DNA from: Boswellia sacra
Lineage: Eukaryota; Streptophyta; Magnoliopsida; Sapindales; Burseraceae
Length of the DNA stretch: 64,000 bases
Direction: 5' to 3'
NCBI GenBank assembly: GCA_013180625.2
Contig: SNVD02007596.1
Span: 226,676-290,675, forward strand
A program made the translations under genes and the position numbers. The notes under the pieces were generated by a model. That model was not told the origin of the DNA. It saw nothing but the letters and a program-made list of their open reading frames with translations, and ran no database searches. Of this stretch, positions 1 through 64,000 are shown piece after piece (the stretch's first letter is position 1; every line of letters begins with the position of its first letter).

Positions 1-1227
1 CAATGAACCCGATGACATGTTATATACCGTTGGAAAGCTCTCGAAGTCTATTTTCTGGAGAAATTTACGGTTTATAAATCCATTCAGTGTACCAAAAGTT
101 GTAATCAAAACAGTGTGAGATGTATAGAAATATAATTCCACAAGCCACTGTAGCATGTATAATACGGGGCCCTGTAGCAAGTCACTGTAGCAGAGTATTT
201 AAACACATTTTAGGGTTTTATTTTCATAACTTGAAGAGGGGAAAACGTGGGAGGAGGCTGCATTTCTGGATTTCTCTCATCCCTTGGAGTTCTTGAAGGA
301 GAAAGAAGATTTTGAAAGAGGAGGAACTACAATTCCAAGAAGATTCATCTACAAAGAAGATTTTCAAAGAATTTGCTAAGTTCTTTCTTTCCTTTTCAAT
401 TCTGGAATTTCTCTGTATTGTATTTGTTATTCTGATTGAATATGTGTAACTAAATCTGAATTGGTTGAGGGTGATTTCAAAGCCCTTGATATGGTTTTTG
501 TGAATTGATTGTGTAAGGAATTGTTATCCAATTCTCTAATTGAAGTTGCTTGTATTCTCCCATATTTAATGCTTATGATTGCTTGCTGATTGTATTTGAG
601 TGGCCAACTGAATATAATCTGGTTGTGATTTATTGCTAGACTAGAAATCTTGATCCGTAATTGTCTTGAATTTCTAATCATTAGTAGCAAAATTGTGATC
701 AGAGATTACAATTGGAGAATATAACCTAAGTTAAATAATCCGAGCTTGTGTGTTTATTGCTTAGATCAACCTATCTTTCTTATCATAATGCATCCATTGA
801 ATTAAACTCAGAGAGCTTGTTCTAGGTTGTTTAATGGATAGAGATTAAATAAAGAGCTTGTTTTATTTAACAACAAAGTAAGGAAAGATTGGGGTAATAG
901 AGCTTGTTATTATCTACGGTTGATAACTTCAATGCTGTAATTAGATGACAATTCTACAATTAATTCGCAAATCCATATCTTGTGGTAGAGAAGGATTCCT
1001 TAACCAGCTTTCTCCCATTGATTTTTCATTCAAATTTACTTTCTGTTTTGTTATTCTTTACTTGCATTCTTATTTCATTTAGTAAATCATTCAACAAAAA
1101 CCCCCCTGTTTAGTTTATTGTTGCTGGAAATAACAAATTCAATTAGAATCAATCCTCGTGGGAACGATACTTACTTATCACTTTATTACTTGTGCGACTA
1201 GTATACTTGCTAGTTTCGAACGCATCA
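1..1227 (+). repeat. 5' LTR of the LOG-carrying element (first ~196 bases missing)
   Basis: Base 1 aligns with 7807 in the 3' LTR, so about 196 bases lie outside the window. The LTR ends in GCATCA at 1227, seven bases before the primer site. A TATTTAA box at 196-202 is the likely promoter, with three CTGTAGCA copies just upstream (148, 172, 185). The two LTRs differ by scattered substitutions, denser after about base 480, so the insertion is not brand new. Confidence 0.9.
148..202 (+). promoter_or_regulatory. LTR promoter: triple CTGTAGCA plus TATTTAA
   Basis: CTGTAGCA occurs at 148-155, 172-179 and 185-192, followed by TATTTAA at 196-202. The arrangement is conserved in the 3' LTR (7953, 7977, 7990, box at 8001). 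In the copy at the right edge of the window the box reads TATATAA (63531). Conservation among three LTRs suggests a functional core promoter with a triplicated upstream element; this is inference. Confidence 0.6.
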
Positions 1228-1233
1228 AGTTTT

Positions 1234-1251
1234 TGGCGCCGTTGCCGGGGA
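1234..1251 (+). other. Primer binding site, tRNA-Asp type
   Basis: TGGCGCCGTTGCCGGGGA lies 6 bases downstream of the LTR end. It is complementary to the 3' end of plant tRNA-Asp including CCA, the usual primer of Athila-lineage elements. It is fully intact. Confidence 0.9.
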
Positions 1252-1340
1252 TTGATTTTCTAATCGATTTGTTATTTTGTTTTCATTGTTGATTCATATT
1301 TTCTTTGTTTTTCTTTTCTGATTGTTTGTGTTTAGACAAC

Positions 1341-1496
1341 ATGGCAGTAAACTTCTATCAATTCAGTAGCGGATTTGAGCCACAAGTACCATGGAGAGTA
1401 AATGAGGTAAGCACTCCGAACATTGAACAACAACTTTCTGAGCTAACCTCTATTGTGGAAAACATGGCTTGTAGGAGATATGCAAAAATCTTATGA
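1341..1496 (+). pseudogene. gag N-terminal remnant, frameshifted from the main gag frame
   Basis: A short frame beginning MAVNFYQF ends at 1496. It corresponds to the linker that precedes the zinc knuckle in Athila Gag. It overlaps the next frame (from 1453) but lies in a different phase, so a small indel near 1465-1495 separates the two. The several hundred residues normally upstream, including the conserved capsid-like part, are absent because the LTR and leader are followed almost directly by this segment. Confidence 0.65.
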
Positions 1497-2901
1497 ATGT
1501 GGGATATATTCTACGATGGAGCATCCAATCGACATGTATCCAACTTTACAAGAAGAATATATGGAACAAGCCAATGCCATGGGTGGATTTCCAGGACAAA
1601 CGAGGCAATGGTATGATCATTTCTCTAGCACTTACAATGCTGGATGGGAAGATCAACATAATTTCAGTTACTGGAATCATCAACCAATCACCCCAAATGC
1701 CATACCAAATCGGCCACAAGGTTTTAATCAACCTAGAGTGCAGCAACCATTTCAAATGCAACCACCACCAATGCCACATCCAGCACCACAACCAGCTTCA
1801 CAAAACTCAGGTATGTCTCTCCAGGATATTGTTAATGCACTTGCCACTAACACAATGCAATTCCAGCAGGAAACTGGGGCAAGTATCCAAAACCTGGCAA
1901 ATCAAATGGGACAATTGGCCACTAGCATGAGCAAATTCGAGGGCCAAGGCTCAGAAGAATTATCTTGTCAAACGGTGATCAATCCAAGAGAAAATTCTTG
2001 TGCGATAACTTTGCAAAATGGAGAGCAATTAGATGTCCTACCAAAGAAATCACAAACTGATGAAGGAGATGACACCACTTCCACCATGAACAAAACACTG
2101 ACTTCTCAGGTAAATCCTATAACTCCCATTCCTTCATATGTTTCTCCTCCACTTTTTCCTAGTAGATTTGCAAAATCGAAGGAGGAACAAGAACAAGAAA
2201 TCCTGGAAACTTCTCACAAAATCGAGGTAAATATACCACTTCTGGATGCTATCGAGCAAGTACCTCATTATACAAAATGTCTCAAGGAGTTATGCACCAG
2301 CAAAAGAAAGTTAAAAAGAAATGAGAAAGTAAGTGTGGTGGAAGATGTTTCAGCTGTATTGCAAAGGAAAATTCCTCCAAAGTGCAAAGATCCAGGTACG
2401 TTCACCATGCCATGCACCATTGGTAAAACCAAGTTTGAAAGAGTTATGTTAGATTTAGAAGCATCTATTAACATCATGCCATATTCTATTTATGCTTCTT
2501 TAATTCTTGGACCTTTTGCGAAAATTGGTATTACCATTCAAATTGCTGATCGTTTTAATGCATATACCAAAAGAGTTGTGGCAGATGTGCTTGTACAGAT
2601 GAATCAATTGGTTTTCCCAGCAGACTTCTATGTTCTTGAAATGGAGGATGAGACATCTCCTAATCCAACACCAATTCTTTTGGGGAGACCATTCTTGAAA
2701 ACTGCTCGAACTAAGATTGATGTGCATGATGGCACTCTCACCATGGAATTCGATGGCGAGGTGATTCGTTTCAATATTTTTGAGACAATGAGGTACCCTA
2801 GTGACTTGCATTCTTTTTTTGCAGTTGATGTTATTGATTCTTTGCCACAACAACATTTTGAGTTAACTCGCAAGAATGGGATTGGAGTGGTTTTTTATTG
2901 A
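1453..2901 (+). pseudogene. gag C-terminus fused to retropepsin-like protease
   Basis: This 482-codon frame begins in the Athila zinc-knuckle region, but two expected cysteines are tyrosines (CGIYSTMEHPIDMYP), so the knuckle cannot bind zinc normally. A Gln/Pro/Asn-rich linker follows to about residue 150, then a charged spacer. An aspartic protease occupies about residues 315-450, with the flap region and the ILLGRPFL motif before its end. The active-site motif reads D334-L-E-A-S where DLGAS is expected. The glycine-to-glutamate change probably destroys activity. TGA at 2899-2901 interrupts a frame that continues in phase into pol at 2941, so the original product was a Gag-Pol polyprotein. 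Confidence 0.85.
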
Positions 2902-2940
2902 GGGCACATAGGGATAGAAAATTCCAAGGAATCAAGAAGG

Positions 2941-3309
2941 TTGATACAAGTGTCCAAAGAAATGGAGGAAGCTGTGGCAAGCTTAGATGAGACCATAGCT
3001 ATAACCACAAATAGGTATGATGTTTCGTGCATTCAATTTCCTTTATCTAATGTGAAACTTCTGCCTTCTATAATGAAAGCCCCTACCTTGGAGCTTAAGC
3101 CTCTTCCAGATCATTTGAAGCATGGATTCTTGGATAAGAATGATCCTTTGCCAGTTAAAATAGAAATGGGCCTTGCACCACTACAACAAGAGAAACTCGT
3201 CCGAGTACTTAGAGATCACAAAACAGCTATTGGGTGGACGATTGTTGACATCCAAAGGCCCAGCCATATGTATGGACCTGATCTTGTTGGAAAGATCCCA
3301 GCCCACTAG
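2941..3309 (+). pseudogene. Start of pol: protease-RT linker and truncated RT N-terminus
   Basis: In the same frame as the gag-protease and separated from it by one stop codon. It carries the linker and the LVRVLRDHKTAIGWTIVDI stretch that opens the RT of Athila elements. The similarity then ends at a break near 3250-3309. None of the catalytic RT motifs, RNase H or integrase follow. This marks the left edge of a large internal deletion. Confidence 0.8.
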
Positions 3310-3684
3310 ATAAGCACAGTGATAGATTGGACCCTGCCATGATGGAACCAACGTCGGGCTGAGGACGTTTAACCAAGCGCTTATTGGAGGCAACCCAATT
3401 TCTTTAAAAAAATAAATAAAAAAAGAAAAGAAAAATAAAATAAGGTAATAATGATCGATTTTTATGTCTCGAGGAGATTCCTTTTGTAGGCCATCAAATT
3501 GACCAGGTTTTATCTCTCTTTGCCATCTGTCTTATTTGTTTTTATATTTCTTTTACTTGTTTTTGACTTTTGTTTGCTATTGTGTTGTTATCTCTTTAAT
3601 GTGTCTTTAGTTTCGTTTCTGCTCTTTTCCTTTCCTTCATTTTGTTTAATTTGATTATTCCGTACTTCGAATTTATTTGTGCAG
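3310..3684 (+). other. Post-pol relic and T-rich intron-like tract
   Basis: The first ~100 bases resemble the short conserved stretch found downstream of integrase in Athila elements (an AAGCGCTTATTGGAGGCAAC block near 3374). This would be the right edge of the pol deletion. A purine run follows, then about 220 bases of T-rich sequence ending in TTTATTTGTGCAG at 3684. That looks like a polypyrimidine tract with a 3' splice site. It is followed by an open stretch (3685-3780) that ends with TAA in CGGTAATATC, whose GTAATAT could be a weak 5' splice site. Confidence 0.45.
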
Positions 3685-3868
3685 CAACTTGAGGAAACAT
3701 TCAAACGGGAGTTGAAGCCATTGTTTGAAGGTTTAAAACGTGCATATCTGAGAGAAGAACAAACTCAATCGCATTATCGGTAATATCTGTCCTTTTCTTC
3801 TCTTCAATGGATGCTGATATCTTTCTATCGAACCTTCGTAAATATTTCCCTTCACTTCCTCAAATGCT

Positions 3869-4387
3869 GTGTTTAAAATATATAAAGTACGGATGACTAG
3901 ACTTTGGGCATTGATGCTCCTAAATGTGCCTGCTGATATCCGATGGCTTATCGAAGCCAAGGTGAGATTGTCCGGTGAGCCGGACATTAATCTCGCAAAA
4001 TACATGCCTGGTCCAGGAAAGAGCTACTACGCCAAGAGGCGAAGAGCGAAAAGGTTACAAGTATGTTATAAATGTGCTAGATGGAATTGTAAACAGACTT
4101 GTCGTTCATTAGGTTTTGTGTCCAGGAATAGAGAAGATAAACTTTCATTTATTAAGAATGGTTTGAGTAATGAGTCGCTGGATAATGTTTTGTGAACTCT
4201 CGAGTCACATTCTTGTGGACTTGTTCAACGTGAATTGCTTAATCTATGGACACAATTTCGTGATGAATTGCAGTGTTATAGTCTAGGGAATTTGACTAAA
4301 AAAGACCCTGTTTGCCAGTTTATAAGAAAACTGGATGGGAAGCAAATCCCGACTCATAGAAGGCGTTTCAGCCGTTACTGGACGTAA
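3869..4387 (+). pseudogene. Small basic Cys-cluster protein, plant-virus CRP-like, with premature stop
   Basis: The frame opens at 3869, hits TGA at 4193-4195, then stays open in phase to TAA at 4385-4387. The original product was therefore about 170 residues. Residues 1-45 are hydrophobic to mixed. An Arg/Lys block (YAKRRRAKRL, residues 54-63) is followed at once by a Cys cluster, C66-x2-C69-x4-C74-x3-C78. A basic block directly before a CxxC zinc-finger-like cluster, then a short charged tail, is the layout of the Cys-rich nucleic-acid-binding proteins of Betaflexiviridae (carlaviruses, vitiviruses), some of which suppress RNA silencing. The resemblance comes from recalled family layout, not a search. 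The frame lies where env-like ORFs occur in Athila elements. It could instead be a divergent element-specific protein. Confidence 0.55.
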
Positions 4388-4588
4388 AACCAGAGGAAGA
4401 TGTGAGCCACAATCACAACTACTTTTATATTTGAATGTGTGTTGTTGTTGTCGAATTTTATTTCTTTCTTGTTTCGTTTGATCTGATTATCAATGTTGTT
4501 TTTGTGTTGTTGTTGTTTGTTGATTTTGTTTGTTTTAATTTCAAGTTTTCCTTTTGACAAACCATATGACTACCCTATGGCATAAGTA
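4388..4588 (+). other. GTTGTTGTT-rich spacer
   Basis: A T/G-rich stretch with GTTGTTGTT runs separates the Cys-cluster frame from the hairpin repeats. No coding signal is seen. Its composition matches the T-rich tract before 3684 and could act as an intron interior. Confidence 0.3.
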
Positions 4589-4845
4589 CACGTGGGAGAC
4601 AAGTGTGGAGGTTTTGTCAACCTCCACCGAAAGTATATCTTTACTTTTCATGCTTCACGTTGGAGACAAGTGTGGCGGTTTTTGTCAACCCCCGCCGAAA
4701 GTGTATCTCCGTTTTCCATACTTCACGTGGGAGACAAGTGTGTAGGTTTTGTCAAACCTCGCCGAAAGCATATCTCATTTTTTCAAATCTTGGGGCGATA
4801 AATCTGCATCGAGCAACCCCCACCGAAAGTATGTCCCCATGTGTC
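4589..4845 (+). repeat. 67-68 bp tandem repeat, about 3.8 units, each with a hairpin
   Basis: Units start at 4589, 4656 and 4724 with CACGT(G/T)GGAGACAAGTGT; a degenerate partial unit follows from about 4791. Each full unit holds an inverted repeat around TTTTGTCAA. Unit 1 pairs GTGGAGGTT with AACCTCCAC. Unit 2 pairs GGCGG with CCGCC. Unit 3 pairs AGGTTT with AAACCT. An A-T pair in unit 1 is C-G in unit 2, so the stem is kept while bases change. The shared CCGAAAGTATATCT-like tail follows each hairpin. Confidence 0.85.
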
Positions 4846-4973
4846 AACATTTGAGAGTTTTATGGGTGTATATATACATTCTGTATATTTTCATATGTCA
4901 TTCCATAACCTGTCTTGCAATTGAAAAGCATAATATCTACCGTGTCTAACACAAGATTAGAGCACTTGTAGAA

Positions 4974-5625
4974 ATGGAGAAAACACCAATTCGGCGATTC
5001 CGCAATATATGCGTATTTTGCGAATCGCAATTTGGTAAAGATGGAGAGTTTACCACAGCAGCTCTTGATCTTGGTAGGACATTAGCTGCGAGGGGTATTA
5101 ATTTGATTTATGGAGGGGGAAGTCTTGGGTTAATGGGGTGTGTGTCAACAGCTGCATCCCTAGGAGGGAGCAAAGTTCTCGGCATTATCCCTAAACCATT
5201 AGCTGTACGAGATATCGTAGGCAAAACAATCGGGGAAGAGTTACAGGTCTCTAGTATGCATGAGCGTATTGCACATATGGTTGTTAAGTCCGATGCATTT
5301 ATAGCTTTGCCGGGTGGTTATGGTACATTAGAGGAGATATTTCAAATCACCTCTTGGGCACAGCCAAACATCCATCGGAAACCCATTGGTTTGTTAAATG
5401 TCAATAATTTTTTTGATGGTTTGTTGTCCTTTCTTGATCAAGCTGTAGAAAAAAAATTTCATCTCACCGTCAGCAAGGCAAATGCTGGTTACAGCTTCAA
5501 CTGCAGGAGAGTTAATTGACAAACTACAAGAATTCGTTTATTCACCTGATCCAACAATGGCTCAGATAAATTGGTTTGGAGAAGGCAACAAAAGGCGTCA
5601 ACTGGATTTAACCCTCCATCTGTAA
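4974..5625 (+). pseudogene. LOG: Captured intronless LOG gene (cytokinin riboside 5'-monophosphate phosphoribohydrolase), one frameshift
   Basis: LOG enzymes release active cytokinin bases from nucleotide precursors in one step. The frame opens at ATG 4974 and contains the Rossmann-like GGGSLGLMG (residues 47-55), the MHER segment with R98, and the full catalytic signature PGGYGTLEE (113-121). Length and order match plant LOG proteins (about 210-220 residues), closest in my judgement to LOG8/LOG10-like members. After F162 (5457-5459) one extra base in an A8-T3 run shifts the frame and the open frame ends at 5519. The expected C-terminal segment continues in the +1 frame to TAA at 5623-5625. 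Plant LOG genes usually have several introns; none is present, so capture through an mRNA is likely. It has the same orientation as gag. Confidence 0.88.
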
Positions 5626-7595
5626 TCTCTATTTGTTGGTTTGCTTCGTTTTTGTTTGCTTTCTTTTTAGTGTGTTTATTTGAGATTTTTCATGTCGTTT
5701 CTTTTGAGCTTTTCAGGTTATTTCTTTCGTCCCAGGTAATATTTTTTAATCTCGGTTTTTAGAGTGGTGGCTTAAAAAGTTCAAGTTCTCTTGAAACGCA
5801 TTCTGGATCTCTTCAATCCATAATGGATGAATAAGGAGGCTAACTTCTAAACTTTTTAGACCCATTCTAACTAACTTATTTTTGTTTGCTGACTTGTTGA
5901 ACTTTGTTATTTTATGAGTGAGTTTAGTTTTGCGTAATTTAGAGTTGTTATGTGTTTTTATCTTTATCAGTTTCGATTCAAAAAAAAAACATTGTGGAAA
6001 AACCTGAGAATGGCAGAATATGGGGTTTTCTTAACTCTTGAAACGCATTCTCTCTTAATAAATCTGTAGTTTGTTTATTTCATGTTGTTTGAAGTGTCTT
6101 GTTCTTGTTTTGTTCTTTCATAATAAAGGTATATAGGCTGGAAACCTTAAGTCTGCGGGATACTGGTCCTAAGGATTGATGAAATATACAATCTTGACTC
6201 AGGTGTAACAACGCCACGTACCTCTTTCTTGCATTTTGTGGGTCGATGATAAGATAATGATTGAATTAAGAATAACTCTTGGAAAATAATAAATGATGCA
6301 TGGATCTGTGTGCTTGAAATGTTTATTGGTTTTGCTTTGCCTTTGATTCCTTGTGCAACATTGAGCACTAAGCTATTATCACTGAGTTATTTGTTCACTT
6401 AGAGAAAGTTTATGTAATTTAAATGTTTCTTCAGATTTCAATGAATTGTAGAACTTGTTTGATGGTCACTCGAGGCGAAATCCTAGACTGTGCAACATTA
6501 GGGAAATGATTTAGGCCATCTTTGGACCGTTTGAGCCTTAATAGCCAACCTTGACTAAAATTGATCCCTAGTTACCCCTTTGAGCCTCTGTAAGCCTTTT
6601 TCTTGTTAACTCACTAAAAGATTTCCTAACCTCAAATGAATTTGTTCCAAACAGTTTATCCCTTACCTATGAGCATGTAGGTCATTCATAATTAAATTCT
6701 GAGCTATGTTCTTGTTTTGGGAAGTTAGAGGAGGTTGGGATGTGTCATGAGCAATGCAAGTGAGTTCTATTGTGTTTGTAAAAAAAAAAAAAAAGCCAAT
6801 CTATACTTATCGTCCACGTACTTACACATTGAGGATAATGTGTTGTTTAAGTGTGGGGGAGGGGAAGTGTAATAAAAAAAAAGAAAAAAAGAAAAAAAAA
6901 GAGAACAAAAGAAAAAAGAAAAAAAAGAACAAAAGAAGAAGAATAAGAGATCTATACCCTTAAGTGTTCTTGAAAAGAATGAAACAACAAAGTGTGGGGG
7001 TGTAGTTTTCTTTTGTTTTCTGCAAAAAAAAAAAAAAAAGATTGATGTTCTAAATAAGTATGGGGGAGTAACCTGGTGAATTGAAATGTTGTGTTATAGG
7101 GTTGAGCTCTACATAATCTTGAATGATTTATGTGTTTGTGGGTGATTTGAGCCAAATTATTATACTTTATCATACCTTCACCAAAGCCAAACGTTACAAG
7201 CTTAATAAAGTCCTACTTGATCCTTGGTGTTATGCATGTCTACATTAGTGGAGAGTGACTTGAAAAGCCGGCCTATGGAGTTCATTTACACACACATCTT
7301 CAATATTAAATATGATTCATTTTTATGCATAAACTCATCCGGGTTACAAGTGATTAGGTGAGAATGGCTCTACACACACACACTCGAGGAATTGAAGTGA
7401 AGCGAAACTAATCCTTGAGATGAAATTCTTGATCAAGTGCATTATTTTGAAGTTTTCCTTGGGTTATAATTAAGTACAATCTTTGAGGCCTATTTGCAAG
7501 TTGAAGCATTTGTGTGTGTTTTAATTTTTCTTTGATTCTGTTTAGATTTAGTTTTGTTTTCATATTGTTGTAGTTGCTCGAGGACTAGCAAGTCT
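5626..7595 (+). other. Long 3' non-coding domain of the LOG-carrying element
   Basis: No coding region can be supported here. The segment holds two copies of CTTGAAACGCATTCT (about 5792 and 6039), A-rich runs, a purine-rich stretch (6870-6940), and three G-rich motifs resembling the final polypurine tract: AAGTGTGGGGGAGGGG at 6849, AAGTGTGGGGG at 6990 and AAGTATGGGGGAG at 7056. Such long 3' domains are usual in Athila elements. Confidence 0.6.
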
Positions 7596-7610
7596 AAGTG
7601 TGGGGGAATT
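7596..7610 (+). other. Polypurine tract
   Basis: AAGTGTGGGGGAATT immediately precedes the 3' LTR start TGATAAGTG at 7611. This is the expected place and composition for plus-strand DNA priming. Confidence 0.8.
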
Positions 7611-9031
7611 TGATAAGTGTCTATTTATATATCATTTTCATATCAATTCGTCCATGTTTCTTTGCTATATTCCTTGGTATTTTTATGTTTTTGTGTGGTT
7701 TTGATGTTTGTAGGAGTTTTGGAGCAACTTGCACAAAAATGGAGTAAAACCCTTATTTTCACCTCTGCTAGTCAGTGATCTTCTCGGATTTAATTGTATT
7801 GATATACAATGAACCCGACGACATGTTATATACCGTTGGAAAGCTCTCGAAGTCTATTTTCTGGAGAAATTTACGGTTTATAAATCCATTCAGTGTACCA
7901 AAAGTTGTAATCAAAACAGTGTGAGATGTATAGAAATATAATTCCACAAGCACTGTAGCATGTATAATACGGGGCACTGTAGCAAGTCACTGTAGCAGAG
8001 TATTTAAACACATTTTAGGGTTTTATTTTCATAACTTGAAGAGGGGAAAACGTGGGAGGAGGCTGCATTTCTGGATTTCTCTCATCCCTTGGAGTTCTTG
8101 AAGGAGAAAGAAGATTTTGAAAGAGGAGGAACTACAATTCCAAGAAGATTCATCTACAAAGAAGATTTTCAAAGAATTTGCTAAGTTCTTTCTTTCCTTT
8201 TCAATTCTGGAATTTCTCTGTATTGTATTTGTTATTCTGATTGAATATGTGTAACTAAATCTGAATTGGTTGAGGGTGATTTCAAAGCCCTTGATATGGT
8301 TTTTGTGAGTTGATTGTGCAAGAAGTTGTTATCCAATTCTCTAATTGAAGTTGCTTGTATTTTCCCATATCTAATGCTTATGATTGCTTGCTGATTGTAT
8401 TTGGAATGTGGCAACTGTGTAATCTGGTTGTTGTCTATTGCTAGAGTAGAAATCTTGATCCGTAATTGTCTTGAATTTCTAATCCTTAGTAGCAAAATTG
8501 TGATCAGAGATTGCAATTGGAGAATACAACCTAAGTTAAATAATCCGAGCTTGTGTGTTTATTGCTTAGATCAACCTATCTTTCTTATCGTAATGCATCC
8601 ATTGAATTAAATTTAGAGAGCTTGTTCTAGGTTGTTTAATGGATAGAGATTAAATAAAGAGCCTGTTTTATTTAACAACAAAGTAAGGAAAGATTGGGAT
8701 AACAGAGCTTGTTGTTATCTACGGTTGATAATTTCAATGGTGTAATTGGATGACAATTCTATGATTAATTCGCAAATTCATATCTTGTGGTAGAGAAGGA
8801 TCCCTTAACCAGTTTCTCTCATTGATTTTTCATCTGTTTAATTTGCATTGTGTTATTCTTCACTTGCATTAATATTTCATCTAGTTAATCAATCAACAAA
8901 ACCCCCCTCATTTAGTTTATTGTTGCTTTCGAATAACAATTTTAATTAGAATCAATCCTCGTGGGAACGATATCTTACTCATCACTTTATTACTTGTGCG
9001 ACTAGTATACTTGCTAGTTTTGAACGCATCA
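7611..9031 (+). repeat. 3' LTR of the LOG-carrying element, complete (1421 bp)
   Basis: Begins TGATAAGTG after the polypurine tract and ends GCATCA at 9031, giving TG...CA ends. It contains the triple CTGTAGCA and TATTTAA promoter (7953-8007). It closes with the block GTGGGAACGATA, typical of the 3' end of Athila LTRs. The 5 bases after it, CTTAC, are the presumed target-site copy in Tekay LTR sequence. Confidence 0.92.
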
Positions 9032-10270
9032 CTTACATAGTCTTAGTCGACACTCGATATCCGCCTACTTTCCAACACTGGACACCATCCACTCGACCGT
9101 CGACACTTACATGTCGAGTCGTGCATACGACACTCGACACCAGCCACTCGACCCTCGACACTTACATGTCGAGTCGTGCATACGACACTCGACAACAGCC
9201 ACTCGACCCTCGACACTTACATAATCAGACATTCGACACTTACATAATTAGACACACGACACTTTCATAACCTGACACTCGACACTTTTATTATCAGACA
9301 CTCGACACATTCATAATCAGACACTCAACACACACTCGACACTTGACACTTTCATAATCAGACACTAGACATATCATAATCAGAAACTCAACACACACTC
9401 GGCACTCGACACTTACGTGTCGAGTTGTGTCGGATTAAATGTCAGGCTCAAAAGGTACAAAATTGTGAAAATGTTCAGATTTGTCGAATGATCATTTTCA
9501 AATTTCAACCTCTAATTTCAACAATTCACCAAAATTGCATTTTAAATCCAAATTCAATGAAATCAGTGGCTATTTAAAGCTTCATATGTCTATTTTCCGA
9601 AACAAAAGAGAAACTATATAAATCATAGTCGAAAAAAATGCAGCAGATCAAAGAACATAGAACAGTGACATGAATCACAACTTTCATCATGAACAACATC
9701 TCCTTCACTTCATAAGCACATAATTTCACAAGTAATTCATCATCCAAGTAACAAACAATCAATTTAATAATAAATCACATGTATTGCAACCCATATCAAT
9801 TAAAAACAACAAAAATAAATAACACGATTTAAGTATGTGTTAGAAAATCCCTACTTGGTTTTCAAGCCTATACACCTCTTTGATTTTCCCCTTCTTTTCC
9901 TCTCTTTTTCCTCGGTCTCTTTTCTTCTTCTCCTTCTTCTCTCTCTCTCCCTTTAGCTGTAAGACTCTCCTCTTCTGTCACCAAAGGAAAGAAAATCCTC
10001 TCCTTTTGGAACCCTAATGCCTCTTATATATACAGGGCCTTAATTCATGGGCCTAAGTCCACTTATTTTCCAAACACATTTAATCCTTACCAAATTCTAA
10101 CACAAGCCCACAACTATAATCCAACCCAATTCTTATTTTTTCAAACATGGTTTTACAACTACTTCATGGCCTAAAGCCCATCAAATTCAAATAAAATTAC
10201 TCAAATACCCTTAGGCATAGCTTCTATATTTTGTAACATATATGTACATAAATTTTTTTTAAACTCTACA
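9032..10270 (-). repeat. 3' LTR of the chromovirus, truncated by later insertion
   Basis: Aligns with 15590-16884 of the right LTR, including the CGACACTC array, the GCTTCATATGTCTATTTTCC block and the AAACTCTACA end. It lacks the extra 112-bp duplicate seen in the right LTR. The left ~1.2 kb is beyond the window, displaced by element 1. Confidence 0.88.
9036..9425. repeat. CGACACTCGACACTT short tandem array (left LTR)
   Basis: Repeated units built from ACACTCGACACTT followed by ACAT, TCATAATCAG or CACTCGACC. Spacing is about 20-25 bases and irregular. The same array occurs in the right LTR at 15463-15930, so it belongs to the LTR and is not an independent satellite. Confidence 0.8.
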
Positions 10271-10283
10271 ACCTACCCTCCTC
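10271..10283 (-). other. Polypurine tract of the chromovirus
   Basis: On the minus strand GAGGAGGGTAGGT directly precedes the LTR start TGTAGAGTTT. Composition and position fit a plus-strand primer. Confidence 0.75.
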
Positions 10284-10324
10284 AAAAAAATTTCGTCCTC
10301 GAAATTTGAAAATATGAGTAAGAA

Positions 10325-13300
10325 ATTACCTCTTGCATTCAAAAGTAGGGTACTTTCTTTGAATCTCTGACTTTAACTCCCATGTGGCCTCTTCAACACA
10401 TGCTTCCACAAGACCTTGATTAACGGAATGGTCTTGCCACGTAGGACTTGCACTCTTGTGTCCAAGATTTAAATAGGAACCTCTTCATAGGAAACATCTT
10501 GTTGAATATCCAACTCACTTCAATCTAGTACATGTGTTGGGTGAGGCTCATACTTCTTTAGCATCGATACATGAAATGTGTTATGAATTCCTGATAATTG
10601 TAACGGTAATGCTAGCTCATAAGCTACTTCGCCGACCCGTCTTAGAATCTCAAATGGGCCAATGTAGCGTAGAGCTAGTTTACCTTTCTATCCAAAACGC
10701 ATCAAGCCTTTATGCAAAGACACTTTTAAAAACACATGGTCACCCACTTTGAATTCTAACAATCATCTCCTTTTGTCTGCATAGCTGTTGTTGTGTGCAA
10801 ATTCTACAAGTGATAGATGATCCTCGCAATTACCTTGAAAATCCATCACACAAGCCCTCAGCATATCTTCCAAAATTTGAATAGTGCGCTGTGATTGACC
10901 ATCAGTTTGAGGATGGAAAGCTGTACTAAGTAGCAATTGCGTACCCATAGCTTTTTGAAGGCTTTGCCAAAATTGAGTTGTAAACCTGGGATCTCTATCT
11001 GACACCACTGAAACTGGAACTCCATGCAATCTCACAATTTCTTTAATGTACAACCGACTCAAAACATCCACTGAATCGGTTGTACAAATAGGAAGAAAAT
11101 GTGATTCTTTTGTTAACCTATCTACAATCACCCATTTGCATCCTTTCCTCTCAAAGAACGTGGTAATCCAGTAACAAAATCCATGGTGATGTAGTCCCAT
11201 TTCCATTCTGCTACAGGAAGTGGTTGGACTAATCCTGCAGGCCTTTGATGCTCAGCCTTCACTTGTTGACAAGTAAGGCATCTAGACACATATTCAACAA
11301 CATCCTTTTTCATTCCTTTTCACCAAAATTGTCGACGTAAGTCATGATACATTTTGGTACCGCCACGATGAACAACAAATTTAGAGTGATGAAATTCCAT
11401 AAGGATATCATCTGTACACGCTTTACTTGATGGAACAAAGATCCTGCCTTTGAATCATAAACTTCCATCTGAACCAATTGTTCAATCAACACTTCCATCA
11501 TAGAGTAAGACTTGCTCATACAAGGCTCTAGTCTCTAAATCTTGATGTTGCAACTGAATCACTCTATGCACAAGAGACGGTTGAGCAGCAAGTGTAAAAA
11601 GGTGAATTTGATCTCTGCGATCCTCAACCAAGATATCATAATCATGAATAGACTGCAACAAGCTCCATTCTCCTATCATTACACTTACCATAGCTCTCGA
11701 CCTTCTAATTAATGCGTCAGCCACCACATTTGCTTTGCCCGGGTGATATTAGATAGAGAAGTCATAGTCTTCCCAATACTCCATCCATCTTTGTTGTCTC
11801 AAGTTCAAGTCTTTTTGGGTGAAAATGTATTTCAAACTTTTATGATCACAAAAGACTTCAAACCTCTCACCATATAAATAATGTCGCCAAATTTTCAAAG
11901 CATACACTGCTGCAGCAAGTTCTAAATCATGGGTGGGATAATTCTGCTTGTGAGGTTTCAACTGGCGAGAAGCATAAGCTACAACCCGACCTTGTTGCAT
12001 TAACACACACCCTAATCCATTCAAGGAGGCATCAGTGAATACTACATAATCAACTCCACGTTATGGTATCACAAGAATAGGTGTTAAAGTTAATCTTTTC
12101 TTCAATTCTTGGAATGCTTGCTCACATGCATCACTCCATTCGAATTTGACTCCTTTCCTTGTTAACCTAGTCATTGGTGCAGCCAATGGAGAAAAGTTCT
12201 CAACAAAACGCTGATAGTAACTTGCTAGACCTAAAACGCTACGTACTTCAAACACATTCTTTGGTCGTTCCTATTTCATAATTGCTTCCACTTTTGATGG
12301 ATCCACTGAGATTCCTCGTCTTGACACCACATGGCCTAAAAATTTTACTTTTGATAGCCAAAATTTGCATTTACTCAGCTTGGCATAAAGACGATGCTCT
12401 CTCAGTGTTTGAAGTGCTATACGTAGATGTTGCTCTTATTCAACTTCAGATGAAGAATAAATAAGGATATCATCCACAAATACAATTACAAATTGGTCTA
12501 AGTAAGGTTTAAGAAAACGGTTCATCAAATCCATAAAGGTAGCAAGAGCATTAGTTAGTCCAAATGGCATTACCAAAAACACATAATGCCCATAACGGGT
12601 ACGAAAAGTGGTCTTTGGTATGTCTCATTCCTTTATTCTCAACTAATGATAACCTAAACAAAGATCTATCTTGGAAATACAACAAGATCCTCCTAACCGG
12701 TCAAACAAATCATCGATCCTAGGTAAAGGATATTTGTTTTCACTGTAACCCGATTTAACTGACTGTAATCTATACATAAACACAATGAACCATCTTTCTT
12801 CTTCACAAACAATGATGATGCACCCCAGAGAGAAGTACTAGGTTGGATGAATCCTTTTTCTAACAATTCTTCTATTTGTAGCTTTAGCTCCCTCAACTCT
12901 ACTGGAGCCATTTGGTAAGGAGAAACTGATATAGGTGCCACACTTGGATAGACCTTGATAGCAAACTCCACTTCTCTAGTTGGAGGTAACCGGGGCAACT
13001 CTTCAGGAAAATCACTTATCACACGAGGAAGTTCAGAAACCCCTTTATTAGTCTCTTCTACTAATATACTTGCTATCATGTTCCTGATCCCTTTATTGTT
13101 TTGCGACCCAAGCAGAGGGTAATGCAATGATGCATATTTGTCCCCATAAAAATTGAAAACAATCCCCTCAGGCATGTGAATTATCACTTTCTTTTCGTAA
13201 CAGTCTAATATAACTCGATAAGTTGACAACCAATCCATTCCTAATACACATCATACTTAGTGAAATCCATAAGTATCAAATCGAATGACAACATGTGCCC
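10325..13300 (-). pseudogene. Chromovirus pol: protease, RT, RNase H, integrase, chromodomain (decayed)
   Basis: Pieces in order on the minus strand. The protease end has the MDWLSTY motif (13238). RT starts near 13000 with the [16 protein letters not shown] segment, and has FVDDIL at about 12446-12480 and its tail at 12255-12061. RNase H is at 12024-11749 ([11 protein letters not shown]). Then come the H2C2 zinc-finger part of integrase (11313-11128), the integrase core with the VVSDRDPRF motif (11206-10763), and the GPF module near 10660 (RYIGPFEIL). A C-terminal chromodomain ends EATWELKSEIQRKYPTFECK near 10330. Frameshifts and stops separate all of these. Product would be the polyprotein for replication and chromatin-guided integration. 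Confidence 0.88.
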
Positions 13301-13479
13301 ATTGATCTATAACACACAAGAACGACATATCCTCCTAACTTCTAAGGTACTGCCCATGGGTGACTCCTCGCGTAGTACAGACTCCAACAAATCAGACTCT
13401 AATCCTAATGCAGATGCAAAATGAGTAGATATAAAGGAACGAGTTCTCTGTCTCTTAGCTGAACGATCAAGCTCTCATA

Positions 13480-14234
13480 TTCCTCTAGAAGGTAAGCCAA
13501 CACCCCCCATTTTATGACTCTAAGAGATCTCCTGTTCTGTAACTAAGACAGTCTCCACCACATCAGCATATGTCGCCAATCTACATACTGCAACTGAGGG
13601 TCTAATGTCATCTCTCAATCCCTTTTGAAAGCTCCGAGCCTTGCTAGCCTCATCTGCTACTAAACCAGGTGTAAAACGGGATAAAGCAGTAAATCATGCC
13701 TCATATTGTTGCACTGTCATATTCCCCTGTGTCAAGTATATGAACTCATTTTCCTTTTGATCACAAAAAAACTGTAGGAAAATATTTGTCTAGAAAGGAA
13801 ATAGATAAATCTCTCCAAGTAATGATATTTCCTTCTCTAATACGCTCAACAGATGTCCACCACTGTAATGCATCTCCTGTCAACAAGTGGGTTGCCACCC
13901 TGACCCATAAATCTTCTTCAACTTGCAAAAGGTTAAAGAGGCGCTCAACTCGTATAAGTCAGTCTTCTGCAACATTCAGATCGGGCTCCCCATGAAAAAT
14001 AAGAGGATTGTGATGTTGGACCGCTCTAAGAGCATTCTGCATTCGATTATCAACACCTGTCACTAATACCGGTTGAGGTGGTGGTGGTGGGTTAGCACGA
14101 AGAGTATCTCTAACTATGTTTGCCACTGTCTCTGCCAGTGTACTGGCCACATCTCTCATAGCCCTATAAAACTCTAACCTTTCACCACCCGCAGGTGGAT
14201 TGGAACTCGAAGCACCTCGAGTACGAGAACTCAT
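13480..14234 (-). pseudogene. Chromovirus gag (decayed)
   Basis: The minus-strand start MSSRTRGASSSNPPAGG at 14234 lies about 155 bases downstream of the primer site. The open frame continues to 13959 through a Pro-rich segment and the GEPDLNVAED motif. Similarity carries on in shifted frames through the typical WWTSVERIREG-like Gag core to about 13750. Beyond that stops accumulate and no clear CCHC knuckle was read. Confidence 0.78.
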
Positions 14235-14390
14235 TATCTCATTTTATCAATGGCAAAAACTATATGGCAGAATTCTATAACATATAGAACAAAAACATAA
14301 CAAACAAGTATTCAAGGCACATGCAAGCACACAAGACATAACTCTACCCCTCCCAAACCATCTACATCCTTTTCCTAGGTCCACAGTAAA

Positions 14391-14408
14391 GCTTAGGCTC
14401 TGATACCA
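14391..14408 (-). other. Primer binding site, initiator tRNA-Met type
   Basis: Minus-strand TGGTATCAGAGCCTAAGC, three bases inside the 5' LTR end, matches the 3' end of plant tRNA-iMet, the usual chromovirus primer. Confidence 0.88.
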
Positions 14409-14522
14409 CTCTGTCACGCCCTAAAATCTTTTATTTAGAGACTTTGAGGGTGATTGATTAAGAAAATAATAAAAAGACATCATCAATATCTCATTTTTTT
14501 AATATAAATCACTTTCCAATTC

Positions 14523-14525
<3 letters not shown>

Positions 14526-14571
<46 letters not shown>
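14526..14571. repeat. (AT)n microsatellite
   Basis: About 46 bases of alternating A and T with one C interruption, inside the chromovirus 5' LTR. Confidence 0.9.
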
Positions 14572-14576
<5 letters not shown>

Positions 14577-14980
14577 CACATAAATCCATTACAACATCTG
14601 GCTATTTGTTCAAGATAAACTTTATATACACTGCTGACCAAACTTAGTACATAGGTTGATAATCACATATTAAAATTTCCTACCACGACTTAGGCTAGTC
14701 AAAACATTTCCCAAAACCATTGTATGCATGCAAACGCCATACTCCCTAGGAAAGCTCTGTAACACCACTAGTACGAATACCTTTTTGTGTACCTGTGAAG
14801 GGAGGGGGTGAGCATATAGCCCAATAGGAAAGATTCTAACATTATACTAAATCACAAGCATTCAAACAGCTACTCAATTACATAGTTACACAACCAATTA
14901 TAATGAGTCAAGCAGTCATTCTCATTCGCACATCAAGGTATCACTTGTTCACTTGACAATCAAAATTTTTCATCTAATGT

Positions 14981-15345
14981 TTCCCTTAGACCCGTATCTA
15001 AACGGCCCATCCAAGGTCTAACATTTCAAGTTTATATTCGTGTTCCCCTTGGATCCGTATCTAAAACAGCCCATCCAAGGTCCAACACATCGAGTTTATA
15101 TTTGTGTTCCCCTTGGATCCGTATCCAAAATGGTCCATTCAAGGTCCAACACATCGAGTTTATATTCGTGTTCCCCTTGGATCCGTATCCAAAACGGCCC
15201 ATCCAAGGTCCAACACATCAAGTTTATATTCGTGTTCCCCTTTGATCCGTATCCAAAATGGCCCATCTAAGGTCCAACACTAAGAATTTCATGTCCGCAT
15301 TCTCCTTGGATCCGTATTCAAAACGGCCCATCCAAGGTCCAGTGC
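14981..15345. repeat. 64-bp tandem array, six units, in chromovirus LTR
   Basis: Units begin TTCCCCTTGGATCCGTAT at about 14981, 15043, 15107, 15171, 15235 and 15299. Each contains CCTTGGAT and, about 18 bases on, its inverse ATCCAAGG, so every unit can form an 8-bp stem. End units are the most diverged. Confidence 0.85.
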
Positions 15346-15462
15346 ATACACTTATAAACCTTTCAATATAATTTCCAAAATAAGTCTCAAGGCAATACAG
15401 TTTTTATGAAAAATCCAGACCGGTCAAGAGGGTACACACAGGTCGGGTCAGTTTTGTTACAT

Positions 15463-15930
15463 CACAACCGACGCTCGACACTTACATCACAACCGACGCT
15501 CGACACTTACATCACAATCGACACTCAACACTTACATCACAACCGACACTCGACACTTACATAGTTGTGTCAGATCCACTCATCACTTGACACTTACATA
15601 GTCTCACTCGACACTTGATATCCACCTACTTTCCGCCACTCGACCCTCGACACTTACATGTCAAGTCGTGCGTACGACACTCGATAATAGCCACTCGACC
15701 CTCGACACTTAAATAATTAGGCACTCAACACTCACATAATCAGACACTCGATACTTTCATAACTAGACACTCGACACTTTCATAACCTAACACTCGACAC
15801 TTTCATAATTAGATACTCGATACATTCATAATCAGACACTTGACACTTTCATAATCAGACACTCGATACATTCATAATTAGAAACTCGACACATACTCGA
15901 CACTCGACACTTATGTGTTGAGTCGTGTCG
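15463..15930. repeat. CGACACTCGACACTT short tandem array (right LTR)
   Basis: About 20 irregular units of roughly 22 bases. The left part repeats ACACTCGACACTTACATCAC; the right part has TCATAATCAG spacers. It mirrors the array at 9036-9425. Confidence 0.8.
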
Positions 15931-16604
15931 GATTAAATGTTAGTCTCAAAAGATACAGAATTGTGAAAATGTTCAGATCTGTCGAATGATCAATTCCATA
16001 TTTCAACTTCCAATTTCAACAATTCACCAAAATTTAATTTTAAATCCAAATTCAATGAAATTAGTGGCCATTTAAAGCTTCATATGTCTATTTTCCGAAA
16101 CAAAAGAGAAATTAAATAAATCATAGTCCAAAAAAATGCAGCAGCTCAAAGAACATAGAACAGTCACATGAATCACAACTTCCATCAAGAACAACATCTC
16201 CTTCACTTCATAAGCACATAATTTCACAAGTAATTCATCATCCAAGCAACAAATAGTCAATTTAACAATAAATCACATGCGTTGCAACCCACATCAATTA
16301 AGAACAACAAAAATAAATAACAAGATTTAAGTATAGTGTCAAAAAATTCCTACTTGGTTTCCAAGCCTATATACCTCTTTGATTTTTTCCTTCTTTTCCT
16401 CTCTTTTTCCTCCGTCTCTTTTCTTCTTCTCCTTCTTCTCTCTCTCTCCCTTTAGCCGTAAGACTCTCCTCTTCTATTGCCAAATGAAAGAAAATCCTCT
16501 CCCTTTGGAACCCTAGTGCCCCTTATATATACAAGGTCTTAATTCATGGGCCTAAGTCCACTTATTTTCTAAACCCATTTAATCCTTATCAAATTCTAAC
16601 ACAA

Positions 16605-16828
16605 GCCCACAACTATAATCCAACCCAATTCTCATTTATTTAAACATGGTTTTACAACTACTTCGTGGTCTAAAGCCCATCAAATTCAAATAAAATTACT
16701 CAAATACCCTTAGGCAGCCCACAACTATAATCCAACCCAATTATCATTTGTTTAAACATGGTTTTACAACTACTTCATGGTCTAAAGCCCATCAAATTCA
16801 AATAAAATTACTCAAATACCCTTAGGCA
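16605..16828. repeat. 112-bp direct duplication in chromovirus 5' LTR
   Basis: Two adjacent copies from GCCCACAACTATAATCC to CCCTTAGGCA, starting at 16605 and 16717. The left LTR has a single copy (about 10107-10216), so the duplication arose after insertion. Confidence 0.85.
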
Positions 16829-16884
16829 TAGCTTCTAAATTTTGTAACATATATGTGCATACATTTTTTTTTTTGAAACTCTGC

Positions 16885-17403
16885 AATAATAGTTATCCTT
16901 GAGAGAACTCTTAGAATGGTGTTATCAAGGGTTGAAGGAAGAAGCCTTGGTGAGGTTGTTCATCAAGAAGAACTCTTGGTGTGGTGTTATCAAGGGTTGA
17001 AGGAAGAAGCCTTGGTGAGGTTGTTCATCAAGAAGAACTCTTGGCGTGGTGTTATCAATGGTTGAAGGAAAAAGTCTTAGTGAGGTTGTTCATCAAGCAA
17101 GTTTTAAAGAATTCTACAACTTAGTGGAAAGCCTAGCTTGCGGAGGAGCTAGGAGCCCGTGGACGTAGGCAAGGTTTGCCGAACCACGTAAATTGAGTTT
17201 GCACTCTCTCTATCCCTGTACTCTTTATATTTACTTGCACTTGTGATTGTTCATTATTATTATTCTCTTCTTTGCATCTTTGACAACTTCTAATTTCATC
17301 TTCTTCACCTTTATTATCAAAGAAAGAGTGAACTAATTTTGAACTTTCAAGAAAAGTTATACAAATCCGTTTTGATAAATAAAAACCCAATTCACCCCCC
17401 CTC
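16885..17403 (+). repeat. Possible Copia-type LTR end fragment
   Basis: The stretch from about 17100 has TTGAGTTTGCACTCTC, a promoter-proximal-looking TTTATATTTAC, and the end AAACCCAATTCACCCCCC followed by CTCTTAGGTT. That ending is typical of the U5 end of some plant Copia LTRs. No primer site or coding region follows; at 17404 the sequence changes to Tat gag. The assignment is tentative. Confidence 0.35.
16904..17098. repeat. 65-bp tandem repeat, three units
   Basis: Units begin AGAACTCTT at 16904, 16969 and 17034 and run through GGTTGAAGGAAGAAGCC to GTTCATCAAG. They are nearly identical. Confidence 0.88.
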
Positions 17404-18041
17404 TTAGGTTATCATACCTGGGTCAGCATACTGCTCCACAAATAGCTCGAATAGCTCCTCCCAATCTTCTCGAACTCTCATAGGAAGGTCATAGTGCCAT
17501 ACTACTGCATCATCTTCTAGGGATAGCATGAAGTACCTCATGATGTACTTCTTTGACAAATAAGTCGTGGCCATGACAGCTGCGTATTGTCTCAAGTGCG
17601 TCTTGTGGTTGCCCTCTCTATTGAATTTGGGCAAGTATGGAAGGCAGAACTTTGGTGGTAAATCATTGTCTCCAATGAGTAAGATATCGTCTAGGTTTTC
17701 AACCCCTTTCAGCCCCTTCTTCTTCAATAGGGATTAGACTTTCTCCATGTCATTGGCCAATTACTTGATCGATTTAGACTCTTTTTGATTAATTGGGTTT
17801 TTTCCCTATCTTTGTCTTAGATAGTCTCACCATCACCACCACCATTACCCTCAGCTGGTGGCTATTTCATGTGTTTGGGCCTATTTTGGAGTGCTTCAAA
17901 GAGTTAGGCTACTTGTTGTTAGAGTGTGGTCATATTAGCTCTCAATTGGGCCATTTCAGCATTGTTGTTGTTAGGTGAAGCCATTTCGTCAATTGGTTCT
18001 TCTTGCCTTGTCAAACGATCACCTCATGTAACCGAAGTCAT
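17404..18041 (-). pseudogene. Tat-lineage gag, N-terminal half (Tat element A)
   Basis: Minus-strand ATG at 18041-18039 starts a frame that reads MTSVT and then TGA, where CGA is the likely ancestor. Similarity continues past a frameshift into the open frame 17727-17404 with the Gag core LPYLPKFNREGNHKTHLRQY and LSLEDDAVVWHYDLP. The remainder of Gag is missing because the element is broken at 17404. Confidence 0.82.
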
Positions 18042-18762
18042 GATGGATGCAAAATAAAGGTGTTAATGCCATGTTTGCATGCTTGTATCCATTATATGAT
18101 GCATGCTTATACAGGGTAATAGATATACTTTCAGTATTTTGACCTTATCTCTCGCACACACGTAGAGTTGAGTCTTCTTTCCTAGGATTTTTGGCCTCAT
18201 TCCCTAGTCATCATCATAGGATGTAGGAATGCAAGATTCTCTCGCCTATTTCTAGCAAACATATTGATATTGGATTCTCCATGGTTATCATAACATGGCT
18301 TTCTAAACGTCATAATAACCTTAACTCATGGCAGATGTCCCTATTTTGTTCTTATAGGTGACTCAATATGTAGCATTCCTTCATCGTTCCATGAGGTTTG
18401 AGTTAATGTTAATACTAATCATAGGAAATTTACATCCATAGACATCCATTTCAACATAAGTTTTGGATATTCATCATATTGAAAATTTCTAGAGCCTTCT
18501 ACATGGGCTTGAGTCTCAAGGGTCTAATGGTCTAGGCTCCTTTGAGTAAGAGATGCCCCCTTAGGCCAGTTTCTTTTTATACAAATTCAATGGTACGTGC
18601 CCAAAGGTGATGACAGCGAAATGAGTCGTCTAGGGGTCGAATGCCACATGACTAGTTTAGGAGGTTGTGCTCATTGTGTGCAAAAGTGTAGTGATGCAAG
18701 GACTTAAAATGTCAACATGACCTATTAGAATTTGGCATCCTAATCGGAATCAACTCTTTTTA
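18042..18762 (-). other. Tat A leader between primer site and gag
   Basis: About 720 bases without a supportable frame, lying between gag and the primer site as expected of a Tat 5' untranslated leader. Confidence 0.55.
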
Positions 18763-18780
18763 TCCCTAGTGGTGTCGCCA
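18763..18780 (-). other. Primer binding site of Tat A
   Basis: Minus-strand TGGCGACACCACTAGGGA begins 3 bases from the LTR end. It matches the TGGCGACTCTGCTGGGGA-like primer site usual in Tat/Ogre elements with a few differences. Confidence 0.65.
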
Positions 18781-18783
18781 CTA

Positions 18784-21700
18784 TGAAAAGAGCTTTTATC
18801 CTATCAGACCATTTGCGACCACGACATTGTGTTAAAGCCACTTTTGAGATTTAAGAGAGTATAAACGAGCCATGAGCATGTCTGGAGAATAGAGTCGCTA
18901 CCTAATTATTCAATTGGGAATGAATAGGGGCAATCTGATCCCTATGTTCAAGACCTAAACTATCCTCATCCTTTTAGAGATAGGTTCAAGAAGTTAGGTA
19001 CGAGCCATTCGACCTATCAATATCAAAATCTAGCCTTCATTAGGGTATACCAAATAAAAATACCTCATATTGACATATAGTCAACTCAAGTTGTTGATTT
19101 TATGCACACATTTCAAGTTTTATCTTCATTAATCATATGAAGTATATTCAATCAAAGCAGTAGTATATTCATACATAGAAAGAGGGAGGAGAATAGAGTT
19201 ACAATTTCTTTCAAACACGGGGAAAGGGAAAAAGGATCATATTGATTGTTCTTCAACAATAAATAAAATAATTATACTTTAAATACTTCAAATAAAATAT
19301 GTCATACATTCATAAGAATCATACATTCAAAATCAATTTGAAACCCCATAGATGATGAATTTCTGACCACCTTATGTGAGTCTATTGAACGTTTATTAAG
19401 CTTCTTTCATGACATATTCAATAATAACACAAGACTATAATCTAATATCATAGCACTTTGACTTAAATTCAATAATTCTATCATAACATTCTACCTTTTG
19501 TTATTTGACACATTCGAAAATAGGATTGTCTCCCATGTATAGGAGTGTCGAAGTAATAAACCCGGTGAGACCGGGGTCGATCCACGAGAAATGGAATTTT
19601 AGTGCTACAAACTATAAAGTAAGCAAATATGATATGGATGATTCAAAGAGATGACAAGATAATATCAACCAATATAAGTAAGAACAAGTTCGTAAATAAT
19701 AAATGAGAATCACACAAGAGAAATCAACACAATAATAATGAAAGCTAAGGTTAGGGGATCCGCTCTTGATATTTCAAATAAGGATAAACAACACAATAAT
19801 AACGAATTATATTTGCTTCGTTACCAATATTTATACCACTTCTTATAATTGGGTTCAAGCATCTAATGTGCCAATCACCATATGTCTGCAACAAATCAAG
19901 GTTCCTAACTAGATTCATGTCGGTAAGGAAGAGCCATACGACATCTAGAAAGGATCCAAGCATTTGATGTGCCAAGGATTGTCGACAATAGATCAAGACC
20001 TCCAATTTACAAGTGGTGTCAAGATTGATTAGGAAAATAAATATAAATCATATAAACAACACAAGATTATGATTATTAAGCACATATTAAAGGGTTAGAG
20101 AATCCTTACTCTCATATCAAGGGTTTCACCCTATCACCTTAGCAAGAGAGAAATTAGAAAGACATTATAAGAGAAAGAAAACTAATTATAAGAAAAAGGA
20201 AATTCATTAATAACATAAAAATACAAGAGAGAAAATCACAATAACAAGAGATCCCAGCAAAGGCCAAGATGCCCTAATGGGTCACAAGGCACTTCTATTT
20301 ATAGATACATTCAGGGGCTAACTTGTCCAATTACAAAGGAATAGTTGTCAAATATTAGGTGAACTAACTTTGACAATTGGGATCATTAGGTGCACCACTT
20401 TGACCACCAATTTCGACATTGAATTATTGAGCATTTTAATCACATGTCTTCATGAACGTTGTAGATATTTCTCTCAGATTTCTATAACATCTTGATTAAT
20501 ACAATTTGGATACGTATTTTGAGAGATATGGTCAAAATATTGGGCATGGTCAAGCTGGGCTGAAACTATAGATGGGTTCACTTCAAGCCCAATTTTGGTC
20601 CACTAACAGCCCGAATTTGATGATTCCTATGAAATACAATCTTGTAGATAATTGAATCAGCTTTGCAAAACATTAAGATTTGCACTATTCTGATCTATAA
20701 ATAGAAAGTTATGCCCAATTTACCGAACTTATAGCAAAATCGAAATTAAGAGAAAGTTAATTCAAAGATGCAAAGACTACAAATATGCTTAAGTTGAGGA
20801 ATTTAATGACACTATTAATGCAATATGATGAATTAAACTCTTATTAAACATACATATTTAAGTGTTCATCATTATTCTCGCATAATTCATACTAATTCAT
20901 GGCATCATGGCATTTCTAGCCTAATTCAAACAATTGAAGTCAAACAAGGTTATTCTAGCCTAATCCAAGCATTCAAAGGGCAATATGGTAATTCTTAACT
21001 ATTCTATGCTATTTCTAAGCATGCTTCAAAGCAATTATAAGTTCTCCTAACATAATTCTAATCATGTGCTCCTAAGAAAGGTTCTAAGCATTCGTAATGG
21101 AAATTAAATTCCTAAATATGATTCTAATAAGGAAGGGATAGCAAACTTACCTCAACACACTTATCCATCTCGCAAAACAAACACAAGAGTTAAATAATTT
21201 ATAAAGCCCTAAACATGCTCCTAAGTATCAAAATAAAACCTATACATGCTTATTCTAAGCATAAACTAACCTAAACATGCTTTATTCTAAGCAAAAAAAA
21301 AAAAAAATAGAGAAAATAGGAGAGAGAAGAGAAATCTACTCTCAGGACGTACCATTTCTGGGTTTAGAGTAATATAAAACGTCAGAAAAGCTTTAAACTG
21401 AAAAATAATTCTCGAATTCTTCAGCATATCTTCAAGAGAGAGAAGAGATGATTATATTCAACAATCGATGTGTCTTGAAAAGAGAGCCAATAGGGGGTTT
21501 ATATAGTTGAAGGCTGGAATCGAAAAAGGAAGCAAAATCCAGAAAAAGGTTTATAATGAAAAATTCCAAAATTAGAGGACCAATAGTCGGGTGACTACTG
21601 GCAAACAGTTGGGCACCTATCAATCAATAGCCAGGTGGCTATTTGACAGCTAGATGATTGTTGGTCAACAACTGAGTGGCTGTTCTTTTCTTGTCCTTCC

Positions 21701-22020
21701 TATTTTGGCACTTTGCAATGCAATCCCTTCTAACCTTCACCTGTTCGATTGTGTATAACTTTTTGAGTTCAACTTCATTTTGTGATCAGTAAATTTTTAA
21801 AAAAGCTAGACATTCGTAACTTCGTAATGGTATATGACTCATCAGCATATTCCTTGTCGATTAATTTCTATGTTTTTTTGAAGTCACATGTTAATTTTTG
21901 GGACATTTCATGGATTCCTTCTCAACTTCCTTTTCTTTACTTTTAAGGGCATTTTGGTCATTTTTATTACTTGACATTCATCTTCATTTCCTCATCGAGC
22001 CTAAAAAATTCAGTGTCTAC
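18784..22020 (-). repeat. 5' LTR of Tat element A, interrupted by a solo LTR
   Basis: The plus-strand start TGAAAAGAGC aligns with 36642 and 44237, and the end GTGTCTAC aligns with the ends of those LTRs. Removing the insert at 19506-20876 leaves about 1.87 kb, similar to the other copies (1.7-1.9 kb). The U3 part contains degenerate GGTGGCTATTTG-like repeats near 21590-21680, seen also in the other Tat LTRs. Confidence 0.8.
19506..20871 (-). mobile_element. Athila-type solo LTR with TTATT target duplication
   Basis: The plus-strand sequence runs TGACACATTCG to GTTCATCA and is flanked by TTATT at 19501-19505 and 20872-20876. The minus strand carries a GTCTCACCGGG block and a TCGACACTCCTATACATGGG block as in the Athila LTR end at 22500-22581. 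No internal region is present, so recombination between two LTRs removed it. Confidence 0.9.
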
Positions 22021-22021
22021 G

Positions 22022-22581
22022 ATAATATGATGGGCACATTGGATGCTTGAACCCATTTATAAGAAGTGGTATAAGTATTGGTAATGAAACAAATATAATT
22101 AGTATAACAAAAATAGGCTTAAATGACATACCTTCCGATTGGAATCTCCTTGATGAATAGATTCCAATTGAGTTATAATTGGGTTATTTATTCTTATTTG
22201 ATATATCAATGGCAAATCCCCTAATCTTAGCTTTCACTGTTATTGTGTTAATTCCTTCTACTTGTGTATGTCATTTATTCTCATCTCTTGCCTATGAAAT
22301 AGTTATTTCATTTGCTATGGTAGGCTTTACCACCTATTCCAATGGTCGGTTTTACCACCTCTAATTTTTGTTTTACATTTGAATAGTTGATTGTACTGTC
22401 TACCATCTTTACTTTCATTTGTTAATATCATCTTTTTATTTATTTGAATTATTCATGTCATATTTGCTTACCCTTTAGTTGTACCGCTAAATCTCCTTCC
22501 CTATGGATCGACCTCGGTCTTGTCGGATATATTATTTTGACACTCCTATACTTGGGAGATAATCCTGTTTTAGATATGTCA
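22022..22581 (+). repeat. Athila LTR, 3' part (5' part displaced by Tat A)
   Basis: Matches the reverse complement of the solo LTR at 19506-20871 (for example TATAAGAAGTGGTATAAGTA) and ends GATATGTCA at 22581, just before a primer site. The left part is missing at the Tat A boundary, so Tat A probably inserted into this LTR. Confidence 0.78.
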
Positions 22582-22587
22582 AGTTTT

Positions 22588-22605
22588 TGATGCCATTGCC
22601 AGAGA
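22588..22605 (+). other. Decayed tRNA-Asp primer binding site
   Basis: TGATGCCATTGCCAGAGA differs from the intact site at 1234-1251 at five positions, all G-to-A or C-to-T, as expected of methylated cytosines lost by deamination. Confidence 0.75.
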
Positions 22606-22777
22606 AGGTAAATTTTGGTGTGCAAAAGTGTAAGTATTCTCGTTTCTAATTTTAGATTTTTTTTTTTTATTGTGTGTTCATCTTTTCTTTCCTTTTCACT
22701 TTTAAAATTGCAAGAAAATTTGGTCACGCACATCTACTAGTAGACTTATTAGGAAACCATCATCTTCCCTAGAAAAC

Positions 22778-23435
22778 ATGGCTGATAATTTAGTTAAGAG
22801 ACTCAAAGATGAAGAGGACAATCATTCTCAACAAAATGACCAAAACCAACTAAGAACCCTTAGAGATTACATGAACTTGGTGAGGACCCAAAATTTAGCA
22901 TAAACACCATTAGATTAAAACTTTTTCCTTTTTCTTTAAAAGATAAAGCTAGAATATGGCTACAAAATTTGAGGTCAAGTTCCATTAGTTCATAAGATGA
23001 TATGAAGCAACAATTTTTTTTTTTTTTAAATTTTCCTTCCCTTAGAACAAATTCTCTTAAAAGGCAAATCACCACTTTTACTCAAAAACCAAGAGAAACC
23101 CTTTATCAATGTTAGGGTAGGTATAAAGAATTACTTAACACCTCATCATGGTTTTGAAACTTGGAGATTAGTTGTAAATTTCTATAAAGGGTTAACACCT
23201 CCAGATAGGAAACTATTAGAACTAATGTGTAACGGGCAGTTTAGAGATAAAGACCTAGAGGAAGCAATTGATTACCTAGACTCACTAGCAAAAAAAACCC
23301 AAAATTTGGTGACTACTGGTAGCTATGAGTTGCCAAGCAAAACGCCACCTTCGACATCCAATAGAGGCATTTACAATCTTATGGAAGACCATGACCTTCA
23401 AGCAAAATATGCATCTCTAGCTAGAAAGTACATCT
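22778..23435 (+). pseudogene. Athila gag, N-terminal part (decayed)
   Basis: Starts at ATG 22778 (MADNLVKRLKDEEDN) and has the Athila Gag landmarks TLRDYMNLVRTQN and then LKLFPFSLKDKARIWLQNL. Stops and a frameshift in a T13-T14 run follow. A last open piece (23225-23435) covers the region before the zinc knuckle. Similarity ends at about 23435 where minus-strand Tat sequence begins. Confidence 0.8.
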
Positions 23436-24008
23436 ACCATCCCATAACTGTAATTGGCCCTAAATATTCTTTAGGAAATTCCAACTCCAAAGTTTTATTA
23501 TGGCTAGAAATTCAGCTACCAAACTTCTCTTCATAACCTTCTTGGTTACGTACTCAATATCAAATTCAGACAATTGAATCAACCATCTTACCAATTTTCA
23601 TATCAAAGAAGGCATCTCACACAGATATTTCAATGGGTCTGATTTTGACACAGCCTTTACTAGATAAGGCTGAAAGTAATGATGCAGCTTCTTAAAGGCC
23701 CATACCATGACTAGACATGTCTTTTTAATATAACTATACTTTTTCTCATACGTCAATAGTTTCTTGGTTCAATAATAAATGGCATGCTCAACCTTAATTT
23801 CATCTGCCTGTGCTAACATTGCTCCAATGGCTTATTCTTCAATTGCCAAATAGAGGATCACACACCTCCAAAGCTTCTACGGGTTTGTCAAATACTCCTT
23901 CATTTTTTCAAATCTTGTCTGACATTGATCATTCCACTCACAAGCTGATTCTTTCTTAAAAGTTTGAAAATAGGCGAACAAATCGTGGTCAGTTTTGTAA
24001 TGAATCAA
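23436..24008 (-). pseudogene. Tat B RT thumb and RNase H
   Basis: The minus strand reads through the ESACEWNDQCQTRFEKMKEY segment at the RT/RNase H junction and continues to EFDIEYVTKKVMK and the second RNase H region near 23480. Stops are frequent. The break at 23435 falls inside RNase H. Confidence 0.78.
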
Positions 24009-24020
24009 CACTACAAGAAA
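24009..24020 (+). repeat. Left terminal inverted repeat of CACTA element 1
   Basis: CACTACAAGAAA, perfect inverse of 34796-34807. Confidence 0.93.
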
Positions 24021-24029
24021 AAAGTTAAT

Positions 24030-24890
24030 ATTTGACTGTTTTTAGCCGTCAAATATGATAATATTTGATGGTTATTGCGTGTCATATATGTCACCGTCAA
24101 ATATGATAATAGTTGACCGTTGGTCAAACAGTCAAATATTAACTATAACATATTTGACTCTTACGAAATAGTCAAATTTTATACCTTTGAAATTCAAATT
24201 TTTAGCATTATTTGACGGTTTATGGAATAAATATTTGACATAAACCGTCAAATATGCCAAAAGTAACGGTCAAAATTTTTAAATTATTGTTAATAATATT
24301 TGACAGTAACCGTCAAATATTCTGAATGTAACGGTCAAAATTTTTACATATTTGATTGTTTTTAACCGTCAAGTATGTCAGCATAGAGTAATATTTGACT
24401 CTTTTTGACAGACAAATATTGTTGTAAATAAAATTCTTAATACTTGACCGTTTGGATACTGTCAAGTATGACAAAATGTTTACATATTTGATTGTTTTTA
24501 ACCGTCAAGTATGTTAACATAGTAATATTTGACTCTTTTCCGACAGACAAATATTGTTTGTAAATAAAATTCTTAATACTTGACCGTTTGGATACTGTCA
24601 AGTATGACAATTTTTTTGCTTATATTTGACTCTTTTTTGGCAGACAAATATTTGTGGTCATATTTGATAGTCAAATATCTCATATTTGACTGTTTGTTAA
24701 TGTCAAATATTACGAAAATTTTAACTCATATTTGAACGTTTATTAAATGATACTGTCAAATATCACATATTCGTTTAACTCATATTTGACGGTTTATTAT
24801 TGTCAAGTTTTTGGAAATGGTATTGAATATTACATATTCATTTGGCCCATATTTGAACCGTCAAGTATGAAGATATATATATATATATTT
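24030..24890. repeat. CACTA element 1 left subterminal repeats
   Basis: More than twenty copies of ATATTTGAC or its inverse GTCAAATAT, often paired as TTTGACNGTTT...CCGTCAAATA, spread over about 860 bases. In CACTA elements such repeats bind the transposase TNPA-like partner. A 100-bp block from TTTACATATTTGATTG to GTCAAGTATGACA occurs twice (about 24345 and 24479). Confidence 0.85.
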
Positions 24891-25295
24891 ATAAATATTT
24901 TTCAAAAAAACTTTTTATATTATATATTCTTTCTTGAAAACATAATACAAATAGAATTGGTTGAATGGTTAAAACACTATTATTGAACTCGATTCTATTA
25001 AAGAGGACAATGGTTTAAACCGCACTTGATGCATTTTAGTTAATAACTAAACTAACCTTGACACATATCATAACTTGTTGATAATTTAGTGGAAGTGAAG
25101 CTAAGTAAACAAATGGAAATAAGCAAGTGATTAAGGCATACGTACAATTGAGCACACATCATGACCAGTTGACAACAATTTAGTATGAGTGAAGTTAAGT
25201 AAACAAATGGAAATAAAAAAGTGAGCTACTGATAAAAAATAATAAATGCAAGATTGAGAGTTAGTTTCTTGGATTTCATCAATTTAGGGAGCTAC

Positions 25296-26410
25296 TGATC
25301 TTCAACTGTCTTTTATGTAACTTGTATTTGCAAAATATATGGGTGCAGCAATACGAACGATCACTATTCCATGGTAAGTATATGCTTCTGGGTATTGTTG
25401 AATGTTTCTATACACAGTGGTGCCTGGTAGACGACCCAATATAGCTGCAGTATACACCAAACCATAAAATAAGGAGAGATGGCACTTTTGAGTATTAGCA
25501 AAAGGAGCAAACTGGTTCGACTTGAACCCCCAAGTGTGTGGGAACGTCTAGAATGGGTACCATTCATGTAGGTAAAAGTTTCAAAATCCAGCAAAATACA
25601 AGGTTTTGGAGGAAAACCTACGAAACGATCACTGCAGCTGTGATCCTAATAGGTGGAACAGGATACAAGGAATCATCGGAGACATGATGGCTAAGATATT
25701 ATCATCTTTAATACATAACAATTATACTGAGAAAGATGATAATAATGACAACAATCCAAGGAGAAAATCTGAAATCCAAATACAGGAACAGGCAAAAAGA
25801 TTAAGGAATTTTCCTTCAAAAACAAAAACAAACAAACAAACCAAAAAATTAATATGATTAATATATATTGGAGACAACTCCCCACTTGCCAATACGAGGA
25901 TTTGCTGATTCATGGATGACAAAAGCGAGTGAAACGCCCACCTGCAATTCAAAAATTAACTTAAAGCTAGATAATCTCTTTCCAACATTCTGGTGTTATT
26001 TATGCAATCTACCCAACTTTAGTATTTTAGCATTAAACATTTGGCTCTACAATATATATTGAGTCATTGATTATAAGTACATGTATAAAAACAGAAGTCC
26101 TGAAAAGTGACATTGCAGAATTCATGTCAAACTATGGGTTTAATAGATAAAGATGTTTTCATTCTTGCTAAGTTAAGCACAGATGAGACAACATTTGCAC
26201 TTAAAAGAGTTCTACAAGAGATTGAACAAATATAGAATAAAGATTGTAATAGATATCACATAGACAATTAGATATTATTCATGACATACCCCAACAAGGA
26301 CACCAATCTCAATACCAAGAAACAAAGTTGTAACGGCAGTAACAGTCCACAGAAGAAAATCTTTCTTATCCACACGCCATAGAAAACTAGCCTCCTCATA
26401 ATCCACCTGA
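25296..26410 (-). pseudogene. Captured sulfate transporter fragment (SULTR4-like), three exons
   Basis: Minus-strand exons in natural order. The first, about 26407-26287, encodes VDYEEASFLWRVDKKDFLLW and GIEIGVLVGV. The second, about 25935-25868, encodes SLAFVIHESANPRIG. The third, about 25450-25300, encodes LGRLPGTTVYRNIQQYPEAY and IVIVRIAAPIYFANTSYIKD. Together they cover the last membrane segments and the start of the STAS domain. Introns with AG/GT borders remain between them, so genomic DNA was captured. The transporter in the host exports sulfate from vacuoles if SULTR4; this piece cannot transport anything. Confidence 0.85.
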
Positions 26411-26808
26411 AATGATAAACATCCAGAAGAAATTAGTTGTCTGGTGCCGTGAATAAAATTCACTCTTTTATCATAAGTCTCTATAACTACACACATGCAC
26501 CAGAGTCAAAAGTTGTGAAACAGAAATAGAGAAGAACACATTCTTTAACAGTGATTTGTATAAAGTCAATTTTGAATACCATGTATGATTTTCTCCAAAA
26601 ATATACCAAAATCCCACTTTTAGCCCTATCCAAGTTGGGGTGCATCCAACTTTAGTCTTTGAAACTTACACTAATGTCCTCAATTCAATTTACAAGGGCT
26701 AAGTTGCTATGAAGGGCATAAGGTAATGAAAAGTTGATTCTAAAGGGCCAGAGAATCACAATGGTAGGCCATATTAATGTCTTCTTATTTGAATTGATTT
26801 ACTGTATA

Positions 26809-26884
26809 TATTCCATGGTAAGTATATGCTTCTGGGTATTGTTGAATGTTTCTGTACACAGTGGGTATTCCATGGTAAGTATAT
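26809..26884 (-). repeat. Duplicated slice of the SULTR exon at a capture junction
   Basis: 26809-26864 repeats 25365-25420 with one difference. A further 19-base slice (TATTCCATGGTAAGTATAT) follows at 26866. It lies between the sulfate transporter and pectin acetylesterase fragments. Confidence 0.88.
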
Positions 26885-26924
26885 TACTTAATTGAACTAG
26901 TTTCACAATGAGAGAAAGAGGAGT

Positions 26925-27395
26925 ACATGGGTTGCAACCACTTCACTGTAAAACTGTTCAATGTGATTTGCTTCAGAAACATCCTTCCTGTTGAATAAAG
27001 CTATGCTGTTAAATTACAGAAAACAACAGCAACTGAAGAAACACTTCATGGATGTAAGGTCAGGTAGAAGGCTTATAATGAGCATACACGTTGACAAAAT
27101 AACCAGCATCAGCAAAGCATTTTACCTTAGCAGTCGCAGGCAAGAGAGCTCAGAAGTTATCACAATGCAAGATTGAAGTCAATCCCCCAGCTGAACAGCC
27201 GGAAAGAACAGCCTGTTATCAGTTCTGATAAGTTATCTACAATGCCATTAAAAAAATATTTGAAATAAGAAAAGAAAAAGAAAAATGATAATTTGTTCAT
27301 ACATTTGCAGCATTTTTTATCCCTTTAGCCAATAGATCATCAATGACAGCACGAAAAACCCTTGCTCCTCTGAAGTGAAGGTTAGTTTTCTGATC
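26925..27395 (-). pseudogene. Captured pectin acetylesterase fragment
   Basis: Minus-strand pieces in order. LHFRGARVFRAVIDDLLAKG lies at about 27380-27310. The nucleophile segment GCSAGGLTSILHCD (about 27215-27175) carries the catalytic serine of the PAE family but in a shifted frame. KVKCFADAGYFVNV lies near 27095 and DVSEANHIEQFYSEVVATH near 26950. Plant PAEs remove acetyl groups from cell-wall pectin. Intron borders remain, and a frameshift precedes the GCSAGG motif. Confidence 0.85.
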
Positions 27396-27886
27396 AAATC
27401 ACTAATTAATTAAAAAAGAATCCTGCAAAAAGAGAACCAAATAACATAAAAATAAAGAAAAACCTATCTTAAATGATGCTCTGTCACAATATCTTAAAAA
27501 TAAAGAAAATGTTTACAACGATAAGAATAAATAGAACTCCTTAGGAATGTTAGCTATAAAATTTGAAGAAAGATGTATCGATGATGGAGATAATTTAATG
27601 TAAAACTAGTATAGAAGAAGACTTAGGAGATCTACCCAATGCTAGTTCACACAAATTCGAAGTTGCAGAAATTAATATATTTATGGGGAAGATGCAACAT
27701 TAACCAAAAGAAATTTTGAAGATTCAAGTAAATTTCAAAAAGAAAATGGAAGTTAAATGCAAATCTTTTTAAAGTTTTTGATATAGTGAAGTCTTTGATA
27801 CAAAACAACTACAAATCCTACCATAAGGTTACCTCCCTCCATATATATATAATTTTTTACAAAACAAAGTTACACTTACTTCTTCA

Positions 27887-28125
27887 CTGTCATAGTAGTC
27901 CATGTAGATTCTGTTGACATGAACCTCAGTGTTGAAAGCATCAGTCAGAGTAGATAGAAACCCCGATGGGCCTAAAACATCACCCATAACAAAATTAAGT
28001 CCCTGTGGCACTGTAACTAACCCTCTGAAGCTCCTAGTTGCACTTAGAGTTCCACCTGCCATTATTAGGAGCATTGCAAGATGCACCCCAATAGGAGCAA
28101 ATCGACCAACCAGGCCTTTAAAGGC
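27887..28125 (-). pseudogene. CCS1: Captured CCS1 exon (chloroplast cytochrome c biogenesis, ResB-like)
   Basis: One minus-strand exon encodes FKGLVGRFAPIGVHLAMLLI, VTVPQGLNFVMGDVLGPSGF and VHVNRIYMDYYDSEE, then a GTAAGTG splice donor at about 27886. This is the conserved lumen-membrane segment of CCS1/ResB, which with CcsA attaches heme to c-type cytochromes. The rest of the gene is absent. The exon itself is open. Confidence 0.85.
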
Positions 28126-28189
28126 ATATAAAAATTGTGATGTAACAAGTAAAAACAAAGAAATATTTCAAAACAAGTGCCAAATAAAC

Positions 28190-29090
28190 CACTCAATAAA
28201 ACAAAGTAGCGTTCTTGTCCAACTAGCACAACTCTGTGAAGGGTTGACCTACAAGAGAGGACACACGTTAAGATAACAAAACTCGCCCTTGCAAAATAAA
28301 CCACTCAATATTAGCATTAGTTTAATAAAAACATATTCATTTGAGCCTAGAACATGTATATTACTCAATGGAGAAAATGAAAAGTTGGTTCAGTTAGCAG
28401 AGTGATAAATTACCGAAATAAACAATTAGTCCATCTCTTATCATGTCTCCAATATTTGCAATGAATGCCCTGTAGTAAACTAAAGTTTTGAATCCAGAAT
28501 TTCAAAGCAACTTACCATCCAACATTGTAACATAAATTTATATTGTCACAAATCAAGGAGAATGAGAGACAATTATGAACATCACAGTACCAGAACAGCA
28601 AGCCCTAGATACTCAGAATAATAAGAAGATACCATAAGCAAATTTATCCTAGTATAGTCCAGAGATGGTACATACTTGATTGAACTATCATAACCAGTTT
28701 AACAAACTTAGTCTAAATGGACAAAGACTTCATAATGCAGATTTTTATTTAAAATAACTAATATGACAACTCTTTTCCACAAGATAAATTCCTTTTACAT
28801 TAAAAGAAAGCCGTCATAGTCTTACCCCTTAATATTTGGCACATCCTCCCATATTCGTGGTTGATTGAATTTGTCCCTGCAAACCTGTTTGCAGTGATAA
28901 CTTAGATGGGAAAAACCATTAGCAACTAAAGTTATGATGCTTTAATTGACTTTATTTAAGACAAGCATGCCTGAAGTGCTGGAACACCATCAGTTGCTAG
29001 AAGAGTAATCATCCCATAATCTGAATGAGCAGAAGCACTGTATATTTCTTCAGCAGAAGAATCTAGTTCTGAAATTAGAAATAAGGTGCA
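28190..29090 (-). pseudogene. Captured 2-oxoglutarate/Fe(II) oxygenase fragment
   Basis: Minus-strand exons in order. The first, SAHSDYGMITLLATDGVPALQ (about 29035-28975), has the HxD iron ligands. Then VCRDKFNQPRIWEDVPNIKG (about 28890-28835), AFIANIGDMI (about 28475-28445), and RSTLHRVVLVGQERY (about 28255-28205) with the distal iron-binding histidine. This is the C-terminal DSBH fold of the plant 2OG oxygenase family. Substrate cannot be inferred. It adjoins the CCS1 exon closely. Confidence 0.8.
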
Positions 29091-29092
29091 CC

Positions 29093-29347
29093 TTATGAAC
29101 CACAGGTAAGGAACTCGATCAATACACAGCTCTCTAAAATGGGCAACTTATCAGCAATATATAAATTATAAGGAACTCCATGATAACAGTTTGAAAGCAT
29201 TTTTGGTCCAGGGACAAAAAGAAAATTTAAATCTGTTTCAGAAAAGAACCTAAAGATATCAAGCAACCTGGCAGCTGCTGCCGTAATACCAAGCAACCTG
29301 ACAAGCTGAGCACTTCTTGAGATTACTCGGTGCGAAACATCCATCAT
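29093..29347 (-). pseudogene. Unidentified open segment (possibly 5' part of the oxygenase fragment)
   Basis: An 84-codon minus-strand frame with a possible coding stretch SHRVISRSAQLVRLLGITAA. I do not recognise the family. It abuts the oxygenase exons and could be a separate captured piece or intron sequence. Confidence 0.3.
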
Positions 29348-29529
29348 ATCTTGACTCGGTGGACGAGTTGTTTGGCACGCAAACGTAAGGCACTTGGCTT
29401 ATAATCACTTCTCCTTATAATCACTTGGCTTATAACTATTTTAACTCTAAGAATTGCAATAAAAAGAGAAAGTTTAACTTGAATTAGCTCAAGGAGCTTT
29501 ACTCTGGTTTCGTACCTTTCTGGTCAGCA

Positions 29530-29975
29530 TTTGTTAAGCTGCTTCCACAGCAGTCTGAGAAGGAGCAGAGTTTTGTACTTCAAAAGCTCGTTTCTGTTGT
29601 CTTTCCTGCAAAAGAAGATAATATGAACAGACCAGAAAACAAAATTTGAAGAGAATTTGTGAAGCAATATTAACCTATATTTAAGGAAGAATATAGTCAA
29701 ATAATAGTAGGGATATGGCCGGGATCAAATAAACACACTAGCATGCTAGAACCCTAAAACTAAGAATAATCATATAGAAGTGCAATAGGTAACTACAGAA
29801 GGATTCCTTGTATTTGTTGATGTCAAGAAAATCACCTTTCCAAAATTTGCAATAGCTGCAGGAGCAGCAAACTCCTGTGCTCCTTGTAAATCATTTTGAC
29901 AGTTTTTTGTAAATAGCCTCAAAAGCTTCTTTACAGTTGCTTCCCTAACTGCTTGTTCCTGCAAAATATTATAGC
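29530..29975 (-). pseudogene. Unidentified captured exons
   Basis: Two minus-strand exon-like pieces. One, about 29970-29835, reads QEQAVREATVKKLLRLFTKN and EFAAPAAIANFGKVIF with plausible splice borders. The other, about 29605-29545, reads ERQQKRAFEVQNSAPSQTA and then a stop. They look like real plant exons by codon pattern but I could not assign a family. They lie between the kinesin and oxygenase fragments. Confidence 0.4.
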
Positions 29976-30309
29976 TAAACTGAACTCCAGCGCACAAAAA
30001 TAAATTACCTGCATAATTTCATTATGTGATTATATGCAAGAAAGAAGGAAACATCAAATATAGTAACATATTCCAAGAAGGGCATCATTTGAACTAATAG
30101 AAGAGATTAGTAAGCCTACAACATTAGGGAAAGATTGCCATAATTATATCACATTTCACATGCTCTCTAACTAGCAATCATCCATTAAAACTAAGTTTTA
30201 GTCTTCATCTGTTATCAATATTACAAAGTTTATGTTCTAGAAAGTATGTGTTCAAAGTAAGATTTTTCTAAGAAAAGTGTGTGTACAATAATATTGGAAT
30301 TGGTCTTAC

Positions 30310-32183
30310 CTACCATTGCATTCAAAGGAAACTCTTCAATCCCATTAGTCTCTCTAAGGTAAGCCTGTAGAAGTCGAAGTGCAAAACGATCAAAGAGGAA
30401 TGCCAGAGCATTTGCAGTTTTGGTTTCTTCAATTGAGACCTCACTGGAAAGATCGAGAAATTCTAATAGTTGTTCATATTGTGATGATTCAGATTCATCA
30501 AAAGAGTCATCTGCACTTTCACTACCAACCAAGGATGGTGACCTGGTTAGGAAGGATGTGATCTTTACAGTCCCTCCGTATCTCCAAACTCCAATTCCTC
30601 CCGCTTGCTTCCACTCATAGTATCCTTTCAGACAGAGAATGCAATCCACGACTTTACTTGATGAACCTCCCTGAATTACCAACCACGAAGTCAGATGTCT
30701 AGAAACAACAATGCTAAACACCTAGAAACACAAGTATCTGAAATAGAGAAAGGAAAATCATGCATTCCACAATCTAACTATAGTGGGCCAAGCTTATTGG
30801 CATTCAAAATAATCACTTGTTACTAGCGCAAATCTTAGGAGTAGTACTTGTAAAGTAGTTAATATGCAATTGTGACTATGCAGATAGAGCTGCTAAGTCT
30901 TTGAATTCAATAATTCAAATGCATCAGTATGCAGATTAATATATCAAGAAGTTTTGAGGAACTAAACCTTTTCTAAGTCTGATGCTTCAAAGGTCAAGAG
31001 CTGCATTTTTTTGACAACCATAAGGAAGTTCCTCATGTTCTCAAAGTACTGAATTGCAAATTGTGCAGCTCCCTCTGTTGACTGAACTGCTATGATTGGA
31101 TTTTCCACCACCTATGCTCATTTTAACAATGAAATCAGATATAACTAATGACTTAGTAATGGTAAGCCCTAGAAATAAAATGTTGTACTTTTTTCTTGAC
31201 ACGGGATACAATAATATTCAGGTACTAATTTGATCACCATGGCATTGGGTAATGGGTACCTTAAGAACAGCACCAGGATTGACTTTGTTAAGCACATTGC
31301 ATAAAATTAGGCCATGGCGGAGAGCAAGGCAAAATTCTTCCTCAGAGGGTTCTTTTGGCAGGACTCCTGATGCACCTTGGTCCATCTGCCTTAGCCAGTC
31401 TGCTGCTTGGTACCTCCTTGTAGCTGGAATCATTAACGATTAATGTAGTCATGCTCAGATATTTTCTCTATCTAAACATCTTTATTTTGTTTTTATCAAG
31501 AGAGAATGATAATTCATCATAAGTTTCAGAAGTAATTGCTAAAATTCTTTTCTTTTATATCCTATTTTCATGCAACATCTATTAGTTTCTTTTCATCCTG
31601 GAAAAAACAAATGGCAGGGTATCAGCCCGTGGACCTACATTTAGTTAAGTGCAACTGTTCCATGAACATCTAGTACAAATTAACACTATAAGCCATAATT
31701 CTGAGAGGTGTGCACTAATGGTGGCCGGTGTGAACTTTGTAAAATAAACTGTTGTGATTTAAAAGTGACCATTCACTGCTTGCATTTATAGGGTGCTAAG
31801 CATCAGAACTGGGGCCACCCTTCCTCTTCTTTGCCAGCATGTGACCCACACCTCACTGACAATACTATAACTTTCAGGTTTGGTAGGTAAAATAACCAGT
31901 TTGAATATATAGGTTTGTGTGCTGATGCTTTTAGTTGCCACATTTGAATTTGCCAGAATTGGAAAATTAGGTTTTGTTCATAAATTATCAATTCCTGCCC
32001 TACTTGTCTCATATCCTCTTTTCAAGAACAGAATTTTTGTGCTCCCCAACAAAAAAAAAAGGAAGAAGGAAAAAGAAAAAGAAAAGAAAAGGTTTTGATA
32101 TTCTGCATACATCCATCTGACAGTTTAATAGTCTCTGGATATTCGTTCCATCATCTTTGGTTGCACAAATTTTCTTCCTGTTC

Positions 32184-32218
<35 letters not shown>

Positions 32219-32951
32219 CTGTTGACCTCATAAAAGACTTATATTACGCCTTAATTAAAGGTTGAGAATGGCCCTATTTATCATTAGTTGCAGTGTTTGA
32301 CACTCTCTACACCCAAAAAAGGCAGAGTAACAGTAAAGGTAGGTATATAGCAAAATGGTACTCATACAAAAACAAACAAATAAATAAATATGAAAGCGCT
32401 AAAAATGGAATCCCTCTCTCCAAGGTGGACCATATCAGCATCATTAGTGATGGGCACCAAACAATTTTCAAAACTCCTGAGATTCCTGATTGTTGCAGAC
32501 CATCAAGATATGTCATATAGTCTTCTATTTAATTTCCTTTTTTTTTCTGTTTTGAAATGAAACAATGACGTGACCCCTCAAACCCAGAAAATTGAGATCA
32601 ATTGATAAAATTTAGCTTGGACCAAGAATCTAAAACTAATTAAAACACTAAACTGATATACTGAAGGAAGCGACTCAAGAGTTCCTTTTCTTTTCTTTTT
32701 GTTTTGTGTATATATTTTTCTGTGAAATATTTGAAATAAATAAATAGAAGAAAAAAGTGAAGTAACAGTATTACTGTACCTGCTTCTTCAGCTTTTCTAT
32801 GAGCTAATTCATAGTCATTGATGATCTCCTTAGTGTATGAAGCCTCATTGTTTGAAACCAAAGACTTTAATCCTCTCAAGTTCTTGCAAGGAGAAGTGAA
32901 AACTGCAGTGGAGTAATTTGTTTCTTGTGGCATCTTTTGCTGTCCAGCCAA
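30310..32951 (-). pseudogene. Captured 5' part of a KIN-14 kinesin gene with calponin-homology domain
   Basis: Four minus-strand exons in natural order with introns. Exon 1 (about 32935-32780) ends IINDYELAHRKAEEA. Exon 2 (about 31430-31260) reads RRYQAADWLRQMDQGASGVL and ALRHGLILCNVLNKVNPGAV, the N-terminal half of the CH domain. Exon 3 (about 31113-30968) reads VVENPIIAVQSTEGAAQFAI and FENMRNFLMVVKKMQLLTFE. Exon 4 (about 30672-30312) reads GGSSSKVVDCILCLKGYYEW and a Ser/Asp-rich stretch. KIN-14 kinesins of this type link actin and microtubules. The motor domain is not included. This is the longest capture, about 2.6 kb. Confidence 0.88.
32186..32215. repeat. (CT)n microsatellite in captured kinesin intron
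   Basis: About 15 CT repeats inside the first intron of the kinesin fragment, possibly inherited from the donor gene. Confidence 0.85.
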
Positions 32952-33730
32952 AATCTAAGCCTCTTATGAAACGAAAATCACTGCCAAAACAAACATAAAA
33001 CTACACACCAGTGTCAGTCAATTCCACAATCCAATGCTCAGAAAACCATTTCAAATGAGAGAGATTGATAAATGATCATGAGAAACAAAATGCAATGAGT
33101 ATAAGACGCTGCATGCCATATATGTACAAATCTATGAGTAGGGAGGAGAAAAAGAACCATATTGGACAAGCACTATAAATCCAGAACTGTAAATGAAAAC
33201 AGAACCATCATCAAACCTTTAAAAGAGAAAACTTACTCTAATATCACAGGAGGGAGTTTCTGCATAGAATTGATTAGTTTAAACAGAGGACAGCAAATTC
33301 TGGAAAGGCAAGGAGAAAGTGAAGTTTGTGCCTGCAGTCTCTATACCTTTAAGGGTCTTCAACAGTTAATTCTGACAAATCTTGGAGAAGTGAACCAAAA
33401 TGATCAGGCTGAGTTGAGCTTAGTAAATGAATGGAGCTATAGATCAAAAGTGTTGCGGAAATAGAGCTATACATTCTTGTTCTACAAAAAGTAAAGAGAG
33501 AAAGTCAAACATTTTTCTGAATAATGTCATGCAGGTTATGCACCAGCCAATGAAATATTAAAGCAGAAACTTCATTCAACAGTCGGTTAAATCTGCAAGT
33601 TTACTAACTATTAACTATAAACATCGTGTTGTGATTTAGGAAGCAATAGCAATCAATCCATTTCAACTATAAAGAATCAAACCTGAGTCATATACTGGAA
33701 ACCCATTTCCTAAATAGCTCTAAAAGTGTG

Positions 33731-34039
33731 TTAAGACAATCCTAGAGAGTCAAACGACGTCGTAGTCATTATCCCACTCCCACTCTTCACTTTCACGTTC
33801 ATCTCTTCTTTGCGACTCTCTTTCTCCACTTCTGTCTCTCCCACGTCTTCAATCGGTTCTGCATCCTCTTTTTCAACCACATCATCGATCGTCTTTGGTT
33901 GCTTCTCAGTCATTTTATGATTTCGCTTTCGCTTACTCTTCTTTTTCAACTCTTCTTCAGGCATGATAGTTGTTCCTAAAGTGGTGGCTGCCTGTACCCT
34001 GTGTTCCTCCACCTGGCCGCCTGCGTCTTCAAGAAGCAC
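33731..34039 (-). pseudogene. Captured N-terminus of a DEAD-box RNA helicase (RH27/RH51-like)
   Basis: The 102-codon minus-strand frame has a Lys-rich stretch (KKKSKRKRNHKMTEKQ), an acidic run, and ends SGIMTTTSFDSLGLS. That is the lead-in to the Q motif in nucleolar DEAD-box helicases of the RH27/RH51 type. The helicase core with motifs I-VI is absent. Identification relies on the SFxSLGLS motif after a charged tail. Confidence 0.6.
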
Positions 34040-34086
34040 CTATATAAGCAACAAAGAAAAGTATAAAACTTTCCAGAAACTTACAG

Positions 34087-34190
34087 GTGACTTTTGTCGA
34101 TGGAGGCAGCGGCTACTATACTCAAGACGAATTTGGGGATTTAGGGTTTATGAAACCATTCAATTTATTTGGCGGCGACTCGAAGGGTAA
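34087..34190 (+). other. Exon-like segment on the opposite strand
   Basis: The plus strand reads VTFVDGGSGYYTQDEFGDLG and FMKPFNLFGGDSKG without stops, preceded by TTACAG like a splice acceptor. It looks like a plant exon, but I do not recognise it. It would be the only captured segment in plus orientation in this CACTA element. Confidence 0.3.
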
Positions 34191-34199
34191 TACAATAAT

Positions 34200-34795
34200 A
34201 TAACATAATTTTGAAAACTTAGTTTTAATAATAATAAAAAATTAATTCCCAAAACTAAAGCATCAACCATCCTGCTTCCAGCCACAGCCACCGCAACAGC
34301 CCCAGCATTATACCACACTATCACAGCCTTACCTGTACCACCATCGCATCCAAGAAAAACACCTACAACAGTCACCACTGCCATATAAAACCTAGCAAAC
34401 CGAAATCACCGATGTCGCACTGTTTGCCGCTTCAACAAAATCAAACCCTCAAATATACAGGTGCTTCGTTAGAGAAACAAAGTACAACGCTAAAAGGATT
34501 CAATCACTTAATAGAGGAAGGGAGGGAGGGGACAAGTGATTTCTAGCATAATGGAATACGCAGAGAGGGAGAGGGCAGAAGAGATGAAGAGAGAGCGGCT
34601 AGGTCAAGAGGGAAATGCCGAAAATCAGGAGGGAAGCTAGTATTTATACAAAATGGTAATTTTGTAATTTTGTTGAATTATGGTAGCGCCAGATAAGTGT
34701 ATAGGCAGGTTGACTTTATAAAATTGTGTTATATTTGACTGAGTTTCAAGGGAACCCTAAAATATACAAAACCAATGCGTCAAGTATGTAAAAAC
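34200..34795. other. CACTA element 1 right subterminal region
   Basis: Mostly non-coding, with only scattered subterminal motifs (ATATTTGACTGAG at 34731, GCGTCAAGTATG at 34778). It is far poorer in repeats than the left end. Confidence 0.5.
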
Positions 34796-34807
34796 TTTCT
34801 TGTAGTG
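34796..34807 (-). repeat. Right terminal inverted repeat of CACTA element 1
   Basis: TTTCTTGTAGTG, perfect inverse of 24009-24020, followed by the CAA duplication. Confidence 0.93.
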
Positions 34808-34810
34808 CAA

Positions 34811-36641
34811 CTAACATATTGCAACCTTCGTAAAAACCCATAAACTTTATTCGCTGTCTTTAGTGCCGACATATCTTGAATTGCTTCCACTTTGTCTGGA
34901 TCCACCTCTATCCCATTCTCTCCAACTACATAGCCCAAAAGCTTCTTTGAAGTTACCTAAAAAATGCACTTCTTTGGATTCAATTGCAATTTATATCTCT
35001 AGACTCATTCTAGAAACCTTTTCAAGCCTTTGAAATGCCCTTCTCGCATTTCTAACTTAAACCATTGTGTCATTAACATAGACTTCAACCTCATGATGGA
35101 TCACGTTGTCAAACAATGTGGTATCCACTCTCTGGTAATGGCTCCCACATTCTTCAACCCAAAAGGCATCACCTTATAACAATAAGTTCCCTATTTAGTG
35201 ATAAAGGTTGTCTTAGTGTTATCTTTATTTGCCATGAAGATCTGACTGTACCCTGAAAACCCACCAATAAAATAGAACATCTTGCTTGCAACTGCTCTGT
35301 ATACCAAGGCATCAATATGTGGTAGCTGAAGTTATCTTTTAGAGAAGCCTTATTCAAGTCTTTCTGATCAACATCCATTCTCACCCCACCATCTTTCTTG
35401 GGAATCAGTATAATGTTTGCATGCCACTTTATATAATTCACCACATCAAGGAACTTAGCGTCAATCTATTTAGTTATATCTTCCTTGATTAACTCTGCCC
35501 ATTTTGGTTGTAACCTCTTCAACTTTATGTTACAAGCGTTATGTGTGGATAGGTGGAAATAGTATGTCAACAATGCTTTTATCAATTCCAGGCATGTCGT
35601 CATAAAACCAAGAAAAAGCTTTTTCTCTCTTCTTCATAATTTTTTGAAATCTCTCTCTCTTTTCTGGAGTTGTGTCATGTACAATGCATATATTCCTAGG
35701 ATGTTCAATTGTACCAAGATTAATATAATGCAATTGAATAAAATGGATGTCAAATATGCTCGTGAAACGATAATCATCATGTATGCAACTAATAGGAAAA
35801 ACATCACCCAAGTAAGCAAAATCAATTTTGTTACATCAAATTTGGAAACGAAAACATCATCCTTAAACAAATTAGAAATGAAAACAAAGTCATCCTCAAT
35901 TGGAAAATATTCAATGTTGTTTTCTACCACAACTACCAGCTCATCTAAAGTCAATCCCTCGTATACAAGCTCTTATTTGATACTCAATTCCATTACTCTC
36001 TTTACTAGCTAGCCTTATTCTACCAAGGCTTTGAAATCTACCACATCGTTGAATATCTCAAACCTAGGCTTAGTTGTCCCATTATGCTTCCATGGTTTTG
36101 CTTCTCCAGTGTGTAGTGGCTCTTCAGCTTTGACAAATTTTATGCCTTTCCTCTTGGGAACTACCCAGATCTTCTACCTTTCACCAGTTGATTATCCTCT
36201 CCAAATTCATATCCCAACATTCTCTTGTCAAATTTGCCTTTAAATTTTAGAAAGGCAGGAACAGCCACATAAGTTTTCCCTAAGCCAATACCAGGCTACA
36301 GTAACAGGATCGATTTCTTTAATGATGTCCACATGGAACCCACTCATAAAAGGTATTTCACCTTTAACAACACTCAAAAGCTAATGGCTGGTAATGCTTT
36401 GACTCTAATAGTGATAATCTCCCTATCCAAATTAAGCCTAATCAATTGATGGAGAGTAAAGGAATTCCACCCAATAGATGGTAGCATGCACGCCCCAATG
36501 CATTAAACGTTACTGGTATATTTGACATAGTGAACTCCACAATGGCTTCAATATGCCCAGCCTTTACCAAGGCTTTGAAGGTCCCAATCTCACATCTATG
36601 AGAATCATCATAGGCACAGATCACCACATGAGAGGTCTCTA
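34811..36641 (-). pseudogene. Tat B protease end, spacer and RT (decayed)
   Basis: Minus strand: protease tail (VICAYDDSHRCEIGTFKALV from 36610), a long spacer, the LGTIEHPRNICIVHDTTPEK and FYDDMPGIDKSIVD segments (35811-35539), then RT with IILIPKKDGGVRM (35420). The catalytic box reads YVND at about 35070, not YVDD. RT resumes across the CACTA insertion at 24008. Numerous stops and frameshifts. Confidence 0.8.
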
Positions 36642-38357
36642 TAAACAAGGCCTTCGTCCCACCAGAGCGTTTGCGATCACGATACTATGTCAAAGCCTAT
36701 TTGGAGACTTAAAGGAACACAAACAAGCTATAGGCATGTTTGGAGAATGGAGTCGCCACCCAATCTTCTATTGGGAAAATGGATTATGGCAATCCATCCC
36801 TTGCTTCGGAACACAAACTACCCTCATCCCTTCAGGGACGCGTTCAGGAAGTCAGGTACAACTCATTTGCCTCGTCCGGATTTAAATTTGACTTCCAATA
36901 GGGTATACCAAACAAAAATAGCATATATTGTTATATAGTCCACCTAAATTGTTTATTTTATTTACACATTTCCAATTTTATCTTCTTTATTCGTGTAAGG
37001 TGTACTCAACTAAAGTAATTAAACATAGGGAAATGGAAGGAGGATTACAACAATTGTTATTCAACAATAAAGTAACTTCTACTTCTAAAGACTTCAAATA
37101 TTATTCATGCATATTTTTAAAAATGGTAACCAATCAAAATAAATCAACCAACATTATAAACGAGGCCATAAATTGAAATCACGACACTTTTACCTAGATT
37201 TGATAATTCTATCGTGATAATTCTACCTATTCTTTGCTATTCTAGCAGAATTTAATTGTTAGTAGAATTCTAAAATGGTAGTTCTAGCCTAGACATGGCA
37301 TTTCTAGTACAATCACGATTATCATGGCAATCATGGCATATTCTAGCCTAATTCAATCAAAGATGGCAAAACATGGCTATTCTAGCCTTACTCAAGCAAT
37401 CAAAGTAAATCATGGCAACTCTTGTCTATTCTATATATGCTATTTCCTAGCATGCTTCAAAATAGTCACAAGTTCAATTCCTAGCATGATTCTAATCATG
37501 TGCGCCTAAGCATGATTCTAAATATTCGCAAAGAAAATAAGCTCCTAATCATGTTTCTAGATAAAGGAGAGAAAGATGACTTACCTTAACATGTATTTCT
37601 GCCTTGCAAAACAAATAAGGATTAAAATAATTCAGAATAATCCTAAACATGCTTATTCTAAAGTAAGGAAAATAAAGAAGAAAATAGGAGGGAGAAGAGA
37701 GAACTGCTCTCAAGACATACCTTTTCCACGTTTAGAGCAATAAAATGTCTAAACAATATTGAAGTAGAAAAAACTCCTTGAATTCTCAAGTATGTCTTCA
37801 AGAGGGAGGATAGAAGATTTTTTTGTGTCTTGAAAAGTGAAGAGATGGGGTGTTTATATAGTAAAGGTTGAGGTTGAAAAATAAGCCAAAAAAAAAAAAA
37901 AGGAAAGTCCAAAACAAACTTTTAAAAAATTGAAGGAAGAACAGCCGGCTGGCAGTGGGTGGACCCCAGTCGGTGGTAGGACAGCTAGCCAACTATTTTC
38001 TAGCTATCGACTGGTGATGGCCCACCAAAGCGTTTTATTTTGCATCTTTTCAATGCAGACTTCCTTTGACCTTTGTTTGTTTGATCACACATAACTCTTT
38101 GACTTCAACTCCAATTTGTGATCCATAAAATTTATGAAAACTAGACATTTGTAGCTTCATAATGGCATATGGCTCATTATCATATTCCCCTTAGATTAAT
38201 TTATGTGATTTTTCAAATTCGTGTGTCAGTTTTTAAAGCCTTTGGTCGGTTTCTTCTCGACTCTCTTATTTTTGCTTCCAAGGGCTATTTAGTCATTTCC
38301 CTTTGCTCTTCATTCATCTTCACTTCATCATCAAGCCTAAAAAATCAAGTGTCTATA
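36642..38357 (-). mobile_element. Tat-family solo LTR inside Tat B protease
   Basis: A 1.7-kb sequence aligning end to end with the LTRs at 18784-22020 and 44237-46175. Protease coding sequence lies on both sides (LHKFGIENENLEAI on the right, VICAYDDSHR on the left). Target duplications are too decayed to define. The U5-side block TTTGCGATCACGATAC and the AGCATG-rich middle match the other copies. Confidence 0.8.
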
Positions 38358-39548
38358 GCCTCCAAGTTCTCATTTTCTATCCCAAACTTGTGCAATATTT
38401 TGAGAGACAGTAGATTAATGGCAGAGCCATCATCCACCATCACGCTAGAGGTTTTCTTGCCTTCTATCTCAACAATATGAATAAGGGTTTATTGTGTTCC
38501 TTCCCCTGAACAAGTAGATCATCATTAGAGAAATTGATAATCCTTTTTTTACTATTTGCTACGAGCTCATTCTTCATGCCCTTATTCTCATTCCCTAAGA
38601 TTACAACGATAATCATTTCCTCAAGTGTTGATAAAATTGAGTTGGGCATGTCAGTAAGTGCCCTCGCCATTGCTTCTCTTTATTTATGAGAAACTTTGAG
38701 AAGATCACAAATACTAACATTGGCTTGGGTTATTTTAAGTTGCTTGAAAATTGCATCATCTTCCTCTTTCTTTTCCTCTTTGTTAGCAGTCTCATTGTTT
38801 TTATCTTAGACAGGGCTTGGATAGAATCGCCGACTCCTTGTCACACCTTGCACTTCCTTTTCATTCTTCTTCCTATCCTCGTTATCACTAAAGTCATCCC
38901 AAAAATTATCTAGGACCTTCTTACTTCATCTACTCTCATTTCCCTCCTCAAGTTTGTCTTGAAAATTTTTCATTCTCCCCTCATCATTATCTATGTCATC
39001 CTAAACACTTTTGTTTTCTCCCTTATCCTCACTAAAATTATCCCAAAAGTTACAAATTGTTCTGACATCCCATATCCCAATTACACTCTTCACCTTACAC
39101 CTTCTAGGCCTAAGTACTCTCTATTTAATCTTTACTTTCGTCCTATCTCCTCTACCTATTGACTATTCTTTTTTGATTTCCCTCTTGTTCTCACTCTTCT
39201 CACTCTCTTACTCACTAAGAATGACAAATTTTAGCCTTCGTGTCCCTACATGAGGATCATCATTCCCTTTAATGGCAATAGGGACCCGTCTTTGTCTCCT
39301 GATAAACACCCAAACCTAGATGTACTTCCTTTTTTTTGACTTCCTTCCGTTCCAAATTCTGCTCCATTGCTTCCTCGGTCTCTACTTTCTAGGATTTCAT
39401 GCCTTGCCATGTTTGATATAGAGTCTCTCGTCTCATGAATCCTTGTATTACCTCCTTTTTTTTTTTTTTTTACTTGGAATGCTTTGCCACTACAAGTCAT
39501 GCCTTCCTTCTTGAAAGATTTCATCAACCTCCTCCTTTCCCATGCCAA
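38358..39548 (-). pseudogene. Tat B gag-protease linker and protease start
   Basis: The minus strand reads the protease active-site region VMVDDGSAINLLSLKILHKF near 38450-38370, corresponding to the VDDGSAIN motif of Tat D at 62350. A Lys/Glu-rich linker lies upstream with many stops, as in Tat D 62644-62901. Similarity changes strand at about 39549. Confidence 0.65.
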
Positions 39549-42500
39549 AGCTAATCGTAAAGGTTGATCTTAATGGTGGTACATTATCGTAATGGGAGTA
39601 GATTCCTTTTTTTAAGCACTAAAAATGGAGAGATACCTATGTGTAGGTATCAGGTGTCAATGATTAACCATATCAACCCAGTGGTCACTAGCATCATGAA
39701 GAAGTAGGGATATATGCCCAAGACTGGACTTGGAATAAGCTTTTTAGGAGTGCTCACTTTTCCTGAGATCAAGGGCAAACCAGTAAGAGAGACTGGGATA
39801 TGACTTAGATGAAGACATGCGCCTAACTGGGGGTAAGGGGCCCATTAAGTTTGTGAAGGCTGAAGAGGTCATGTATGTCAAAGAACGTGAACCATAGGGC
39901 TACAATGGGATTTTGAAGCTAGGGTTTGAAATCTTCAAAGATGTGATGAGCCCAAGGCCTCTAGAGATCAATGAGCTCGACAAGGAGTTAAAGAAGCTAA
40001 TGTTGGGAGGGCAAACGATGAAAAACGTAGCATGCTCATATGAGAAGACTCCTATTGACCTTGTCAGCCTTATCAAAGAGGACATAACTGATGCTTGTTA
40101 TAAAGATGTCATTGTTCCTAAACTGTTTGAGAACACTATGTTTGTAAATAAATTTGGTACAACAAAGAATAGCATAACATCCCCACCTACTCGCACATAA
40201 AGCCAATTAAGCAAAATCTAAGAAAGATAAGACCAAAATAGGCGTGGAAGATTAAGGAAGACTGGGTGGCTAACATTGTCCTGGTACCAAAGAAAGATAG
40301 AAGGGTAAGGATGTGTGTTGACTATCGAGATTGAAATAAAGCCTCGTAGAATGATGATTTCCCACTATCATATATAGATTTATTGGTATAGAGTGTAGCC
40401 TCAAGCAAGATGTTTTTATTCATTGATGGGTTCTCTGGTTATAATCAAATTATAATGGCAGTAGAAGACAAGATGAAAATGACCTTTATTACGGAATGAG
40501 GGACCTATTGCTACAAGGTGATGCCATTTCGATTGAAGAATGACGGGGTAACTTATTAAAGGATGGCCACAATGCTTTTCCATGATATTATCCACAAAGG
40601 GATTGAGGTTTACGTCAATGACATGATGATGAAGTGTGATATGAGCAAAGGATAGTTTGAAGCCTTGGAGAAATTCCTATAGAGGGCAAAGAAATGCCAA
40701 TTAAGATTTAAGTCCCAAGAAGTGCGTGTCAACAGTGACATTTGAAAAATTACTAGGATTTTGGGTCCACAAATAGGGAATAGAAGTTGATCCAGACAAA
40801 GTGAAAGCCAGCACAGAAATGCTGACACCTAAAATAGAGAAGGAAGTTCGAGGGTTTTTGAGAAAGATCCAATACATCAGTAAGTTCATTGCTAAGCTTA
40901 CAACTATTTATACGCCAATTTTCAAGTTGTTGAGGAAGAATCAGCCAGTGGAATGGAATGAACAGTGCCGAAAGGCCTTTGGCCAAGTAAAGGAGTATCT
41001 GGCTAATGCCCCTGTGTTAAGATCTCCACAGCCAGGGAAGTCGTTAATCTTGTATTTGTCAGTTAAAGTGGAGGCAGTAGGAGCCATGTTGGCATGGGCT
41101 AATGAGAATGTTGTGAAACACGCAGTCTATTACTTAAGCAAGAAGTTGTTGGAGTATGAGCTTAAGTACACTCACGTAGAAAATACCTACTTAGCAATGG
41201 TGCAGGCCTCTAAGAAGCTTAGGCACTATTTTCAATCATAAAAGTTACAAGCAGTTTTCAAGATGGATCTGATGAAGTACTTGTATGAGATATCATCCTT
41301 GGTAGGGAAACTGGCAACATGGATAGTGTAACTGTCAAAATTTCATGTTGAATATATCACCAAGAAGGTGGTAAAAGGTATAATAGTGGTAGAGTTCTTA
41401 GCAATGAATCTAGTGGATGATGATGATGAACCGTGGGAGTTAGAGTTCCCCGATGAGCACTTGGGAGTTATTACAGTAGTAGGGTGGTATTTGTACTTTG
41501 ATAGAGTAGTAAACAAGAATAAAGCAAGAGTGGGAGTCATCCTCATTTCACTTAATGGAAAAATAATGCCATTTGCTAAGAAATTGGGATTTAATGTCAC
41601 AAACAATGTGGTAGAATATGAGGCATGCATGTTTGGGTTCAGAACAGTAGTAGTGATGGGCATTAAGGAAGTTGAAGTATTAGGAGATTCATAGTTATTT
41701 GTTCTATTGGCAGAAGAATAGTGGGACATAGGGAAAGAGAAACTTAAGCTATACCTAGAATAAGTCAAAAAGTTGATGACGATGTTCACCAAGTGTGTCT
41801 TCAAACATGTGTCTCGCGATGAGAATAAAACAGCAGATGCCTTGGTAAGACTGGCCCTTATCTAGGAGAATCCAGAGAAAGCAATGACAAAACCATTAGT
41901 GGCAACATATGCTCATCATCCGTGCTACCAAGAGGAGTGGGCGATGGAAGCTGATACCGAAGAGAAGCCTTGATTTTATGACTTGAAAAGGTACTTGGAA
42001 GAAAGAGTCTTCCCTAAAGGAGCTGATGAGAGAGATAAAATAGCTTTGAGACAGCTAGCCTAACAATTCACAATGCTAGGGGAGAATGATGTATAAAAGA
42101 ATGCCGATCGATGGTTTATAGGTTAGATGTGTAGATCAAAAAGAGGCTCGACAAATTATGAGGGAAGTACACATAAGAATCTATGGACCTCACATAAATG
42201 GATTGGCCTTGGACAAAAAGCACTTGAGATTAGGGTTTTACTGGTTGACTATAATGACGGACTAATAAAGTTTGCAAAAAAGTGCCCTCAGTGTCAGATT
42301 CATGGAGATTCAATTCATCAGCCGCCATGGGAGTTGTAGAGCATGTTGTTACCATAGCATTTTATTGCATGGGGAATTGACATTATCAGAGAGATAAGGC
42401 CACCATCCTCGAATATGTATCGATATGTGATTGTAATAATAGACTACTTTTCAAAGCAGATAAAAGCTGAGTCTTTTAATTAGCTAGGGGCAAAGCAGAT

Positions 42501-42854
42501 GGCCAGATTTATTGAAAGACATTTTTTTTGTAGATATAGAGTACCGCACCATATGGTAATACACAACGGCGTTCAATTCCAAGAAGAAACAAAGGATTTA
42601 TTAAAGTGATACTAGATTGAGCATCATAAGTCATCCCCTTACCATCCATAAGTAAAAAGTGCAGTAGAAATAGTCAATAAAAATGTTAAGAATATGTTGG
42701 CAAAGGCAGTTCAAACTTATCAAGATTGGACTAAAAGGTTGCCTTTTCTATTGTGAGGATACAAAACTACTGTAAGGATCTCATCGGGAGCGAACCCAAT
42801 CTCTCAGGTCTATGAAACAAAAGTGATATTGTCAATAAAAGTTAGGATGCTATC
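39549..42854 (+). pseudogene. Tat element C pol: spacer, RT, RNase H, truncated integrase (plus)
   Basis: The spacer (39549-40250) parallels 61731-61290 of Tat D. RT spans about 40260-40800, with the box VYVNDMMMK near 40610. RNase H spans 40801-41860, including WNEQCRKAFGQVKEYL and YYLSKKLLEYELKYTHVENT. The integrase zinc region has KCPQCQIHGD near 42280. The integrase core (42360-42850) has GIDIIREIRP, but the second catalytic aspartate is replaced in VIHNGVQF. It stops at GANPISQVYETKV and an LTR follows directly. Many stop codons. Confidence 0.82.
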
Positions 42855-44236
42855 TGTAGACATTGGGTTTTTTAGGCTCGATGATGAAGTGAAGATGAAT
42901 GTTAAGCAATAGAAATGATCGGAATGCCCCTCGGAGCAAATAGAAGAAAGATGAGAATAAATTGACCAAGAGTCTCAAAAACTGACACATGACTTAAAAA
43001 AAATCATAGAAATTAATACAAGAGGAATCTGATGACAAGTCATATACCGTTGCAAATCTACGGATGTCTAGTTTTCATAAAATTTTATCGATCCCAAATC
43101 ATAGTTGAATTCAAAGAGTTACGGGTGGTCGAACGGCTGAAGGTTAGAGGGAATTACACTGAAAAAATACAAAATTAAAGGGGTTGGTGGGCCATAATCG
43201 ATCAACAATAGTGAAACAGCCAGCCGACTGTCACACTATCGATCAATGGTTTACTAATAGTCAGCCAACTGTTCGAGTAACGGCCTGTGGTTTTCTAACA
43301 ATCGGCCGATAGTTGTCCTTTTACATTTGAAAAATTTTGTTTAGAACCTTCCTTTTTTAGATTTTGCTTCCTTTTTCAATTCCAGCCCTCAACTATATAA
43401 ACCCTGCTCCTCCTTTCTTTCCAACACACATAAAAAATCATCTCTTCTCCCTCTTGAAGACACACTTGAGAATTCAATGAGTCTTTTCTAGTTTAATATT
43501 TTATAGGCATTCTATTGCTCTAAACCCAGAAAGGGTACATCTTGAGAGTAATTTTCTTTTCTCCCTTTATGTTTTTCTTCTTTATTACTCTTACTCAGAA
43601 TTAAGCATGTTTAGGTTTATTGATGCTTAAAATAAAGCATGTTTAGGATTTATTTTGACACTTAGAAGCATGCTGAAGGATTTTATAAGTTGTTTAATTC
43701 TTATTTGTTTTGCACGGTGGAAATGCATGTCGAGGTAAGTCATTTTTCCTTCTTTTATTATAAACATTTGTAGGAGTCAAGATAATCATGCTTAGTACAT
43801 GTTTAGAATCATGCTTAAGAGCATATGATTAGAATCATACTAGGGAGACTTATTATTGTTTTGAAGCATGCTAGGAGCATATGATTAGAATCATGCTAGG
43901 AAGACTTATGATTGTTTTGAAGCATGCTAAGAAATAGCATAGAATAGGCAAGAATTGCTTGGATTGATTGAAACTGCCATGATTATCTTGATTGATCAAT
44001 TGAGTTGGGTTGGCATAGCTATGTTTTGTTATGATTGATTGACTTAGGCTAGAAATGCCACGCTAGGCTAAGAGTTTCCATATTTAGTACTATTTTAAAT
44101 CGATTGAATTATGCTAGAATAGCAATAGGTAGAACTACAATTATAAGAAATATTAAGTCTATGTAGAAGTGCCATGATTCAAGATTATGGCTTTGTATTA
44201 GAATTTTTAATTTATTGATGTAAATGAGTGTATGCG
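42855..44236 (+). repeat. Tat LTR (plus orientation), 3' truncated
   Basis: Starts TGTAGACATTGG and has a TATATAAAC box at about 43393, then the AGCATG-rich middle. About 500 bases of the 3' end are missing. It joins the integrase of Tat C directly at its left and the inverted LTR at 44237 on its right. A 56-bp direct duplication starts at 43821 and 43877. Confidence 0.8.
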
Positions 44237-46175
44237 TGAACAGGGCTTTCATCCTATCAAAGCGTTAACGACCATGACACTGTGTCAAAGCCTATTTCAA
44301 GACTTAAGAGAACACAAATGAGCCATAGGCACGTCTGGAGAAAGGAGTTGCTACCTAATTATTCAATTGGAAATGAATGGGGGCAATCCGATCCCTCGTT
44401 TCAGGACCTAAACTACCCTTAGTCTTTCGACCTGCCCAGATATAAATCCAACCTCCACTTGGGATATACCAAATAGGAATAACTCATATTGTTACTTAGT
44501 TCGCTTAAATGGTTCATTTTTTGAACACATTCCCACTTTTATCTTTATTAAACTTGTTGGGTGATTGTTCAATCAAAACAGTTGTATATTCGCACAAAGA
44601 AAGAGGGAGGAGAATAGATTACATTTTCATCATACATGGGGGAAGGGGAGAGGATTACAACATTGCTATTCAACAATAATATAGTGTTTCATACATTCAC
44701 ATACATTTGAAACTCAATAGATGATGGATTCCTCACCATCATATGTGAGTCTATTCAACGTCTATTCAAGCTTCTTACGTATCCATAGCTAAGGCATACA
44801 TTCTTAGTAATGGTCCCTCACCATCAATGTGGGTTCACCATCACTTCATGGCGTCAAACAATTACACTTATAATATAAAAACATTCGTACATTCATAAAT
44901 TATAAATCAAACAAAACCATAACGTAGTGTAATGGCATTCTAGCCTAGATTTGATAAATTCTATCATGGTATTTAACCTATTGTTATTCTAGCATAATTC
45001 ACATCAATTTATTAAGAATCATGGCATTTCTAACCTAATCATGATTATCATGATATATTCTAGCTTAATCATGACATTTATAGCCTAATTTAAACAATTG
45101 AAATCAATCATAGCTATTCTAGCTTAAACAAGACATTCAAGGGAAAAATGGTAATTCAACCTATTTTATGTTATTTCCTAGCATACATGAAAGCAAATAT
45201 AAGTTCTTATTAGCATGATTCCAATCATGTGCTCCAAAGTATGATTCTAAGCATGTGCTCCTAAGTATGATTTTAAGCATGTGCTTCTAAGCATATTTCT
45301 AAGCATTCGCAAAGAAATTAAGCTCCTAAACATGATTCCAAAAAAGTAAAGTTGGCAAACTTCCCTCGACATGCTTATCCATCTTGCAAAACAAATTGGG
45401 TTAGAACAATTCGTAATAACCATAATCATGCCTCTAAGCATACAAATAATATCTTAAACATGCTTTTTCTAAGCAAGAAAATTAAAAGAGAATCAGAGGG
45501 AGGAGAGAATTATGCTCTCAAGACGTACCCTTTCCGAGTTTAGAGTAATAGAACGCTTAAGAAAATATATTGAAAAATACTCCTCAAATTCTTAAGTGTG
45601 TCTGCAAGAGGAAGGAAGAAATGATTGTATTTGATAATCGACATCAATTACAAAGTGAAGGGAGTAGGGTTTATATAGGAGAGGGGTGCAAACGAAAAAG
45701 GAAAATTTCAAAGCAAATTTCTAGAAATAAATTGACATGGGTCAGGCGGCCATCTTCAGAAAGCCAGGTGGCCATCTGATGGATGCCTAGCCATTGGCCC
45801 ATAGCTGGGAGGCTGTCTGATGGCCGATCAGCCAATTTTTTTTTAGCCCCTTCTTTTTTTAGCATCCTTCCATGTAGTCCCTTTAAACCTTTGCTCATTC
45901 GATCGCACATAACTTTTAGAATTCAACTCCGATTTGTGATTTGTAAATTTCTATGAAAACTAGACATTCGTAGCTTTGCAGCAATATATGACTCCTCACT
46001 AGATTCATTCTAGATTAATTTCTGTGATTTTTGAAAGTCATGTGATAGTTTTTCAGACTCTTCACTAATTTCTTTTCACCCTTCTCTTCTTGACTCTCAA
46101 AGGCAATCTGGTCATTTTCTTTGCTCCACATTCATCTTTCACTTCATTCTTGAGCTAAAAAATCTAGTGTTTATA
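44237..46175 (-). repeat. Tat LTR (minus orientation), full length (1939 bp)
   Basis: The plus-strand start TGAACAGGGC and end GTGTTTATA match the ends of the other Tat LTRs in the same orientation as 18784 and 36642. It lies head-on against the plus-oriented LTR at 42855, forming an imperfect palindrome. A 26-bp tandem repeat (ATGATTCTAAGCATGTGCTC) runs 45222-45305. No matching internal region adjoins either end. Confidence 0.8.
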
Positions 46176-46336
46176 GCTTACCCTTACTTTGGAGAGGTTT
46201 GTGAGACAAAAAAGTCGACGAAGTATTCTTACTTCGCCTTTCTTTCATTCTTCTCATCATCTTCGACTTCGTCCTCCTTCTTTCAAGCATTCTTACCACT
46301 TCCCTCTAGTCATGCAAAGTGTGCGTCCATTTAAGG

Positions 46337-46540
46337 ACTGATGTGCCCACTTACTGACGAACGATCCTATATAAGGCGAATGTGCCCATTCAAGGGCTAA
46401 GGTGCCTATTAAAGGCCGAACTTGCCTATCTAAGGCGAGTGTGCCAATTCAAGAGCTAACATGCCTATCTAAGGCGAGTATGCCCATTCAAGGACGGATA
46501 TGCCCATCTGAGGGTAGAGGTGCCCATTCAAGGGTTAGAA
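46337..46540. repeat. ~20-bp tandem repeat (TGCCCATTCAAGGGCTAA type)
   Basis: About ten diverged copies alternating TGCCCATTCAAGGGCTA and TGCCTATCTAAGGCGAG. No coding signal. Confidence 0.75.
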
Positions 46541-46559
46541 AGCATTGTTATAATGCTAT

Positions 46560-46880
46560 GATAAAACACTCTGCAGTGCACCTACTTCTTAAGGTTTTTA
46601 ACACTCTTCAGTACACCTACTTCTTAGGGTTTAGTAGCATTCTTCAGTGCGCCTATTCTAGGGGCTTCAAACACTGTTAAGTGTAACTACTTCTTAGGAT
46701 TTTCAACACTATTCAATACACCTCTTTTCAGGGCTTTTGCCTATATTAAGGGCTTCAAACACTCTTAAGTGCACTTACTTCTTAGGATTTTCAACACTCT
46801 TCAATACGCCTTTTCTAGGAGCTTACACCTATTCTAAGGGCTTAAAACACTCTTAAGTGCACCTATTTCTAAGAGTTTCC
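46560..46880. repeat. ~45-bp tandem repeat (CACTCTTAAGTGCACCTACTT type)
   Basis: Seven or so irregular copies of AACACTCTTCAGTACACCTA followed by CTTCTTAGGGTTTTC. They are diverged in length and sequence. Confidence 0.75.
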
Positions 46881-47524
46881 TTCTAATGCATGCCCATCAA
46901 GAAAAACTTCTATCATGCCCTGCTTTGTTTTTTCATTCTTCGTGCCTTCAGCTGAGCATTCTTTATTCATCTTTGATCTCTTCAGATTTTGTATTCATTG
47001 GGTCTCGTGCCCCTCTTCTAAGTATTCTTCATGCTTTTGTGACCTTCTTCAGTCTTGGAATTTGTTGGGTTTCATGCCCTCCTTCTAAGTTTCCTTAATC
47101 TGCTTCAAATTTTGTACTCAATTGGTTTCACGCCCAAGTTTCTATTCTTGATTCCTTTCAATCAATTGGGGAAAGTCTCTTGATCACGTTCGAACATTCT
47201 TCATTCTTAACTTCTCTAACGCTCGGCATTCTTTATTGGGGAGTTTCGAACTCTCGGACTTGTTAAAGATCCTTCCATTTGTTTTTGCAACTTCCTACAA
47301 AGTTAAAAAAAAGTCTTGTAACAATTAATTCAAAATTTTACTTTGTTTGGTAGGTTCCTCAACAAATAGCCTTATGTTATCTGGAGAAATTATTCCATGT
47401 GATTCCAGTCGAAGATTCCATCGATTAAGGTTGCTCTTCTTTTCTTATAAGTTGTTAAACTGCTGTCATGATCAAGTACTTGTCACCAACTCCATCGGAA
47501 GTGTATTAAGGTTGATGAGGAATT

Positions 47525-47740
47525 CCCCTCTTTTTCTCTTTTTTTTCTATTTTTCTCTCTCTCTCTCTCCCTTCTCTCTCTTATATTCTCCTTTTCTTTC
47601 TCTTTCTTCTCTTTTCTCTTTCTTTCTCTCTTTTCCTTTTTCCTTTTCTCTCTCTTCTCTTTTCTTCATTTTCTTTCTTTCCCTCTCTTCTTTTTTGTTT
47701 CTTTCTTTCTTTTCCTTTTCTCTCTTTCTTGCTTGGCCCC
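47525..47740. repeat. Polypyrimidine tract (CT-rich low complexity)
   Basis: About 215 bases almost free of A and G on the plus strand, upstream of the plant mobile domain gene. The apparent open frames through it are artefacts of composition. Confidence 0.9.
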
Positions 47741-47966
47741 TTATTTGAGAGATGGCCGACCGACTGTTTGATAGCCACTTTGCTATCTGACTATCACCTG
47801 ATGGTTGGTTAACAACCGCCCGGCTGTTTGACCGTCGATCGACAATTGAGGGCTTCTAAAAAGCCCTTTCTTTCATTTTCGTCTTCATTCGTGCATAACT
47901 TCTTCATTTTTCATCCGACTTGCTTCTGATTTTTTCCTACGTATTTGTCTCAACTTCTTCTTTCTA

Positions 47967-50098
47967 ATGGCAGGTCATCTAGTCCACCTTGGCGAGTTCG
48001 ATCCGGCTTGAAAATTGACATTGACGGGTCTTCCAAAAGATCAGGAGGTGCAAATTGTCTACGACATGGCTTCTCATATAGTTAACTTGGTAATCAGTCT
48101 CTTCATATCTTGCCTTTTCTTGTTTTTTTCGAATGTATTTAGGCTTGCATTCATGTAGAGAATTCAGTTTCTTGCTTTAGGACTATCATGAGAATAGGAT
48201 GTGTGGGGCATTTGCTAGAGCCCATAATTGGTTCTTAGAGATAGAGAATGATGTAGTGAGGAGAAGGATTATTGATATCGGCTTTTATGAGTTCATCACT
48301 TGTCTCCTGCATGCTCAGCGGTACACTAATCGTCGGGCATTAGCCGATTTGTGCAAGAGGTCGATGGATACAACCCACACCTTCCATCTTCTGTTCAGTG
48401 AGATGACTATCATGCCTTTGGATATGGCTGCCTTGATCGGTCTTCCATGCGATGGCAATCCGATTTCTATTAATGCCTGTATTACGGACTCAACAGATCA
48501 GCATAGATTGATCCAAGCTCTTCTTGGATGTGAGGTGAAAGTCAAGAGCAATGTTTCCATTCGATATGCTCCCTTACAGGAACATTGGAAACAAAGGTCC
48601 AATCTGACTCCTGTTAAGATAGACCAGTATGCTCGCAACTTTATAGTTTATCTACTGGGTATGATGCCCTTCTCCAATGGATCAAATACCACTACTTTGA
48701 CTTTACTTCCTACCCTCCAAGATCTTGATCGAGTGAAATATTTTGATTGGGGTCACGTTGCTCCCAGTCAGTTGTATTTTGGCTTAGATCAGGCTTGTCA
48801 AGGCATTCTCAGGATTCCTAGATTTGCTACACTTATTGAGGTAACTTCTTTCTTTTTCACACATTCGATATTTTATCTTAACGACTCTTATTTCTAATTC
48901 TGTATTATCCATGACAGATGTGAGCATATGATTTGGGAGTTCTACCATTTCTTCTTTCTAATAGTGAGGATGCTTTTTTCCCTCAGATGAAGAGGTGGGT
49001 TGCATATCGTGCTGAGCTCGAGAGATCTCACGAGTTAGACTTCTTTCCTGATTACATTCATATGTTGACTTGGGACAGGGTAACAAAGAATTTATAGTCA
49101 ATATTTCATTTATGCCACATTATTTCGTAGATTCATTCTGAGTGGAGAGGTCTCGAGGAGCACTGGTTTGAAGCTATGAGAATTGCTACCCCTTTCAACT
49201 TATACCGTATCCTCCTTCCTTATGTAAACAATATGATATGGTATTTGGGTGAACGCGTGTGGGATTGGTTCGAGGGCCTAACACGCCGTTTGGTTCCTCC
49301 TCCATCACCAATTATGATGATTAATTCAGTCAACTTGGCTGTGGAGCCAAAGGTATCGGCTTACACGATCGGGTTTCACTTGAGTACCATCGAGTTCCCG
49401 TTGATGATGACTTTTTATATCGATTGGGCTCGAGCCACCTTGTTGTATACTAGGCCCGATTGATCTATTGCCAACACTCCTCATTCTTCGATGGTGTCTA
49501 GTAGCTTGTGTAGTTCTCTCGTTCATCATGGGAGGAGATCGAGAGCCTCCTCTTCAGGTATAGGTATTTCAGTAGCAGCTCAACAACCACGTCCTCTAGC
49601 TTCTTCAACTGCCCTGACTGCTCCAATCGGTCATGTGATTGGTGATCTTTAGGCTTACCTTAGTAATGTCGTCACACGTGGGACGATAACGGGTTGATCC
49701 ATAGCCACGTGATCACCAAGGATCTCAACATGCTCATCCCTTTTGTTCCACAGGACACCACCTTGGTAAGTTTCCTTATTGTTCATTTCTCAAATTCTCT
49801 TTCATTTATCACTAATAGGAATGTAATGTAGGTGCCACGATCTTCCATGGAGCGAGTTTTTCGCATACAGGCTGCTTCACATGTGTATGTCTTATAGATG
49901 TCTCACTAACATCAATAAGGTGTCTTTCTATAATCCATGTGTGTATGATTTTTATCTTAATAGTTCTTCTAATTATATGATTTTTTGCTTGGTCAGACGA
50001 ATCGTCAAAAAGTCATTCGTCTGCAGCATGAGGTAGATTACCTTCAGGCTCAGGTCACTCCTTTCTGCTTCGATATGCATAATGATGGCGATGAGTGA
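47967..50098 (+). pseudogene. Plant mobile domain (PMD, MAIN/MAIL-type) gene relic with introns
   Basis: Exon 1 (47967-48089) reads MAGHLVHLGEFDP and ASHIVNL with one stop. Exon 2 (48181-48840), the largest, reads ARAHNWFLEIENDVVRRRII, DTTHTFHLLFSEMTIMPLDM and AALIGLPCDGNPI. Exon 3 (about 48918-49079) has TGA as its second codon. Exon 4 (49131-49463 and beyond) reads RVWDWFEGLTRRLVPPPSP. A Ser/Ala-rich tail follows, and a final coiled-coil-like piece ends at 50098. Introns have GT/AG borders. PMD proteins act in silencing of transposons and gene control in plants, and PMDs also ride in transposons. The domain core is well kept but stops mark it as a relic. Confidence 0.72.
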
Positions 50099-50770
50099 GG
50101 ACTGTCACCATTAGCTTTTATTAGGATTATTTGTGTATTTTTCTTCCATGTATGAACTTTCACAATGTATAATCAAATAAATTTCAAAGATTTAGTGAAA
50201 CTTCTTTATTTTTGATTCCATACATTTTGTGCATTGCATTGAATTTACATCCAATATCATTTGTTTCTATAACATTAGTTATTCAATTCTAAACAATAAT
50301 ACAAAATCTGGAACCCACACATTTAAAATTGCTCGTTGGTATGCATTTCGGAAGTCGAAGGATCGCATAAATGGGCTAATTAGCCTTAATAGCCTCTGGC
50401 CGACCATCATGCAACAACCGACCAACAGTCAGATGGCCGGTCGACGGTTCCCCAACAATTTTTCCCTATTCTGTCTCGGTTTGTACACTACTTAAGTGTT
50501 ATTCCTTCTAGCTACTTCTATGCACTTTTTTGTCATTTCTCGAGGTTTCTTTCTTCGTATTAACACCTCTTCGTGTCATTTAACATGCCCAAATCTTCCA
50601 ACCCCTTCTAAGGCCTTTGAGGGATGAGGACTGAAAACGACTCGAGCTTGTCGGTCTCTATCATTTGAAGTTCCTTCGTCACGTTAAGCTCCACATACCT
50701 TTTTTGAAGTCTGTGTAACCTTTTGGGATTCTCATGATTATGTCTTTCGCTTGAATAAGAGCTTTGCCTT
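50099..50770 (+). other. Non-coding stretch after the PMD gene
   Basis: No supportable gene. Near 50390-50450 it holds degenerate GGCCGACCATC/CAGTCAGATGGCCGG repeats like those in Tat LTR U3 regions and at 47750-47840 before the PMD gene. Confidence 0.45.
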
Positions 50771-51106
50771 TTGTATGAGGAATTCTTTGCCATACTCAAT
50801 CATCATTCATCCAGTTTTGAGAGCCCCGTTCTACCCACTATCCAGACACCATCAACATATGATCTCGCTCACTTCTTTGACTTCCTGATTTCCACCATGG
50901 GCATTCACACCAGGGGTGGTATAGTAACATTATCCTTCATCATGCCTCTGGTCGGGATGATAGATAGGGTTTCGTGTGCTTGGCTTCGCATTTTTCAGTT
51001 CTGTCTCCTTACGCAGTTTCTACCAATCTTGTTGGACGGCCTCAGAGATCCACATATTGTGACCATCATTCCTCATATGGGTCCCGATTTCATAGTAGTT
51101 CCTTAA
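50771..51106 (+). CDS. Unrecognised open reading frame
   Basis: 111 codons starting MYEEFFAILNHHSSSF, with hydrophobic stretches (FLISTMGIHTRGGIVTLSFI and FCLLTQFLPILLDGL). No family recognised. It has the same strand as the PMD gene and may be part of a second gene of the same element. The start is uncertain. Confidence 0.3.
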   Translation: MYEEFFAILNHHSSSFESPVLPTIQTPSTYDLAHFFDFLISTMGIHTRGGIVTLSFIMPLVGMIDRVSCAWLRIFQFCLLTQFLPILLDGLRDPHIVTIIPHMGPDFIVVP

Positions 51107-51221
51107 TTTTGGTCAAGACATTGATCAGACTAGATCGTGTCAAGATGGATCCGAGTAAGAGATTCAGTGGCAGTCTTCTATTTCTTCAGTTTTTTTTTTC
51201 AATCTAACTTTTGGTTGAGCC

Positions 51222-51380
51222 ACCCTTTTTGAGTTTTCAACTTAGCAGGCTCTTTTTTTTTCATGCCTTAATTTCTACCTAAACTTCTCTTTTCGGTTTT
51301 TCAGCTTAGCGGGCTTGCCTTAATTTTTTTGCCTGGGCCGCCCTTTTTGGGTTTTCGACTTAGTAGGCTTCTTTTCTTAT
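51222..51380. repeat. ~55-75-bp tandem repeat, three units
   Basis: Three copies of CTTTTTGGGTTTTCGACTTAG followed by (C/T)(A/G)GGCTT and T-rich spacers. Confidence 0.6.
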
Positions 51381-51695
51381 TTTTCCTTTGTTTCTTTTTT
51401 TTTTTTCTCATATTTGGTTAAAAGAGAGATTATCTATTCTTACACCATTTAAAGGAGACATTTTTCATTATAGCCCTCGGCTTCATACGAGGAGGAGACT
51501 TGAGAGACGTTCTTCTTGGATTGACTAGCTCCGAGTCATTCTTCATACTCAGATTCACTGACACTATCGTGGTGGAGGCTAGAGCATGTGACCATAGGGA
51601 CATATATTACATGCATGCATCTAGTAGGTTTTACCCAAAGTTCATTCTATTATCCTGCCAGGCTACATCGACAGTATAGTCAGAAGTAAAGGATT

Positions 51696-51950
51696 GTGGA
51701 TTCATCGACTGTTTTCAATCCTGGGAGACTATTTGCTCATTATCTAAAGTGTGTGAGATATTCTTTGACACATTACACCATTGACATTAACCTATTATAT
51801 GATCTTGATTTTGAGACCGACGATCAATACAAGGATTGGGTGACCTTTCAAGCTTCTATTCCTGATCCAGTTCTTCGAGCTAGACAGTGCCGTGAGCGAT
51901 ACGGTGAGCCTATTTATTGTCCATCAAAGAGGCAAATAGTTAGCCAGTAG
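51696..51950 (+). CDS. Unrecognised open reading frame, truncated by Tat D
   Basis: 84 codons with LLYDLDFETDDQYKDWVTFQ and ASIPDPVLRARQCRERYGEP. The composition looks protein-like, but no family is recognised. The last residues run into minus-strand Tat integrase sequence at about 51935, so the gene was cut by that junction. Confidence 0.35.
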   Translation: MDSSTVFNPGRLFAHYLKCVRYSLTHYTIDINLLYDLDFETDDQYKDWVTFQASIPDPVLRARQCRERYGEPIYCPSKRQIVSQ

Positions 51951-52816
51951 AATCCTTGCCTCATCATCTTCCTTGTATGCACTAGCCCATTCATGTGTGG
52001 CCCACATACACCACTACGGATTTCTTCCATAAGCCTCCTTGGTTCCTTCTCATCCACACACCTCGGTTGCATCCCTTTTGGCATTGTCTTGTACATCATT
52101 GTCTAATGACAAGTAAATTGTTGGCTTGCTTACGTAACATAGCCTTATCCTTCTCGTTGGCCTCCTTAGGCAAACTTCTCTTTTCTAGATATTTCTTTAA
52201 GTCGTAAAACCATGGTTTCTCCACTTCGATCTCTGTTACATAAGGCTCTATGTAACAAGGACCCCATGCTTATGATATCACTATTGGCTTGTGTGCTTAC
52301 CCATATTGATGCCAAAGAAGCCAATGCATTAGCCATTTGATTCTCACTTCTATGAAGATGGGTGAAGGTGCACTGCTTGAACCTCCCAATCAACCTTTTG
52401 ACATGTTCAAGGTAGGGCTTTAGCTTCCTTTCTCGTAAATCCCAATCATCATTGGCTTGAGAGATGACTAGCTTAGAATCTCCCAGCACCTCTATTTCGT
52501 AAATACCCATGGCAATCACAATTTCTAAACTAAAGGTATAGGCTTCATACTCGGCCATATCGTTGGTGACTCTAAACTCCAACTTTTAGGTGGATGGGAT
52601 GACTTCTTCAATTGGTGACACTAGAATAACTCCTATACTAGCACCATTACGATTGACAACTCTATCAAAGAACATTCTCCATCCCACTACCGAGATTACC
52701 CCCAAATGTTCATCTAGGAATTCTAACTCCCATGGTTCAATGTCATCAACTGGGTTCTTGGCCAAGAATTCTACCACTATTCTTCCTTTCACCATCTTCT
52801 TAGTAATGTATTCAAT
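51936..52816 (-). pseudogene. Tat D RNase H and integrase start
   Basis: RNase H pieces are NPVDDIEPWELEFLDEHLGV at 52780-52720 and EFRVTNDMAEYEAYTFSLEI at about 52580, then LEVLGDSKLVISQAND-like sequence at 52480. This second RNase H is the extra, archaeal-type domain that characterises Tat elements. The connection and integrase zinc-finger start follow (KGMQPRCVDEKEPRRLMEEI, 52080). The rest of integrase is missing. Confidence 0.82.
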
Positions 52817-52844
52817 CACTATAAGAAAAATGCTCATATTTGGC

Positions 52845-53475
52845 GGTCTTTGACCTTCAAATAAATATATATTTGGCTGTCAACAAAGCGACACCAATGG
52901 CATCGTCAAATATAGTCTATTTGGCAATTGGTCAAAACTCCAAATATATTAATAACCATATTTGTCACATAAAAGCGCCAAGTATAATAACATGAAAACT
53001 ATAGAAAAATGCCATATTTGTGAGTTTTTATTATCAAATTTGGTATGTTGTAACGTTTACATTTTTGAATTTCAACATATTTATCGCTTTTTGCCCGATA
53101 AATATGGTTTTGTAATGGTAAATTTTTTTGAATTTTGTCATATTTGGCGCTTTTTGACCGATAAATATGATTTTATAACGGTTAAAATTTTTTAAATGTT
53201 GTCATATTTGACGCTTTTTACCCGATAAATATGGTGTTGAAACGGTTAAATTTTTTAAATTTTTTATATATTTGGGGCTTTCTGAGCAATAACTATGGTT
53301 AACTTTTTTGAATTTTGTCATATTTGACGCTTTTTGAACGATAAATATGGTTTTGTGGTTAACTTTTTTTAAATTTTGTCATATTTAGCTTTTTTTGAAC
53401 GATAAATATGAATTTGTAACAATTAACTTTTTTGAATTTTATCATATTTGGCGCTTTTTGAATGATAAATTTGGT
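52845..53475. repeat. CACTA element 2 left subterminal repeats
   Basis: About nine units of roughly 60-66 bases built on TCATATTTGGCGCTTTTTGA and CGATAAATATGGTTTTG. The core ATATTTG(G/A)CG resembles that of CACTA element 1 but the unit differs. Confidence 0.85.
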
Positions 53476-53917
53476 TTTGTAAAAATGGAAGCAAAAATTT
53501 ATGAAATCCTGCACTGCTATGCAGCTTCCTTTGATAGAGGAAAAACAACCATCTTGATATTCAGTGAGTAAGCTACTGATATGAGTGACAAATATCAAAT
53601 CAAAGTCAAGTCACTAGCCTCCCCAAATCTATGGAGTGAAATATAATTAACCATAAGGATCAAACTAAGTTCCTTTTATACTTTGATGATGTTTTATAAG
53701 TACAATGCAATCATAGTGAACTGTTATAAAACAACAACCTCACAAAGAGCATCTGAAATCTAAAATATTAATAAATTACCTGGAAAATCCATTATTAATA
53801 ATCCATACTCCATTGGCACACAAACGTTTTTCATCCTTTCTGATACTTAAGCAACACAAAGACAAATTTCAATTACATTGCTACTTAAACAGAGCCTAAG
53901 ACAGAAAGAAAAACTCA

Positions 53918-54370
53918 CAACAAAGCAGTGGTAGCATTTGTTAGTGACATTCGCTCCAACAGCCTCGAAAGTTACAAAAAGGAGAGAGAAAAACCCATAT
54001 CCTATTCCTTCTAAAAGACTTCCAACAATTCCAATAATTGGCCAAAAAATCAGAGGCACTAGCAATGCTATAAGCACCATAATCTTCAGAACTGGTCCTA
54101 GCCTTTTGTTCTGAAATTATAATCACATAAAGAAAATGAGAGCATAAGTAAAGATGTTACTGATAAATAAGAGGCACCTGAAATTGAATTAAACAGCTAT
54201 GTAATGATTTTGAAGGATCTAGACATACCTCAATATACAGTAGTAAGTCCACAGAAAATGTGCAGGCCAAAGGCCAATTATTACAGTTGAATTTGCTGAC
54301 ACAATGATTCCCCAACAACGAGACAAATGATTGCCGCTGTGAAACAACATAATATGAGAAGACCGCTACG
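53918..54370 (-). pseudogene. Captured fragment of a plant transmembrane protein family of unknown function
   Basis: Two minus-strand exon pieces: one near 54360-54230 (YYVVSQRQSFVSLLGNH, then NSTVIIGLWPAHFLWTYYC in a shifted frame) and one at about 54115-53918 (LVPLIFWPIIGIVGSLLEGI, YGFFSLLFVTFEAVGANVTN, KCYHCF). The pattern of glycine-rich membrane segments followed by a TFEAVGxxxTxKxxHCF stretch matches a conserved, unnamed plant membrane protein family. Assignment is by recall. Confidence 0.5.
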
Positions 54371-54689
54371 GTTTTCAATTGACCGACAAAATTGTGAACG
54401 TACACATAAGAAATGTCTACATACAAAAGAAACATGAACTAATTCATATGCACATGAGCACATGCGCATGTAGTACCAACAACAAGCACGCTTTCACATT
54501 CAAAATGACGGTACTTATTCATCATAGCACTCATGTCTTATGTCCATGTATCATATTATCATATATGTACATGTACATGGGATGGCTTCTTAAGTGCAAA
54601 TCAGCTTTGAATCGACAAAAGTTAAGTTAGAATTCCAAATTTCCACCAGAGAACACAATTCAATAAGAGATCTCTTACTCTTTTGGTTC

Positions 54690-54870
54690 AAATATGAGCT
54701 CCTTCAAAACATCATATGCAGCAGCAGCAGCAACCCCAAGCCCAGCAAGAATTATAACGCTATATGAGGCCCCTTCTGCAAAAGTCATCAGCTTCTCTGG
54801 GATATTGTATGTAGGAGCATCAAAGGGATCCTCAACAGTTGATAGGTCTTTTTTGGGCTATAGGGCGGTG
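54690..54870 (-). pseudogene. TIM21: Captured TIM21 exon (mitochondrial import)
   Basis: The minus strand encodes [40 protein letters not shown] and [11 protein letters not shown]. This is the membrane-anchor region of plant Tim21, a TIM23-complex subunit. Only this exon is present; the intermembrane-space domain is absent. Confidence 0.7.
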
Positions 54871-55249
54871 CAATGTAAGACAAGAAAATTAAAAATACCC
54901 AATGTACCTTAAATTCAAACCAACAAAATATGATGGAATAATTGGATGGCTAGCAGTACAACGCTATTTGTCTGCAAAGGTTTGATTGTTGATTATTTAC
55001 ACGAAAATGACATGAACTTTGTTTGATAACAAAATATTTATGTTATAAGATAAGTTTCAAAAACTTTAATCTATAATAGACCTCAGATGGCATTTCTCAT
55101 TGTTGCTTTGAAGCTTTTGATGCAAAGGATCTGGCCAAACAAAGATTTATGGTGCTTGCTATATGGTTCTCCATTACTTTAAAATATGGACCTAAACAAA
55201 AATATAAAAATAGTTCAGACTGGCATGTAAATAAATGTGAGGGAATTGC

Positions 55250-57200
55250 TTTATAGTTTCAGCTATGCTGGGAAGGATTGGAAAAACAAACCTTATCTTG
55301 TAACCACTGCAAACAAAGAGCACCAAGTTTATCATCAAAAAATCCTACACCCAACTGGGTGGCCAATAAAGGAATATACTCTATTGTTGCAAGACGAACT
55401 TTCCAATGTCTATCCTCAGCAGGCTCAACAATGGTTGGTAATAAGGATTGAGACAATAGATCAATTCCGATAACCTGCAAGAATATCTTATTACAACACG
55501 ACTAGAAAGAAAGTAGAACAAATACAATATAACAGTTTACAAATGCTATGTGATGATAACATGTGTAATCAGTTTAAAGAGTATACAGAATGCCAAAAAG
55601 GGTAGACCACAACTTGTGTATAGAAATAATTGGAGCAGGTAGCTATCCATTTGAATGTCATTGTGATCCATCCATGAAATTTATTAGCAAACAGAAATTT
55701 CCCTATATAAATGGACTTGGCATCTCAAAATTTCCACCAAATCAATGATTACAAAAATCTGTTTGGGAGGAATAATAGATTGGGAACTCTCCTTTGTGTG
55801 AATTATTTCCCATATAGATTAACTTGATACGATTACATTCCCATCAAATTAAGGATGACTTCATTCCTTACCCCTATAGAAGCTATGTAGACTTCGTGAA
55901 ACAATAGAGCAGTGCATTGATATTTAGCAACTTACAAGCATAGAATTTTAATGACGAATTCTAAACTTTTCTACCTAGTGATTAGTGTAAAAAACACTAT
56001 TAGGCTTTGTATGTTTACATTTCCAAAATTCTGTTTTCTAAAAACGCACATTTTCCAATGTATTTACATCAATATCAACCACATATCATTTTTTAAATTT
56101 AAAACCTACCACACATTTTTTTCAAAATTTTGAAAACAGAACTAAAAAAATACAAACAAATACAACCTTAAATTTTACCTTTCCTAGAACATGAGCCATC
56201 CCCATTATTACTGAAGCCAAAGCAGAGCGGACTTGTTGACAAGAATCTGATGACAATTCCTGCAAAAGATTGTTGGAAAGTATGAAGACAGCTGGTATTG
56301 AAAGAAAAATAATTAAATAAATAAATTATATGTGTGTGTGTGTGTGTGTCCAGCCACTTCTGGTAGTAACCCAAAATTTCATAAAACTTCAAAAAAAATG
56401 TGCACACCTTCACACAAGGAAGAATATGTTGAATGGCAAGTTCAGGATTTAAAATCCGTTGAAACTTAGTTACTTCGCCAGCAGCTGCTATACGTACTTC
56501 AACCTCATTATCTCGAAGTAACTGCACATAAGCAGGGAACAAGTCCGTCCTTAGAGTACGATCATAGTAAATAAAAAAATTCAGCAAAGAGAATATCAAC
56601 AACATCTCACTAGCATGTAAGTAAATCTTCATCAAAATACCATGGGCATAAAGGAGTATAAACTTATTACATTTCTAGGATAATTAATGTCAGATAAGGT
56701 GAATACTGAATATTAAGGAACAGAATTATGAAAACATATATTACATATGCAATCAATACAGTAGCAAAATTGATGCTAAATGGCAAAAGCAAGTCACAGC
56801 TAGGAGTTCAAATTACTTATATACCAAGTAGGCTCAGGCCCAATGGCTTCACAAAGTTCATATAATTGATTTGCAACCATATAGCGCACACGCCAAGACT
56901 TATCCTGTTCATAAACCATAAGATCTTTATGATAAAATCTCAAGATAATCCCAGATCTCTTAAAACAAAATTATAACCAGCTACTTCTCAAATCATGCAC
57001 AAGATCTCAAAAATAACCAAACAACAAATTAGCATGAACCAAACATAGAATTAAGAAGCGAGAACTATAAATACAAGTGTACCTGAGAGAAATTGACAAT
57101 AACAGGAAGGATGTGCCCCACATAGTCCCCAGGCTCCAACAACTTTCCAAGTGCTGCATAACGCTCAACAGCCAGTAATCGAACAGAATCTTGATCTGTG
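55250..57200 (-). pseudogene. Captured PP2A scaffold (A subunit) fragment, five exons
   Basis: Minus-strand HEAT-repeat exons in natural order: DSVRLLAVERYAALGKLLEP (about 57195-57085), DKSWRVRYMVANQLYELCEA (56905-56825), RTDLFPAYVQLLRDNEVEVR and FQRILNPELAIQHILPCVK (56555-56408), a piece with VRSALASVIMGMA-like sequence (56260-56180), and [40 protein letters not shown] (55476-55295). Introns are retained. The A subunit scaffolds protein phosphatase 2A. Substitutions and missing exons make it non-functional. Confidence 0.88.
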
Positions 57201-57777
57201 ATAAAAAAGTAATTACAGACTTTAAAACAACACAAAGCTTGATAATCAAAAAGGTGCCATGAAAAATAAAGAAAATAATAGAAGATTGATAACAATAAAA
57301 AAAGTTGAATACAAAATCAACTTCCACAAAGTTAATGCCCAAAACTAGCTAGCTACAATTGAGCACGCGTGCAATAGAATATAGTGCTACCTAATGGTCT
57401 CTAGGCAGCAAGTGAAATAGATTATCACATAATCAAACTTACATGTTTCTTACTGTCATTTGAACTGTAATTTTTAAATGTTGATAAACTTGAAAAGAAC
57501 TGCAATGCACTTATATAATAAAGAATCTTCTCATTAGAAATTCAAAGACATGCATCATCTATTGCTTTCAATTGCAATAAGCCATGCAATTTTCATTAAA
57601 TGGTAGTAGTTCCTTGCAAAAATTTTAATCAAATAAGCACATTTAATCATTCATACAACAAAAGGAGTTAGAAGGGAAAATAAGCATACCTTATCAGAAA
57701 AATCCGGTACTTATCAGTTACATCAAGCTATAAGACGAAGAAATAGAACAATACGCCATCCATCAGCAAGGTAATAC

Positions 57778-58908
57778 CTGATCTGGATCTTTAATTGCAC
57801 TTAGGTATTGCCTATCAGGTGAAACATCAACAACTGAATTCAACAAATTCTCTCTAGGGATCCAGACCTTGTCAAACCTGAAAACTCATTCCAAAACATT
57901 TTAGTTACATTTCAAATACACAGAGTTAATTTAAGCCATTAAAAAACAAAATTTTAGAGCATAACAATAGAAAGTCTTATTAATACCAGATTCGACCATT
58001 ATCAACACCATTCAACCCGATTTTATGACCACAATTAGCTATCCGGATGTTAGGACAAGTGTTGCCATCTGTATCTCTAATCTGGCAAACGAAGGCATGA
58101 ATCCCTTGATTTTTCCCATTAATTTTGAGCTGTGAAAAGACCACTGTGTGTGTTGCATGCTAAACAAACAATGAAACAAAATCATGTAAGTATAGATGTG
58201 AAAGCAAGCACATAACACTTAAAACAGTAACATAGAAGTTCACCAAGTAACATCAAAATCAAATAAAATAATTCGAACACCTAACTCTGGAGAAATGAAA
58301 TAAATAAATAAATCTTACATTAGCTACCCCTCCAATCCAATACTTCTAAGCTGATTCACAACGAGTATTTATAACAAACTCTACAGTACTTGAATCATAT
58401 GTAGTAATAGTTTCAATTCCCCGAACCTATAAGCAATAAAAGAACCCAAAAAAAAATTTTGAATAAACTTAGAACATAAAAAACATCACAAGAATACACA
58501 AAGAACAACAATTCACAACCTTCCCCTACATAAGTAAGTTACTTCCATGTCCCAACTCTGTCATTGCAAAGCAACCCTTCACTAGATAATTAGTGTCCCT
58601 CAGCCACTTCTCGTGGTGCCGCTTCGTCCCAAAGAACTGAACCGCACCACCCCTGCAACCACGCCATCGAAATCTTCTTTTTTTTTCACTATCTAGTAAA
58701 AGAAATTTCGAAAGCCAATAGTTACAACAAGAAGAAGTGAACGCCGAGCTTGATCGTGAGCAAGTGATCGAACATCCCGACAACTTCAAGAATTGCCAAT
58801 TTTCTCAACTCGGCTTGGACACCCTGCCTCGTAAGCCAGCCTTCAAAAATCGCTCTTTCGAGTAAGTAAGCAATTCTTTTCATCGTCATCTCTCGTTGCT
58901 GCTCATTG
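57778..58908 (-). pseudogene. Captured acyl-CoA oxidase fragment (ACX2-like, peroxisomal)
   Basis: Minus-strand exons in order. The first is NEQQREMTMKRIAYLLERAI (58900), then GTKRHHEKWLRDTNYLVKGC and FAMTELGHGSN (58620-58540), the flavin-binding region of acyl-CoA oxidases. Then come GIETITTYDSSTVEFVINTR (58430-58370), VVFSQLKINGKNQGIHAFVC and GHKIGLNGVDNGRIW (58140-57985), and FDKVWIPRENLLNSVVDVSP (57895-57790). It would start fatty-acid beta-oxidation in the donor gene. It is fused at its 5' side to a kelch gene piece. Confidence 0.88.
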
Positions 58909-59182
58909 GGTCCTATCCGCCCATCACCACAAGCTTCCCTTGCGAGCTGGCAACTTGATAAAACAACAGAAGCCCATCTGGATATTGGGGAACGGGTTCA
59001 ACACGGTCCCAAGTTTGAGTGATGGGGTCGAACACCGTCACTCCATAAGCAGACGAGCGAAGTGACTTGAGGTGATCAGAATCGCAATGAACGGGGAGTG
59101 ACTGAAGGAGACTTAGAGGAGAGTTGCAAGTAAGATGGGTGGAGTTGGAGGTGGGCAAGGACGGTGGAGTGGACAGTGGCAT
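58909..59182 (-). pseudogene. Captured F-box/kelch protein fragment
   Basis: The minus-strand frame ends YGVTVFDPITQTWDRVEPVP, QYPDGLLLFYQVASSQGKLV, VMGG and then TAG where TGG is expected. This is a kelch repeat of the SKIP20-like F-box family. The frame changes to acyl-CoA oxidase within GGACCCAAT at 58900-58910, so the two fragments are joined inside exons. Confidence 0.75.
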
Positions 59183-60001
59183 AGGATAGTAGAGTGGAGG
59201 AAGGTTTAGGAATTAGGGATTTAGATATAGGAGATTACGGCTAGGGTTGTGAATGAAGTTCATTTTCTTTATATAGAATTGTAAAATTCCAGGAAATCCA
59301 TATCTATTAAAAATTATCAAATCATCCCCATGTTCAGTCCCTATATTTCAAACTTTTTCATTTACACCATTAGACTAATTTTTTATAATTTTTCGAGCAC
59401 TAAATGTTTTAATTTATTTTTTAAAATAAATTATAATAATTTTTTGCATATTTAAAATGTCATATTATTGCAAAATAATTTTTTTTGATATTTTTAATTG
59501 CTTAATTTTCATCAAAGCAATTAAATAATGTGATTTTCATCACTTTGAAATTAAAAAATAATTTTTTTTATTTCATAAAATTTCCACATTTAGAAAATCA
59601 TTTTTCTAAAATTTAATATTTAAAAATTTATTCTTTTCATACATATAATAATGTTATCTTTAATTTAAAGATTTTTAAAAATTATTTTTAATTTTAGATT
59701 AAAAATAAAATTATATTCTTTAATTATATTTAGATAAATTTATTGAAATTTTAAATATTATATTCACATATTTAAAAAAAAATGAAAAGAAAGAGGGAAA
59801 TTTGGGAGGGAAAATAGAAAATTACATTTTCACATACTTGCAAACTTTTATAAAAATGTGATATATATGTGGTTGAATAAAGACAAAAAGTGATAAATAA
59901 GATGAATTGATCGGTTTGACTTTTAGGACATGGATAAATTTCTCACTTTTTTAAAAAACTATCAAATAAAAAAATTGTGAAGTGACAAATATGCAAAAAA
60001 A
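59183..60001. other. AT-rich right subterminal region of CACTA element 2
   Basis: No gene is seen. Very AT-rich from 59340 to 59990 with many A/T runs. The left-end repeat unit is not clearly present. Confidence 0.5.
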
Positions 60002-60012
60002 TTCTTGTAGTG

Positions 60013-61089
60013 AATGTCGAATTCTAATAACTGGACCAGCCATCTTGCTAGCTTCCCCACCAATGCTAGTGTCTCATAAAGATACTTCATCGAGTCCTCC
60101 TTTGAGACAATATTAATTTTGTAAGACTGAAAATAATGCGTCCGTTTCTTTGATCTCCAAGTAGTTATATTTCATTTCGTATGGTAGTAGCTTCTTGCTA
60201 AGATAATAGATGGCGTGCTCTACACCCTTCTCATCTTCTTGTGCCAACATGGCACTGATAGCCTCCTTCGCAGGAGCTAATTAAAAAATTAAATTCTTCC
60301 CAGGTTTTGGTGACCTCAAAATCGGTAGGTTATGCAAGTACTTCTTAATTCTTTCGAATGCTTATTGGCACTGATCATTCCATTCTACTGGCTCATTCTT
60401 CTTCAAAAGCCTAAAGATCGATGCACAGATGATTTTTAGTTTAGTGATGAATCAACTGATATACTGGATCTTCCGCAGAAACCCTCGAACTTCTTTTTCG
60501 ATCTTAAGTGACGCCATCTCCGTAATGGCCTTCACCTTGTCTGGATCTACTTCTATCCCTTGCTAGCCAACTACAAACCCTAGCAACTTCTCGAAGTTAA
60601 CTTCGAAGACATACTTTTTCAAATTTAGCCACAGCTTGTATTTCTTCAGCCTTCCTAGGAATCTATCTAAGGCCTCCAAGTGATCCTCTCGAGTCTTATA
60701 CTTCACCATCATGTCATCCACATAAACTTCTATCTCCTTATGCATCATATCATGGACAACGTTGTTGCCATTTGTTGGTAAGTAGCCTTTGCATTCTTCA
60801 AACTGAATGGCATCACCTTGTAGCAATAAGTTCCCCATTCTGTAATGAAGGCTGTCTTTATCTTGTCTTCGTTGGCCATCATTATCTGATTGTATCTAGA
60901 AAACCCATCCACAAAAGAGAACATCACATTGGTGACAGTGCTATCTACTAATACATCAATAGTAGGCAAAGGAAAATCATCCTTGCGTGAGGCCTTGTTC
61001 AAGTCTCGATAATTTACACACATTCGAACCCTTTCATTCTTTTTTGGCATTGGCATAATGTTGGCTAACCATTCCGGATACTTCACCAC
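60013..61089 (-). pseudogene. Tat D RT (decayed)
   Basis: RT from ANIMPMPKKNERVRMCVNYR (61070) through FSFVDGFSRYNQIMMANEDK (60930), then the intact catalytic box EVYVDDMMVKYKTREDH (about 60690-60740) to LNLKKYVFEVNFEKLLGFV (60563). The connection to RNase H runs to 60013 with stops. One frameshift near 60790 splits the open part. Best preserved Tat RT in the window. Confidence 0.85.
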
Positions 61090-61289
61090 TTATAGCAACT
61101 TGGCTTCAATTTGCTCAGAGACTTCCTCTTTGATCTTCTGAGCCCACCTGGCCTTATTCTTCTTAACTTCTACTTAATCGTCTTCACATATGGATAAGTG
61201 AGAATCGTATGCTCAACGATGCTTCTATCAATTCCTGGCATGTTGTCATAGGACCAAGCAAAGACTTCATCATGTTTCTTTAATAATTT

Positions 61290-61731
61290 TTAAAATCTCT
61301 CTCTCTCTTCAGGAGTTGTATCATGTGCAATGCATATGTTCTTAGGTTTTTTGATTGTACCAAGATTAATTTCACGAGTTTGAATGGTATGAATTTCAAA
61401 TATTCTAGTGAAATGCAAATTGTGATGCACAACAACATTAGGAAAGACATCAAACAAGTAAGCAAAATTTTTCTTCATTGCATTAAACTCAGAAACATAA
61501 ACAATGTCCTTTTCTTCAAAGAGGTTAGGTACAAACATATCTTCATAAGATACTTTTAATTCCTTCCTCGATGAAAATAGCTAGGTTGATGGACGGGTCT
61601 ATTGGAAATGTTGGTTCTTGAGGCTCTTCCTCTTTGATGGTCATCTTCTCCAACTCTCTAATCAAGTCATTCCCTTTGGAGACTCCTGCTTGAAGGATAT
61701 CTCTGAAGATCTCAACTCTAGGCTTCAACAT
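61290..61731 (-). pseudogene. Tat D protease-RT spacer
   Basis: Minus-strand pieces KPRVEIFRDILQAGVSKGND (61720) and LFEEKDIVYVSEFNAMKKNF, LGTIKKPKNICIAHDTTPEE (61520-61300). They align with the spacers of Tat B and Tat C and have no catalytic motifs. Confidence 0.65.
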
Positions 61732-62136
61732 TCCCTTGAATACCCATGGTTCAGCAGATCCTACATACTTTGGATCCTGGGCTTTGACAAATTTGATGAA
61801 TTTCCCTTTATTGGGCTTATTATCTTATTCTTCCCCTTCAAATTCATTGCCCAACCCTCTTCTAGATGTCTGACCTTTAAAGTTTGGCAATGATGGTAAG
61901 GCGCGTCCATCTTTTCCAAGTCCAGTTCCTGGCATGTACCTTTATTTCTTCATTATTCTAGAAATGATTGGGTTGACTTCGTCAATCATGGCTACTTGAA
62001 AGCCTCCTATGTAAGGTATTTCTCTAACCTTCACACTCAAAGTAGTTGGTACAATTGTTGAGGCTACATGAATGGTTACGATCTCTCCATCCATGTTGAA
62101 TCGAATTTTCTGATGCAAGGTGGAAGGAACTCCTTC

Positions 62137-62592
62137 TTATGGATGAAGGCATGCTTGTCCCAATAAAGCAGTAAATAAGACCGGAATATCAAGGACTATG
62201 AATTCTGTCATCACTTCGATTGGCCCAGTCTTCACTAAATCTTTGAAAATCCCAATAGCACTCTTTTTCGAGTCATCATAAGCTCTGATCGCCGTCTTAT
62301 AAGGCTCAAGCTCATCTTCACTAACTCCGTACTTATGTAATATCTTCACAAGCACAATATTGATGGCGGACCCATCATCCACCATGATGCAATGAGACGT
62401 CTTCCCACCAGTCGTTGTGATGATGAATAATGGCTTATTATGGCTTCTCCCTTTGAATGGTATATCTTCATCCGTAAAGGTGATTTCCCATCTTTCTCTT
62501 ACCCTGTTAGGTGTTCCTCTTGTCAAGGCGGTCAACATTTCACTTGTAGTGGCAGCCATCGATATCTCTACTTCTATCACAGCCTTCACCAT
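62137..62592 (-). pseudogene. Tat D aspartic protease
   Basis: The 151-codon minus-strand frame contains IMVDDGSAINIVLVKILHKY (active-site region; D-D-G-S in place of the usual D-S/T-G) and YDDSKKSAIGIFKDLVKTGP. It aligns with Tat B 38450-36460. Confidence 0.72.
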
Positions 62593-62643
62593 GGCTTCTC
62601 CCTACTTTACTAGCATTCGCTTGAGTCTTCTTTAACTGTTTGA

Positions 62644-62901
62644 TCACTTGATCTTCTTCTCCCTTGGTTTCTTCTTCTTTGGTAACTTCTTTGCCCTTCT
62701 CAACTGTCTTCTCAGTTGGTTTGTCCTTTTCCTTCCCATGGTAAAAGCTACCACTCCTTGGACATTTTCTCTCTCACCCCTTAGTGTTTCTCGCTCATGT
62801 GTTTCTTCCTCAATTCTTATTTCTCCTTCGTTATCACTACTAAAGTCAGCCAAAGAGTTTGGAAGGGTATTTACTTGAGAGATGTTGTCCCAAATTCGCA
62901 T
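62644..62901 (-). pseudogene. Tat D gag-protease linker
   Basis: A Lys/Arg/Glu-rich frame (RRQLRRAKKLPKKKKPREKK) upstream of the protease. The stretch from 62902 to the LTR boundary at 63137 continues in other frames without recognisable motifs. Confidence 0.5.
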
Positions 62902-63137
62902 GACTCTACTTCTTTACACCTTCTAGGCAAGTCCTATATCCTTACAAGGCTCTCAACTCGCTTCCCTTTCCTAAATTCAATGCCCTTTTTCACCTTGAGT
63001 CTCTTAAGTGGTGGGCATTTTCTAGCCCCTTTTATAGCCATCCATTTTTTGCCAAATTAGCTTGATGGCATAGGTTTCTCCTTGACGGGTGTCACTTTAA
63101 CTTCTTATTCTTTTCTTCTTCTTGTTCTTGGGGCTCC

Positions 63138-64000
63138 TGATAGGTGTTTATTTATGTATTACTTTCATATCAATTCGTCTATGTTTCTTTGCTATATTCC
63201 TTGGTATTTTTATGTTTTTGTGTGGTTTTGGATGTTTGTAGGAGTTTTGGAGCAACTTGCACAAAAATGGAGTAAAGTCCTTCATTTTCACCTCTGCTAG
63301 TCAACCATCTTCTCGGATTTAATTGTATTGATATACAATGAACCCGATGACATGTTGTATACCGTTGGAAAGCTCTCGAAGTCTATTTTCTAGAGAAATT
63401 CACGGTTCATGAACTCATTCAGTGTACTAAAAGTTATAATCAAAACAGTGTGAGAAGTGTAGAAATATAATTTCACAAATCTCTGTAGCATGTATAATAC
63501 GGGGCACTGTAGCATGTTACTGCAGCAGAGTATATAAACACATTTTAGGGTTTTGTTTTGATAACTTGAAGAGGGGAGAACATGTGGGAGGCTTCAGCTC
63601 TGGATTTCTCTCATCTCCTGGAGTTCTTGAAGGAGAAAGAAGGCTTGGAAAGAGGAAGAACTACAATCTTAAGAGATTTTCATCAAATTTGCTAAGTTTT
63701 CCCTTTCCCTTTCATTTTCTGGAATGTCTCCATATTGTATTGTATTTGTATTGTGTCTGAATATGTGTAACTAAATCTGAATTGGTTGGGGGTGATTTCA
63801 AAGCCTTTGATATGGTGTTTGTGAGTTGATTGTGCAAGAAATTATTATCCAATTCTCTAATTGAAGTTGCTTGTATTTTCCTATGTTCAATGCTTATGAA
63901 TACTTGCTGATTGTATTTGGGTGGCCAACTGAATATAATCTGGATATTGTCTATTGCTAGATTAGAATTCTTGATCCGTAATTGTCATGAATTTCGAATC
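63138..64000 (+). repeat. LTR of a second element of the LOG-carrying family (cut by window end)
   Basis: Starts TGATAGGTGTTTA and follows the LTR at 7611-8480 base for base with scattered differences. It contains the triple CTGTAGCA-like motif and a consensus TATATAA box (63531). It is inserted in Tat D in plus orientation. Whether it is a solo LTR or a full element cannot be seen. Confidence 0.9.

What the first reader, a model, noticed from the sequence alone, without database searches (positions are those of the whole stretch)
4974..5625. A cytokinin-activating LOG gene carried inside an LTR retrotransposon
An intronless LOG coding sequence with the complete PGGYGTLEE and GGGSLGLMG motifs lies between the LTRs, in gag orientation. 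Host LOG genes have several introns, so this looks like an mRNA captured during reverse transcription. A mobile copy of the enzyme that makes active cytokinin could alter cell division, or act through small RNAs on host LOG genes. In this copy a single-base shift after residue 162 truncates the last ~50 residues, so it is probably inactive here; sister copies may be intact.
Basis: partly seen in the sequence, partly recalled or inferred. Interest (0 to 1): 0.93.

Follow-up and report, generated by a model that had tools for sequence, protein, structure and literature searches.

The report
Retrotransposon carrying cytokinin and virus-type genes
Well over a hundred intronless sequences of the cytokinin-activating gene LOG lie in this plant genome, and in 36 of 39 looked at closely LOG sits in a retrotransposon beside a zinc-finger gene of a kind known from plant RNA viruses; both genes show the mark of selection, so they likely help the element by changing how host cells grow or silence it, although the copy in this window is broken.

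Summary
In detail: an intronless LOG lies between two LTRs and its frame breaks near residue 162. It is not a one-off. In the same 638.6-Mb genome all 40 scored DNA matches (window included) cover LOG end to end, and all 150 scored matches to an 81-aa LOG fragment cover 78-81 residues (64 in open frames of 216 aa or more). Eight host LOG exons stop at an intron border that 142 other matches cross. Two LOG clades differ with dN/dS 0.18-0.23, NABP 0.13-0.18: both look like maintained genes, decaying after each insertion. Element-like LOGs form one clade apart from the host LOGs sampled and have a tail like KKRK-LDLTLRL, ending in the LxLxL (EAR) motif: 30 of 40 thinned relatives, 0 of 120 host LOGs. 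LOG in citrus and poplar Gypsy elements is already in print; my searches showed no report of the NABP partner, the selection or the tail. Proposed role, untested: local cytokinin activation plus interference with silencing or transcription, favouring germline transposition.

The parts
1..1227 (+). 5' LTR, part in the window (first 199 bp lie upstream, contig start 226477)
   Evidence: 94% identical to 3' LTR; LTR start read from L068; K2P 0.048 over 1417 sites, two pieces counted apart
1234..1251 (+). primer binding site TGGCGCCGTTGCCGGGGA
   Evidence: read; match to plant tRNA-Asp is recalled, not tested
1447..2901 (+). gag-protease remnant, 484-aa open frame
   Evidence: no Pfam model reached its cut-off; assignment by position and sequence, not by a model
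2902..3309 (+). short stretch taken as the start of pol; no reverse transcriptase or integrase follows in this copy
   Evidence: assignment recalled from sequence, no Pfam model above cut-off; integrase similarity upstream of NABP in 14 of 39 other copies and in L065
3690..4400 (+). region of the NABP (carlavirus-type zinc-finger) gene; open part 3893-4195, shorter than in relatives at both ends, broken here
   Evidence: PF05515 E=1.5e-9, PF01623 E=2.1e-5, both above cut-off; 81 homologues; 1848 first-look candidates, 40 of 40 scored match in full; longer open copies
4589..4785 (+). three ~67-bp repeats, two starting with CACGTG, between NABP and LOG
   Evidence: family D10; function unknown
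4974..5519 (+). LOG open frame, 181 residues, LOG-like to residue ~162
5458..5625 (+). rest of the LOG sequence in another frame, with the tail NKRRQLDLTLHL
   Evidence: by eye; same residues in open copies
7611..9031 (+). 3' LTR (TGATAAG...GCATCA), preceded by a G-rich purine tract
63138..64000 (+). start of another LTR of the same family, 87% identical

Best explanation
This is a broken copy of a Ty3/gypsy-type retrotransposon family that carries, behind its polymerase genes, a plant-virus-type zinc-finger gene (NABP) and an intronless plant LOG gene, and both show purifying selection between element lineages, so they are likely working accessory genes of the element. Shown by calls: the layout, the many copies, the missing introns, the low dN/dS between lineages against near-neutral decay among the closest copies, and an element-specific LOG tail of basic residues plus LxLxL. 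Inferred: a spliced host LOG mRNA was captured in an ancestor; intact copies would make an enzyme that turns cytokinin riboside monophosphates into active cytokinin; the tail would bring it to the nucleus and to TOPLESS-type corepressors; the NABP would, as its viral relatives do, suppress silencing or alter transcription. Together they would push cells that express the element towards division or a meristem-like, less silenced state, from which new insertions reach the germline.
For: LOG fold and family: (AF2 model of relative P0001, core blocks 90-98 pLDDT, best hit AtLOG3 2a33, E 8.4e-25). Copies: 40 of 40 scored, window included; 150 of 150 scored cover 78-81 of 81 residues; 64 in open frames >=216 aa. 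NABP beside LOG in 36 of 39, also in pol-bearing L065, and merged with LOG in a Citrus gene model P0173. Selection: LOG w 0.18-0.23 in 30 of 30 A-B pairs, bootstrap of one pair 0.11-0.29; wrong-frame control 0.85-1.48 against 0.33-0.37 uncorrected in six pairs; NABP w 0.13-0.18 in 14 of 14. Introns in host genes. Tail: 30 of 40 against 0.14 expected, 0 of 120 host at the C-terminus, low confidence, thus likely disordered, in the model. Tree: 46 element-like against 38 host rows, 100/100. Viral CRPs as silencing suppressors, and one as a transcription factor inducing hyperplasia: passages of PMC12172455. LxLxL as EAR: passages of PMC8126959.
Against: Among the 40 nearest copies changes are close to neutral (singletons 60 syn, 116 non, 9 stop; expectation 26/70/4%), 35 of 40 LOGs are not open to the end, and window LOG, NABP and pol are all broken. 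dS between clades exceeds 1, so ratios are rough; the copies were chosen from matches to AtLOG3. Selection could partly date from a host phase if the clades were captured separately. 86 of 150 scored places have open frames under 216 aa. LxLxL occurs elsewhere in 6 of 120 host LOGs. My Cys pattern fits only 36 of 81 NABP relatives, though RAKR is in 81. No enzyme, binding, expression or localisation test. Most tree rows called element-like are proteins without seen context. The NABP could be the source of the viral gene rather than a capture.
Confidence: 0.68

Rival explanations
1. LOG and NABP are passive passengers: captured once, copied by the polymerase machinery, with no benefit to the element.
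For: Nearest copies decay close to neutrally (w 0.67-1.87 among L037, L039, L041, L044, L049); the window copy lacks polymerase and is broken.
Against: w about 0.2 between LOG clades and about 0.15 for NABP, 64 of 150 scored places in long open frames, conserved tail over diverse relatives.
Confidence: 0.12
2. Two or more independent captures of LOG from host paralogues, the low dN/dS being host constraint before capture.
For: Clades A and B do not group as sisters in the tree and fall beside different foreign proteins (supports 93/88 and 96/88), whose genomic context is unseen.
Against: Both share the basic-LxLxL tail, absent from the C-terminus of 120 of 120 host LOGs, the same NABP neighbour and order, and one clade at 100/100. 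Host classes LOG5/LOG7 were not sampled by name.
Confidence: 0.1
3. The element acts on the host through RNA: LOG-derived small RNAs silence host LOG genes, the protein being irrelevant.
Against: Protein-level constraint would not be needed; two own host LOG genes are 53-56% identical to element LOGs at protein level and share at most 11 and 10 bases in a row with the window LOG (two of eight host matches, same strand only).
Confidence: 0.04

Closest known systems
Gypsy elements with YgdH/LOG domain in Citrus sinensis, C. clementina and Populus trichocarpa (PMC9289625, section 12 read; Steinbauerova et al. 2011, Genetica, not held; its abstract is recalled as naming two Athila-like elements with LOGL4 similarity)
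   Same: LOG coding sequence inside plant Gypsy elements
   Different: In what I read: no NABP partner, no selection analysis, no tail motif, no host intron comparison
Gypsy elements of Phalaenopsis with an m6A RNA demethylase (PMC9289625, abstract, section 12 and passages read)
   Same: A host-type enzyme gene kept as an extra ORF in a Gypsy lineage
   Different: Different enzyme; activity shown in vitro there, not here
Cysteine-rich / nucleic-acid-binding proteins of carlaviruses and relatives (PMC12172455, passages read, parts of the abstract among them)
   Same: Pfam PF05515 and PF01623; basic stretch before a Cys cluster
   Different: Here a gene of an LTR retrotransposon with many chromosomal copies (40 of 40 scored, 1848 first-look candidates)
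Plant LOG1/3/4 and LOG8 proteins
   Same: Fold, GGG and PGG motifs
   Different: No introns, 45-48% identity of P0001 to six host LOGs, C-terminal basic run plus LxLxL

Membership tests
LOG cytokinin riboside 5'-monophosphate phosphoribohydrolase | Lysine_decarbox fold with GGGxxGxMG and PGGxGTxEE | tested here: met
   window; fold of relative P0001; motif patterns in 82 and 78 of 93 full-length relatives
LOG cytokinin riboside 5'-monophosphate phosphoribohydrolase | phosphoribohydrolase activity | not testable with these tools
   window copy truncated; intact relatives not assayed
LTR retrotransposon | paired LTRs, PBS, gag/pol remnants | tested here: met
   PBS identity to tRNA-Asp and gag/pol names recalled
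LTR retrotransposon | target-site duplication | tested here: inconclusive
   not seen: 5 bp before 5' LTR TTCTT, after 3' LTR CTTAC; this copy only, which is old and abuts another element
Ty3/gypsy, Athila lineage | integrase at the 3' end of pol; RT phylogeny | tested here: inconclusive
   integrase core directly upstream of NABP in L065, similarity in 14 of 39 copies; RT not fetched, no lineage reference
Carlavirus-type NABP/CRP | Pfam PF05515/PF01623 above curated cut-off | tested here: met
   of 23 aligned members (22 chosen of 81 homologues, plus window) 22 match PF01623 and 20 PF05515 at E<=0.01
Carlavirus-type NABP/CRP | silencing suppression or transcription activity | not testable with these tools
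   no assay; AF2 model too poor (pLDDT 51)
EAR-motif repressor | LxLxL | tested here: met
   in the window only in the shifted frame
EAR-motif repressor | TOPLESS binding | not testable with these tools
   none

The most novel reading that the evidence does not exclude
A widespread retrotransposon lineage that takes over plant growth control: it carries its own cytokinin-activating enzyme, refitted with a nuclear, TOPLESS-recruiting tail, together with a virus-type zinc-finger silencing suppressor, and uses the pair to turn its host cells into dividing, meristem-like, poorly silenced cells in which it can reach the germline.
Probability: 0.28. Interest if true: 0.94.

Novelty: new variant of a known kind. 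Interest (0 to 1): 0.74.

Why it matters
Plant retrotransposons are mostly seen as targets of silencing. A lineage that has long kept a hormone-activating enzyme and a virus-type zinc-finger gene under selection would mean that such elements act on host development and defence as viruses do. It also bears on where the carlavirus-type zinc-finger gene came from, since it turns up in many chromosomal copies in plants. And LOG gene counts in plant genomes are likely inflated by element copies: a Populus trichocarpa protein named LOGL10 (P0033) groups with the element LOGs.

Tried and rejected
AF2 of NABP: pLDDT 51, not used for any fold search. Viral contig scan with the NABP alignment: 34 stretches matched a pattern, none confirmed. 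Chance similarity of NABP rejected: two Pfam families above cut-off in the window and in relatives. Separate later insertion of LOG rejected: same neighbours in copies. Target-site duplication for this copy not found. Literature on the NABP in plant elements: searches gave listings only, none on it by title or opening of abstract; Steinbauerova 2011 is not held. Expression could not be judged: many homologues come from short 'ena' contigs, which might be transcripts, but no call says so. Host species was not identified.

Full report
What is there. The window is AT-rich plant DNA (36% GC) and lies in a held genome of 638.6 Mb in 7431 contigs, contig C3858. An LTR element runs on the + strand from 199 bp before the window to 9031. 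The 3' LTR is 7611-9031; the two LTRs differ by K2P 0.048 over 1417 sites, about 1.9-3.5 million years at recalled rates of 1.3e-8 to 7e-9. No 5-bp target duplication was seen for this copy. Behind the 5' LTR come a PBS (tRNA-Asp type, recalled), a gag-protease remnant and what I take for the first part of pol; no Pfam model above cut-off supports these two names. No reverse transcriptase or integrase follows.

The LOG gene. From 4974 the frame gives a LOG protein: AtLOG3 E=1.1e-55, AtLOG8 E=3.4e-47; PF03641 E=2.2e-33. Homology in frame stops near residue 162 and goes on in another frame. The DNA search gave 535 first-look candidates; 40 were scored, window included, all covering 651 or 652 of 652 bases at 97-100%. 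Of these 40, 5 are open over 216 residues, 7 end at 181 like the window, 28 elsewhere. A search with an 81-aa AtLOG3 fragment gave 8961 first-look candidates; 150 were scored, all 150 match over 78-81 residues at 54-60% identity, one with an internal stop, and 64 of 150 lie in open frames of at least 216 residues, 86 in shorter ones. First-look numbers are loose; scored numbers are lower bounds.

Host LOG genes. With a 53-aa AtLOG3 fragment the eight best of 150 scored places match only from residue 17-19 on, at 75-89% identity, as exons that begin at an intron border would (three of the eight are listed with one TAG); the other 142 run from residue 1 or 3 to 53. Four of the eight were fetched; two were read in detail (L067, L069) and fall into seven exon pieces each, with tails that have no basic run or LxLxL. 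So element LOGs derive from a spliced message (inference from missing introns).

The partner gene. A protein search found 81 relatives, the named ones from Populus, Striga, Orobanche and Citrus; of 23 aligned members (22 of the 81, plus the window) 22 match Carla_C4 and 20 Viral_NABP at E<=0.01. The stretch RAKR is in 81 of 81; my pattern for the Cys cluster fits 36 of 81. P0173 of Citrus x changshan-huyou is one gene model that joins NABP to LOG. In this genome the NABP region has 1848 first-look candidates and 40 of 40 scored full matches. NABP lies beside LOG in 36 of 39 fetched LOG copies; L034 and L041 are cut short by contig ends, L039 has about 1.5 kb upstream without a match. Of three stretches fetched through NABP, L010 has LOG with an internal gap, L051 and L052 end before its place. 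The window's NABP is broken.

Relatives with polymerase. Integrase similarity lies upstream of NABP in 14 of 39 LOG copies. L065, of a second LOG clade, reads integrase (PF00665 E=1.7e-17, PF17921) then NABP then LOG on one strand. The window copy is thus likely a deletion derivative.

Selection. Twelve further LOG places were fetched: seven of clade A (window-like), five of clade B (three 68-70% identical to the window over 162 residues, two 73-79% over shorter ones). Eight with at least 214 codons after the start entered the count (L055, L057, L058, L064 were dropped; L053 and L062 differ at the very end), with the five open copies. All 30 A-B pairs give NG86 w 0.18-0.23; bootstrap of L063-L054 0.11-0.29 (498 of 500 usable); L037, L039, L041, L044 and L049 among themselves give 0.67-1.87, and the close pair L053-L056 1.27. 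Uncorrected ratios for six pairs are 0.33-0.37 in the right frame and 0.85-1.48 in the two wrong ones; third positions differ most, for example 56/36/101. NABP of 14 clade-A copies against the 118-codon open stretch of L065 gives w 0.13-0.18, bootstrap of one pair 0.07-0.27; pooled within clade A 0.49 uncorrected. Against this, near copies decay almost neutrally. The pattern is that of genes used by active elements and left to rot in each dead insertion. Limits: dS above 1, copies picked from matches to AtLOG3.

Origin and tail. In a tree of 84 rows (40 thinned of 91 length-filtered of 120 homologues, window residues 1-162, five own copies, 36 thinned host proteins of 120, two own host genes), element-like and host rows are separated at 100/100 (first version). 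The host rows are LOG1/3/4 and LOG8 classes plus L067; LOG5 and LOG7 were not sampled by name. Own host L067 and L069 are 53-56% identical to element LOGs of both clades. Twenty-five Reevesia pubescens proteins with 14 different chromosome labels are among the 120 listed relatives, which fits mobile copies; for other rows the context is unseen. The element-like LOGs end in KKRK-LDLTLRL or similar: 72 of 93 full-length relatives hold LxLxL near the C-terminus and none in the first 190 residues; 30 of 40 thinned ones end in it exactly, 0.14 expected from shuffles; 0 of 120 host LOGs have it in the last 17 residues (6 of 120 have it elsewhere), or three basic residues in a row in the last 20. Early-branching rows such as P0063 and P0025 have the basic run but not LxLxL, so the tail may have grown in steps (inference). 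In the AF2 model of P0001 the core is well predicted and the last 17 residues are not (about 48 pLDDT); the fold matches AtLOG3 with TM 0.97 by target length. LxLxL is one of the two EAR consensus forms, and proteins with it bind TOPLESS (PMC8126959, passages).

How it would work. Shown: layout, copies, lack of introns, selection, tail. From literature on viral relatives: CRPs suppress silencing, and p12 of Chrysanthemum virus B also acts as a transcription factor that induces hyperplasia (PMC12172455, passages). Inferred: the element uses LOG to raise active cytokinin in cells that transcribe it and NABP to blunt silencing or switch genes, so that it replicates in dividing, germline-bound cells. 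I hold the accessory-gene reading at 0.68, the full scheme at 0.28.

Known or new. LOG (YgdH) in Gypsy consensus sequences of two Citrus species and poplar is in print (PMC9289625, section 12). The listings showed no report of the NABP partner, the selection or the tail; most subscription journals are not in that library.

Noticed in passing
window 4589-4785: Three ~67-bp repeats between NABP and LOG, two opening with the G-box CACGTG; they could be an internal promoter for LOG, untested.
   Followed up: no
window 9030-15998: Direct repeats at 9030-9500 and 15591-15998 flank minus-strand ORFs that look like Ty3-type pol (by eye): a second LTR element directly abutting the LOG element's 3' LTR.
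   Followed up: no
window 63138-64000: Start of another LTR of the LOG family (87%), cut by the end of window and contig.
   Followed up: no
G000:C3858:383-1085 (L060): A second LOG copy of the same family on the window's own contig, open to the end.
   Followed up: partly
protein P0173 (Citrus x changshan-huyou) and P0033 (Populus trichocarpa): A database gene model that fuses NABP and LOG, and a protein named LOGL10 that groups with element LOGs: element genes are likely annotated as host genes.
   Followed up: partly
window 14936-15319: Tandem units of 64 bp (five copies listed) inside or near the neighbouring element.
   Followed up: no
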